Source: an uncultured Porphyromonadaceae bacterium (GTDB lineage Bacteria; Bacteroidota; Bacteroidia; Bacteroidales; Muribaculaceae). Taken from it: a DNA stretch of 46,789 nt. This document shows, in pieces, positions 1 to 46,789 of this stretch; positions within the stretch are counted from its first letter, which is position 1, and each line of letters opens with the position of its first letter. The stretch lies in the NCBI GenBank assembly GCA_947174305.1, contig CAMWIH010000002.1:1-46789 (forward strand), given 5' to 3'. Both the position numbers and the translations under genes were made by a program. The notes below the pieces were generated by a model. That model ran no database searches. It was not told the origin of the DNA and saw only the letters and a program-made list of their open reading frames with translations.

Positions 1-28
1 GTCGCTTAATAGCGACCGCTTTTTTATT
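1..28 (+). terminator. Intrinsic terminator of an upstream gene
   Basis: The window opens with a 6-bp stem (GTCGCT / AGCGAC, loop TAAT) followed by CGCTTTTTTATT, the form of a rho-independent terminator. It probably ends a + strand gene lying left of the window; the left arm may extend beyond base 1. Confidence 0.6.
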
Positions 29-140
29 GCCATAGAAATGCTTAAAAGTTTGTCTTCGGGTGTCAGAAGTTAGCATGAATTAACTCTTATCATTAATTTT
101 AAAATAAAAAGTGTATTCCTAAACCTTTTACGCCATATAT

Positions 141-158
141 CGTTCTAACTATAGAACG
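141..158 (+). promoter_or_regulatory. Small hairpin in the glsA upstream region
   Basis: CGTTCTA and TAGAACG form a perfect 7-bp inverted repeat around ACTA, about 70 bp before the glutaminase start. It could be an operator or a leader hairpin. No clear TAnnTTTG promoter was found here, so its role is open. Confidence 0.3.
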
Positions 159-227
159 GTTTGAAAAAGCCGAGTAATTATCGCGGATGCTATATCCCAT
201 AAATCTTAAATTAATACTTATAAAAAC

Positions 228-1193
228 ATGGACAAGACAATTACTAAAGCCCAGATCAAGGCTGCCGTTGAAGAGGCGTATGCCGAATGTAAGGATATTC
301 AGGGTGGTCATAATGCCGATTATATCCCCTTCCTTGCCAACATCGATCCAAATCTATTCGGTATCAGCGTCACTCTTCTCGATGGCACAGTAATCAATGT
401 GGGCGATACCGACTATAAATTCGGTGTGGAATCGATCTCGAAAGTGCTCACTGCAATCCTTATCCTGAAACAGCATGGCGCCAAGGCCGTCCTCGATCAG
501 ATTGGAGCCGACGCCACAGGTCTTCCCTTCAATTCCATTTTCGCAATCCTCCTTGAAAACGATCATCCCTCCACTCCGCTGGTGAATGCCGGTGCTATCA
601 CGGCATGTTCTATGGTTGAGCCCAAGGGCGATTCCTGGGGCAAATGGGAAGCTATCATCAACAACTTCACAGCCCTTTGCGGTTCTGAATCCCAGGTGCT
701 CGACGAGCTTTACCGCTCAGAATCGGAAACCAATTTCAACAACCGTTCCATCGCATGGCTTCTCAAGGACTACAATAGAATCTACGACGATGTGCCCATG
801 AGTCTTGACCTTTACACCCGTCAATGCTCGGTTGGTGTCACGAGCGAACAGCTTGCCGTATGCGCCGGAACAATTGCCAACGGCGGCCTTAACCCCGTGA
901 CCAAAGAACAGGTGTTCGACAAAGACCTCGCTCCCAAGATCACCAGTCTTATCTCCACAGTAGGGTTCTATCAGCACACCGGCGACTGGCTCTATACCTC
1001 AGGCATACCCGCAAAGAGCGGTGTCGGAGGTGGTGTACTCGGAGTCATGCCGGGAGTAATGGGTATCGCTGCATTCGCACCCCCATTGGATGTGGCAGGA
1101 AACTCAGTCAAGGCTCAGGCAGCAGTGAAAGCCATTATGAACAAGTTAGGTCTCGGTGTCTTCAATGGAGACCGTGTAACAGTGACAGATTAA
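228..1193 (+). CDS. glsA: Glutaminase (serine-dependent, GlsA family)
   Basis: Hydrolyses L-glutamine to glutamate and ammonia, probably in the cytoplasm because no signal peptide is seen. At 321 aa it has the usual length of the GlsA/YbaS family, which has a beta-lactamase-like fold. The catalytic S-x-x-K is S69-I-S-K72 in FGVESISKVL, and the later KSGVGGG segment matches the conserved K-S-G motif near the C-terminus. The ATG at 228 begins the family-like N-terminus directly. It is followed 67 bp later by an MFS carrier and then an asparaginase on the same strand, so the three genes probably form one amide-deamidation operon. In enterobacteria glutaminase-derived ammonia serves acid resistance; whether it does so here is inference. 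Confidence 0.93.
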   Translation: MDKTITKAQIKAAVEEAYAECKDIQGGHNADYIPFLANIDPNLFGISVTLLDGTVINVGDTDYKFGVESISKVLTAILILKQHGAKAVLDQIGADATGLPFNSIFAILLENDHPSTPLVNAGAITACSMVEPKGDSWGKWEAIINNFTALCGSESQVLDELYRSESETNFNNRSIAWLLKDYNRIYDDVPMSLDLYTRQCSVGVTSEQLAVCAGTIANGGLNPVTKEQVFDKDLAPKITSLISTVGFYQHTGDWLYTSGIPAKSGVGGGVLGVMPGVMGIAAFAPPLDVAGNSVKAQAAVKAIMNKLGLGVFNGDRVTVTD

Positions 1194-1260
1194 TCAAATT
1201 CAGGATTCCATAATTTTTATTTGAATTAAAGGATTCCACAATTATTAAAAACAGTTTATT

Positions 1261-2610
1261 ATGCAAGTAAAAACAGGAAAAGGCACCATCTCGATGATGG
1301 TGGTGCTCGCTATATGGTCACTTTCGCTTGCCGTGGATCTTCCGGGCTTGGCGGTGACACCGATCGAAGGAAGCTTGCGTCATATATTCACCGACGCAAC
1401 CGACCTTAAAATCCAGATGCTAACAGTGCTCCCCAACCTGGTCATCATCCCCTTTGTGCTCCTTTCGGGTAAGCTCTCCGAAACCAAGCATAAGGTGTTG
1501 GTGATCACCCTCGGCACCATCCTCTACATTGTGGCAGGTGCATTGTCATTATTCACAAATTCACTTACGGCCCTTATCTGGCTCAGCTGTCTGTTAGGCG
1601 CAGGTTGCGGTCTTATCCTCCCATTCTCAACAGGTCTTATCGCTGATGTCTTTACCGGTAAATACCGTATGAAACAGATGGGTATCATCTCGGCTATCGG
1701 TAATGTGGCTCTCGTGCTTGCAACATTTGCAGTAGGATTCCTCGTAGCAGGCGACCTCGAACACACATGGCACCGTGCATTCTTCGTTTACCTGATTCCG
1801 TTGCTCTCTCTCGTTCTTATCCCATTCCTGAATAAGATTCCGAAATCAGATTACCAGGATGCTCCCGCCACAACTGACGCTTCCTCATCAACTACCGCTG
1901 ATCAGAAAGCTGCGACCGCTACGGCCCCTGCCAAAGATGCCAAAGCTACCACTACAGCTGCAACTGCTCCTGCAATACCCGCTGTCGATGCCGACGGATT
2001 CTCCACAAAGGGTCAGGTGGTAAAGGGTGGATTCTATATCGGAAGGACAATCTGGTTGCTTCTCGCCTATTTCTTCTTCGTGTTCGCAACCTGTATCCCG
2101 TCGTATTATCTTCCTAATTTCGACTGGATCTCTTCCGAACAGGCCTCGACAATGACCTCGACATTCTATTTTGCAATGTTCGTTGTTGGTATCGCCCTTA
2201 CGCCGGTAATGAAATTCTTCCGTAAAGGCACCTTTATCGCCGCCGCAGCAATGCTTCTTTTAAGCTTCGTGCTCTTCATATTCGTTCAGAAGTCGGTGGC
2301 AGTATATATCATCGCCGCAGCCCTCTGTGGTCTCGGTAACGGTATTGCCCAGCCTATCTTCTATACAAAGGCAACCGAGGTTGTGACTTCTGATAAGAAA
2401 TCAACCCTCTCCCTCGCTTACCTTCAGGTGGCAAACTATGTGGCAATCTCTCTCGTGCCTGTAATCATCAGCGCAGGCCAGAAGATTTTCCACACAACCT
2501 CTACACTCTTCCCGTTCGTATTTGTCGGCATCGCTACTGCAATCGTATTCCTCTTTGTAATCATCCGTAGCCGTCACTTCGTATTCGGTATGTCAAAGAA
2601 TTATTATTAA
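1261..2610 (+). CDS. MFS transporter, probable amino-acid-related carrier
   Basis: A 449-aa polytopic inner-membrane protein of the major facilitator superfamily. Two hydrophobic halves of about six helices each are visible. They are separated by a long loop at roughly residues 195-255 that is strongly enriched in Ala, Thr, Asp and Lys and looks disordered. The substrate cannot be read from sequence. Its position between glutaminase and asparaginase, with short gaps on both sides, suggests import of glutamine or asparagine or export of the glutamate or aspartate produced. The family assignment is firm from the helix pattern; the substrate is inference. The low-complexity central loop is longer than usual for the family and may vary between strains. 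Confidence 0.8.
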   Translation: MQVKTGKGTISMMVVLAIWSLSLAVDLPGLAVTPIEGSLRHIFTDATDLKIQMLTVLPNLVIIPFVLLSGKLSETKHKVLVITLGTILYIVAGALSLFTNSLTALIWLSCLLGAGCGLILPFSTGLIADVFTGKYRMKQMGIISAIGNVALVLATFAVGFLVAGDLEHTWHRAFFVYLIPLLSLVLIPFLNKIPKSDYQDAPATTDASSSTTADQKAATATAPAKDAKATTTAATAPAIPAVDADGFSTKGQVVKGGFYIGRTIWLLLAYFFFVFATCIPSYYLPNFDWISSEQASTMTSTFYFAMFVVGIALTPVMKFFRKGTFIAAAAMLLLSFVLFIFVQKSVAVYIIAAALCGLGNGIAQPIFYTKATEVVTSDKKSTLSLAYLQVANYVAISLVPVIISAGQKIFHTTSTLFPFVFVGIATAIVFLFVIIRSRHFVFGMSKNYY

Positions 2611-2666
2611 TTAACTCACAAAAATCTTAATCCGATAATTACTCATCAGAGCATTATCACAACTTT

Positions 2667-3713
2667 ATGAAAAACATGGAAACAACACAGAAACCAAGAA
2701 TCAGAATCATATACACCGGTGGCACAATCGGTATGGTAGAAACACCCAACGGCCTTCAGCCTTTTGATTTCTCTCACCTGATGGACAATGTGCCCAAGAT
2801 CGGTCAGTTAGGATATGATATCGAGAGTGTTCAGTTCCCTCAGCCTATCGATTCATCCAACATGAATCCTCAATATTGGGGACAGATTGTAAAGGATATC
2901 GCCGATAATTATGATAATTTCGACGGATTCGTGGTTCTTCACGGAACAGACACTATGGCCTACACAGCCTCAGCCCTTTCATTCATGCTTCGCAATCTGC
3001 GCAAGCCTGTGGTGATTACAGGTTCACAGCTCCCTATAGGCGACACCCGCGAGGATGGCACAGAAAACCTTATCTCTGCCGTAGAGGTTGCCGCAGCCAA
3101 GGATGAGAATGGCGATCCGATGATTCAGGAGGTGGTTATCTCATTCCAGGATTATATCGTCCGCGGATGCCGTTCAACCAAGTTCACATCAACAGGGTTC
3201 GATGCATTCAAGAGTTTCAACTATCCCGCTCTCGGAACCATCGACCTCCACATCGAGTATGCAAAACCATACCTGATGCGTCACGACACTGAACTTCCCC
3301 TCGATCCCTTCTATGCTATGGATCCGAATCTTCTCGTGCTTTGGCTCTATCCGGGCATAACAGAGGATGTGGTTAAGGCGCAGCTTGCCACTCCCGGAAT
3401 CAAGGCCGTTGTGCTCCGCACCTTCGGTGCCGGTAATGCACCAACAGAGAAATGGTTCCTCGATGCCCTTACAGATGCCGTGTCAAGAGGTCTGATCATC
3501 TTCAACGTGACCCAGTGTCTCAACGGAGGTGACGAGCAGAAACGTTATTATACCGGCGACATGCTTGCCAAAGCAGGTGTAATCTCAGGATTTGACATCA
3601 CCGCAGAGGCAGCCATCACCAAGCTCATGTATCTTCTTGGCTCCGGCCTATCCACAGATCAGATCAAGCAATATCTCACCACTCCGATCGTCGGTGAGAT
3701 GACAGTAAATTGA
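2667..3713 (+). CDS. ansA: L-asparaginase, type I (cytoplasmic)
   Basis: Converts L-asparagine to aspartate and ammonia. The 348-aa protein carries both catalytic signatures of the family: YTGGTIGM near the N-terminus (nucleophilic Thr20) and VLHGTDTMAYTASAL around residue 92. There is no signal peptide, which matches the cytoplasmic type I enzyme rather than periplasmic type II. The ORF starts at ATG 2667 (MKNMETT); an in-frame ATG at 2676 is an equally possible start. It is the last gene of the glutaminase/MFS/asparaginase run and is followed within 20 bp by a strong palindromic terminator. With glsA it would let the cell deamidate both amide amino acids. Confidence 0.92.
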   Translation: MKNMETTQKPRIRIIYTGGTIGMVETPNGLQPFDFSHLMDNVPKIGQLGYDIESVQFPQPIDSSNMNPQYWGQIVKDIADNYDNFDGFVVLHGTDTMAYTASALSFMLRNLRKPVVITGSQLPIGDTREDGTENLISAVEVAAAKDENGDPMIQEVVISFQDYIVRGCRSTKFTSTGFDAFKSFNYPALGTIDLHIEYAKPYLMRHDTELPLDPFYAMDPNLLVLWLYPGITEDVVKAQLATPGIKAVVLRTFGAGNAPTEKWFLDALTDAVSRGLIIFNVTQCLNGGDEQKRYYTGDMLAKAGVISGFDITAEAAITKLMYLLGSGLSTDQIKQYLTTPIVGEMTVN

Positions 3714-3728
3714 TCACAGAAAACCTAA

Positions 3729-3780
3729 GATAAGAAAAAGCCTCCGGAAGTTGATCAACTTCCGGAGGCTTTTTCTTATC
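3729..3780. terminator. Perfect 52-bp palindromic bidirectional terminator
   Basis: A perfect inverted repeat centred on GATC at 3753-3756. Its core is GCCTCCGGAAGTTGATCAAC with A-run and T-run flanks (AAAAAG / CTTTTT), so it works as an intrinsic terminator on both strands. It separates ansA (+) from the convergent secreted-protein gene (-). Confidence 0.92.
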
Positions 3781-3833
3781 AAGGACATCTCCTTATCAGA
3801 TTAGAGAAATCGTCTCTCCATCCGACATTCCAT

Positions 3834-5159
3834 TTATCTGACTATTCTCTTTTTACCATTGACAATGTAAATGCCCGGAGCCAGTGAATGGAGTTCTGAA
3901 TCACTTACATCCATACGCATTCCAAAAATATTATAGACCGCGCCATCCTTTTCAGTCTCTCTAAGGTTCTTTACTCCCGTTCCCAGGTCAAGCAAATAAG
4001 ATGCATCTGTCACGAGCTTCAATTGGTTATAGTAGTCTGCATTCAGATATACTTTGAACACATTGGGATCATCTTCATCAGGCTGTGCGGTCTCCTCTCC
4101 ATTAACCGTGATGAGGTGAGGCTTACCATTGTCAGCGAATGTTATGGTGAAATAAGGACTGGAAGATTCAAGTATGTTAAGTCCTGCGGTGAGCGGAATT
4201 TCCCTGTCCTGAGCTCCTGTTGTAATTTTCACTTCATGAGGATTATCGGCAATAGCGTTAATCTTATCCTCCTCAGCGATTATGTCGGTGGTTATCTCAA
4301 CTGTGCTTCCACTAAGGACTGTCACCTCTACCGCATCATTCTCGATTACAACTGGTTCGCCATCAAGAGTGAGGGATGGATTCACATCAGGCATAAAATT
4401 CACTTTCAAAAGAGCCTTGTCCTCCCCGACAAGTTTAATCACCCTTTCCCCTTCTCTCAAACTTGTCTGGAGCTGATAATCCACGAAAAGGGTTCGGATC
4501 CCCAGTACACCGGTGATATTCATCTCAGCAGGCTTAATCATATTTTCCGTAGCCTCAATTCTGAGGGTGCCGCTTTCAGTAAAGCTGACTTCACAAGTAA
4601 AGGTGTCCCATACATTGTACTCAACATCCTGAGGCTCATCATTCACCCAGACCTTAACATCCGCATCTCCACTGAACGTAAACGAGAATTTCACCTTATC
4701 TGAAGTGAAATCGTAAGTTGAAATTCCTTCCGACACTTTGTATCGGTCTTCATCATTGATATAACATCTCTCGATAAACTCAGCACCCGTGACATCAAGG
4801 GTGACAGTGCGTGTAATCAATTCGCGGGTAGTAACTTTTATGATCACACCGGCAAAATCTTCAGTAAGAGTTTCTGTCCAGGATCCTCCAATAATCGACT
4901 GCTGACGTCCGTTCACAAGAACCTTTTCAATAGCATATCCTTTTGAGGCGGCAATGTCGAGCACGGGATATCGGTCATCTTGAAAAGTTATAATGTTTTC
5001 TCCGTCATGCAATCCTTCCAGTGTGGAATAGTTCATAGATACCACAACGTGGCTCGCATCGTCAAGATTGAGGGAGAGAGTAGCAGTTGCCCCAAAGGCA
5101 GTCTGTGAATATATTGCCAGCATGGCAATCAGTGTCGCAATAAGGTGTAGATGTTTCAT
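3834..5159 (-). CDS. Secreted beta-rich protein with type-A C-terminal sorting signal
   Basis: A 441-aa protein of unknown function. It begins with a clear signal peptide (hydrophobic residues ~5-23, cleavage near AFG-ATA). Beta-strand-rich repeats follow, in which segments like 'vtLdvtGaefi' and 'ItTgaq' recur, suggesting tandem Ig-like or similar modules. It ends with VYNIFGMRMD...LAPGIYIVNGKKRIVR, the short type-A sorting signal seen on secreted proteins of Prevotella-like Bacteroidales (T9SS/Por). It is therefore probably exported and anchored or released at the cell surface. It lies 149 bp downstream of a second, larger sorting-signal protein on the same strand, but a hairpin stands between them, so cotranscription is uncertain. 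No catalytic motif was recognised. Confidence 0.8.
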   Translation of the reverse strand: MKHLHLIATLIAMLAIYSQTAFGATATLSLNLDDASHVVVSMNYSTLEGLHDGENIITFQDDRYPVLDIAASKGYAIEKVLVNGRQQSIIGGSWTETLTEDFAGVIIKVTTRELITRTVTLDVTGAEFIERCYINDEDRYKVSEGISTYDFTSDKVKFSFTFSGDADVKVWVNDEPQDVEYNVWDTFTCEVSFTESGTLRIEATENMIKPAEMNITGVLGIRTLFVDYQLQTSLREGERVIKLVGEDKALLKVNFMPDVNPSLTLDGEPVVIENDAVEVTVLSGSTVEITTDIIAEEDKINAIADNPHEVKITTGAQDREIPLTAGLNILESSSPYFTITFADNGKPHLITVNGEETAQPDEDDPNVFKVYLNADYYNQLKLVTDASYLLDLGTGVKNLRETEKDGAVYNIFGMRMDVSDSELHSLAPGIYIVNGKKRIVR

Positions 5160-5257
5160 ATAATTTATAGTTTAGGGTGTTTAAACTCAATCCCCGGCCA
5201 CGGTCACCTTTAATTAGACCGTCATCAGGAATCGATAAAATTTATTTAATCGGGGGT

Positions 5258-5299
5258 GTTTTCGATATCAGCCTTCTGAATACGGCTGATATCGAAAAC
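5258..5299 (-). terminator. Long hairpin after the 1299-aa gene
   Basis: A perfect 16-bp stem (GTTTTCGATATCAGCC / GGCTGATATCGAAAAC) with a 10-nt loop lies 10 bp beyond the - strand stop at 5309. It lacks a clean U-tract, so it may be a weak terminator, a processing site or an mRNA stabiliser between the two secreted-protein genes. Confidence 0.55.
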
Positions 5300-5308
5300 T
5301 GAGAAATA

Positions 5309-8300
5309 TTATTTCTTTATGGCTTTGATGATAATCTCCTTGCCATCTTTCAAGATCAGACGGATTATGCAGAAACCCTTGGGAAGATCCGTCGTGTCAA
5401 CAGTGAGGGAAGGATTGTCAATCCGTTTGAGCAATGCTCCGGAAAGGTTAAGGAAGGCTATTTGTGCCACTTCATCCACTCCGGTTATCCTGACATAATC
5501 GCCAAACGGGTTCGGAGAAACCGTCACTCCTTCACCGGCACTAACTTCTACAGTTCCGCTATGGTTTATTCTGACGCTTTCAGAATATTCCGGCCGTCCC
5601 TCTTCTCCGTTATCATAGACTGAGATAACACCATATTTATAATTTCCATCCGGAAGATCCTTAACCGATTCATCAGTAATATTCAGGGTGGATGTCTCCC
5701 CTACAAGAGTCCATTCTGCATCATCGTTGTCAGCATCAATACGGAAAACCTTATAGGAAACGTCAGGTTTCGATACTGAAATCTCATCATTTCTGACCTC
5801 CTCACATGATGCCCTCAGCATCAGATGACACTCCTCGTATGTTGCCATCTCACTGATTCGGTAGTTATAACTGTCACCGGCATAGAAACATGTGCCGAGC
5901 TCGAAAGGATATTCTTCAGTAGGCTTAGTTATACCTATGCTCATAAAACCATCGCAACTTACAGCTATCATGAACCCATCTGCCTCAACAGGATTTTTGA
6001 GTTTATGGCTTGACCATGCATCATCCACATAAGGCACATTGTCAGCCTCATACAGGATCTTTTTAGGATCCGGATTCCCCTGCTGATCAAGTCCAAAGAT
6101 GAATACATTGAAATTGCTGTGCGTTTCTCCGGAGGCCACATACCAGCTTATCTCCTTAATGACAGCTTTCTTTTTAAAGGATGTTCCGAAGATTATCTCC
6201 TTCCATCCTCCGGGATAACCGATAACCGAGTAGCGTTTACCCGAATCATGACGGAATTCCGGCACCGGTTCCTGCCAAGAGATCTCAGCGGAAGACTCAC
6301 TTGTCGCAAGCTTTACATCGAAAGCCTTTACCGGTTCAGCCGATAGACTGAAGTCGTAGGTCAGATCCTTATCTCCGACCGAAAGGGTATGGATGAAAGG
6401 CTTGTATAGCCCGGATGTTGCGCGTAGAGTATAAACCTGATCAATCTGTTTTACCCCCGGAATCTCATAATGACCCGCCTGATCAGTGGTTGTATGGAAT
6501 TCATCATAACCAACCAACGTGATATCAATGCCCCCTATTGGAGAACCCGATATTTCATCCACGACCGTACCGCTTAATGTACGGGGAGGAATAGCGGAAA
6601 TCATTACATCGACCTCCGTATTTTTACCTTCGGCCACCATAAATGATTCTGAATCTATACGGTTATAATCATGATGGGTCACTGTGAGAATGTGTTCACC
6701 TGCCGTGACACGAGGAAGAGAATAAATACCTTTCTTATCTGTCAAGGCATAGAGATTAGTGCCTCCTACGGCTACTTTTGCATCCGTAATCAATTTTCCG
6801 CTACCATCGGTCACCTTACCTGACACCGAGCCTGTAGCCGGCGACACCATATTGATACGCAGGTCAGGATATGTGTCCGAAGCAATCACTGCCGAGCTTT
6901 CAAGACCGCCCGGTTCATCAGAAGACTTGGAGAGAGAGCGAACCGCCGTCTTGTCGGAATGATTCACGAAAAGCTTGTCATATATAAATTCTTTGCTTTT
7001 CTTTACTGAACATACAACTAAATTTCCACCTTTATATTCATAGGGTGTAAAGAATGGAACAACAAAGTCGTTTCTCCCTTCCGGGAAATACATTCCTCCT
7101 TCGAACACTTTAGTAAGCGTGGAAAGCTCTACCATTTCATTGTCATCAAAATTCTCTTTATCAGTCTCACCCACATAGATTTCGAAAGAATCGCTTATGA
7201 AGGGAGAATTCATGATGGTTTTATAGACAAAACTACTTATCAGACCTGCGTCAATCCCTATTTCATTCGCCTTGTAGATAGTCTGGCCCATGGTCTCCGC
7301 ACTATAGAAGTCAACAGGGAACGCAAAGCTCTTTTTGCCATCACCATCCTGAATGGCATGCACCTCATTCCCCTCTTTGAGAACTTCCACAAATATCGGA
7401 TTGCTCTCATTATTTGCCGGTGTGGCATCTCCTTCGAGCTTCACCACCGAATGAAATGAATATGCACCTGCCGTCTGTGGCATCCATTCATTTATCACGT
7501 AGGTCTTTTCCCCAGCTTCCAAAGTCTTTCCGCTTACTGTATTTACAACCGACCCCGTGGCATTATCAACAAGATCTACTGTCCAGGATGCAACAGCCGA
7601 CGCTCCTCGATTCTCAACCTCAGTGCGGAATTCACACTTTTCTCCAACCTCAGTCATGGTTGTTCCCTGCAATGAAAGAACCTCAAGCTCAGTCTCGGGC
7701 ATCGTACCGATTATTACGTTATCTACGGCTGCATCGTAGGGATCCGACATGGCTTCTTCAAAATCACCCGAGGCATGGGAGAAACCAATCTTGAAGCAAC
7801 AAGTCTTGTCCTTATATTCCGGTAGCGGAATCTCTATTTTCCGATATTTGGTTGTTGCCACGTGTTCATGCTCCCCACCGGGTTCTATAGTGTAAATGGT
7901 TTTATAGTTCACTCCGTAATCATCACTTGCCTGAACCACTATGCGTGGCACTTCAGGTGAGATGGGGTGATTCTGCTCATCCTTGACGTTAAGCTTGTAG
8001 CAGAAGGAGAATATCGGGTTTTCTCCCATCTCTACATAGTGAGTGGTAAAGCCAATGGCCCTATCTTCCATAAATATGGAATAGAATGAACTACCCCACC
8101 AGGAGCGTCCTGAATCCATACCATAATTGGGCACATTTCCCGTCGTCTCAGAGAAAGTCCATTCAGCGGGTCCGCCATGTTCAAAATCTTCATAAGTAAA
8201 CCCTGTGATTCTCGGTTCATGTATATCGGCAAATACCATGATATGAGGTTCGCGGTTTGTAGGATCATTGGTGGTTAATACAATCTCCCCCACATATTCC

Positions 8301-9208
8301 CCCGGGTCTGTAACATTCAGTGTGAGCGGGAACTCCAGAAGTTCATCAGGTTCAATTGTGGCCGGGAAACCGGTGACTGTGAGTCCGGGCGAACATTCCT
8401 TGAGATCCACAATAAGGTCTGCATTGCCGGGATTGTAAATCTCAAGCATGGTTGTTTGAACAGGCTGGAGAATATTCACTTCCCCGAAATCTATACCCTG
8501 GTAAGCTGTGAAGGCAGGATAATTACCACTCCATACCTTAAGGTTATCAACCACCGTGCCTCCTCCATCAACAGGAGAAACACTGTGCAACCCTATATTG
8601 TAAAGCCCGCTCTTTTCAGGCGTGAACTTACCTCTCACCTGACTCCACTGTTGATAATCACCTGAGATGTTACCCACATTTATGGTCATTACTTCAGCAG
8701 TGGCTCCCATGCCGGCCTTGACTTCAAGTATATCCTTAACGTTTCCATTTGCAGGCATCATTACATATAACTCTATGTTATATTCCTTACCACCTTCCAG
8801 ATTCACTGCCGGACTAAAGGTCCAGGCATCGTGAGACTTTCCGGAAGCAGGGAAGATATAGGCATACTTATAACCACTTACACCCCGCAGGATTTCACCA
8901 TTTACAGATAAGGTTCCGCTTCTCCATACATCATCTTCATCTCCGGGAGTGGCAATTGTAGCCCATCCCTCTGGCATGGGGAAAGGATCCTTGCCAATCG
9001 CGCTTTCAAAATCTTCGTATAGAAAATCCTTTTCCGACACAATTCGTGCCATGGTCTTTCTTTTCACTGCATTTTTAGAACGTCCCTGTTCCACCGTAAC
9101 GGGGTAATCAATTTGTTTGAGATGTGGGGACTCAGGCACTCGCGCTCCGGCCAGCAAGCCGACAATGAGGATGCCAAGAATCAATGGAAGTGTTAAGTAC
9201 TTTTTCAT
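5309..9208 (-). CDS. Large secreted multidomain adhesin-like protein (choice-of-anchor J, CARDB, carboxypeptidase-regulatory, FN3, sorting signal)
   Basis: A 1299-aa exported protein. Order of parts read from sequence: signal peptide (1-22); a choice-of-anchor-J-like jelly roll (~60-230, starting YEDFES); an ASPM/HYDIN-like Ig domain (~232-330, FGEVNI...LEIYNPGNADL); a second anchor-J-like jelly roll (~335-500, YEDFEHGG); a CARDB-like domain (~505-610); two carboxypeptidase-regulatory-like domains (~790-950, GSVSGKVTDGSG and RTLSGTVVDEISG); FN3-like segments (~965-1220); and a C-terminal type-A sorting signal (VSPNPFGDYVRITG...). No protease or glycosidase active site was recognised, so the likely role is binding or adhesion at the cell surface. 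The divergent TPR/AraC-type regulator 225 bp away is a plausible controller. A good -7 box lies at 9250-9257. Confidence 0.85.
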   Translation of the reverse strand: MKKYLTLPLILGILIVGLLAGARVPESPHLKQIDYPVTVEQGRSKNAVKRKTMARIVSEKDFLYEDFESAIGKDPFPMPEGWATIATPGDEDDVWRSGTLSVNGEILRGVSGYKYAYIFPASGKSHDAWTFSPAVNLEGGKEYNIELYVMMPANGNVKDILEVKAGMGATAEVMTINVGNISGDYQQWSQVRGKFTPEKSGLYNIGLHSVSPVDGGGTVVDNLKVWSGNYPAFTAYQGIDFGEVNILQPVQTTMLEIYNPGNADLIVDLKECSPGLTVTGFPATIEPDELLEFPLTLNVTDPGEYVGEIVLTTNDPTNREPHIMVFADIHEPRITGFTYEDFEHGGPAEWTFSETTGNVPNYGMDSGRSWWGSSFYSIFMEDRAIGFTTHYVEMGENPIFSFCYKLNVKDEQNHPISPEVPRIVVQASDDYGVNYKTIYTIEPGGEHEHVATTKYRKIEIPLPEYKDKTCCFKIGFSHASGDFEEAMSDPYDAAVDNVIIGTMPETELEVLSLQGTTMTEVGEKCEFRTEVENRGASAVASWTVDLVDNATGSVVNTVSGKTLEAGEKTYVINEWMPQTAGAYSFHSVVKLEGDATPANNESNPIFVEVLKEGNEVHAIQDGDGKKSFAFPVDFYSAETMGQTIYKANEIGIDAGLISSFVYKTIMNSPFISDSFEIYVGETDKENFDDNEMVELSTLTKVFEGGMYFPEGRNDFVVPFFTPYEYKGGNLVVCSVKKSKEFIYDKLFVNHSDKTAVRSLSKSSDEPGGLESSAVIASDTYPDLRINMVSPATGSVSGKVTDGSGKLITDAKVAVGGTNLYALTDKKGIYSLPRVTAGEHILTVTHHDYNRIDSESFMVAEGKNTEVDVMISAIPPRTLSGTVVDEISGSPIGGIDITLVGYDEFHTTTDQAGHYEIPGVKQIDQVYTLRATSGLYKPFIHTLSVGDKDLTYDFSLSAEPVKAFDVKLATSESSAEISWQEPVPEFRHDSGKRYSVIGYPGGWKEIIFGTSFKKKAVIKEISWYVASGETHSNFNVFIFGLDQQGNPDPKKILYEADNVPYVDDAWSSHKLKNPVEADGFMIAVSCDGFMSIGITKPTEEYPFELGTCFYAGDSYNYRISEMATYEECHLMLRASCEEVRNDEISVSKPDVSYKVFRIDADNDDAEWTLVGETSTLNITDESVKDLPDGNYKYGVISVYDNGEEGRPEYSESVRINHSGTVEVSAGEGVTVSPNPFGDYVRITGVDEVAQIAFLNLSGALLKRIDNPSLTVDTTDLPKGFCIIRLILKDGKEIIIKAIKK

Positions 9209-9249
9209 TACATGGAAATTTTAATTACATGTTAATTTTGTTTCTGCCA

Positions 9250-9257
9250 CAAAGATA
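9250..9257 (-). promoter_or_regulatory. Promoter -7 box for the 1299-aa secreted protein
   Basis: On the - strand this reads TATCTTTG, matching the Bacteroidota TAnnTTTG consensus. A 3-of-4 match to TTTG (TTGC) lies 19-20 bp upstream. The predicted transcript starts about 35 nt before the ATG. Confidence 0.6.
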
Positions 9258-9433
9258 GGGTAATTTCATCCTGTTTTGCAAGAAATCTTTCCTAACAAGT
9301 GAGTCAATTCTGGAAATGACTCATAAATTGAATACAAATTGCCACAATATCAGCATTAAATCATCGTTTTAACTTTTAACCTTACAGTTTTAATTTCTTC
9401 GAGGAAGTTATAAAAACAAGCTTCTGACACAAT

Positions 9434-11098
9434 ATGAATCCTACCCGAAAAAGATATTTCCTTACATTGATGTTACTTTCTCTCTTTACGGTTTGTGCGT
9501 GGCCAACCACAATCTCGAAAGAGTTAAGGATATACCCTTATCAAGATCCTCAGGAACTGATGGACAAAGCCGAAGAGTACCTCACAAAAAATATTACCGA
9601 CAGCGCCTTGATGTGTTACACAGCCGTTATCGGCCAATTCCCCGATAAGATTCCTGATGAATATCGTTCAACCGTCATTACCGCACTCAACGGCATCGGA
9701 CTCATCCATTACCTCAATGGCCACAATAGCGAGGCTTATTCCAACTTTGCTCAGTCCATTGATCTTGATGAGAGAGCCGATTCCCCGGGATACATTAACA
9801 TTGCCGGTCTGTTGCATTATTATGGAGACGAGGAAAAGAGCATTGAATATCTGAAAAAAGGATTTGACGCTGCCGTAAATAAAGGAAACCAGTATTATCT
9901 CTGCCTCTCTTTTATCAATCTTGTAAACTCTGCTTTCACCACCGGCGACACCTCTCACCTGAAAGATTTGACCTCCCGTTTCCGTGCCTCTCTTAAAGAC
10001 AAGGACACTCCCGAAAGTCGATATGCCTTACAGTTGGCCTATGCTATCGAATCAGCTGAAGCCGGCAACTATCAAATGGCTGTGGAGCATCTGAAGAAAG
10101 TGCCTTCTGTGCTTGATGGATTCTTCCTGCGCGACAGAGCCATTTTCGACACCAATGCCAATATCGCCAGAATGTTTCAGAAGGCAAACATGGCTGACTC
10201 TGCCATGCATTATATGAAGAAAGCGGAAATCTTTGCCTCCTCACAACGGCAATCCGATATGATTATCGAAATAACAAAAGAGCTTTCTTCATTATGCGCC
10301 TTAAACGGGGATAGTGCCGGCTGGAGAAAATACAGATACAGATGGCTCGAACTTCAGGACTCACTCTTCGACATTAAAGGGATGAGGGAAGTTCATAATC
10401 TTGAAATGAGCTATGAGGCACAACGCTTTGGAAAGAAGATAGAACACCTCACAATAGAGAAAAATTTCAGGATGAAATTGATTATCCTGTCTGTTATTGG
10501 AATTGTCATCTTGACCGTCATGCTTATTATCGTATTGAGATACAATAAGAAGCTGGTGGATAAGAACCACAATCTGTTTCAAAAGAATCTTGATATTTTA
10601 GCCTTGAAGAAATCAGGTTCCGATAGTCATCCCCTCCCCGATGAAACTATTCAGGAGAGCACCATCCCTGCAGATCAAGAGGAGGATAAGAATACCTACA
10701 TTCTATCTGAAAGTGATATGGATTCTCTTTGGAACCGCATCAAGACAGTGATGGAAGATGAAAGTGCTTTCTGCGACCAGGACTTTTCTATGCAAAAACT
10801 TGCAGAACTCGTCAATAGCAACACTAAATACATATCCCAGACAATAAACCATAAGACCGGTCAGAAGTTTACTTCATACCTTAGTGAAAAAAGGATTGAT
10901 GTGGCATGCCAAAGATTCATTGACAATGAAACTTACGGACACGTGACCCTCGAAGCTATCATAGCAGATGTTGGTTACAAATCAAGAAGCTCCTTTATCA
11001 AGGCTTTTAAACGATATACCGGACTGACCCCATCTGAATATCGTAAAATCGCTCTTGAAAAAGCCACAGAAGCCTCTCGGAAGAGTCCCTTGGCCTAA
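9434..11098 (+). CDS. Membrane-anchored TPR / AraC-type transcriptional regulator
   Basis: A 554-aa regulator with an N-terminal signal or membrane segment (~8-25) and a sensory region of TPR-like helical repeats (~40-300, e.g. AMHYMKKAEIFASS). A second membrane helix follows (~347-367, LIILSVIGIVILTVMLIIVL) and then a cytoplasmic AraC-family double helix-turn-helix (~445-545, ending YTGLTPSEYRKI). This layout resembles Bacteroidota one-component sensors in which periplasmic TPRs face the signal and the AraC domain binds DNA. It is transcribed away from the two large secreted-protein genes, so those are its best candidate targets (inference). No kinase domain is present, so it is not a hybrid two-component system. 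Confidence 0.85.
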   Translation: MNPTRKRYFLTLMLLSLFTVCAWPTTISKELRIYPYQDPQELMDKAEEYLTKNITDSALMCYTAVIGQFPDKIPDEYRSTVITALNGIGLIHYLNGHNSEAYSNFAQSIDLDERADSPGYINIAGLLHYYGDEEKSIEYLKKGFDAAVNKGNQYYLCLSFINLVNSAFTTGDTSHLKDLTSRFRASLKDKDTPESRYALQLAYAIESAEAGNYQMAVEHLKKVPSVLDGFFLRDRAIFDTNANIARMFQKANMADSAMHYMKKAEIFASSQRQSDMIIEITKELSSLCALNGDSAGWRKYRYRWLELQDSLFDIKGMREVHNLEMSYEAQRFGKKIEHLTIEKNFRMKLIILSVIGIVILTVMLIIVLRYNKKLVDKNHNLFQKNLDILALKKSGSDSHPLPDETIQESTIPADQEEDKNTYILSESDMDSLWNRIKTVMEDESAFCDQDFSMQKLAELVNSNTKYISQTINHKTGQKFTSYLSEKRIDVACQRFIDNETYGHVTLEAIIADVGYKSRSSFIKAFKRYTGLTPSEYRKIALEKATEASRKSPLA

Positions 11099-11151
11099 AC
11101 CATACTCCTTATTCTCTTGTTAAAATAGAAAAGTAAAATCCATTATAGACT

Positions 11152-11550
11152 ATGAAAACTAAACTTCAGAAAGCAATAGAGAAAAAAGATATAGAGGGCG
11201 CCCGGGCGCTTGTCATAGAACTCATAGAAAAGCATCCCGATAAAAGGTCGTCGCTTGATGCCGTGACAATGTTAGTCAGGAACTTCCCCGAAGTATTTGA
11301 GGAGGATGAAAACGATATGCGCGATATCGAGCGCAAAGACTATTCCCAAGCCATCAAGTCTCGTCTCACCGACCGCCTCAAAGAGAATTTCTCACGCGAA
11401 AAGCTTTCCATTTTTGTGGATATGGCCGTTTCAATGGCGCGTCATCCAAATGAAAAAGCCCTCCCGCTAAATGAAGATATAGTGGGAGAACTTATAGCCG
11501 ACGAATTTTCAGTTCCTACAGTCGGAAGCCCCGAAGGATCCGAAAAATAA
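11152..11550 (+). CDS. Small acidic/basic protein of unknown function
   Basis: A 132-aa soluble, highly charged and apparently all-helical protein with no recognised motif. It starts at ATG 11152, 53 bp after the AraC-type regulator and on the same strand, so it may be cotranscribed with it. It lies just outside the phage-derived cassette, whose first gene points toward it. I do not recognise the family. A helical hairpin such as a small regulatory or chaperone-like protein is possible, but nothing in the sequence proves it. Confidence 0.6.
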   Translation: MKTKLQKAIEKKDIEGARALVIELIEKHPDKRSSLDAVTMLVRNFPEVFEEDENDMRDIERKDYSQAIKSRLTDRLKENFSREKLSIFVDMAVSMARHPNEKALPLNEDIVGELIADEFSVPTVGSPEGSEK

Positions 11551-11552
11551 AT

Positions 11553-11583
11553 AGCGAAGCTGTTCCGTTCCGGAGCTTTGCGC
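11553..11583 (-). terminator. Possible terminator between unknown gene and amidase
   Basis: GCGAAGCT and AGCTTTGC form an 8-bp imperfect stem with a GC-rich interior. Read on the - strand it is followed by TATTTATTTTT, so it could end the leftward phage-cassette transcript. Confidence 0.4.
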
Positions 11584-11636
11584 CGGTAAGCCTCTTCACT
11601 CTCGCGAAGCTGTTTCCGCCGGCGGCTGTGCCGCTG

Positions 11637-12035
11637 TCATAATTCGGAAATTTCGAAGCAGGGGCAAGCCTTGGCTGCAAATTCCTTGTGCCCATGCAAA
11701 GTGGCTTCCGGAAATTCCTTCCTGAGCTTCGCCACCAGCTCCCTGAGAGCCCGCTTCTGCGCATCGGTGCGCGTATCCTTTGGAAGAAGATGTCGCGCAT
11801 CAAGTCCCCCCACATAACACACCCCGATGGAATTTTTGTTCTGACCAAGGCAATGCGCCCCAACCTCCTCAACCGGGCGACCAGCGTGAACACTGCCGTC
11901 GAGATAAACCACATAATGATATCCGATCGTGCGGAAACCGCGTTGCCGGTGCCACGACCGGATATCATCTACTGTTACCTCCCTCCCTTCAGGAGTGGCG
12001 CTACAATGCAGAATTATCTTATCTATCTTTCTCAT
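11637..12035 (-). CDS. N-acetylmuramoyl-L-alanine amidase (T7-lysozyme-like endolysin)
   Basis: A 132-aa zinc amidase that cleaves the bond between MurNAc and the peptide stem. Sequence features: IILHCSATP at the N-terminus (first zinc histidine H10), GYHYVVYLDG and GAHCLGQNKNSIGVCYVGG in the middle, and HGHKEFAAKACPCF near the end with the second histidine and the cysteine ligand. This is the amidase_2/PGRP fold in its short phage form. No signal peptide is present, so release would need a holin. The gene upstream, overlapping by 17 bp, encodes a small two-helix membrane protein that fits that role. It is the last gene of the leftward phage-cassette operon. Confidence 0.9.
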   Translation of the reverse strand: MRKIDKIILHCSATPEGREVTVDDIRSWHRQRGFRTIGYHYVVYLDGSVHAGRPVEEVGAHCLGQNKNSIGVCYVGGLDARHLLPKDTRTDAQKRALRELVAKLRKEFPEATLHGHKEFAAKACPCFEISEL

Positions 12036-12288
12036 CTTCTTTTATTTTTAAATCATCCCTAACTATAATCTTCCTGCGGAAATCACCGCGCAAAGCATTC
12101 ACGTGTACCGAGATTCCCAATATCGAGCCCACGAAGAGTGAAATCTCCCCGAAAGCATAAAGCACCGAGGAATTGATCTCCCCCTCGGGCGGTGACACGA
12201 AACTCATAAAAAGCAATACAAGCCCGCACACCATAGTGCCTACGGCCAAGCCGTATGAAATCTTCTCTTTCGTTGTCAATGTCTTCAT
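12019..12288 (-). CDS. Small two-helix membrane protein, holin-like
   Basis: An 89-aa protein with two transmembrane helices (~10-33, ISYGLAVGTMVCGLVLLFMSF, and ~43-64) joined by a short PPEGEI loop and followed by a charged cytoplasmic tail. It overlaps the amidase start, a common holin-endolysin arrangement. It also resembles small membrane proteins I recall next to amidases in Bacteroidales phage regions, but the holin function is inferred from topology and position only. Confidence 0.65.
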   Translation of the reverse strand: MKTLTTKEKISYGLAVGTMVCGLVLLFMSFVSPPEGEINSSVLYAFGEISLFVGSILGISVHVNALRGDFRRKIIVRDDLKIKEDEKDR

Positions 12289-12322
12289 CTCCTCTTATAT
12301 ATTGCCATTCTTTTGAAATTCT

Positions 12323-12886
12323 TCATCCTCTTATATTCTTTATTATCTCCACTATCTTATCAAGAAGCCTCCCTTTCAGGGATGGAGGGAAAAGCAGCAT
12401 CCCCTCCTCAAATCGCGGACGCGGAATATACCCTCCCTCCGCAACTTTGCTCCCCGCGCCGCTACCGAAAATCTCCAAGGCACGTTTCCCATCTTTATGG
12501 GTCAGAGCCACCGCCGGAGAGGAATGGTTTGCGCCGCCTCTTCGCAGCCAGTGCCGCCGAAGGCTAACAGCCACATCGCCGGATTCAGCCACGTGCGTCA
12601 CGCCCTCCGGCCAGTCGCTCATCCTGATATACACCAGACGCATAAAATCATCTGGCAACAGGAAGAGAGACCCGGAGGTCGCTCCTCCAATCGGAAGCCC
12701 CTCTCCGAAATCACGTGCCTCTGCCGATAATATCACTCTCTCCGCGGCATCAACCATCACCCCCTTTATCAGGGAGCGAAGGTCGAACCAAGGGGAGCCA
12801 TACTCAACGGCATCATCAAGCACTGCAGGCGATTCATCAAGCCGAATCAGCACTGCCTCAACTATTTCATCTATCGAAATTCTCAT
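12323..12886 (-). CDS. Phage head-tail adaptor-like protein
   Basis: A 187-aa protein with an N-terminal helix (ISIDEIVEAVLIRLDE), a central segment GSLFLLPDDFMRLVYIRMSDW, and a C-terminal YIPRPRFEEGMLLFPPSLKG. This pattern (helical start, 'LPdDFlRl', then 'YIPrP') matches my recollection of a family found beside capsid genes in Bacteroidales prophages and thought to be a head-tail connector. It lies in the right place, downstream of the capsid and small head protein. The adaptor call is inference; it could equally be another head-completion protein. Confidence 0.5.
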   Translation of the reverse strand: MRISIDEIVEAVLIRLDESPAVLDDAVEYGSPWFDLRSLIKGVMVDAAERVILSAEARDFGEGLPIGGATSGSLFLLPDDFMRLVYIRMSDWPEGVTHVAESGDVAVSLRRHWLRRGGANHSSPAVALTHKDGKRALEIFGSGAGSKVAEGGYIPRPRFEEGMLLFPPSLKGRLLDKIVEIIKNIRG

Positions 12887-12919
12887 CTCTTCTTCACCCT
12901 GAAATCAAGCTTCTAAGAA

Positions 12920-13189
12920 TTATCTCTTCTCTTTCTTAAAGGCAACCATTCCGATTTGTGGAGAAACTTCTTCCTCCTCCGTCTCGATAAGCCGAATCTT
13001 CTTGCTCTTGAAATAGTGGCTATTCTCTATCATCTTCATCACAACAGGATTGCTGGTGGTGAAAGTGGCGGGAGTCACGCCATAGCCCGACAGGCTCCCG
13101 CCACTGAACCGCACCCTTACTATGTTGTGACCCGTAGGAATCAGGGCTATCCACTCCATCATCCCCATCACTCCGTAAGTTGCTTTCAT
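12920..13189 (-). CDS. Small phage head-associated protein of unknown role
   Basis: An 89-aa protein with a beta-rich core (NIVRVRFSGGSLSGYGVTPATFTTSNPVV) and a charged C-terminus. Proteins with the same 'v.FtGG...gVtPAtFtT' run are familiar from Bacteroidales phage clusters, next to capsid genes. A head-decoration, stabilising or completion role is possible. The gene lies 48 bp downstream of the capsid candidate on the same strand. Confidence 0.55.
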   Translation of the reverse strand: MKATYGVMGMMEWIALIPTGHNIVRVRFSGGSLSGYGVTPATFTTSNPVVMKMIENSHYFKSKKIRLIETEEEEVSPQIGMVAFKKEKR

Positions 13190-13237
13190 CGCTTCTCAAT
13201 TTTTAAGTAATTAGTGAAATAAAATAATGTTTCCTAA

Positions 13238-14743
13238 TCATTCCGCTGTAATCTCCCCGGTGAAGAGACTCCACGTTTTGACCATGTCTCCATCTTCACT
13301 CTCCTCTACAGTCATCTTCCACATCTGACCGCTTCTCGCTTTCGGAGAAATCCCGGGGCAGTCGCACGTGAGATAATACACATCCCCCTCTTCGGCATCT
13401 GTCGGTGCCTCCTCACTGCTCCAGAGCTTTATGCCCAATGCTGAGCCGGTGGCGTGCTCGCTGTCTCCGTCAATCCAGATATGACAGCTCCCCTTCAGGG
13501 CGAGTGCATCCCAGATAAGGATTCCGTTTCGGGTTGCCTCCTCACCCTCTACACGGTCGGAGAAGCTATGTTCCGAACTATACACGTAATGCACCAGCCT
13601 GTCTTCTCCTATCAGTGCCCCGCTGTTGTTCCATCCAAGACGGTCGAGCGTGGGTTCGCGCTTGATCTCTATGTCACCGAATACGGTGTGGAAGTTTGTC
13701 ACCGTCCAGCCCAGGGAATTGGTCTTGGTGGTGATCTGAATCTCCGGATGCTTGCTGAAATCTATGCACTGAATCTGCTCAAGAAGGTTCTTTCCCGCAA
13801 GAAGCAAGGCCGACTTTGGCACATCCTCTCCGGTGAAGAACATCTTTGCCATGGCTATCACATCCTCAACCGTCCAGCGTCCCTTGTGCATCAGCTCGCG
13901 CTTGAACTGCCAACGCAAACCCTCGGTGCAATAAACATACTGAAAACCCATCCTGGGAACCTGCAACTTAAACTTCCCTGCGCGCCCGGCCCAGAGCGTA
14001 CGGTTACCTCTCACCTTGAAGTTCGCTATCGCCTGCTCGGCTATGACCGCCTTGGAGAATGGTATGCGTTTCTTCTGCGAATCGAAGTAGTCGCTCACAA
14101 CTTGATTCATGCCCCGTTTCTGCAGATATACCCGTGTGGGCTGAGGCACAATCAGGTCGGGATCAACCTCCTTCTGGGTTTCATAGAGAGAGTTGGCAAG
14201 GATTACGATTTTAGTTCCTGCCGGGATGCGCGGAATAAGGCTGACCTCATCTTCCGGGCTGTTTTTCTTACCATTCACCGCCCTCACTATCGGACAGTTT
14301 GTGGCATTATCCCGATCCACAACAAAGAGCATCAGGCTCTGACCTACCGTGGGATACTGCCCCGTGACATCATATCCGTCAATCCCTTTCACAAGTAGCG
14401 TGCTGTAGGGTCGTGGAAGGTTCTGGTCGGAAGGGGCGAGCGGGAGGATGGTCTGTGTGGCCGACTGCAACTCAATATCCTCGCTGACAGTGATCATGCT
14501 CCTCGGCTCATCAATCATGTAATGCTCCACTTCCGGACTGTTCACCTTCACCCTCTTCGCTTTCAGCATGAGGTTCATCAGAGGGGTGTCGTCGGAATTG
14601 AACCTGAATAGCTCCTCATCTATGTCGCTCTCTATGAAAGCTCCGGGATTGATACCTCCTGATGCCTCCGAAGCGCCTGTAACGGTTACTGCCTGGCCGG
14701 GAAGATGGTCGGATACTCCTGCATTTCCAATTGTTCTTTTCAT
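13238..14743 (-). CDS. Major capsid protein candidate (HK97-fold, SU10/DUF5309-like)
   Basis: A 501-aa protein whose N-terminal third holds DEELFRFNSDDTPLMNLML, typical of SU10-type major capsid proteins ('..p..tPl..ll..'). Later segments QKKRIPFSKAVIAEQAIANF and GLRWQFKRELMHKGRW also fit that family. A C-terminal extension (~440-501) carries a separate small beta domain. It lies directly downstream of a protein with scaffold-like composition, the usual capsid order. It has no signal peptide or membrane helix. The capsid call rests on pattern and position; a structure prediction would settle it. No portal gene is present nearby, which is unusual for an HK97-type head. Confidence 0.6.
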   Translation of the reverse strand: MKRTIGNAGVSDHLPGQAVTVTGASEASGGINPGAFIESDIDEELFRFNSDDTPLMNLMLKAKRVKVNSPEVEHYMIDEPRSMITVSEDIELQSATQTILPLAPSDQNLPRPYSTLLVKGIDGYDVTGQYPTVGQSLMLFVVDRDNATNCPIVRAVNGKKNSPEDEVSLIPRIPAGTKIVILANSLYETQKEVDPDLIVPQPTRVYLQKRGMNQVVSDYFDSQKKRIPFSKAVIAEQAIANFKVRGNRTLWAGRAGKFKLQVPRMGFQYVYCTEGLRWQFKRELMHKGRWTVEDVIAMAKMFFTGEDVPKSALLLAGKNLLEQIQCIDFSKHPEIQITTKTNSLGWTVTNFHTVFGDIEIKREPTLDRLGWNNSGALIGEDRLVHYVYSSEHSFSDRVEGEEATRNGILIWDALALKGSCHIWIDGDSEHATGSALGIKLWSSEEAPTDAEEGDVYYLTCDCPGISPKARSGQMWKMTVEESEDGDMVKTWSLFTGEITAE

Positions 14744-14838
14744 CTCTTTTAAGTTTTAGTGATTGTTATTAGTGATTATTTTTGCTGTTTTAATTAATGA
14801 TTATCAACCTTTATCGTCTGTTTTGAGAGGTTAAGGGA

Positions 14839-15411
14839 TTATCTTCTCGCACTTTCCGCCAAGGAGAATATTCCACGGTTCCTCTTCTCCGAGCTTCCTC
14901 CACGACTTTCAAGGTGAGGCACCCCGTCGCTCGCCCCGACGCTTCGCATCTTTGCCTCGATATTGGCATTGCGACCCCTCAGCTCAGCTTCCCGAACCTC
15001 CTCGGCCAGACGGCGGTCATAACCCTGACCCTTCATCAGCACCTCCACCATATCGAGTGTGGGCTTCCCATTGCGGCATGCGTTCCCGATGTTGAAAAGC
15101 ATCAGGAGCGAGGAATCTATCTCTTCAGCCGATACGCCGCTCCCTCTCGCATATCCCTCCAATGAGGCCATAAAGTTTTCCATCTTGTCATCAATCCGGA
15201 AATCCTTTTCATCCTTGAGCAGGGCAAAGGTCTGGGGATAGATAGCGAACAAGCGTTCTATTTCTCCCAATCTTTCCTCATCTTTGCTCTCTGTTTCCTC
15301 TTTTTTCGGCTCCTGATTCTCTGTTTCCTCATTTTTAGGCTCTTCGCTCTCTTCCATCGGATTTTGTGTTCCTTCAAACTCAAAATCATCTCTCATCTCC
15401 ATTTTTTCCAT
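14839..15411 (-). CDS. Capsid scaffold-like protein
   Basis: About 190 aa if started at the internal ATG 15411 (MEKMEMRDD). The N-terminal ~50 residues are almost entirely Glu, Lys, Asn, Gln and Asp (PKNEETENQEPKKEET). A helical middle and an Arg-rich end follow. Acidic disordered start plus helices just before a capsid gene is typical of scaffolding proteins. The ORF-track start at 15447 lies upstream of the predicted transcription start, given the TAATTTTG box at 15445-15452 on this strand, so 15411 is preferred. It is the first gene of the leftward operon. Confidence 0.6.
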   Translation of the reverse strand: MEKMEMRDDFEFEGTQNPMEESEEPKNEETENQEPKKEETESKDEERLGEIERLFAIYPQTFALLKDEKDFRIDDKMENFMASLEGYARGSGVSAEEIDSSLLMLFNIGNACRNGKPTLDMVEVLMKGQGYDRRLAEEVREAELRGRNANIEAKMRSVGASDGVPHLESRGGSSEKRNRGIFSLAESARR

Positions 15412-15444
15412 ATCTGTATTCTTGTTTCGTTTTTGATTACGTTG

Positions 15445-15452
15445 CAAAATTA
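15445..15452 (-). promoter_or_regulatory. Leftward promoter -7 box of the phage cassette
   Basis: Reads TAATTTTG on the - strand, a match to TAnnTTTG. No clean TTTG was found at -33. It points at the scaffold/capsid operon and stands back to back with the rightward promoter at 15506-15536. Confidence 0.5.
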
Positions 15453-15505
15453 CAACCGGATTTTGCAGCAGAATCCTTAAATCTTTACAAATGCTAAAAA
15501 TATTA

Positions 15506-15536
15506 TTTGCATTGTTAAATATTTATATTAACTTTG
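15506..15536 (+). promoter_or_regulatory. Rightward promoter of the phage cassette
   Basis: TTTG at 15506-15509, 19 bp, then TAACTTTG at 15529-15536: a full match to the Bacteroidota sigma-ABfr consensus. Transcription should start near 15543, which rules out the TTG start at 15534 used by the ORF track. Confidence 0.8.
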
Positions 15537-15575
15537 CATCCGATAACGATATTTTCACTATTACTTATTTTATTT

Positions 15576-15983
15576 ATGAGAAAGATTGGAGCAGTATCCG
15601 AATTCGGATCAAAAAGAGACGCGGAGCTTTGGCAAGCCTACCGCCGCGCAATCGCCACATCGGGCGTGGTTTCAACAGAGGCCCTTTACGAGATGACGGC
15701 CTGTTCGCCGGCTTCCCGTTTCTGGGTGAGCGAAAGGCGCGCATCGGAGGTGATGGGGGCGATAATAAGGGGCGTGTCGATCAGCTTTATGAGCCCCACA
15801 CGGCAAGAGATGTTTCGTGAAATATTCAACCGTTTCATCCGATACAGGAGCAAGTTCCCCAAATCATCCATCTATGAGGCAACTTTCCATGCAGTCAACA
15901 CCCCGGCCCCGAAATTCTATCTCACTCCCAAAACAGTAAAAATCATCCTCTGCCGTTTAAGGCGTCAAAGACTTGGAAAATGA
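15576..15983 (+). CDS. Small terminase-like DNA-binding protein
   Basis: Started at ATG 15576 (MRKIGAVSEFG), downstream of the predicted transcription start, giving 135 aa. The protein is basic and helical (DAELWQAYRRAIATSG...; ends TPKTVKIILCRLRRQRLGK). It overlaps the large terminase start by the ATGA junction at 15980-15983, so the two are translationally coupled. TerS genes normally sit in exactly this position, so a TerS or DNA-recognition role is the best guess. No standard TerS motif was recognised, so the call rests on context. Confidence 0.55.
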   Translation: MRKIGAVSEFGSKRDAELWQAYRRAIATSGVVSTEALYEMTACSPASRFWVSERRASEVMGAIIRGVSISFMSPTRQEMFREIFNRFIRYRSKFPKSSIYEATFHAVNTPAPKFYLTPKTVKIILCRLRRQRLGK

Positions 15984-17992
15984 ATGCAGAAGCTATAATA
16001 ATTGAGAATGAACGGCGTAAAGCCCGTAATTCAGCACCCTTTGATCCCATCTCGGGGCGTGGCTCAGTGGGTCCGCGTTTAAAGATTACGAGGAATGGCG
16101 CGGAATTGTGGGTGCCTGAGACCATGCGGCAAATACCCGGGCTCGAAACTCTTTCCGACACAATCTTTGAGCGCAAACGCATTCTTCACGATTTCCCTTA
16201 CTGGGCCGCAAAATATGCCTACATAAAGTCGAAAGGTGGTGGGGATGACCGTTTGTTTGTGCTGAACCGCCCCCAACGAAAGCTTGTGGAACAGCTCGAA
16301 AGCGTGCGCAGGGCCGGAAAACCTATACGTCTCCTTTTGTTGAAGGCAAGACAATGGGGTGGCTCCACTTGCGTGCAGCTATATATGATATGGTTGCAAC
16401 TGGTCCACGAAAAGGGTTTGAATTCACTCATAATCGCTCATCAGGCTTCGGCCACCGATGAGATCAAGGATATGTTCGACCGCCTTATGCTCTCCTATCC
16501 CCTCGAGTTGCTATATGATGAGGATGAGGAACACGGAGAAAAGGAGCCAAAGACTGTCGGAGTGGGGAAATCAAGGACTATAACGCGCGTGCCTCAGCGT
16601 AAATGTAAAATCAAGGTGGGTTCTGCCGAACGTCCCGATTCCTGCCGCGGGGGAGACTATAATCTCGTTCACTGCTCTGAGGTGGGTATATGGAAAGCCA
16701 CGGCGGGAAAGTCGCCCGAGAGGATTGCCCGCGCCGCCTGTGCCGGAATACTCCTCTCCCCTTTGACCATGATTGTGTATGAATCAACAGCAAATGGCAC
16801 AGGCAATTTCTTCCATCGTGAATATGAGGCGGCCAAGAGTGGATCATCTCAATTTGACCCTCTCTTCATCTCTTGGTTTGACATTGATCAGTATGCTCTC
16901 GAACTCAAGGATCCGCGCGGATTCGCCGAGCGATTGCTGGTCAATAAAGACTCTGAAGGGGCTGTCTCCGACCGTCAGCAACCCGGTTCCTATCTATGGT
17001 GGCTTTGGGAAAAGGGTGCCACGCTCGAAGCCATTGCCTGGTATGTGGCCGAACGCTCCAAATATTCCGATCACGCGTTGATGGCCGCCGAATACCCTTC
17101 TGACGATGTGGAGGCTTTCGTGCACTCGGGGGCAAGCGTTTTTGACAAGTATAAGGTGGAGGATCTTCGGAAAGGGTGTCGCACACCTCGCTTCACCGGG
17201 GAGATTGATTCTCCGCTCAAGCCTCTCACCGGCCTTATCCCCGACTCCGGTTTCAGGAAACGTCAGCTTGCTGAAGTGGAGTTTTACGCAGGTGCAGGTG
17301 CCTGGAAGATTTGGGAGACTCCACAATATTCCTCCGGGTTTGAATCAAGATATGTGGCCGTGGTTGATGTCGGTGGACGCTCCGCTCAGTCTGACTGGTC
17401 GGTAATAGCGATTTTCGACCGTGAGCCGATGTTGCGTGGCGAGGGTCCCACGGTGGTGGCTCAATGGAGGGGGCATACGGATTTCGACCTCCTCGCATGG
17501 CGCGCCGCTTTGGGGGCTTCAATCTATGACGACGCACTGCTCGTGATCGAGAGCAACTCAATCGAGACACACGACCCGGCACGGAACACCGACGGCGACC
17601 AGTCGGGATTCTTTTTCAATCGTTTGCGCGACATATACCCAAACCTCTATTCCCGTCAGCGGAGCGAGGAGGATATCATGAGGAAGGCACCCCGTAAATT
17701 TGGCTTTCACACAAACCTCTCCACCAAGCCGCTAATTATCGCGACATTGGTGAAAGTGATTCGTGAGGGTCTTTACACCGAACGTGACTCTGACTGCATA
17801 GATGAATTCCTCGCCTATGAACGCAGGCAGAACGGAAGCTACGGTGCGATAGAAGGCTGTCACGACGACCTCCTGATGACACGCGCCATAGGCCTACATA
17901 TAATATTCCATGAACTTCCGGTGCCCGTGGCCCAAGCCATGAGTCATTCATCCCGGCAGAGGCCTCTCTCCTCTTCCCTATCCTCGTGGTGA
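15980..17992 (+). CDS. terL: Phage terminase large subunit (ATPase and nuclease)
   Basis: A 670-aa DNA-packaging motor. The ATPase half has the terminase-type Walker A LKARQWGGST (~121-130), a Walker B/catalytic glutamate in NLVHCSEVG (E234) and the coupling motif ESTANG (~268-273). The RNase-H-like nuclease half has its acidic residues: D463 in VVDVGG, E524 in VIESNS and D629/D630 in GCHDDLLM. All motors and nuclease residues expected for activity are therefore present and the frame is open to the end. It is coupled to the TerS-like gene. Its 3' end lies only 96 bp from the aroB start. There is no portal gene next to it, although portal normally follows or precedes TerL. Confidence 0.92.
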   Translation: MNAEAIIIENERRKARNSAPFDPISGRGSVGPRLKITRNGAELWVPETMRQIPGLETLSDTIFERKRILHDFPYWAAKYAYIKSKGGGDDRLFVLNRPQRKLVEQLESVRRAGKPIRLLLLKARQWGGSTCVQLYMIWLQLVHEKGLNSLIIAHQASATDEIKDMFDRLMLSYPLELLYDEDEEHGEKEPKTVGVGKSRTITRVPQRKCKIKVGSAERPDSCRGGDYNLVHCSEVGIWKATAGKSPERIARAACAGILLSPLTMIVYESTANGTGNFFHREYEAAKSGSSQFDPLFISWFDIDQYALELKDPRGFAERLLVNKDSEGAVSDRQQPGSYLWWLWEKGATLEAIAWYVAERSKYSDHALMAAEYPSDDVEAFVHSGASVFDKYKVEDLRKGCRTPRFTGEIDSPLKPLTGLIPDSGFRKRQLAEVEFYAGAGAWKIWETPQYSSGFESRYVAVVDVGGRSAQSDWSVIAIFDREPMLRGEGPTVVAQWRGHTDFDLLAWRAALGASIYDDALLVIESNSIETHDPARNTDGDQSGFFFNRLRDIYPNLYSRQRSEEDIMRKAPRKFGFHTNLSTKPLIIATLVKVIREGLYTERDSDCIDEFLAYERRQNGSYGAIEGCHDDLLMTRAIGLHIIFHELPVPVAQAMSHSSRQRPLSSSLSSW

Positions 17993-18020
17993 CGGAATGA
18001 ACATAAAGATTGGCAAATGC

Positions 18021-18051
18021 TTTGCTTCAAAAGTTTTTTTTATTATCTTCG
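18021..18051 (+). promoter_or_regulatory. Promoter of aroB
   Basis: TTTG (18021-18024), 19 bp, TATCTTCG (18044-18051), a near-consensus Bacteroidota promoter. The predicted start site (~18058) lies between the TTG at 18010 and the ATG at 18088, so the ATG is the true start. Confidence 0.7.
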
Positions 18052-18087
18052 CGAACCTCTCAAACCATTCTTCAAAAAATCATTCCT

Positions 18088-19161
18088 ATGCAAGATCAAA
18101 TAATAATCGAATCCCAAAATCTGGAAGAAGCTCTCGTAACGGCTGTCGAATCCATATCACACGACCGGCTGTTCATCCTCTCCGACAGCAATGTGGAGAG
18201 AGACGTTTTCCCTCTCATCCGGGGCTTCCTCGACAAGTATGAACCGGTCTGCATCATACTACCCTCGGGCGAGGAATACAAGAACCTCGAATCTCTCACC
18301 ATAGTGTGGGAAGCATTGGCTTCGGGAGGTGCTTCCCGGAACTCCCTCCTCATCAACCTTGGCGGGGGCGTGATAACCGACCTCGGAGGGTTCGCCGCCG
18401 CATGCTTCAAGCGCGGTATCAGTTTCATCAACCTCCCCACCACCCTGCTCGGTGCCGTCGATGCCGCCGTAGGGGGCAAGACAGGGGTGGATTTCAACGG
18501 ACTCAAAAACGAGATAGGGGCTTTCGCACCGGCATTGCAGGTAATACTCTCCACCGCCCCTTTCGCCACCCTTCCTGATTCCCAGCTCGCGTCAGGGTTC
18601 GCCGAGATAGTGAAGATGACCATGATTTCTTCCGCGGCAGAATACAACCGCATTCTCTTGGAAGCGCAAAAAAACGGACTCGACCTCCGAAGCGCATCCT
18701 TCCCTATGGAAGAATTGCTCTCCTTTGCTGTAAAAGAGAAGGCACGCATCGTGAAAGAGGATCCCCGTGAAGCAGGCCTGAGGAAAATCCTTAACTTCGG
18801 ACACACCTGCGGACACGCTTTCGAAACCCTCCTTCTCCGCCGCAACACCCCCGTTCCGCACGGAACGGCCGTGGCCCACGGAATGCTGGTGGCTCTCATC
18901 CTCAGCCATCTGCGCCTCCGCACAGACTCCATGCTGATTCATCAGTATCGAAACAAGATTCTTTCCAACCTCTTCCCTCCGCTCCCCATCAATTGTGACG
19001 ACACCGACGACCTCCTAAACCTTATGGCTCACGACAAAAAGAACACCGGCGGCAAAATCACCTTCATCCTCCTCTCAGCCATCGGCTCGCCCGTAATCGA
19101 TAGCAACGTCCCAGCCGCCGACATCCGCTCCGCCCTCGACATATACCTCGACCTCCGCTGA
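18088..19161 (+). CDS. aroB: 3-dehydroquinate synthase
   Basis: Second enzyme of the shikimate pathway: converts DAHP to 3-dehydroquinate with NAD+ and a divalent metal. About 357 aa from ATG 18088, the usual AroB length. The NAD-binding GGGVITDLGGFAAACF run, NLPTTLLGAVDAAVGGKTGV and the metal-ligand segment NFGHTCGHAFE are all present. The ORF-track start at 18010 is a TTG lying inside or before the promoter and is rejected. The gene follows the phage-derived terminase by 96 bp but has its own promoter, so it is not part of that cassette. It stands alone among unrelated genes, as is common in Bacteroidales. Confidence 0.95.
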   Translation: MQDQIIIESQNLEEALVTAVESISHDRLFILSDSNVERDVFPLIRGFLDKYEPVCIILPSGEEYKNLESLTIVWEALASGGASRNSLLINLGGGVITDLGGFAAACFKRGISFINLPTTLLGAVDAAVGGKTGVDFNGLKNEIGAFAPALQVILSTAPFATLPDSQLASGFAEIVKMTMISSAAEYNRILLEAQKNGLDLRSASFPMEELLSFAVKEKARIVKEDPREAGLRKILNFGHTCGHAFETLLLRRNTPVPHGTAVAHGMLVALILSHLRLRTDSMLIHQYRNKILSNLFPPLPINCDDTDDLLNLMAHDKKNTGGKITFILLSAIGSPVIDSNVPAADIRSALDIYLDLR

Positions 19162-19317
19162 CCCTCTAAGAATATTTAAAAAAATTTACACATATTTAAA
19201 CCAATCATCTCCACTTGATGTTATAATAACAAAAGCTGATAATCACAGATGCTCCACAGAGCAAAATGATATAAGCGTTCTGAAAAGTTGTTATTGTTGT
19301 TTTAATTGAAGGAACTG

Positions 19318-19341
19318 GCTCGAAGGGATTCGAGCTTTTTT
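19318..19341 (+). terminator. Intrinsic terminator before the WYL gene
   Basis: GCTCGAA-GGGA-TTCGAGC stem-loop directly followed by TTTTTT. It ends transcription from aroB or from a possible small RNA in the spacer. Confidence 0.8.
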
Positions 19342-19360
19342 CTTTTTCATCATTATTTCT

Positions 19361-19368
19361 TAATTTTG
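19361..19368 (+). promoter_or_regulatory. Promoter -7 box of the WYL regulator
   Basis: TAATTTTG, a TAnnTTTG match 23 bp before the ATG at 19392. The -33 position reads TTTT rather than TTTG. Confidence 0.5.
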
Positions 19369-19391
19369 CATCGAACTCATAATTAGAAGTT

Positions 19392-20312
19392 ATGGCCCGC
19401 GATATAATCAGCCGCTACATCTGGCTAATCGATACTCTCACCAGATATAAGAAACTAACCCGAGCCGAGATCAATGATCTCTGGCTCCGTTCCTCAGTCA
19501 CCGACGGCAAACCAATCCCTGAAAGGACATTCTTCCACTACCGCCGCGCCGTGGAAGAGAATTTCCACATCGAGATCAAATGCAACCGGTCAGGAGAATA
19601 TTACATAGAGCGCTCCGACGACCCCCAGGACCGTCTCCTCACAAACTATCTCCTCGACTCATACGCTGTCAATTCGGCCGTTAAGGAATCACTATCCGAC
19701 ACCTCCCGGGTGGCGGTTGAGGACGTTCCCTCCGCCCGGGAATTTCTTCCCACTGTCCTTGATGCAATCGCCCATAATGAAAAATTAGAGTTCACATACG
19801 CAGGTTTTAACCGTTCGCGACACGAAAAGGAAATCATTTTCCACCCTTACTTTGTTAAAAGATATAAGCAACGCTGGTATATGGTCGGCTTGAAAGAGTC
19901 GGCAGGAAGTATCCGAACCTACGCTCTCGACCGGGTGAAGGAGATGAAGATGTTGAGCCAAGCTTTCCAAATGCCGGAAGGAGTGACGCACGCGTCTCTC
20001 TTCGACAATGTGATAGGAGTCACTTCTTCACACGCCCCGGTCAGGGTGGTGAAACTGATGACCGACACCACGCAGGCCAAGTATTTCCGAGCCCTCCCCT
20101 TTCATGCCTCGCAGACGGAGGAGATTCACGACTCTTACTCCATCTTCACCTTCAAACTCAAGCTCAACTATGAGCTTGTCCATGAGATCCTATCCTTCGG
20201 GAACTCAGTGAAGGTATTGCAGCCGCGTGAACTGGAAGTGATGGTCCGCAACGAGCTGGAAACCACCCTTGCTCTTTACGATACCGCAGGGTCAATTCCC
20301 GGACGGAAATAG
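19392..20312 (+). CDS. WYL-domain transcriptional regulator
   Basis: A 306-aa protein with an N-terminal winged-helix-like region (~1-70, SRYIWLIDTLTRYKKLTRAEIN) and a WYL domain at ~125-205. The WYL signature reads YKQRWYMVGLKESAG...RTYALDRV. A C-terminal WCX-like extension follows. WYL proteins bind small ligands or nucleic acids and often repress stress, repair or defence genes, but no target is visible here. It is followed 80 bp later by obgE on the same strand. The start ATG at 19392 lies just below a TAATTTTG promoter box. Confidence 0.87.
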   Translation: MARDIISRYIWLIDTLTRYKKLTRAEINDLWLRSSVTDGKPIPERTFFHYRRAVEENFHIEIKCNRSGEYYIERSDDPQDRLLTNYLLDSYAVNSAVKESLSDTSRVAVEDVPSAREFLPTVLDAIAHNEKLEFTYAGFNRSRHEKEIIFHPYFVKRYKQRWYMVGLKESAGSIRTYALDRVKEMKMLSQAFQMPEGVTHASLFDNVIGVTSSHAPVRVVKLMTDTTQAKYFRALPFHASQTEEIHDSYSIFTFKLKLNYELVHEILSFGNSVKVLQPRELEVMVRNELETTLALYDTAGSIPGRK

Positions 20313-20392
20313 TTCCTAATCAGCGCGAAGCCGTTGGCGGCTCCGGCTCTGCCGGCAGCAGCCCAATAAAGATTAATTAAAAATCAAAAGAT

Positions 20393-21565
20393 ATGGCAGA
20401 TTCAAATTTCATAGATTATGTTAAGATCCTTTGCCGTTCAGGCAAAGGAGGCGCGGGATCGCGTCATTTTCATAGAGCGAAATATATTCCCAAAGGCGGC
20501 CCTGACGGAGGCGATGGAGGCCGTGGAGGCCATATAATCCTGCGTGGAAACCGACACATGTGGACCCTCCTCCCCCTGCGTTACACCCGCCATGTATTTG
20601 CCACCGACGGTCAAAGCGGTGGTGAAAACAAATCCACCGGCAAAGATGGTGAAGACAAGATTATCGAAGTTCCAATCGGGACAGCTGTCTTTGATGCAGA
20701 AAACGGCCAATTCCTTGCCGAAATCACTGAAGACGGTGAGGAAATAAAGCTCTTGCGCGGTGGAAAGGGGGGATTGGGAAACTGGCATTTCGCCACTGCC
20801 ACCAACCGGGCACCGCGATACGCACAACCCGGACAGCCGGCAATCGAGAAAGCTGTCATCCTTGAACTTAAGCTTCTTGGAGATGTCGGTCTGGTTGGAT
20901 TTCCCAATGCAGGGAAATCAACACTCCTTTCATCATTATCATCGGCTAAGCCAAAGATTGCAGACTATCCTTTCACAACTATGGAGCCGAGTCTTGGCAT
21001 CGTTCAGTATCGCGGCGACAAATCTTTCGTGATGGCCGACATTCCCGGAATTATCGAAGGGGCGAGTGAAGGGAAGGGTCTCGGATTGCGATTCCTGCGA
21101 CACATTGAGCGCAATGCTGTGCTACTTTTCATGGTGCCGGCTGATTCCGACGATATAAAGAAGGATTATGAAGTGTTGTTGAAGGAGGTAAGGGAGTTTA
21201 ACCCGGAGTTGGCCGATAAGAGCCGCGTGTTGGCAATCACCAAATCCGACCTTCTTGACGACGAACTCAGAGAGGGCCTTATGGAGGAGCTTCCCGAAGG
21301 GATCCCGACGGTATTCATTTCTGCCGTAACCGGCCAGGGGCTCACCGAGCTAAAGGATCTCCTCTGGCGCGAGATAAATTCGGAAGAGAACCAGAACAAC
21401 TACACCATCACACACCGCAACCTCGACGTGCGTCATCGTGTAGAGGAAGAAGACAACTTCATCTTCGAGCAGGAAGACACCGACGAAGATGACTTCTCCA
21501 ACTACACCGACGAAGACTGGGAAGACGAATTCTGGGATGAAGAGACAACCGTCAATCCGGATTGA
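20393..21565 (+). CDS. obgE: GTPase ObgE/CgtA
   Basis: Essential ribosome-associated GTPase. The N-terminal glycine-rich Obg domain occupies ~1-160 ([34 protein letters not shown]). The G domain follows with G1 [10 protein letters not shown]3 [12 protein letters not shown] and G4 TKSDL. The C-terminal ~50 residues are very acidic ([23 protein letters not shown]), as in other Bacteroidota Obg proteins, and replace the larger C-terminal domain of some species. The stop codon is one base before the acyltransferase start, so the two genes are cotranscribed. Confidence 0.96.
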
Positions 21566-21566
21566 T

Positions 21567-22373
21567 ATGAAAGAGCTTCTTCAGATAAACCTTAAAGAGA
21601 TTGTAAAAGCCCGGGGAATGAAGGTCCCCGGGGCTATGGTGTCGTTGATAGAGAAGATTATACATCAGGAGGAATTGAACGAAATCCTGCGCGTCACCTT
21701 CCCTCGGGAGGGATCAGAATTTGCCGACAAGGTTTATGGTCATCTTAATCTTACCCTCGATGTGAAGGGCTGGGAGAATGTGCCGGAGAAGGGGCGCTTT
21801 GTCTTTGCTTCCAACCATCCCCTCGGCGGTCTTGACGGAATCGGATTGGTGAAGGTTCTGGGGCGTAAATATGGAGATGATAATATCCGCGTATTGGTAA
21901 ACGATATGCTGATGAATGTGGAGCCGTTGCGTAAGGTGTTCCTCCCGGTGAATAAGTTCGGGGCGCAGGGGCGCGAGGCCACTAAGGCCATAAATGAGGC
22001 ATACGCTTCCGACAAGCAGATAGTGATGTTTCCGGCAGGATTGGTTTCAAGGCTGCATCCCGACGGCGAGATACGCGACCTTGACTGGCAGAAATCTTTC
22101 GTGGCTAAGGCCATTGAATCGGGTCGCCAGATCATCCCCATCCGTTTCGAAGGCCTCAACCGCCGCCGGTTCTACCGGCTTGCCAAATGGAGGCAGAAGT
22201 TAGGGATAAAATTCAACATCGAGCAGATCTTTCTCCCGGCAGAGGTCTGCGCCTCACGCGGAAAAAATTTCGCTCTAACCTTCCTCCCCCCCGTCGATCC
22301 CGCCGATCTGAAAGCTGAAGGGAAATCCCTCCCGGAGATTGCAAAGGAAATAAAAGGAATGATCTATCTCTAA
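21567..22373 (+). CDS. PlsC-like lysophospholipid acyltransferase
   Basis: About 268 aa from ATG 21567, one base after the obgE stop; the ORF-track start at 21489 lies inside obgE and is rejected. The acyltransferase block I reads ASNHPLGGLDG. There are five residues between the catalytic His and Asp instead of the usual four, a variant also known in Bacteroidota 'NHPLGGLDG' proteins. Later FPAGLVSR fits block III. It probably transfers an acyl chain to a lysophospholipid or aminolipid at the inner face of the membrane; the exact substrate cannot be read. Its stop is followed at once by a 9-bp minisatellite (22378-22431). Confidence 0.8.
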   Translation: MKELLQINLKEIVKARGMKVPGAMVSLIEKIIHQEELNEILRVTFPREGSEFADKVYGHLNLTLDVKGWENVPEKGRFVFASNHPLGGLDGIGLVKVLGRKYGDDNIRVLVNDMLMNVEPLRKVFLPVNKFGAQGREATKAINEAYASDKQIVMFPAGLVSRLHPDGEIRDLDWQKSFVAKAIESGRQIIPIRFEGLNRRRFYRLAKWRQKLGIKFNIEQIFLPAEVCASRGKNFALTFLPPVDPADLKAEGKSLPEIAKEIKGMIYL

Positions 22374-24116
<1,743 letters not shown>

Positions 24117-24128
24117 CAACTTTTCAAA

Positions 24129-26222
24129 ATGGATAAAAACACCCTAAACGGCCTACTGCTGATGGCCGCCGTGTTCCTCCTCTTCATGTGGCTCTCCCCG
24201 AAAGGGACGCAGGAAACAAAGGATGCGGAAACCACGACTAAAACCGAACAGACCGCTTCCGTGAATGTCGAACCATTCTCCGATACCGAAACGGAGTGGC
24301 TCGTTAACAACATATCCAACAACGGCAGTGTCACAATCCTCCCCGATTCAACCCGTGTCACCCGCCTGTCGCAGGCCGGCGTTGACCTCTCGCTAAAAGG
24401 AGATTCCGTGTTTGGAACGGTCACTGTCAACGGTCGCCCCCTCGACTGGAATGAAGTGCGTCGTGGCGATCTTTCAAAGATGTCGGCCAACGAACAGCGC
24501 CAGGCTCTCGAAATCGTCCGAAACCTCTCCAACAATATGGGACGATATGGCAAGTTTGCCAAGTTCACTACCGGTGAGGACAAGACCGTGCGCCTTGAAA
24601 ATGATGTGCTTGCCCTCAACCTTAGCTCAAAGTCCGGCTCCATAACCCGTGCCGAACTCAAGAAATATGACACCGAATATAGTGCCGACGAATCAAAGAA
24701 GGTTAAGAACAAGGTGGTCATCTTTGAGGGAGACCATAACAAGTTCAACTTCCAGATCCCTCTCCCCCAGCCGATTGAGACCGCAGATCTCTACTTCACT
24801 CCTCAGCAGCTCAACGACTCCACAGTGAGGATGACCCTTGAACTCTCTGCTGATGCCTGGTGGGGAATTGAATACACCCTCCCCAAAGGAGATAGCTACG
24901 TGATTAAGGTGAACATCGTTCAGCATAATATGGCCAACACCGTTATGTCTAACAATCGCAACCTCGGTTTCACATGGATGCAGGATGTTCACCGTCAGGA
25001 ACAGGGACGTATGTTCGAGGAACGCAACTCCGGCCTTTACTATAAGTTTGCCGGGGGCGATGTGGAGCATCTTTCAGAATCCAAGAACGACACCGAAGAC
25101 CGTCAGACCAAAATCAAATGGATCGGTTTCAAGAACCAGTTCTTCTCTTCGGTAATGATTGCCGACAAGAATTTCCATTCAGCCGATTTCCAGTCGGAGG
25201 TGCTCAAAGGTTCCGACTATCTAAAGAAACTCATTGCCGAAGCCATAGTGAACGATTATGACTGGAGCGCAGAGCGCCCTGCCGGATTCTCACTCTATAT
25301 CGGCCCCAACCTATATCCGCTCCTCTCTCATCTCGACAAGAGCATCGACAAGGAGGAGAATCTCCATCTCACGCGCCTTATTCCGCTCGGCTGGAGCCTA
25401 TTCCGCTGGATCAACACCATCATCGTTATCCCGGTGTTCACCTTCCTCGGCGGTTTCATCTCTAACTATGGCATAATAATCCTCCTGCTCACCATCTTCA
25501 TCAAGCTTATCCTCTTCCCGCTCACCTACAAGAGCTACAAGAGTCAGGCCGTGATGCGTGTGCTCGCACCCGAAATCAAGGCTATCAACGACAAATATCC
25601 CGGCACAGAGAATGCAATGGTGCGCCAGCAGAAAACAATGGCTCTCTATTCAAAGGCCGGGGCAAACCCGATGTCGGGATGCCTGCCGCTCCTTCTCCAG
25701 ATGCCTATCCTATTCGCGATGTTTGCCTTCTTCCCCTCCTGCATCGAGCTTCGCGGACAAAGCTTCCTTTGGGCGCACGACCTCTCCGCACCTGATGCGA
25801 TCATATCCTGGAGCGGCAACATCCCCTTCATCACTGAATATTTCGGCAACCACATCTCCCTCTTCTGCTTGCTGATGACGATAACCAACATCGCATACAC
25901 CTACATCAATATGCAGAACCAGGCATCTTCCGGCATGCCGGGCATGAAATGGATGATGTATCTGATGCCGATAATGTTCCTCGTGTTCTTCAATAACTAC
26001 GCCGCCGGCCTTTCTTACTACTATTTCCTCTCGCTTCTCATCACCATCATGCAGACCTATGCTTTCCGCTTCGTGATCAAAGAGGAGACCGTAAGGAAAA
26101 AGATGGCTGAGAACGCCAAGAAACCTAAAAAGAAATCAGGCTTCATGGCTCGCCTCGAGGAGATGCAGCGCCAGCAGCAGGCAATGCTTCGCGAACAGCA
26201 GAAGAAGCAAGGGAAGAAATGA
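24129..26222 (+). CDS. yidC: Membrane protein insertase YidC
   Basis: Inserts and folds inner-membrane proteins, alone or with SecYEG. A 697-aa Gram-negative-type YidC: first membrane helix at ~5-23 (LLMAAVFLLFMWL), a large periplasmic domain (~40-410), and the conserved five-helix insertase core (~420-640, NYGIIILLLTIFIKLILFPLTYKSYKSQ). The tail is basic and Gln/Lys-rich (KKPKKKSG...QQQAMLREQQKKQGKK). It lies 12 bp after pyrG. A 10-bp repeat array follows its stop codon. Confidence 0.96.
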   Translation: MDKNTLNGLLLMAAVFLLFMWLSPKGTQETKDAETTTKTEQTASVNVEPFSDTETEWLVNNISNNGSVTILPDSTRVTRLSQAGVDLSLKGDSVFGTVTVNGRPLDWNEVRRGDLSKMSANEQRQALEIVRNLSNNMGRYGKFAKFTTGEDKTVRLENDVLALNLSSKSGSITRAELKKYDTEYSADESKKVKNKVVIFEGDHNKFNFQIPLPQPIETADLYFTPQQLNDSTVRMTLELSADAWWGIEYTLPKGDSYVIKVNIVQHNMANTVMSNNRNLGFTWMQDVHRQEQGRMFEERNSGLYYKFAGGDVEHLSESKNDTEDRQTKIKWIGFKNQFFSSVMIADKNFHSADFQSEVLKGSDYLKKLIAEAIVNDYDWSAERPAGFSLYIGPNLYPLLSHLDKSIDKEENLHLTRLIPLGWSLFRWINTIIVIPVFTFLGGFISNYGIIILLLTIFIKLILFPLTYKSYKSQAVMRVLAPEIKAINDKYPGTENAMVRQQKTMALYSKAGANPMSGCLPLLLQMPILFAMFAFFPSCIELRGQSFLWAHDLSAPDAIISWSGNIPFITEYFGNHISLFCLLMTITNIAYTYINMQNQASSGMPGMKWMMYLMPIMFLVFFNNYAAGLSYYYFLSLLITIMQTYAFRFVIKEETVRKKMAENAKKPKKKSGFMARLEEMQRQQQAMLREQQKKQGKK

Positions 26223-26228
26223 TTTTAT

Positions 26229-26268
26229 CATGATGCAACATGAGTCATCATGACTCAACATGATTTAA
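26229..26268 (+). repeat. 10-bp minisatellite, four units (CATGAnnnnn)
   Basis: Four exact-spaced 10-bp units, CATGATGCAA, CATGAGTCAT, CATGACTCAA, CATGATTTAA, fill the space between yidC and the next gene. It is the same style of short-word spacer array as those at 22378 and 32174 but uses a different word. Confidence 0.75.
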
Positions 26269-26271
26269 TTT

Positions 26272-27090
26272 ATGCGACAGATCCGTGTTTTCAGAATTTT
26301 CCTGGCCATTATGTTCTTCGTGGCTTCCGTGGCTTATCTTTGCATTGGCCCGGGGGTGCATCCTATGGCTGTGATTTCTGAAAAGACACAGATCGTCCTT
26401 TCGAGTATAACAGTAACGATAGGAGCCACAATCGTGTGGCTCCTTATCACTTTCCTCTTCGGCCGCATCTATTGTGCCACCGTCTGTCCCATCGGGTCCA
26501 TCACCGATTTCTTTGCACGGCTCGGACGCAAGCTCCCCCGCAGGAGGAAAACTTTCTCCTACCGTCGCCGCAACCACATTGGGCTGATGGTACTGATTGC
26601 TTACATCCTCTCGCTTCTGCTCGGGATCTACACCGTGGCCTTCATCTTCGGACCCTGGAATGCAATGCGAAACATAGCATCAATCGTGAATCCCAACGCT
26701 GTCAAAGTGACCTGGATGGCACTCGGCATCGGAGCCGGCACCGGCATTGCTGTCGGTATCCTCACCTTGCTCCTGCTCATTGTCTGGTCAATGATATCGG
26801 GACGGGATTTTTGCAACACGGTATGCCCCATAGGGTATGCACTCGGTTCGGTGTGCTACAACACGCTTATGCATATCGAGATTGATCCCGACCGTTGCAC
26901 CTACTGCGGCAAATGCGAGGACGTCTGTTCCGCACATTGCATAAAGGTGACGGATCGCTACGTGGATGATTCCCGATGCCTGCGCTGTTTTGATTGCCTT
27001 GCCGTCTGCGACGACGACGCAATCCATTTCCAGATAAACCGCAATATCCCCCTCACCCCCCTCTTCCGAAAAAGAAGCCAAGCTAGATGA
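26272..27090 (+). CDS. Membrane polyferredoxin, NapH-like 4Fe-4S protein
   Basis: A 272-aa protein with four to five membrane helices. Two CxxxCP-type motifs ([12 protein letters not shown] and [12 protein letters not shown]) lie on the cytoplasmic side as in NapH/RdxA-family electron carriers. The C-terminus is a 2[4Fe-4S] ferredoxin domain ([22 protein letters not shown]). It probably moves electrons between the quinone pool or membrane and cytoplasmic ferredoxin-type partners; the partner is unknown. It overlaps thyA by ATGA, so the two genes are translationally coupled, although no functional link is obvious. Confidence 0.85.
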
Positions 27091-27881
27091 ATCAATATTT
27101 AAATCTCCTGAAAAAAATCCTTGCCGACGGTCATCGCAAAGAGGACCGTACCGGCACAGGCACAGTATCAATCTTCGGCCATCAGATGCGTTTCGACCTC
27201 TCCGAGGGCTTTCCCCTTCTCACCACAAAGAAAGTGCATCTCAAAAGCATAATATACGAATTGCTGTGGTTCCTCAAAGGAGACACTAATGTTCGCTATC
27301 TTCAGGAACATGGAGTGAGGATATGGAATGAATGGGCAGACCCGGATGGCTCCCTCGGCCACATATATGGCTATCAATGGCGTTCCTGGCCTGACTATGA
27401 CGGAGGATTCATAGATCAGATTTCGCAAGCCGTGGAGGATATACAGCACAACCCCGACTCGCGACGCATAATTGTCAGTTCATGGAATGTGGCCGACCTG
27501 AAGAATATGAACCTTCCCCCGTGCCACGCCTTCTTCCAATTCTATGTGGCCGACGGAAAGCTATCGTTACAGCTCTATCAGCGTTCGGCCGACTGCTTCC
27601 TCGGAGTGCCCTTCAATATCGCTTCCTACGCTCTCCTGTGCATGATGATGGCGCAGGTATGCGGCCTTACACCCGGAGAATTCATACACACCACAGGCGA
27701 CACCCACATCTATCTCAACCATCTCGATCAAGTGAAAGAGCAGCTCTCGCGCACTCCGCGAAAACTGCCCCGTATGGTCATCAATCCTGATGTAAAGAAT
27801 ATCTTTGATTTCAAATTCGAAGATTTCACCCTCGAAGATTATGATCCGTGGCCCCCCATCAAAGGAGTTGTAAGTGTATAA
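27087..27881 (+). CDS. thyA: Thymidylate synthase
   Basis: Makes dTMP from dUMP using methylene-tetrahydrofolate. It is 264 aa, the standard length. The nucleophile is in [13 protein letters not shown], and the dUMP-binding arginines and [20 protein letters not shown] follow. It starts with ATG overlapping the upstream stop (ATGA). Its last codons and stop (...TGTAAGTGTATAA) are repeated 32 bp downstream. No dihydrofolate reductase gene follows within the window, although thyA-folA pairs are common. Confidence 0.96.
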
Positions 27882-27922
27882 GAGATATTTTTAAAGGTAC
27901 TGTAAGTGTATAAGAGATATTT
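27869..27922 (+). repeat. 22-bp direct repeat of the thyA 3' end
   Basis: TGTAAGTGTATAAGAGATATTT occurs at 27869-27890, where it includes the thyA stop, and again at 27901-27922, a 32-bp offset. It is a partial tandem duplication that added a second copy of the gene's end. Confidence 0.85.
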
Positions 27923-27925
27923 GTT

Positions 27926-27945
27926 TCCTGTGTTCGAGCCTTGGC
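27926..27945 (-). terminator. Possible hairpin between thyA and the convergent lipoprotein gene
   Basis: TTCGAGCC and GGCTCGAA form an 8-bp stem around TT in the spacer between two convergent genes. No clean T-run follows on either strand, so termination strength is uncertain. Confidence 0.4.
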
Positions 27946-27969
27946 TCGAAGGCTCCGCCCTGCGGCGCC

Positions 27970-28824
27970 TCACCGCGTGACAGTGACGTGGAAGCAACCC
28001 GTTTTTCTCTCGAATTTCACAAGGCATCGCCCCTCCTTGCGCAGGTCGTAAAGCACCTCCGCCAACACATTCTTCAAGGCCTCCTGACTGAGTTCATATC
28101 GCGAGTCGAGGCAATGGAAACGATGATAGGAGATATCGAAGGTTGTCCCGAACTGATGCGTGGAGGAATCCGTGGCGTTAATGTTAACCCTGCGGAGCTT
28201 TTTCACGGTTGCCGGAGTGCGCAGAAGGGAGGTGACACGTATCTTGTAGCGCGCATTCCCCTTCCTCTTCAGCGAATCCTGAAAATTTCTCCCGATTGCG
28301 CTCAAAAGGCTCGAAGCTTCCGGCACAAGATAAGGCAATGAATGCGTAAGCGTGTCAACATAATAATCTGCATTGCTCTGAATCTTCAACATCGGCCTGC
28401 GCGTGTGATAGGCCTTTGAAAGGTCGGTGATCGGGGCTATACCCAATTTCTCAGCATAGGCATACTGACGGTAGTTCGAATCGTTGAACACATCAGCGAG
28501 CCGTCCCAAAGCCTTAACCCTGACAGTCCCTTTTGTCACCATCCGGACCTCAGTTTCTTCTTCGGCTGAGCTCTCCCCCTCCGTCACTTCCTCACTCCCG
28601 GAACTGTCGGTGCCTTTATCCACCTCGGCAACGTTTTGCGTGGCCAAAGCCAGATCCACCTCCTGTTCAAGTTCAGGATTCCTTTCAAGTTCATTTTCGT
28701 AGGCGTAGCCCTCGATCAGGCTGTCGATATCATATCTTGCTTTACGCTGACCACACGAACAAGCGAGCATCCCCAAAATGAGAATGCTCGCCTGCAAGTG
28801 CTTTATATTTTGCAATGTAGGCAT
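27970..28824 (-). CDS. M15-like peptidase lipoprotein (DUF5715-type)
   Basis: A 284-aa lipoprotein. The signal peptide ends in a cysteine (GMLACSCG), followed by an acidic disordered linker (~70-95, Ser/Glu-rich). The C-terminal domain (~140-284) matches the DUF5715/M15-like pattern: SLLRTPATVKKLRRVNINAT, then S-T-H-Q-F-G-T-T-F-D. This fits the D,D-/L,D-carboxypeptidase zinc motif SxHxxGxAxD (H223, D230), and a final E272/H279 (CFHVTV) could supply the base and third ligand. It probably trims peptidoglycan peptides in the periplasm. Family recognition is by eye. A TAACTTTG box at 28874-28881 is its likely promoter, with a 7-bp leader hairpin at 28841-28860. Confidence 0.7.
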   Translation of the reverse strand: MPTLQNIKHLQASILILGMLACSCGQRKARYDIDSLIEGYAYENELERNPELEQEVDLALATQNVAEVDKGTDSSGSEEVTEGESSAEEETEVRMVTKGTVRVKALGRLADVFNDSNYRQYAYAEKLGIAPITDLSKAYHTRRPMLKIQSNADYYVDTLTHSLPYLVPEASSLLSAIGRNFQDSLKRKGNARYKIRVTSLLRTPATVKKLRRVNINATDSSTHQFGTTFDISYHRFHCLDSRYELSQEALKNVLAEVLYDLRKEGRCLVKFERKTGCFHVTVTR

Positions 28825-28840
28825 TTCGTTTCCTTTTTAC

Positions 28841-28860
28841 GAAGCTGATGACACAGCTTC
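28841..28860 (-). promoter_or_regulatory. 5' leader hairpin of the M15-like lipoprotein gene
   Basis: GAAGCTG and CAGCTTC pair around ATGACA between the predicted transcription start and the ATG. Function unknown. Confidence 0.35.
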
Positions 28861-28873
28861 TCATTTATACCTA

Positions 28874-28881
28874 CAAAGTTA
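28874..28881 (-). promoter_or_regulatory. Promoter -7 box of the M15-like lipoprotein gene
   Basis: TAACTTTG on the - strand; the -33 position reads TTTT, one base off TTTG. Confidence 0.6.
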
Positions 28882-28897
28882 ATCAATAATCTTCAAT

Positions 28898-31108
28898 TCA
28901 AAAAATTATCTTATTGGCCTTTCCACCGCAAACACGGATATAGACTCCTCCGCGTTTTGGTTCGGCCACACGAACACCCTGAAGAGTGTAATAAACCGGT
29001 GTCACATCGCCCTGTTCAATCTCGCTTATCAAACTCGGAGAGGCAGTCTTCAAGCCGATGGTCTTATTCTTCCAATGCACCTCTACCCTATATTTGCCGG
29101 GCATCACCTTATAAGCTTTCGCTTCTGAAGGAGCTGCGCTCTCCTCGAGTTTCACGGTGGCGCCGTCAGGAATCAATTCCTTATCGGCTGCCGGGGCGAA
29201 GCGGTTGCCCGAAACATTCAGGTCGTCCCATGTTTTGCCAAGGCTCTTGGCAAACGAGAAGTAGGCATAAGGATCGGAAGCCGCTTTTGCGGCGGGAGCC
29301 GGCGGGATGGGAGCGAAATCAACGGTAGCCACAAACATATTGCCATCCATCTCCATCTCAACACCTGTGTCGCAACCCCAGTCGTTACCGTTGGCGTGGC
29401 CGAGGATATAGAAGTGAGCCGGCATCGGGTCGGTGTCGATTGCGCCTCCGGTTCCGATAGAGAGGGTCATATTGGAGAAATCGGCAGTGATGGTATATGT
29501 GCCGGGAAGGATGAGCCACGATGTGGTGTTCCACGCATCACCACCCTCTTTGGCAAATTTCTTTATCTTAGCTGAGGAGTTGTCACCCACAACAACATCG
29601 GCCTCTATGCTTCCATATCGATCCGAACCATTGACAACCTCCCAGTTGGCGGCACGGGTTGTGATAAAATTGAAAAGGCAGTAAGTATTATTCTCGGAAG
29701 GTTTGAATGTTGCGGTGATGCTGAATTTGTCTCCATCCTTCTTCATTTCAGGAGCTGTGGCTGTATTCCAGTGCTCTCCACCTACATCTCCTATAAGATA
29801 GAGGTGAGCAGGAGTCTCAGGTTCCGGTTCAACGGGCGTTACTCCCGTCTTTGTCCATACACAATAACCGTTGCCGGCCGCCTTGATATCGGAATCGGAA
29901 TATCCTGAGGGTGAAACCATCGCGCCACCCACTTTAACAACTGCCTTACCTTTCGAGCCGGTCACCTCTGCCATATAGCAGTCGTTCGACGACTGAAGCA
30001 CCCTGACAGGAGATTCATTATGAATACCCACGGCATTGCGGATATTGATCAATTGCTGAATCTCTGCCTTGTAATCTTGATAATGAGGGAGGAAGACGCA
30101 AGGTGTTCCGGGACTCATGAGTATGAAGGCGTTGGCCGCCACCACATTCCCTGTGAACTTAGAGCCGTCGCGATATGTGTCGTGATTATCAACGAATGTA
30201 ACGGAATAACGCTGATACCAGTGGTGGATCATACCTGCTGGCTGATCGGTGGTGCCATTCTCTTTCCACACCAATTTTGTCATATCATTTGAAGAGAAGG
30301 CCTCGTTTAGGGCATATTTGCAGGGGAAGTCGAAAGCTGCCGAGGTCTTGCCGGTGGCTTCGATCCATCCTGCAACAGCATCATAGTTGGAATCCCAGTA
30401 TTCTCCTACTGAATATTCCACATCGGCGTAGGTGTTATAAATCTTGTTATACTGGCCGCCATATCCCTTCACCATGTCGTAACGCGCTCCGACATAGCCA
30501 TACTTCTCTTTGAGACATTTGAGATAGTTCTTGCAGTTGTTCTGCACATTGGCGTTGGTATGGTCGAGGTCGCGGCAACCGTCGAAGTTATCGCCGGTGT
30601 CGGGATTTCCGGTCGGTTTCGGCTGACCGGCCGCGTAAGCCATCTCATCATTGCTGCAGATTCCCTCCAGACCTATCTTCCAGGTCTGGCCGTTCCACTG
30701 CTCCACAGGGAAGTCATACCAGTTGGTCACACCGTTGCGGTGATTGATAACGACATCCTCTATGAAACCTGTACCTTTTGCCTTGTAGGTGGCAATCATG
30801 GAAAGAAGCTCCTCCTCTGTGCCGAAAGCGGAATTATGGTTGGTGAACCAATACTGTGGCATATAGCCCATATAGGAGCATTTACCGGAGTTTGGCACCC
30901 AGATTAGTTTGAAATACTGTGAAAGTTCGTCAGCCTGAGCTTCGAGATTGGTCCATTTGGAATCCTTATATGAATCCCAGTAGAAACCCTGAAGCATCAC
31001 ACCCTCATATTTGGAAGGCCAGCCCAAGGCATAGCCATCTGCAACAGTGCCGGCCATTGCGGCTCCGAAAAGTCCGAGAGCCATCGCCCTCGAGAGAAAT
31101 TTGTTCAT
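28898..31108 (-). CDS. Secreted GH13 alpha-amylase with two SusE/F-like starch-binding modules
   Basis: A 736-aa endo-acting starch hydrolase. Signal peptide ~1-25. The GH13 barrel (~33-420) has region I DVVINHRNG (~118-126), region II GARYDMVKG (nucleophile D211), region III SVGEYWDS (acid/base E236) and region IV FVDNHDTY (D310). After a Pro/Glu linker (VEPEPETPAH) come two related modules (~440-555 and ~560-690) beginning AHLYLIGDVGG and AHFYILGHANG. They resemble the starch-binding domains of SusE/SusF. The C-terminus (YYTLQGVRVAEPKRGGVYI...) is a short type-A sorting signal, so the enzyme is probably surface-displayed or released. No SusCD pair lies next to it. Promoter box at 31156-31163. 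Confidence 0.93.
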   Translation of the reverse strand: MNKFLSRAMALGLFGAAMAGTVADGYALGWPSKYEGVMLQGFYWDSYKDSKWTNLEAQADELSQYFKLIWVPNSGKCSYMGYMPQYWFTNHNSAFGTEEELLSMIATYKAKGTGFIEDVVINHRNGVTNWYDFPVEQWNGQTWKIGLEGICSNDEMAYAAGQPKPTGNPDTGDNFDGCRDLDHTNANVQNNCKNYLKCLKEKYGYVGARYDMVKGYGGQYNKIYNTYADVEYSVGEYWDSNYDAVAGWIEATGKTSAAFDFPCKYALNEAFSSNDMTKLVWKENGTTDQPAGMIHHWYQRYSVTFVDNHDTYRDGSKFTGNVVAANAFILMSPGTPCVFLPHYQDYKAEIQQLINIRNAVGIHNESPVRVLQSSNDCYMAEVTGSKGKAVVKVGGAMVSPSGYSDSDIKAAGNGYCVWTKTGVTPVEPEPETPAHLYLIGDVGGEHWNTATAPEMKKDGDKFSITATFKPSENNTYCLFNFITTRAANWEVVNGSDRYGSIEADVVVGDNSSAKIKKFAKEGGDAWNTTSWLILPGTYTITADFSNMTLSIGTGGAIDTDPMPAHFYILGHANGNDWGCDTGVEMEMDGNMFVATVDFAPIPPAPAAKAASDPYAYFSFAKSLGKTWDDLNVSGNRFAPAADKELIPDGATVKLEESAAPSEAKAYKVMPGKYRVEVHWKNKTIGLKTASPSLISEIEQGDVTPVYYTLQGVRVAEPKRGGVYIRVCGGKANKIIF

Positions 31109-31155
31109 ATTGATCCTAAGGTTATTTAGTTATAAAGCCTAATTTTTAAAGCATA

Positions 31156-31163
31156 CAAAATTA
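31156..31163 (-). promoter_or_regulatory. Promoter -7 box of the amylase gene
   Basis: TAATTTTG on the - strand with GTTG (3 of 4 of TTTG) exactly 20 bp upstream, about 48 bp before the ATG. Confidence 0.6.
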
Positions 31164-31244
31164 ACAATTATCGCTTTAACTTCCAACCTGAAAGGGATAA
31201 AGTTATGGGAGACAGGAAAATTTTTTGACAAGAGAATGTTTTTG

Positions 31245-31303
31245 ACAGGAGAACAGGGGTAACAGGAGGTCATTATTCTCCTGTTTCCCCTGTTCTCCTG
31301 TCT
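31245..31303 (+). terminator. Very long hairpin built from ACAGG words
   Basis: Two 25-nt arms differing at a single position, starting GACAGGAGAACAGGGG and ending CCCCTGTTCTCCTGTC, with a 9-nt loop, are followed by TTTTTT on the + strand. The T-run is on the strand opposite to both flanking genes, so it does not look like an ordinary terminator for either. Confidence 0.6.
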
Positions 31304-31344
31304 TTTTTCTAAATATTATTGTCCCCCCTGTCTTGTCTGCTTAC

Positions 31345-32163
31345 TCAAAAATACTTTATCTCTTCCGGCCGGAACACTATCTCTTTGGCTGTGACGGGCG
31401 CGGCAAGGAAATAGCCGAGGCAGAAATCGCCTTCGAACATCCGCGGTCCGTTGCTATTGCCCACACTCAGGGCCTCAAGATAATCGTGCATCGCCCGGCT
31501 CACAGGCACCACAGTGGCCTTTATCACATCTCCATCCTCGAGCTTATCCCCCTCATCTTCCTCATCAAGATCCATCCGGGTGGTCATCATCACCTCATTT
31601 ATGATGCCGTTAGCCGAAAGCATATCGTTTATCTCAGCCCATTTATAGGCCTCTCCGTTGCGATATACGCGCAACCAATAGCAATCCTCATTCGAAACAG
31701 GATCATCGGTAAAAGAGACCTGAAGCACGGCCACATAATCGTATGGCATCTTTATCCAGTTAAATTCCATTCCGGTGATATCTACCGCCGCACCCATGGT
31801 GCATTCGGATGTATAAACCACCTCTCCCCTTTTGACAGTAAGGCGATAGTTATGCCCTTCAATCCCCGGGACATCGGAAATGAACAGCCCCTCTGAATCA
31901 GGTGTCAGAGTGATCTCCTCACCTGTGGTGAGATCCGCAATCACCACCTCCGCATCAGTGAGATGTTCCAGATTCATCGGTTCATCCATCGGAGTGGTGA
32001 ACGTGAGCGAAACTTCTGCCCCATCCTGCGTAAGAGAACCTTCAATCACAAGAATCGGCTCTATATCGTGATATTTGAAGTCGAGTTCCTTTTCGCATCC
32101 CGCCAAAAGAACCCCGATGAATAAAAATGCTATCCTAAATAATCCTTGAAAAATTACCTTCAT
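31345..32163 (-). CDS. DUF4249 family surface lipoprotein
   Basis: About 272 aa from ATG 32163 (MKVIFQGLF). The signal peptide has lipobox LLAGC and mature start CEKELDF. The body is beta-rich, starting with the family-typical 'epiLVIEGSLTqdg' and 'vsLTfTtPmdeP' and including DEPMNLEHLTDAEVVIADL. DUF4249 proteins normally partner a TonB-dependent receptor as an outer-membrane lid or cargo-binding lipoprotein, and the receptor is encoded just upstream. The 9-bp array 32174-32245 fills the gap between the two genes. Ligand unknown. Confidence 0.85.
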   Translation of the reverse strand: MKVIFQGLFRIAFLFIGVLLAGCEKELDFKYHDIEPILVIEGSLTQDGAEVSLTFTTPMDEPMNLEHLTDAEVVIADLTTGEEITLTPDSEGLFISDVPGIEGHNYRLTVKRGEVVYTSECTMGAAVDITGMEFNWIKMPYDYVAVLQVSFTDDPVSNEDCYWLRVYRNGEAYKWAEINDMLSANGIINEVMMTTRMDLDEEDEGDKLEDGDVIKATVVPVSRAMHDYLEALSVGNSNGPRMFEGDFCLGYFLAAPVTAKEIVFRPEEIKYF

Positions 32164-32173
32164 AATCAAACTC

Positions 32174-32245
32174 GCCTATAATGCCTAAATTGCCTATCCC
32201 GCCTAAATCGCCTATAATGCCTACCCCGGCCCCGTCGCCTAAAAC
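32174..32245 (-). repeat. 9-bp minisatellite, eight units (GCCTAnnnn)
   Basis: Eight consecutive 9-bp units in exact register: GCCTATAAT, GCCTAAATT, GCCTATCCC, GCCTAAATC, GCCTATAAT, GCCTACCCC, GGCCCCGTC, GCCTAAAAC. The array spans the whole gap between the DUF4249 start and the TonB receptor stop (TAG at 32239-32241) and reaches into its last codons. The unit GCCTATCCC is shared with the array at 22378. Confidence 0.85.
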
Positions 32246-34299
32246 CGCAAAGTATAACTCACCGAAGGGATCACTCCGAACATTGCCTGCAGCACAGCCC
32301 TCGAACCCGAAGGCTTAGTGGGGTCATCCTCGAAATAGACCACGTAGGGATTATAACGGCAATAGAGGTTATACACCCCGAAGCTCCATTCGTAGGTGAA
32401 TTTCTTTCCAACATGGATATATGTAGCCGAGAGGTCGAGACGATGAGTATCGGGCGTGCGGTAGCCATTCCGCTTGCTGTAATAATAGATGGTGGTTCCG
32501 CTCAGCTCATATTTATCGTCAGGAGCCGTGAGAGGGGTGCCCGAAGAGAAAATCCAGGAACCCGAAAGGCTCCAGCGGTCGTTGAACCGGTAAATTCCGA
32601 CAACCGACAGGTCGTGGCGACGGTCGTTGGTGGCGTCATACCATTGGCCGCCGTTTATGCCGGCAATCTTGGTCTGAGTCTTGGAAAGGCAATAGGAGAT
32701 CCACCCCGTGAGCTTACCAGTATTCTTTCGCACCATCACCTCCGCGCCATAGCTTCTCCCCTTTCCGCCCAGTATTATATCCTCGATATTGAGACGTGAG
32801 AACATACTCATCCCGTCGCGATAATCATACACATTATCTATATTCTTGTAATACCCCTCCAGCGACCAATCAAAGGCACCGTCGGGAGTCATCCCCACAT
32901 ATCCGGCCACATACTGCCAGGCCTTTTCAGGCCTTATTGCGGCAGAAGAGAGGGCGTAGCGGTCGAACGGAAAACTCGTGGCGCTCGAGCGGATGGAATG
33001 GAGGCTCTGGCTGGTGAGCGACACCCCGGCCTTTACATTATGGTTGTCGTTAATGCTCCATTTAAGGCTCACACGCGGTTCGGGAGTGATGTAGGTCTTT
33101 GAGGAATAATCGGGAGCGGATTCCTGAGCCGAATAGAATTTATGGAACCAACTGCCGGAAAGAGAGGTGAAAAGATTGAGCCTTACGCCTCCCGACAGGT
33201 AAAAATTACCGGCCAACAGCCCCTCATAGTTTATCCAGGCGGCATTCACCCAACCGCTCTTGAGATCGCGCACCCGGGTTCCGCTTATTGCGAAATCGGC
33301 CGACTGCACCCGGAGAAGCTCCGAACGGACTCCGAATTCAAGCGTGCGGTCATCGTCGATGGAATAGGCTATATTCTCATTTACAGATGCGTTGCGGATA
33401 TATTCCTTAAGCATCTGGTCGCTATCCATTATGCTCATCTCCATCTTTGTGGTGTAGGAGGTGTAGGCTCCTGTGGTGTTAAACCGCCACGCGTCACCAC
33501 GCCTTGCCAACCAGTTGGCCGATCCGGCTATGTTGCCCCAATACATCCCCATGATTCCGCCGATTGCCATATTGTCGTGACTGGCAATGAAGGAGAGATC
33601 AACATTGTCGTCCTGACGGGGCTTGTAGCGGAATTTTGCAGTGACATCATAGAAATTCATCACCACATGGCGATATTTCGGTATCATCTTCAGGAAAGCA
33701 TCCACGTATGATCTGCGGGCCGTGACGGCAAAAGAGAGTTTCTCTTTCACTATCGGGCCTCTCGCCATAAGTTTTGCGGCCAGGATGCCGATTGTTCCTG
33801 CCGCGTGGTAGCTATCCATATCGCCGGGCGTGAGGGCCGTCTCGAGCACTGAGGAGGAGGCTTCACCGAATGAGGCCGGGATTGGGCCTTTGTAAAGGGT
33901 GGCACGGCCGATTGCCTGGTCACTGAAGGTGGAGAAGATACCCATCACGTGGGTAGGGCTGTAAAGGGTCATGCCGTCAAGCTGTATGAGGTTCTGCCCC
34001 GAAGTGCCGCCGCGCACTTCAAAACCTCCCGCTCCGTCGCCTTCGCTATGCACGCCGGGGAGATAGGTGATCGATTTTATAATGTCGTTCTCTCCGAAAA
34101 GCACGGGCACCAAAGCCATCTTGGAAAGCTCCACATTCTCAACGCCCAAGCGTAGGGAGGATAGGCGCTGGCCGGCCGACTGACCAGTGACCACCAGTTC
34201 CTGCAACTCTTCTGTCTGCTCCTGCGCTTCCGCCACTCCCTCACACAACAGCAGTCCGGAAAGGACCAATCCGGAAATTACGATCTTTCTTATTACCAT
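32239..34299 (-). CDS. TonB-dependent outer-membrane receptor
   Basis: A 686-aa receptor. Signal peptide ~1-25, TonB-box-like TEELQELVVTG, plug domain (~35-160, KSITYLPGVHSEGDGAGGFEVRGGTSGQNLIQLDGM), then a 22-strand barrel ending SVSYTLRF with the C-terminal aromatic of outer-membrane proteins. It lacks the N-terminal carboxypeptidase-regulatory domain usual in SusC-type receptors and is short, more like a metal, cofactor or peptide receptor. It sits in an operon with an upstream lipoprotein and the downstream DUF4249 partner. No TonB/ExbBD genes are in the window. Confidence 0.93.
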   Translation of the reverse strand: MVIRKIVISGLVLSGLLLCEGVAEAQEQTEELQELVVTGQSAGQRLSSLRLGVENVELSKMALVPVLFGENDIIKSITYLPGVHSEGDGAGGFEVRGGTSGQNLIQLDGMTLYSPTHVMGIFSTFSDQAIGRATLYKGPIPASFGEASSSVLETALTPGDMDSYHAAGTIGILAAKLMARGPIVKEKLSFAVTARRSYVDAFLKMIPKYRHVVMNFYDVTAKFRYKPRQDDNVDLSFIASHDNMAIGGIMGMYWGNIAGSANWLARRGDAWRFNTTGAYTSYTTKMEMSIMDSDQMLKEYIRNASVNENIAYSIDDDRTLEFGVRSELLRVQSADFAISGTRVRDLKSGWVNAAWINYEGLLAGNFYLSGGVRLNLFTSLSGSWFHKFYSAQESAPDYSSKTYITPEPRVSLKWSINDNHNVKAGVSLTSQSLHSIRSSATSFPFDRYALSSAAIRPEKAWQYVAGYVGMTPDGAFDWSLEGYYKNIDNVYDYRDGMSMFSRLNIEDIILGGKGRSYGAEVMVRKNTGKLTGWISYCLSKTQTKIAGINGGQWYDATNDRRHDLSVVGIYRFNDRWSLSGSWIFSSGTPLTAPDDKYELSGTTIYYYSKRNGYRTPDTHRLDLSATYIHVGKKFTYEWSFGVYNLYCRYNPYVVYFEDDPTKPSGSRAVLQAMFGVIPSVSYTLRF

Positions 34300-34374
34300 T
34301 ACCTAATCGAAATCTTTTTCCAAAAGACTTTCCCCATTCTCCGGTCTAAATTTAAAATTTTCCATTCTAAATTA

Positions 34375-35664
34375 TCATTCCTCTACACCCATGCTCGCTT
34401 CAATCCATATCTTCTGATAGGCTTCGAGCAATGCGCCCAATTTGGGAGCCATATCGGCAAATCCGGCGAAATATTCAGCAGGGGTGTAGAGCGTATGATC
34501 GGGGAATTGGATCATCGGGGTGGCCGAATAGCCCCACATCGTGTCCCATTCCTTATATTCGGGCTGGAAAAGGAGGGTGGCCTGATCGGTCTTTGTTCCA
34601 TTATATCGCACCTGACTCTTTATGTTCTTGTTAAGGCGGTCGCAAGCTTCCTGACAAGCATTTTTCACCATATTCTTGTCGGTACTGCCCCAGCCGGCAA
34701 ATTCTCCGGCAATATCGAGAGGAAGTTTCTCGTAATAATCCATCTGGCCATAAACCTGGATCGCCCCCATAACATCCACTCCGCAATAACCCTTCTTTAC
34801 CATCTTCCCTATGAGGTTATCGAGAAGCAACGACTCGGTGTTCTTAAGCTCTTTCCATCGGACGGCATCGCAAAGGCCGGAGCCTTTGAGTGTGGCGTAT
34901 GCGGTTGACATCTTCTCGTTGCTTATGAAAAACTCCGAGCGTGATTCCACAATCTCATCCTTACCTTCTATTTCGGTCTGGGCGCGAAGGTTCATCATCC
35001 GGGCATCGACATCGGCAGAAATGGTGTGCTTTTTGGAATCGTAGGAGGAGGAAACAACACTGTTGGCAAGCTGAACACCATTGTCGGTGAGGTCAACCGT
35101 TACATTCACCCTATCTGTGCCCATTCCTTGCTGAGTCACTTTCATCACCGCAGGCTCTCCGACCCTGTTCTTGAACTGAAATTCTATATTATCAGACGAA
35201 GAGGTCTTAACCCAGGATTGGGTGGCGGCATCCGGCTGGTAAATTCCACATAGTTCTTTAAATATGGCACCGAATGAGAAATCGGTGGCACTCCGGGTCA
35301 GACTGCTGAGGTCTCCGCCAGTGGCCTCCAGGAGATGACGCAGATACTCTCCCGGTGCAGGAACGATTTCCCCTATTATTTCATAGAAATTTTCCGGCAG
35401 CTTATAAGAACCGTAAGTGGCATCATAATATGCGGCCAATTCGATAATCTCCTGCTGATCGGCCGGATTAAATTTCATAAGGAATTTTCCCGCGGTCTCC
35501 TCAATAAACGCACGGCTTTCTTCCGGGCTCAAAGCCTGCATCGTGCCGCTACCCTGCGGTCCCTCAGGATTATCAATATCGGTTCCCTTATCGCACGCCG
35601 TCAAAGCGAGCAGACACAATCCCATCCATTTAAGATTGGAAAATTTAAGATTGGAAAACTTCAT
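34375..35664 (-). CDS. Predicted surface lipoprotein of unknown function
   Basis: About 429 aa from ATG 35664. The ORF-track start at 35820 lies upstream of the predicted promoter and the extension is a repeat, so it is rejected. The signal peptide MKFSNLKFSNLKWMGLCLLALTAC contains an exact 15-bp tandem duplication (KFSNL twice) and ends in a lipobox cysteine followed by DKGTD, a surface-export-like start. The mature protein is large, mixed helical/beta, with no recognised domain. It is the first gene of a - strand operon with the TonB receptor (76 bp apart) and DUF4249, so it may bind or process the receptor's substrate. Confidence 0.65.
   Translation of the reverse strand: MKFSNLKFSNLKWMGLCLLALTACDKGTDIDNPEGPQGSGTMQALSPEESRAFIEETAGKFLMKFNPADQQEIIELAAYYDATYGSYKLPENFYEIIGEIVPAPGEYLRHLLEATGGDLSSLTRSATDFSFGAIFKELCGIYQPDAATQSWVKTSSSDNIEFQFKNRVGEPAVMKVTQQGMGTDRVNVTVDLTDNGVQLANSVVSSSYDSKKHTISADVDARMMNLRAQTEIEGKDEIVESRSEFFISNEKMSTAYATLKGSGLCDAVRWKELKNTESLLLDNLIGKMVKKGYCGVDVMGAIQVYGQMDYYEKLPLDIAGEFAGWGSTDKNMVKNACQEACDRLNKNIKSQVRYNGTKTDQATLLFQPEYKEWDTMWGYSATPMIQFPDHTLYTPAEYFAGFADMAPKLGALLEAYQKIWIEASMGVEE
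35631..35660 (-). repeat. 15-bp tandem duplication in the signal-peptide coding region
   Basis: TAAGATTGGAAAATT and TAAGATTGGAAAACT, adjacent and in frame, duplicate five codons in the lipoprotein signal peptide. Confidence 0.8.
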
Positions 35665-35687
35665 TCTCGTCAATAATTTTAATTTCT

Positions 35688-35752
35688 TATAACCCCATAA
35701 CCTTATAACCCCGTAACCCCATAACCTTATAACCCCATAACTCAATAATAAG
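35688..35752 (-). repeat. Telomere-like minisatellite in the lipoprotein 5' leader
   Basis: Alternating words TTATAACCCC, ATAACC and GTAACCCC recur about three times (period ~24 bp). On the transcribed strand this is GGTTATGGGGTTATAAGG. It lies wholly between the predicted transcription start (~35757) and the ATG, so it is part of the mRNA leader. Confidence 0.8.
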
Positions 35753-35763
35753 TTTCCTATAGG

Positions 35764-35794
35764 CAAAATTACTACATATTTTCCACTTGAGCAA
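35764..35794 (-). promoter_or_regulatory. Promoter of the lipoprotein/TonB receptor/DUF4249 operon
   Basis: On the - strand: TTGC, 19 bp, TAATTTTG (-7 box at 35764-35771). It places the transcript start near 35757 and the repeat array in the leader. Confidence 0.65.
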
Positions 35795-35962
35795 TTGGTT
35801 TTGGCCACAGAAACCATCATCCTAATGCATCCCCAAAAACAAAACTAATCCTAACTTTGAAACACCAAAACCATCCATCACTTTGCAACACCATTCTTCT
35901 GGAAGGGGTTTGTCGCAAGGTGAGTTCCCAATCCATCATTTTCTTAAAATTTTCCTTTTTTA

Positions 35963-35994
35963 TTTGCTTAACTAAAAAAATAGTTATAACTTTG
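35963..35994 (+). promoter_or_regulatory. Promoter of the BlaI/M56 operon
   Basis: TTTG (35963-35966), 20 bp, TAACTTTG (35987-35994): consensus Bacteroidota promoter, overlapped by the operator at 35968-35985. Confidence 0.85.
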
Positions 35995-36019
35995 GCAAGT
36001 CAACTACTTTTTTAGTTAA
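35968..36019 (+). promoter_or_regulatory. Twin BlaI-type operators
   Basis: TTAACTAAAAAAATAGTT (35968-35985) lies in the promoter spacer. AACTACTTTTTTAGTTAA (36002-36019), just past the start site, is its reverse complement with 17 of 18 matches. Each arm is itself a near palindrome (ACTA-N-TAGT), the kind of site BlaI/MecI dimers bind, so the downstream repressor probably autoregulates. Confidence 0.8.
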
Positions 36020-36036
36020 ACAACTTGTGGCTTATT

Positions 36037-36450
36037 ATGAAAAGGAATGATAAAAAAGAGAAAGGCAACGAAGACAAGAACTGGACTCAAGAGGAGATTG
36101 CCATCACTGCCAAGGAGGAGGAGATCATGCGTCTTCTATGGGGGGGAGGAAAGATGAGCGTAAAAGAGATGCTCAACCGCATGCCGGAGCCCAAACCTCA
36201 CGTCAATACGGTCTCCACTTTCGTAAGGCAACTGGAGGCGAAAGGGTATGTCAGTCACGAGGAGGCAGGCATGGGATACAAGTATTTCGCTATCCTACCT
36301 AAAAAGAATTTCAGCCGTAAGACTTTGAGCGAGGTGGTGAAGAATTATTTCAACAACAATATGCTTAGCATGGTCTCGGCGCTTGTGGATGATGAAGAAC
36401 TTACCGTTGAACAACTCAAGGAACTTATCGAGATTATCGAGAAAAAATAA
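36037..36450 (+). CDS. BlaI/MecI/CopY-family transcriptional repressor
   Basis: About 137 aa from ATG 36037 (MKRNDKKEKG). The winged helix spans ~20-90 (EEEIMRLLWGGGKMSVKEMLNRM, PHVNTVSTFVRQLEAKGYVSHEE), and a C-terminal dimerisation helix region follows (VEQLKELIEIIEKK). This is the Penicillinase_R family, which represses an adjacent M56 sensor-protease gene until the sensor cleaves it. The twin operators directly upstream fit autorepression. It is followed 46 bp later by the M56 gene. No beta-lactamase is next to the pair; the controlled function may lie in the M56 protein itself or elsewhere. Confidence 0.93.
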   Translation: MKRNDKKEKGNEDKNWTQEEIAITAKEEEIMRLLWGGGKMSVKEMLNRMPEPKPHVNTVSTFVRQLEAKGYVSHEEAGMGYKYFAILPKKNFSRKTLSEVVKNYFNNNMLSMVSALVDDEELTVEQLKELIEIIEKK

Positions 36451-36496
36451 TTTTTCAAAAATTTGAGTATTACCGGGAATAAACAGTTATTGCATT

Positions 36497-38155
36497 ATGG
36501 GATCTTTCACGGCATATATGATTGAGGCAAGCCTTTTTCTCAGTCTCCTTTTTGTGGCCTACAAACTATCTTTAGGAAGGCTCAAATGTTTCTCGCTCAT
36601 GAGAGGCGTGCTCCTGCTCATATATCCCCTCTGCCTGATTGTGCCTGCCCTAATCAAGCTCTCAATCAAAGAGCCATCCGTGGCTACGGTTCCGGGGTTT
36701 TCAGGCCTCACCACCATTAGTCACATTGAAACTGCTGTGCCCACCAATCGCTTCACTGCCGGTGAAATCATTGTGATGATTACAATCGGAGGAATGATAG
36801 TCACCGGCTTAATAACAGCCGTCGGTCTTATTCGTCTGATACGGTTATGCAGAAGCGCCCGTAAGAGTGAAATCGATGGTTACCGCGTCTATCTGCTTTC
36901 CGATACAATGATCTCCCCTTTCAGTTTCGTCACAAGGATTTACGTTAACAGCCGGGATGTAGAAGAGAGCAATAGTATGCTTCTGACCCATGAAATGGCC
37001 CATATCCGTATGATGCATTGGGCGGATCTCGCTTTGTCGCGGTCGATGTGCATACTGCAGTGGTGGAATCCTTTCGCGTGGCTGATGGATAAGGAGCTTC
37101 ACGCCATCCACGAGTTTCAAGCCGACCAAGCCGTTGTGGGTGAAGGCTATGACATGAAGGAATATCAATATTTTTTAATAAGAAAGGCTACCGGCACGCG
37201 TTTGCAGACCCTTGCCGACAGCCTTAATCACAGCAAACTTAAAACACGTTTAACTATGATGAAAAAAGAAAATTCAAGTGTGAAAAGCCGTATGGCGGGA
37301 ATGATGATGATTCCGGCTGTGGCAATCGGTGTAGCTTTGCTTTCGCTGCCGGCAGTGGCGCGACTGACAGGCGAAATCAGAAATGTGGCAATCACTTTCC
37401 CTCACCATTCCGAATCTGAGGGCAAAGTTAATGAAAAGATTCCTAACGTGGAAATCGGCAAGGGGATATCTTCCGGGCATACCCTCCATTCCTCACCCGG
37501 AATCATGCAGGAACAGGTAATGGCCCAGAATGAATCGTCCAATGATGGAGACAAGACCAATAAGGGCGACGAAGAGTTGATGACCGGAAGTGACGGGAGC
37601 CACTCGGGAAAAACAGCAGGGAATGAAACGGTTGAGGGGAAACCTCGCTATGAGATTGACGGTGTGGTGGTTGCCGAGGATTATGACATTAACAGCGTCA
37701 ATCCTTCATCAATAAAGTCGATGACGATAGTGAAGAACAATCCCGCTTTCCCGAATGGGCTTATTAAAATCGAATTGCAAAAGAATGACGAAGCTATTAA
37801 AAGTGAGAGCAAGCCGAACACGGAGAGTAACCGTAAAGCCGACGATGCACTCCTGGTTTCGGTGAACCACATCGATAATGTAAACGGTACTCATCTTGTG
37901 TTTCATTTCCTGACCGACGAGGAGATTCACCTGAAAGATATTGTGTGGACCATCGACGGCAAGGATTATAAGCCTGAGAGTGTGAGCAGTAGTTTTTCCA
38001 AGAGTGGCAACCACGGCTATCAGACCGTCAAGATAGACTTGCCCACCACCATCAAGAAATTCAGATATGGGAAAGACAAAGTCTCCTTCACTCGCGACAA
38101 CGGTGAGCGTGAAAGCTTCATAATCTCCACCGATATGTTGACTTCTCCGAATTAA
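36497..38155 (+). CDS. BlaR1-like M56 membrane peptidase with a C-terminal TonB-plug-like segment
   Basis: A 552-aa inner-membrane sensor protease. Helices at ~5-25, ~35-58 and ~90-115; the zinc motif H165-E-M-A-H169 in LLTHEMAHIRMMHW; a fourth helix near ~270-290. The periplasmic part is not a penicillin-binding domain. A charged linker is followed by YEIDGVVVAEDYDINSVNPSSIKSMTIVKNNPAF (~385-420), which resembles a TonB-receptor plug fragment, and then a small beta domain (~455-550). M56 proteins with plug-like tails are known in Bacteroidota. It is expected to cleave the BlaI-type repressor encoded upstream when its periplasmic signal is sensed; the signal is unknown. Confidence 0.88.
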   Translation: MGSFTAYMIEASLFLSLLFVAYKLSLGRLKCFSLMRGVLLLIYPLCLIVPALIKLSIKEPSVATVPGFSGLTTISHIETAVPTNRFTAGEIIVMITIGGMIVTGLITAVGLIRLIRLCRSARKSEIDGYRVYLLSDTMISPFSFVTRIYVNSRDVEESNSMLLTHEMAHIRMMHWADLALSRSMCILQWWNPFAWLMDKELHAIHEFQADQAVVGEGYDMKEYQYFLIRKATGTRLQTLADSLNHSKLKTRLTMMKKENSSVKSRMAGMMMIPAVAIGVALLSLPAVARLTGEIRNVAITFPHHSESEGKVNEKIPNVEIGKGISSGHTLHSSPGIMQEQVMAQNESSNDGDKTNKGDEELMTGSDGSHSGKTAGNETVEGKPRYEIDGVVVAEDYDINSVNPSSIKSMTIVKNNPAFPNGLIKIELQKNDEAIKSESKPNTESNRKADDALLVSVNHIDNVNGTHLVFHFLTDEEIHLKDIVWTIDGKDYKPESVSSSFSKSGNHGYQTVKIDLPTTIKKFRYGKDKVSFTRDNGERESFIISTDMLTSPN

Positions 38156-38167
38156 ACTCCCAAACAT

Positions 38168-38198
38168 TTTGCCGTTCCTGCCATATTTTGTATATTTG
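38168..38198 (+). promoter_or_regulatory. Promoter of the esterase gene
   Basis: TTTG (38168-38171), 19 bp, TATATTTG (38191-38198): consensus Bacteroidota promoter 34 bp before the ATG. Confidence 0.85.
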
Positions 38199-38231
38199 CA
38201 ATAATACCAAGCACTTATAATTTACACTGAT

Positions 38232-39152
38232 ATGAATGCAAGATATATCCTTCTATCCTCTCTCTCTTTGATGGTTTCAGGAACGGCAACCTTGGCCTCC
38301 TCTCCGCTTCAGAAGGCAGAATGTGGAACTGTTGAACGTCTGGAAGTTGTGTCTCCCCAACTCAATGACACTATCGATGTTGATGTTTGGTTACCGGCCG
38401 ATTTCAATGCCGGGAAACGCTATCCGGTGCTTTATATGCACGACGGCCAAAACCTCTTCGATGCCTCCACCACCTGGAATCATCAGTCATGGGAGATGGA
38501 TGTCACCCCTTGCCGTATGATTAAGCAGGGCGAAATCGAGCCAATGATTATCGTCGGTATTCACAGCGATCCGGCAACCAGAGTTTCCCAGCTTATGCCC
38601 CTGCAGGCAGTGAAAGATGCCGGACTCGAAGATCTGATGACGGAAGTGAAGCTTAAAGGGGAGCCGGTCTTGGGAGATAAATATGCCGATTTCGTGATCA
38701 ATACGCTAAAGCCCCTTATCGACACCTCTTATCCCACCCTTTCTGACCGTGAACATACGTCAGTGATGGGGTCGAGTATGGGAGGGTTGATGTCGTTATA
38801 CCTTATCTGTCAGTATCCGGAAGTGTTTGGTGGCGCAGGGTGTCTCTCAACACATTGGTATGGCACTCTCGATGCAGGTGACCGTTTCGGGAATGCAATG
38901 ATAAATTATGTAGAAAACTCACTACCCGATCCTTCCAACCATCGCATCTATTTCGATCACGGCACCTCCACCATCGATTTCTACTATGGCCCGTGGGAAA
39001 CGAAAGCCCTCCTGAAAGCCCAGGAGAAAGGCTATCAGTATGGCAAGAACCTTGACAGCTACATCGACTATGGAGCGCCCCACGAAGAATCCGCCTGGGC
39101 AGCCCGCGTAGCCCGTCCCCTCCGCTTCCTTTTTGGGAAGAAGACACAATAG
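38232..39152 (+). CDS. Exported alpha/beta-hydrolase esterase
   Basis: A 306-aa esterase of the 'putative esterase' (esterase D/Fes-like) family with a signal peptide (~1-23). Sequence features: DVDVWLPADF, YPVLYMHDGQNLFD, the nucleophile elbow VMGSSMGGLMSLYL (GxSxG), and a C-terminal DYGAPHEESAWAARV supplying the catalytic His. Relatives remove ester groups from carbohydrates (acetyl, feruloyl) or siderophores. The substrate cannot be told here. It has its own promoter and stands between the BlaI/M56 pair and a terminator. Confidence 0.88.
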   Translation: MNARYILLSSLSLMVSGTATLASSPLQKAECGTVERLEVVSPQLNDTIDVDVWLPADFNAGKRYPVLYMHDGQNLFDASTTWNHQSWEMDVTPCRMIKQGEIEPMIIVGIHSDPATRVSQLMPLQAVKDAGLEDLMTEVKLKGEPVLGDKYADFVINTLKPLIDTSYPTLSDREHTSVMGSSMGGLMSLYLICQYPEVFGGAGCLSTHWYGTLDAGDRFGNAMINYVENSLPDPSNHRIYFDHGTSTIDFYYGPWETKALLKAQEKGYQYGKNLDSYIDYGAPHEESAWAARVARPLRFLFGKKTQ

Positions 39153-39215
39153 AGTCAACATTCTTTTCATTTTTGCAGAATCTTAACACTCACTTATTGA
39201 ATTAAATTTATAGAA

Positions 39216-39262
39216 GCAACCTTTTTTGGTTGCTTCTCCCTTATGCAACCAAAAAAGGTTGC
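39216..39262. terminator. Nested double-palindrome bidirectional terminator
   Basis: GCAACCTTTTTTGGTTGC (39216-39233) and its exact reverse complement GCAACCAAAAAAGGTTGC (39245-39262) flank an 11-nt loop. Each arm is also a short hairpin by itself, so two alternative folds exist. It lies between two convergent genes. Confidence 0.85.
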
Positions 39263-39266
39263 TGTC

Positions 39267-40526
39267 TTAATTTAACAATGAGGTGCATTTCTCCCGATTG
39301 GAGCGGAAGGTGTAGCCGAGGCCTAACATGAGGTTGCTCTGGCGCTGGAAGTTCTGTAGTTGGTAACCGATGTTGAGGTAAAGGGAGCGGGTGAGATACA
39401 CTTTGAGATTGGCCATCTGGTAGGTGGCCCGAGATTCTTCGGGTCCCATAAAGTTATAACCCATACCGATGTTTACGGAAAAAATGGGCATTACAAGTTC
39501 GGCGCGCGCCGCAAGGCCAACGCAGACCTGACTGAAGAAAGGTGGCCGGGAGAAACGTATATCTTCCGACGTGTCGCCACTTATGTGATAATGTCTCAGA
39601 TCGGTGCTCTGATCCCACTGGAAGTCGGCCGAGACACCGGCACGGAAATACCTCTTGATATCGCACATAGGGGCAAAACTCAATCCGGCCACGGCATAAT
39701 GTCCGTCAAGCAATACCGGGGTCTCCCCTCCCCTGTAAACGCGCTTACGCCACGCTCCGTAGCCTGTGAGGTCGTAACTCAAGAGATGATGCCGGAATGT
39801 AGAGTCTGACCTGAATGGCGTCCCTTCAACCCTTTTGCCGAATGTCCGGCTCACTCCTACCCGGAGTCCGAGAAGATTCACGCCGGGATTGGGGAAGGAG
39901 GTGTTGCCGTCGGAGAAATGAGTGAGGTCGAGACCGGCGATAAGGGAATAATCCGGCGTAAGTTTCCATTTCACACCAAGGCCGAGATTGATATATGCAT
40001 TCATTCGTGAGCCTACGATAAGATTGGAGGAAGCTGTGCAACCATCACATGGCTTCCATCCCATCGATGCGCCGAAATTCCATTCATAGTCAAGACTAAG
40101 GCGGTCATTGAAATTGACGATGGGGGCTGTCTGGAAGAGATATAATGAGACCGGGGTTCCGATTGATTTGCTATAATCGAATATATTCACTCCTGCTCCC
40201 ACCCCTTGGGCAACACCCGGATACAGGTGCCCTACCTCGGAAGCGGGAGTGAATGAGAAGCCATATTTCAGATGCAGGGATGTGCCGAAATGGGTGTAAC
40301 GTGCATCCTTCATCGAAAGCCTTTCACTCAGCACGTCGTCAAGAAAGGAGGAGAACGCATACGAGGACCTAACATCAAAGCCTACCTTCGAAACAATTTT
40401 TCTATCTATGTTTTTTAACAACGAGTCTTTGATTTCATATTTATTTGTTTGAGCGTTGACTGAAAAACAAAGAATATGAAACAAAAGAAATATAAACAGA
40501 AATCGAATTCTATATACTACCTCCAT
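39267..40526 (-). CDS. PagL-like lipid A deacylase / acyloxyacyl hydrolase (outer-membrane)
   Basis: A 419-aa beta-barrel protein. Signal peptide ~1-25 (FLFIFLLFHILCFSVNAQ). Alternating hydrophobic strands run throughout. A PagL-type active-site segment GLDLTHFSDGNTSFPNPGVNLLG has the His-x-Ser pair and the conserved PNPGvN. These proteins remove acyl chains from lipid A in the outer membrane and are larger in Bacteroidota than in enterics. The N-terminal extension (~30-150) is unassigned. The C-terminus ends in strands typical of barrels. It is convergent with the esterase gene across a bidirectional terminator. Confidence 0.8.
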   Translation of the reverse strand: MEVVYRIRFLFIFLLFHILCFSVNAQTNKYEIKDSLLKNIDRKIVSKVGFDVRSSYAFSSFLDDVLSERLSMKDARYTHFGTSLHLKYGFSFTPASEVGHLYPGVAQGVGAGVNIFDYSKSIGTPVSLYLFQTAPIVNFNDRLSLDYEWNFGASMGWKPCDGCTASSNLIVGSRMNAYINLGLGVKWKLTPDYSLIAGLDLTHFSDGNTSFPNPGVNLLGLRVGVSRTFGKRVEGTPFRSDSTFRHHLLSYDLTGYGAWRKRVYRGGETPVLLDGHYAVAGLSFAPMCDIKRYFRAGVSADFQWDQSTDLRHYHISGDTSEDIRFSRPPFFSQVCVGLAARAELVMPIFSVNIGMGYNFMGPEESRATYQMANLKVYLTRSLYLNIGYQLQNFQRQSNLMLGLGYTFRSNREKCTSLLN

Positions 40527-40546
40527 CAGACAAAAATAAAGATATT

Positions 40547-40969
40547 CTATAATCCATTCACCAGTCTATATATCCCTTTTCTATACGGCAACGGATCTGA
40601 AAGGCGACCTAACCCAAAATCCTTTACACCAAAATTAATTAGGTACCCAAGTTTGAAATTCGTAAGTCTTAGATCGGTTAAAATTTGTCTTCCCTGCCTT
40701 TCTACAAGTTCTCCCAATGCCTTCACCTCAATTATCACCCTATGATCCACAACCAAGTCAGCACTATACTTGGAATTTATTATATGTCCCTTATAGGTTA
40801 CAGGCACAGGAAGTTCCATTTCAACCACATAACCTTTCTGTTCGAGTTCCCATTTTAAAGCGGACTGATAATATTCCTCTCTCATTCCGCGTCCTACAGT
40901 ATTCCTTACCTCAAAGGCGGCTCCGATGATATCACTGCCTATATCTATGTAATCTGGGTGAAGTGCCAT
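40547..40969 (-). CDS. GxxExxY family protein
   Basis: About 140 aa from ATG 40969 (MALHPDYIDIGSDIIGAAFEVRNTVGRGMREEYYQ); the upstream 51 residues of the ORF track have no family match and are rejected. The naming motif is G-M-R-E-E-Y-Y. Later YSADLVVDHRVIIEVKALGEL has the D..E.K pattern of PD-(D/E)XK-like nucleases, followed by LINFGVKDFGLGR. The family is uncharacterised and often scattered near mobile or repeat sequences. Here it sits beside two MITE-like repeats and a RecD2-like helicase. A DNA-related role is suggested by the fold-like motif but unproven. Confidence 0.88.
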   Translation of the reverse strand: MALHPDYIDIGSDIIGAAFEVRNTVGRGMREEYYQSALKWELEQKGYVVEMELPVPVTYKGHIINSKYSADLVVDHRVIIEVKALGELVERQGRQILTDLRLTNFKLGYLINFGVKDFGLGRLSDPLPYRKGIYRLVNGL

Positions 40970-41136
40970 ATCTATTTTTTTCAAATATAGCACATTTAAG
41001 GAAGATACACAATTATTTCCTCTCTTAAATTTGTATTTTTCATTATAGGTGACATAAGGGGATAACTTATTAATTGTGCTGGTAATTATTAAATGGCGAA
41101 GGAGATGAAAGAGAAACCACATTTAATGTTCATGGG

Positions 41137-41218
41137 TATGAAAAGGAATCGCTTATTTAATATCTATGAAGATGAAAAGGTATCGTTTATTTAATATCTA
41201 TGAAGATGAAAAGGTATC
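41137..41218 (+). repeat. 34-bp tandem repeat, 2.4 units
   Basis: Units at 41137-41170 and 41171-41204 (ATGAAAAGG[A/T]ATCG[C/T]TTATT...) plus a partial third at 41205-41218. The third copy runs straight into the left end of the first MITE-like element. Confidence 0.85.
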
Positions 41219-41423
41219 GCGGATCTTTTAAGCCTGACGGCCTTCTGCGGATGGAACGCGGATTTTCTTATAACTTATCTTATTGACTATCCTAGTACTA
41301 ATATATGTATCGCTACACGATTCGCATAAATGCGAATCGTGTAGGCATATTGAAGCGGATTATCGCTGATCCGCGTTAATCCGCGCCTACAATCGCTTCG
41401 CGATTAAAAAGTTCCGCGATGCC
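41212..41423. repeat. MITE-like element, copy 1 (212 bp)
   Basis: Left end GGTATCGCGGATCTTTTA, right end TAAAAAGTTCCGCGATGCC: degenerate terminal inverted repeats. It shares GCCTGACGG, CGCGGAT and the right block CCGCGCCTACAATCGCTTCG with copy 2. It carries an extra internal hairpin, CTACACGATTCGCA / TGCGAATCGTGTAG at 41313-41344. No ORF inside. Confidence 0.75.
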
Positions 41424-41525
41424 TCTTAATTTTATTCTTTATCCAACCCTACTTTTTTTACTCAATCCAACCGGATTCCAGGAATGTTACATTTCATAAC
41501 AAGGGATATCTGAGGAGATGAAAAG

Positions 41526-41676
41526 GGAATCGCGGATCTTTTAAACCTGACGGCTCTCCGCTGATGGAGCGCGGATGTTCTTGATTCTGCAAGTCACTTA
41601 TCAGCCTTATCATCAATTTTAAATCCGCGGTAATCCGCGCCTACAATCGCTTCGCGATTAAAAGATCCGCGATTCC
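41526..41676. repeat. MITE-like element, copy 2 (151 bp, perfect 18-bp TIRs)
   Basis: GGAATCGCGGATCTTTTA (41526-41543) and its exact reverse complement TAAAAGATCCGCGATTCC (41659-41676) bound the element. The interior shares several blocks with copy 1. No transposase is present, so any mobility would need an enzyme supplied in trans. Confidence 0.8.
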
Positions 41677-41748
41677 ATATAATTCAATTCATAATCCACT
41701 TGTAACTTTTCTAACCAATACAATAGTAACTCAGGAAGGAGGAGATGT

Positions 41749-43683
41749 CTATGGCTCTTCACCTTTCCTCAGCCTGTACTTAAAATTGGAATGGCGGGAA
41801 CCGGAGGGTGTGTTCTCCACCGCATAACGGATTGCCTCCTCTTCGCCAACAAGAATGCAGAGGTCGGTGGCCCGGCTCACGCCGGTGTATAGCAGGTTGC
41901 GATAGAGCATCGGCTTATGAGCCATAGTGACCGGGATGATGATATTCTTAGCCTCCGAACCTTGAAGCTTATGAACCGTGGTGGCGTAGGCCAACGTCAG
42001 CTCACTCAGTTCACTGCGTGCATACACCGATTTGCGCCCGTCGGAAAAGGTGACCTCCAGCGTCTGCTCCTCCGGCCTCACCTCCGTTATGCATCCAATC
42101 TCGCCATTATATACACCTCGCTCACGCGAATTAGCCGTCTGCATCACCGGGTCGCCAAGACGCATGACGGTAGCACCACGTCGCAAGGCCGGCCCCTCGG
42201 GGTTAAGGCGTTCCTGAAGATCCATATTCAGTTGCCGCGCCCCCAAACGCCCTATCTGCTGAGGGGTGACAACAAGAATATCCTTGGGCGAGATGCCACG
42301 CGATGCAGGCAATTCCTCGGCCACAAGCCGCAGGATGCGGTCGTGGATGCGTCCAACGGTGGGCTCCGGCAGAATCATAAGGTCGCGGTCCGGATCGGAC
42401 TGAGGCACCTCTCCGCTATTGATTGCCCTCGCCCCCGAAGCGATAAGGCTTCCCTCCGACTGACGGAAATTCTCATTCAGATGCGCCACCGGCACGCGTC
42501 CCGAAGCAATCAGGTCGCGCAACACATCCCCGGCTCCGATGGCCGGCAACTGGTCGGCATCACCTACCAGTATCACCCTCGTGCCGAGCTTAAGGGCTTG
42601 CAGGAGATGGTTGAATAGCACCTGCTCCATCATCGAGCTCTCATCGATTATAAGCACATCGGCATCTATCTTCTTATTGCGGTAACCCTCCCCCTGCCGA
42701 TAACCCAACAGGCTGTGTATTGTGGAAGCGTGCGTGCCGGTGAGCTGGCTTAACCGTTTTGAGGCACGTCCGGTAGGGGCAGTCAGCACCACTCGTTTCC
42801 CCTGCCGTTCCAGCATATCGATGATTCCTTTCACAACAGTGGTCTTCCCGGAGCCGGGGCCACCCGTTATGACCACCACAGGATGATCCATCGCCATCTT
42901 CATGGCTTTTAGTTGCAAGGGAGAATAGACATGGCCCAACTGCGAACGTTCCGGCAATTCCTCCTCAGGAACAGGCTCAAACTCTACCGAGGCCAATTCC
43001 GAGAGCCTTTCCGCCCCCTCCTTCTCTGCCGTATAGAACACAGGGAGATACAACCCTCCCCTGCTCTCCACAAGCCTTCCCGATTCAACCGTGCGCTTTA
43101 TTTCCTTTGCCACTTTCTCCGGGTCAACACCTGTCATTTTTGAGGCACCGGTCACGGCTTCCTCCTGAGTAGCGAAAAGATGCCCCGCCTCGGCGAAATG
43201 TTTCACGGCCGTCACCAATGCTCCTTCGATGCGTCGGGGATCATCCTGGGGAATACCTAACTTGCGCCCAATCTTATCGGCAGTGAAAAAGGAGAGTTGC
43301 CATACATCCTCCACCATCGAATAAGGGTCGGTGAGTATGACCTGCACGGCACGTTTGCGATACTTATTAAGAATCCGTTCGATAAACATATCGCTCAGAC
43401 CGCACGAGAAGAGGAAGACAAGCAACCTAATGTTCCACTTAATATTCTTCAGGCTTTCGTGGGCCTTGGCTAGGCGCGCAGCACCCAATCCGCCCACCTC
43501 CTCTGCTCTCTCCGGCTCCTCGGCGAGAACCTTGACGGCATCAGTGCCGAACCGTTCCACCAATTTCTTGGCGTAAGCCGGACCGATCCCCTCCACCCAA
43601 GGGGAGGCAAGGAATTCCTCAACGCCCTCATCGTTTATCTCTAAATCTTTTCCACCTATATTTTCATCGTGTGTGCTTTCCAT
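41749..43683 (-). CDS. recD2: RecD2-like SF1 DNA helicase
   Basis: About 644 aa from ATG 43683 (MESTHDENIGG); the extra 18 residues of the ORF track are rejected. The N-terminal helix-hairpin-helix segment is VEGIGPAYAKKLVERFG. Helicase motifs follow in order: Walker A VVITGGPGSGKTTVVKG, Walker B DVLIIDESSMM, motif III LVGDADQLPAIGAGDVL, ENFRQSEGS, and C-terminal YATTVHKLQGSEAKNIIIPV and YTGVSRATDLCILVG. This is the RecD2/TraA-like 5'-3' helicase family acting in repair or recombination without RecBC. It is somewhat shorter than typical ~720-740 aa RecD2. It stands alone on its strand next to the repeat-rich spacer. Confidence 0.9.
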   Translation of the reverse strand: MESTHDENIGGKDLEINDEGVEEFLASPWVEGIGPAYAKKLVERFGTDAVKVLAEEPERAEEVGGLGAARLAKAHESLKNIKWNIRLLVFLFSCGLSDMFIERILNKYRKRAVQVILTDPYSMVEDVWQLSFFTADKIGRKLGIPQDDPRRIEGALVTAVKHFAEAGHLFATQEEAVTGASKMTGVDPEKVAKEIKRTVESGRLVESRGGLYLPVFYTAEKEGAERLSELASVEFEPVPEEELPERSQLGHVYSPLQLKAMKMAMDHPVVVITGGPGSGKTTVVKGIIDMLERQGKRVVLTAPTGRASKRLSQLTGTHASTIHSLLGYRQGEGYRNKKIDADVLIIDESSMMEQVLFNHLLQALKLGTRVILVGDADQLPAIGAGDVLRDLIASGRVPVAHLNENFRQSEGSLIASGARAINSGEVPQSDPDRDLMILPEPTVGRIHDRILRLVAEELPASRGISPKDILVVTPQQIGRLGARQLNMDLQERLNPEGPALRRGATVMRLGDPVMQTANSRERGVYNGEIGCITEVRPEEQTLEVTFSDGRKSVYARSELSELTLAYATTVHKLQGSEAKNIIIPVTMAHKPMLYRNLLYTGVSRATDLCILVGEEEAIRYAVENTPSGSRHSNFKYRLRKGEEP

Positions 43684-43753
43684 AATAACGTGTAAGGGGA
43701 AGATAATCCCCTCATAGTTAAAACGTACCCCTCCCAAGATAGTTCATACGCGT

Positions 43754-43821
43754 CGGAAGCTAACCCGTGGCGGGAGCCTCCGAGCTTCCGCAACCCACAT
43801 TTCGGCTCGATGCCGGAATGT
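43754..43821. repeat. Two GC-rich hairpins upstream of the recD2-like gene
   Basis: CGGAAGCT...AGCTTCCG (43754-43790) and ACATTTCGGC...GCCGGAATGT (43797-43821, one mismatch) lie side by side in the spacer between divergent genes. Role unknown. Confidence 0.4.
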
Positions 43822-43910
43822 AGGTTAAAAACCAAATGCATCAAACCGGCGTTTTAGACAGCAAGTCAAAAATAGCTGAAACTCTCCGCCAAGAGAATAA
43901 TTTTTTAAAC

Positions 43911-43929
43911 ATAGTTGGATTGCAACTAT
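43911..43929 (+). promoter_or_regulatory. Operator-like inverted repeat at the DUF1016 promoter
   Basis: ATAGTTG-GATTG-CAACTAT, perfect 7-bp arms, lies over the -33 region of the promoter and could bind a repressor. Confidence 0.45.
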
Positions 43930-43950
43930 ATTAAAAATTAGTTATATTTG
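43919..43950 (+). promoter_or_regulatory. Promoter of the truncated DUF1016 gene
   Basis: ATTG (3 of 4 of TTTG), 20 bp, TATATTTG (43943-43950), directly before the ATG at 43959. Confidence 0.65.
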
Positions 43951-43958
43951 CATTTAAT

Positions 43959-44321
43959 ATGAATCCATCAAATATCCACTCAGAAGAATCTGACAACATA
44001 TATCCCCAGATAAAACAAGTGCTTCTGAAGGCACGCGCCCAAGTGTTGACTACTGTCAATAACGCTATGGTGCAGGCCTATTGGCACATTGGCAAACTAA
44101 TAGTTGAGGCGCAGGGAGGAGAAGAGAGAGCAACGTACGGTAATAATCTTCTAAAGTCACTCTCAGTTCGCCTTACAAAAGAATTTGGGAAAGGCTTTGA
44201 CCCATCAAATCTGAGGAACATGAGAGCATTTTATCTTACGTTTCCAAATTGTGACTCACTGAGTCACAATTTGGGAACAATAGAAATTACGCGCCAAAAA
44301 TTTAAATTAATTCACAGCTAA
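43959..44321 (+). pseudogene. Truncated DUF1016 (YhcG-like nuclease) N-terminal fragment
   Basis: A 120-aa ORF matching the DUF1016 N-terminal domain: QVLTTVNNAMVQAYWHIGKLIVEAQGGEERATYG, then LTKEFGKGFDPSNLRNMRAFYLTFP. Full-length family members are about 330-370 aa with a C-terminal PD-(D/E)XK nuclease domain. Here the reading frame leaves the family after ~105 residues and ends in unrelated sequence (EITRQKFKLIHS), so the nuclease half is missing. DUF1016 genes are often found in defence islands and restriction loci. A fragment this clean, with a good promoter, may still be expressed as a short DNA-binding or structural remnant, but loss of function is more likely. Confidence 0.8.
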
Positions 44322-44361
44322 TCCCCCTTCTTCAAACCAAGGCATAGGGTTAGATCTTTCC

Positions 44362-44450
44362 ATAAGGAACCCTGTATAAAAACGCTTTCCAAGGGACGGT
44401 CTATGTTTTTGATTTCCTGAAAAATGAAATCGAGACAGGAAGAATTGCCT
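44362..44450 (+). pseudogene. Coding-like debris after the DUF1016 fragment
   Basis: Read in the frame with ACG GTC TAT, the sequence gives a plausible protein end GTLYKNAFQGTVYVFDFL... closing with TGA. It has no start and an in-frame stop just upstream. It looks like the tail of another gene left by a deletion. I do not recognise the family. Confidence 0.25.
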
Positions 44451-44452
44451 GA

Positions 44453-44656
44453 TTATATTTCCTCATACCCTATTCTCTCAATCTTTCGGGAATGACAGCG
44501 CGGACACATAACATTTGCCAACAGAGCCAGGGGAGCCGGAAAAGGCTCCAACATCCGAGGATTATTAAGATAATACACTCTCCCCATATGCTGAAGCATC
44601 GGGTACGTTCCAGACTCCAGTTCACAAGACAAACATCTGTATCTTTTCATTTTCAT
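44453..44656 (-). CDS. Small zinc-ribbon protein
   Basis: About 67 aa from ATG 44656 (MKMKRYRCLSCELESG); the ORF-track start at 44683 is a TTG and is rejected. CLSC near the N-terminus and CPRC near the C-terminus form a four-cysteine zinc-ribbon-like pair separated by ~40 residues. The function is unknown; such proteins often bind nucleic acids or act as small adaptors. It is part of the AT-richer accessory end. Confidence 0.6.
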   Translation of the reverse strand: MKMKRYRCLSCELESGTYPMLQHMGRVYYLNNPRMLEPFPAPLALLANVMCPRCHSRKIERIGYEEI

Positions 44657-44777
44657 AGGCAATAATCTACTTATAAATCCCAATGAAAGAAGCCATTAAT
44701 ACATAATTATGAGACTCTATTTCTCCTTTCTAACTCGCTTCGACCCACATTTAGGACATGTAGGGGAAGCGAATAAA

Positions 44778-45623
44778 TCATTTTACAGGACGTCTTAATT
44801 GTCGATTCCATAGATGACCGCCAAAGCATATTAAGGTAAGCATGGAACTACATAATAGTCCTTTTTTCCAATGTTTTCTTAGGGATTTATTACAGGCTCT
44901 GCCCATTTTCTTTAATGACGGGGCATTTGATTTATCAGCTCTATATTCCATAACAGCACCCACTCCTATGCATCCTAAAAAAGCTGATATAAATCCACCC
45001 AGGAGAAGAATCTGAGAATTTTTATCTTGCAGAATATCTTTTACGTCGTTTTTTAAAGACGGAAAGCCTCGATAGAGTTGATCATATACCTCTTGATTTG
45101 ATATTGAAGGGGTACCGGCTGGATTGACAATAACATTTTCACCATTGAACCTGTCTTTGTTAGCATTAATTAATTCTCTTAATTCAGCCTCAAGTTCAGC
45201 GGTGGTAATTATATTCTGCCCCGGATATCTATAAGCTCCCGTCTCCGGATCAAAAAGATTCCTAAAAAGGGCTTGAGGAGACCTACTAATCTTAAGTTGT
45301 TGTGCTTCACCATTTACATAGAAATCCACACCATTGGGCATCTCTGAGACCTTATAGATATCTTCACCTCTCTTTTTGCATATCTGGTAATAGATATCTT
45401 CAAATGCTTGTCCGTTCCCTGTGCCATATCCTTGTTCATTTGTGCAAAGATACCTGGGAAGTCCAGTTCTTTTATCATCTTGTCCTAAATTCTGTTCCTT
45501 CAGGCTCTGATCTGCGATATAAAGGAAATAGAATCCTCCGGCGCATCCAAAATAGATTGCACCATTTTTGAAGAAATTCTCCTTTACTGTTATATCATTT
45601 TTACTGTTAGTTTTATTATTCAT
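44778..45623 (-). CDS. Membrane protein of unknown function
   Basis: A 281-aa protein with an N-terminal membrane segment (~17-35, NGAIYFGCAGGFYFLYIADQ), a soluble middle (~40-200) with no recognised motif, and two C-terminal helices (~205-228, ILLLGGFISAFLGCIGVGAVM, and ~255-272). The topology suggests both ends near the membrane and a central domain on one side. I do not recognise the family. Codon use is AT-rich compared with the housekeeping genes, consistent with later acquisition. It has no close partner on its strand; the next - strand gene is 244 bp away. Confidence 0.65.
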   Translation of the reverse strand: MNNKTNSKNDITVKENFFKNGAIYFGCAGGFYFLYIADQSLKEQNLGQDDKRTGLPRYLCTNEQGYGTGNGQAFEDIYYQICKKRGEDIYKVSEMPNGVDFYVNGEAQQLKISRSPQALFRNLFDPETGAYRYPGQNIITTAELEAELRELINANKDRFNGENVIVNPAGTPSISNQEVYDQLYRGFPSLKNDVKDILQDKNSQILLLGGFISAFLGCIGVGAVMEYRADKSNAPSLKKMGRACNKSLRKHWKKGLLCSSMLTLICFGGHLWNRQLRRPVK

Positions 45624-45867
45624 TGTGTAGTCTTTTTTATTTGGCTACGAAGATAAGATATTTTCATTAAACGATCATATCCAATTTTTCATACTTTTTA
45701 ATTTTAATTCAAAAGCATACTTTAAGAACGATTTTTCGCTTCTTATTAATAACTTTCTATCTCCCGACTAAGGTAAGTATTAGGGATAAAGAAGTATTCT
45801 TCCCTTCAGATAGGTACAAATGAAACGGAGCATTAAACATCTACCTACTACTTCAACGGCACCCTTA

Positions 45868-46758
45868 TTAATATTTAATTCGTCCTTCTATTAAATCTCT
45901 ACTTCTTATATTGTAATATTCATTTAGACAACATTTTTGAAAATATTCCTCCATCTCTTTTGTCTGTTCCTCACCAATAAAGGCCTCTAACAATTCTACC
46001 GGGGATTCTCTTTGAAAAAATATTTTACAAGTATAAATCAATAAATCAGTAGAATATTCTCGGCCTTGGAGTTTATATCCTCCAACCAAATCATCAAAGA
46101 GATTAAGATGAGTAGGATAGATAAATCCAGTATTTTTGAAATTATTTATTGCAGGACAGTAGCCCTCTCTTAAAAATTCCTTTTTATCCCTTGCAAACCA
46201 ATGAAACATGGACGGGCAATCGATGTGACACATAGTATTAGGCATAAGGATTAGTTTCTCCTTAATTGTGGATAACATTTTAAGCGCCTCTAAAGCTCTA
46301 TTATACGGGTAATAGAGAAGTATGTTATCATAAGCGCTGAAATCTCTATGTGAGACATCAGAACATATACGTTGTACTAAACTACCCACTACCAATAGGG
46401 AAGAATCAAAATTTTTAATTCTTTGTGCGTTTACATCATTTCCAATAATAAATCCTCCTGCACCCAACCCTCGATAATACTTCATCACTCTCTCATCCAT
46501 CACAATTTTAGGACTTTGCCATAAAATTAAAAATGGCAATCCCAAATCCGATATGTAACTCAGATGACTTTCATATTCTTCTCTTGACTTCGGCATATAA
46601 CAAGACCCCTTACGACTCGTTTCAATCGAAGTACGTGTGTTGATACTATCTTCACTGTAAGGAGGAAGAAATAGATAACTGATGAACAAACGATTCTGCG
46701 AATAGAATTTAAGTAATCGTTTAGAAAAATTATAAGGAACTTCGAATTTTTTTATCAT
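45868..46758 (-). CDS. Peptidase U32-like TIM-barrel protein with a probable 4Fe-4S site
   Basis: A 296-aa protein with a TIM-barrel-like alternation (LPFLILWQSP, GAGGFIIGNDVN, SSLLVVGSLVQRIC, EKLILMPNTMCHIDCP). The U32 family hallmark is recognisable near the end as GGYKLQGRE, compare 'fKIEGR'. Four cysteines (C177, C181, C201, C244) are placed as in the Fe-S-binding U32 enzymes used in RNA hydroxylation, ubiquinone hydroxylation or maturation. It is shorter than housekeeping U32 proteins and AT-rich. The nearest partner genes lie outside the window. Assignment is by pattern, so moderate only. Confidence 0.5.
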   Translation of the reverse strand: MIKKFEVPYNFSKRLLKFYSQNRLFISYLFLPPYSEDSINTRTSIETSRKGSCYMPKSREEYESHLSYISDLGLPFLILWQSPKIVMDERVMKYYRGLGAGGFIIGNDVNAQRIKNFDSSLLVVGSLVQRICSDVSHRDFSAYDNILLYYPYNRALEALKMLSTIKEKLILMPNTMCHIDCPSMFHWFARDKKEFLREGYCPAINNFKNTGFIYPTHLNLFDDLVGGYKLQGREYSTDLLIYTCKIFFQRESPVELLEAFIGEEQTKEMEEYFQKCCLNEYYNIRSRDLIEGRIKY

Positions 46759-46789
46759 TTTTAAAATAGATAATCAGATTAGATACTGT

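Follow-up and report, generated by a model that had tools for sequence, protein, structure and literature searches.

A small nuclease gene inside or beside inverted arms of a seven-letter word looks like an undescribed class of mini-element

The window analyzed here is 46.8 kb long and is designated as contig C2 of a Bacteroidales assembly of 2.8 Mb, which comprises 225 contigs and is 88% complete. It carries two short palindromic elements upstream of a gene of the GxxExxY family (TIGR04256 / PF13366 PDDEXK_3), which is annotated without a function. These copies are probably gene-less (non-autonomous) palindromic mini-elements, and their likely partner is the GxxExxY protein, a predicted PD-(D/E)XK nuclease, whose start codon lies 244 bp from the nearer copy. 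The partnership of GxxExxY genes with such palindromes is well supported by the comparisons described below, from which we infer recognition of the iterated word by the nuclease and mobilization of the palindromes. We also propose, tentatively and at somewhat less than even confidence, that GxxExxY genes and their word arms constitute an unrecognized class of mobile or selfish elements in prokaryotes, found in many bacterial phyla and in archaea. In this class, the nuclease would recognize a heptamer iterated within a palindrome and would spread both gene-bearing and gene-less copies, and units with the four-helix-bundle family TIGR02436 would form a sister class using other words.

Copy 1 (212 bp; positions 41213–41424, minus strand, which is the canonical orientation) and copy 2 (151 bp; 41526–41676, minus strand) have the sizes given in the original prediction and are separated by 101 bp. 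The exact terminal inverted repeats of copy 2, previously put at 18 bp, extend over 19 bp: the left repeat, GGAATCGCGGATCTTTTAA, occupies 41526–41544 on the plus strand, and the right repeat occupies 41658–41676 on the minus strand. The two copies have common blocks of 61 bp (85% identical) and 41 bp (98%). Copy 1 indeed contains the additional internal hairpin that had been noted (41308–41349, no strand assigned), the arms of which (41308–41327 and 41330–41349) are 90% complementary. Each copy contains an iterated word on the minus strand, namely ATCCGCG TTA ATCCGCG in copy 1 (41369–41385; CGCGGAT when read on the minus strand) and ATCCGCG GTA ATCCGCG in copy 2 (41623–41639). Of 15 exact CGCGGAT/ATCCGCG words in the entire window, nine fall within these 465 bp. 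When folded as single-stranded DNA and compared with dinucleotide shuffles, both copies were far more structured than expected (z = -8.2 for copy 1 and -5.0 for copy 2, with 0/200 shuffles equal in each case). Three 34-bp tandem repeats (41121–41222, no strand assigned), absent from the original prediction, abut and overlap the edge of copy 1, and similar short tandem duplications precede the copies on contigs C31 (L005, ~1450–1530) and C101 (L002) of the same genome.

The elements lie, as originally described, between the GxxExxY gene (40547–40969, minus strand, 140 aa) and a helicase gene, which encodes the host protein RecD2 (41749–43737, minus strand). Both copies, the GxxExxY gene, and recD2 are all in minus-strand orientation. 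On the left, the GxxExxY gene is followed by a host gene for a PagL-domain protein (39267–40526, minus strand). The assignment of the 140-aa product to TIGR04256 is secure (114.7 bits against a cut-off of 35), and PADLOC and PHROGs searches with this protein returned nothing. Elsewhere in the window, a 120-aa open reading frame (43959–44321) matches DUF1016 in its N-terminal domain only and is probably a truncated gene.

A genome search for more copies, which had been suggested as a check, revealed six on five other contigs: two on C101, one of them truncated, and one each on C1, C31, C164, and C166. Because related copies sit on five other contigs, those in the window are not chance palindromes. 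The whole copies elsewhere in the genome are ~220–380 bp long. All family members have one end of the form GG(N)ATCGCGGATCTTTTTAATCGC...GCGATTNTGGCGCGGAT and an opposite end of the form ATCCGCG(N4)ATCCGCGG...GATCCGCGAT(N)CC. In the family alignment, the core positions of the outer stem are invariant, and the internal hairpin varies in sequence while its pairing is kept, with seven pairs showing compensatory changes on both sides. One further pattern match, on C197, was rejected as probably a chance occurrence, given that it sits in a coding-like stretch. Among 40 relatives searched by blastn, only the genome G015 gave a match besides the source genome itself, which indicates that the element sequence is narrowly distributed while the word architecture, as described below, is broad. 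An Rfam search yielded no relevant family. Template switching at hairpins, in which the palindromes are by-products of replication or repair with no dedicated enzyme, would also yield the compensatory hairpin changes and the 34-bp tandem repeats that border copy 1. We nevertheless regard this explanation as highly improbable, since it predicts neither the enrichment at one nuclease family nor the tracking of word and protein documented below.

The site downstream of recD2 is filled in 3 of the 26 genomes of the genus that were examined, that is, in the window genome, G015, and G190; the element, the GxxExxY gene, and the PagL gene are all missing there from the remaining 23. G015 has a GxxExxY gene that is 98% identical in nucleotide sequence and a single element, in which the left part of copy 1 continues into the right end of copy 2. 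Accordingly, either the window gained one copy or G015 lost one via the shared 41-bp block. In G190, one element is present and the GxxExxY gene is reduced to two remnants of ~50 bp. This persistence of a palindrome next to gene remnants only, as well as the one-sided position of the palindromes in the window, counts against the GxxExxY partnership at this locus. The site is thus not conserved, and diverged synteny blocks a clean comparison with empty sites. The finding of six further copies, together with the empty sites in most congeners, is opposite to what the original prediction named as its refutation, namely no further copies and presence in all strains. Its proposal of a plain insertion hotspot, on the other hand, is not the best reading of the locus, as the neighboring GxxExxY protein is probably the cognate enzyme.

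The description of the copies as MITE-like holds for their anatomy: they are dispersed, bounded by terminal inverted repeats, structured, gene-less, and absent from the site in 23/26 congeners. The search for a conventional transposase with matching ends, in which the four Y1 genes were examined individually, revealed none. The elements, with their ends GGNATCGCGGATC, could in principle be ordinary MITEs and GxxExxY a bystander; a transposase of the DDE or another type, since lost or encoded in unassembled parts of the genome, would then have mobilized them in trans. The terminal repeats and dispersal agree with this idea, and the 88% completeness of the assembly and the scope of the DDE search leave room for it. 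We consider it unlikely, however, because unrelated phyla have the same class of arms directly beside GxxExxY genes, which is not the behavior of a bystander, and because no transposase with matching ends turned up. The elements differ from MITEs in that the terminal inverted repeat is a periodic array of words; no parental DDE element or target-site duplication was seen. No obvious direct repeat flanks the ends of the window copies, the closest empty sites being too diverged to define one; the lack of a target-site duplication or a datable insertion is a further point against the partnership.

By function, the closest known system is that of REP/REPIN sequences and RAYTs (REPtrons), in which short structured palindromes are accompanied by a cognate enzyme gene flanked by the repeats (PMC3116915, PMC2817692, PMC3733652). 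GxxExxY elements resemble it in having short structured palindromes, many copies of which are gene-less, and in that the same repeats flank the enzyme gene. They are nevertheless distinct in enzyme and arm structure: REP/RAYT systems have an HUH Y1 transposase and defining GTAG/CGTC end tags, whereas GxxExxY elements have a PD-(D/E)XK nuclease and arms made of iterated 7-nt words, with no such tags seen. In the window copies, a GTAG or CGTC tag was absent from the foot of the palindrome at both ends, which read GG(N)ATCGCGGATC. The palindromic, doublet-like anatomy, the many copies, and the presence of four Y1_Tnp genes in the genome would fit mobilization by a RAYT, but none of these four genes is flanked by the element and different repeat arrays are found there, making a REP/REPIN-type origin very improbable. 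RAYT was therefore rejected as the partner. Three of the four RAYT genes have adjoining repeat arrays of their own (L024, L026, and L027) that are unrelated to the element.

The residues E31, D71, E81, K83, and Q95 are invariant in GxxExxY proteins, and Y99 is present in at least 90% of them. This E - D - ExK - QxxxY set is that of RecB-like PD-(D/E)XK nucleases. The window protein keeps the invariant E, D, ExK, and Q but has D99 in place of the QxxxY tyrosine, which its G015 ortholog retains; judging from the sequence, the window enzyme may be impaired by this replacement, a point against its role as partner. An AlphaFold2 model of GxxExxY was confident (pLDDT 90). Foldseek and profile matches were all below significance, and the top ones were PD-(D/E)XK DNA enzymes: lambda-type exonucleases, Cas4, Hjc, and T7 endonuclease I. 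GxxExxY has core residues in common with these junction and end nucleases, but given that the matches are sub-significant, their function is not transferable to it.

Evidence for the partnership comes from the DNA surrounding GxxExxY genes. At least one such gene occurs in 82 of 149 sampled Bacteroidales genomes, and its flanks contain a locus-specific word repeated every 8–12 nt in inverted arms on both sides. A first regular expression for CGCAGATT-type units matched few loci, because every locus has its own word, and a word-agnostic score was used instead. It records a 7-mer (at most one mismatch) that is paired 8–12 nt apart on one strand and found again as the reverse complement, within 350 bp upstream and 350 bp downstream of the gene. 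The score was positive for 74/82 GxxExxY loci, whereas the figures were 81/217 for control ORFs from these contigs and 18/82 for shuffles; it reached at least 9 for 70/82 GxxExxY loci versus 48/217 controls (Fisher 6e-24). Among one-sided segments, 47% of those adjoining GxxExxY were positive, as compared with ~10% farther out. We also scanned 84,980 species genomes with a tighter GxxExxY set (A2). The best 80 loci, a biased sample, included Bacteroidota, Chlorobi/Ignavibacteria, Proteobacteria, Planctomycetes, Verrucomicrobia, Acidobacteria, Chloroflexi, Cyanobacteria, methanogenic archaea, and others, and the score for loci drawn from these 80 was positive for 64/70 GxxExxY genes versus 54/134 controls (p 2e-13). 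For example, the arrangement is CACCACAGAGACACAGAGACACAGAG - gene - CTCTGTGTCTCTGTGTCTCTGTGGTG in a betaproteobacterium and ACCACGAAGGACACGAAGAGCACGAAG - gene - CTTCGTGCTCTTCGCGTCCTTCGTGGT in a planctomycete.

In most genomes, a full unit consists of an arm, the GxxExxY gene, and an inverted arm, each arm being ~25–33 nt long and built from one 7-nt word (7–8 nt) with a period of ~8–12 nt; a solo unit consists of an arm, a loop, and an arm. The commonest word shape is CRCRRAK (e.g., CACAGAG, CGCAAAG, and CGCAGAT), which occurred 335 times upstream on the sense strand (38 in shuffles) and 342 times downstream on the antisense strand (26 in shuffles), with a peak within 40 nt past the stop codon. 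The window word CGCGGAT matches this shape, and gene-less copies are expected in the proposed class. The palindromes in the window are situated only upstream of the GxxExxY gene, with none after its stop codon, so that the gene is not between arms; the locus fails the ±350-bp test and passes when 500 bp upstream is taken. The second GxxExxY gene of the source genome (on C198) is flanked on each side by a different word, ACAGGAG. In its word, gene-less palindromes, dispersal, and nearby GxxExxY gene, the window fits the class, but it is not a type specimen, because the gene lies outside the palindromes, the nearest proteins have -AG words, and the catalytic tyrosine is replaced. GxxExxY units or word palindromes are located at or close to the ends of many contigs (L073, L086, L094, L105, and L129–L138), and draft assemblies therefore probably under-count these units.

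Words were also counted genome-wide across the 149 Bacteroidales genomes by using the pattern CTCTGTG-N3-CTCTGTG with one mismatch allowed. At least five copies were present in 27 of the 82 genomes with GxxExxY versus 5 of the 67 without (p 1e-4), and the totals were 811 and 93 copies, respectively; a reversed control pattern was near zero. The five word-rich genomes without a detected GxxExxY gene count against the partnership. In two of them, G087 and G140, the inspected clusters were often at contig ends, and hence the gene may be absent from the assembly.

For comparison, we examined the unrelated TIGR02436 four-helix-bundle family, to which the ORFs of 23S rRNA intervening sequences belong. 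CRCRRAK occurred only 3 times upstream on the sense strand and 5 times downstream on the antisense strand in 30 loci, a near-absence indicating that this word type is specific to GxxExxY. Iterated words of other types nevertheless frequently bracket TIGR02436 genes themselves, which is again evidence against the partnership proposed for GxxExxY: 14/29 loci scored at least 9, with words such as AGCCAATAGCC, GTAGATGAGTAG, and TTAGCTTA. Loci bracketed in this way include L299, L302, L309, L310, L311, L320, and L321. Iterated-word brackets may be a wider principle.

The word varies along with the protein. Protein identity correlated with word identity across the 114 loci at which a word was clear (Mantel r 0.48, 0/2000 permutations), and the correlation held for cross-phylum pairs (0.43, 0/1000 within-phylum permutations). 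The exact word was common to the nearest protein neighbor in 59% of cases versus 18% expected. The window word is of the -AT type, and the closest relatives of the window protein by identity have -AG words, which counts against the partnership. The residues A37 and G114 were considered as markers of word specificity, since they distinguished -AT words from -AG words in the large set. They were rejected because Cys occurs in the position-37 motif of radA-site cassettes with AT words, and they probably mark lineages instead.

The gap between radA and an FAD-protein gene in Bacteroides (L260:2900–3430 and L262–L291) illustrates turnover at a single site. A unit is present in 7 of 28 genome loci with radA adjacent. 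In clade 1, which includes B. finegoldii (L260), the GxxExxY proteins are 76–90% identical and the arms are of the TTCACCACAGAGGACACAGAGG type with the word CACAGAG; in clade 2, they are 75–82% identical to each other and 54–61% identical to clade 1, and the arms are of the TTCACCACAGATTACACAGATT type with the word CACAGAT. One clade 2 unit has a mixed left arm, and one of the seven units is a decayed gene. The remaining 21 gaps are 15–102 nt long, a few with relic arms. These filled, empty, and relic states indicate that a single site has seen the gain, loss, or replacement of units, with the word changing along with the protein.

An important limit on the word–protein tracking is that common descent of a linked gene and its arms also explains it. 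It is conceivable that GxxExxY and its arms are passed on vertically, or now and then by transfer, as one unit whose arms serve expression, as terminators or in mRNA protection, or an IVS-like RNA excision, with the word not recognized by the nuclease. In 23S rRNA intervening sequences of Coxiella and others, an ORF is enclosed by inverted repeats (PMC4990558). These sequences are similar in size (~0.4–0.8 kb), have a small S23/four-helix-bundle ORF within stem-forming inverted repeats, and have been proposed to be selfish or mobile (PMC4990558); they sit in 23S rRNA, whereas GxxExxY units lie between protein genes and combine an iterated word with a nuclease. Transcription of a gene with such arms around it would likewise yield RNA stems, physical linkage alone would produce the word–protein correlation, and the IVS ORF family TIGR02436 is often bracketed by iterated words too. 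We nonetheless judge this explanation improbable, on a par with ordinary MITEs, as it accounts neither for gene-less palindromes scattered away from the gene nor for the retention of the same word in both arms and in all iterations. Linkage by itself leaves both features unexplained.

The comparisons thus document directly the anatomy of the elements, their dispersal, the bracketing of GxxExxY genes, the tracking of word and protein, and the turnover of sites. Under the proposed partnership, the GxxExxY nuclease would recognize its own word in an extruded hairpin or cruciform and cut there, after which repair or strand transfer would copy or exchange the palindrome. By analogy with REPs and RAYTs, solo copies would spread in trans. 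Our full-text literature search found no account of an association between GxxExxY and iterated words; it covered few subscription papers and preprints, where a prior description is possible.

GxxExxY is a common family of no known function, and its near-universal DNA context and co-varying word provide a testable substrate for it. If the partnership is true, it would represent a second, chemically unrelated type of enzyme for the REP/RAYT principle and would account for the CACAGAG, CGCAAAG, and CGCAGAT repeats scattered through many genomes. It would also reveal a family of nucleases whose short recognition word varies naturally.
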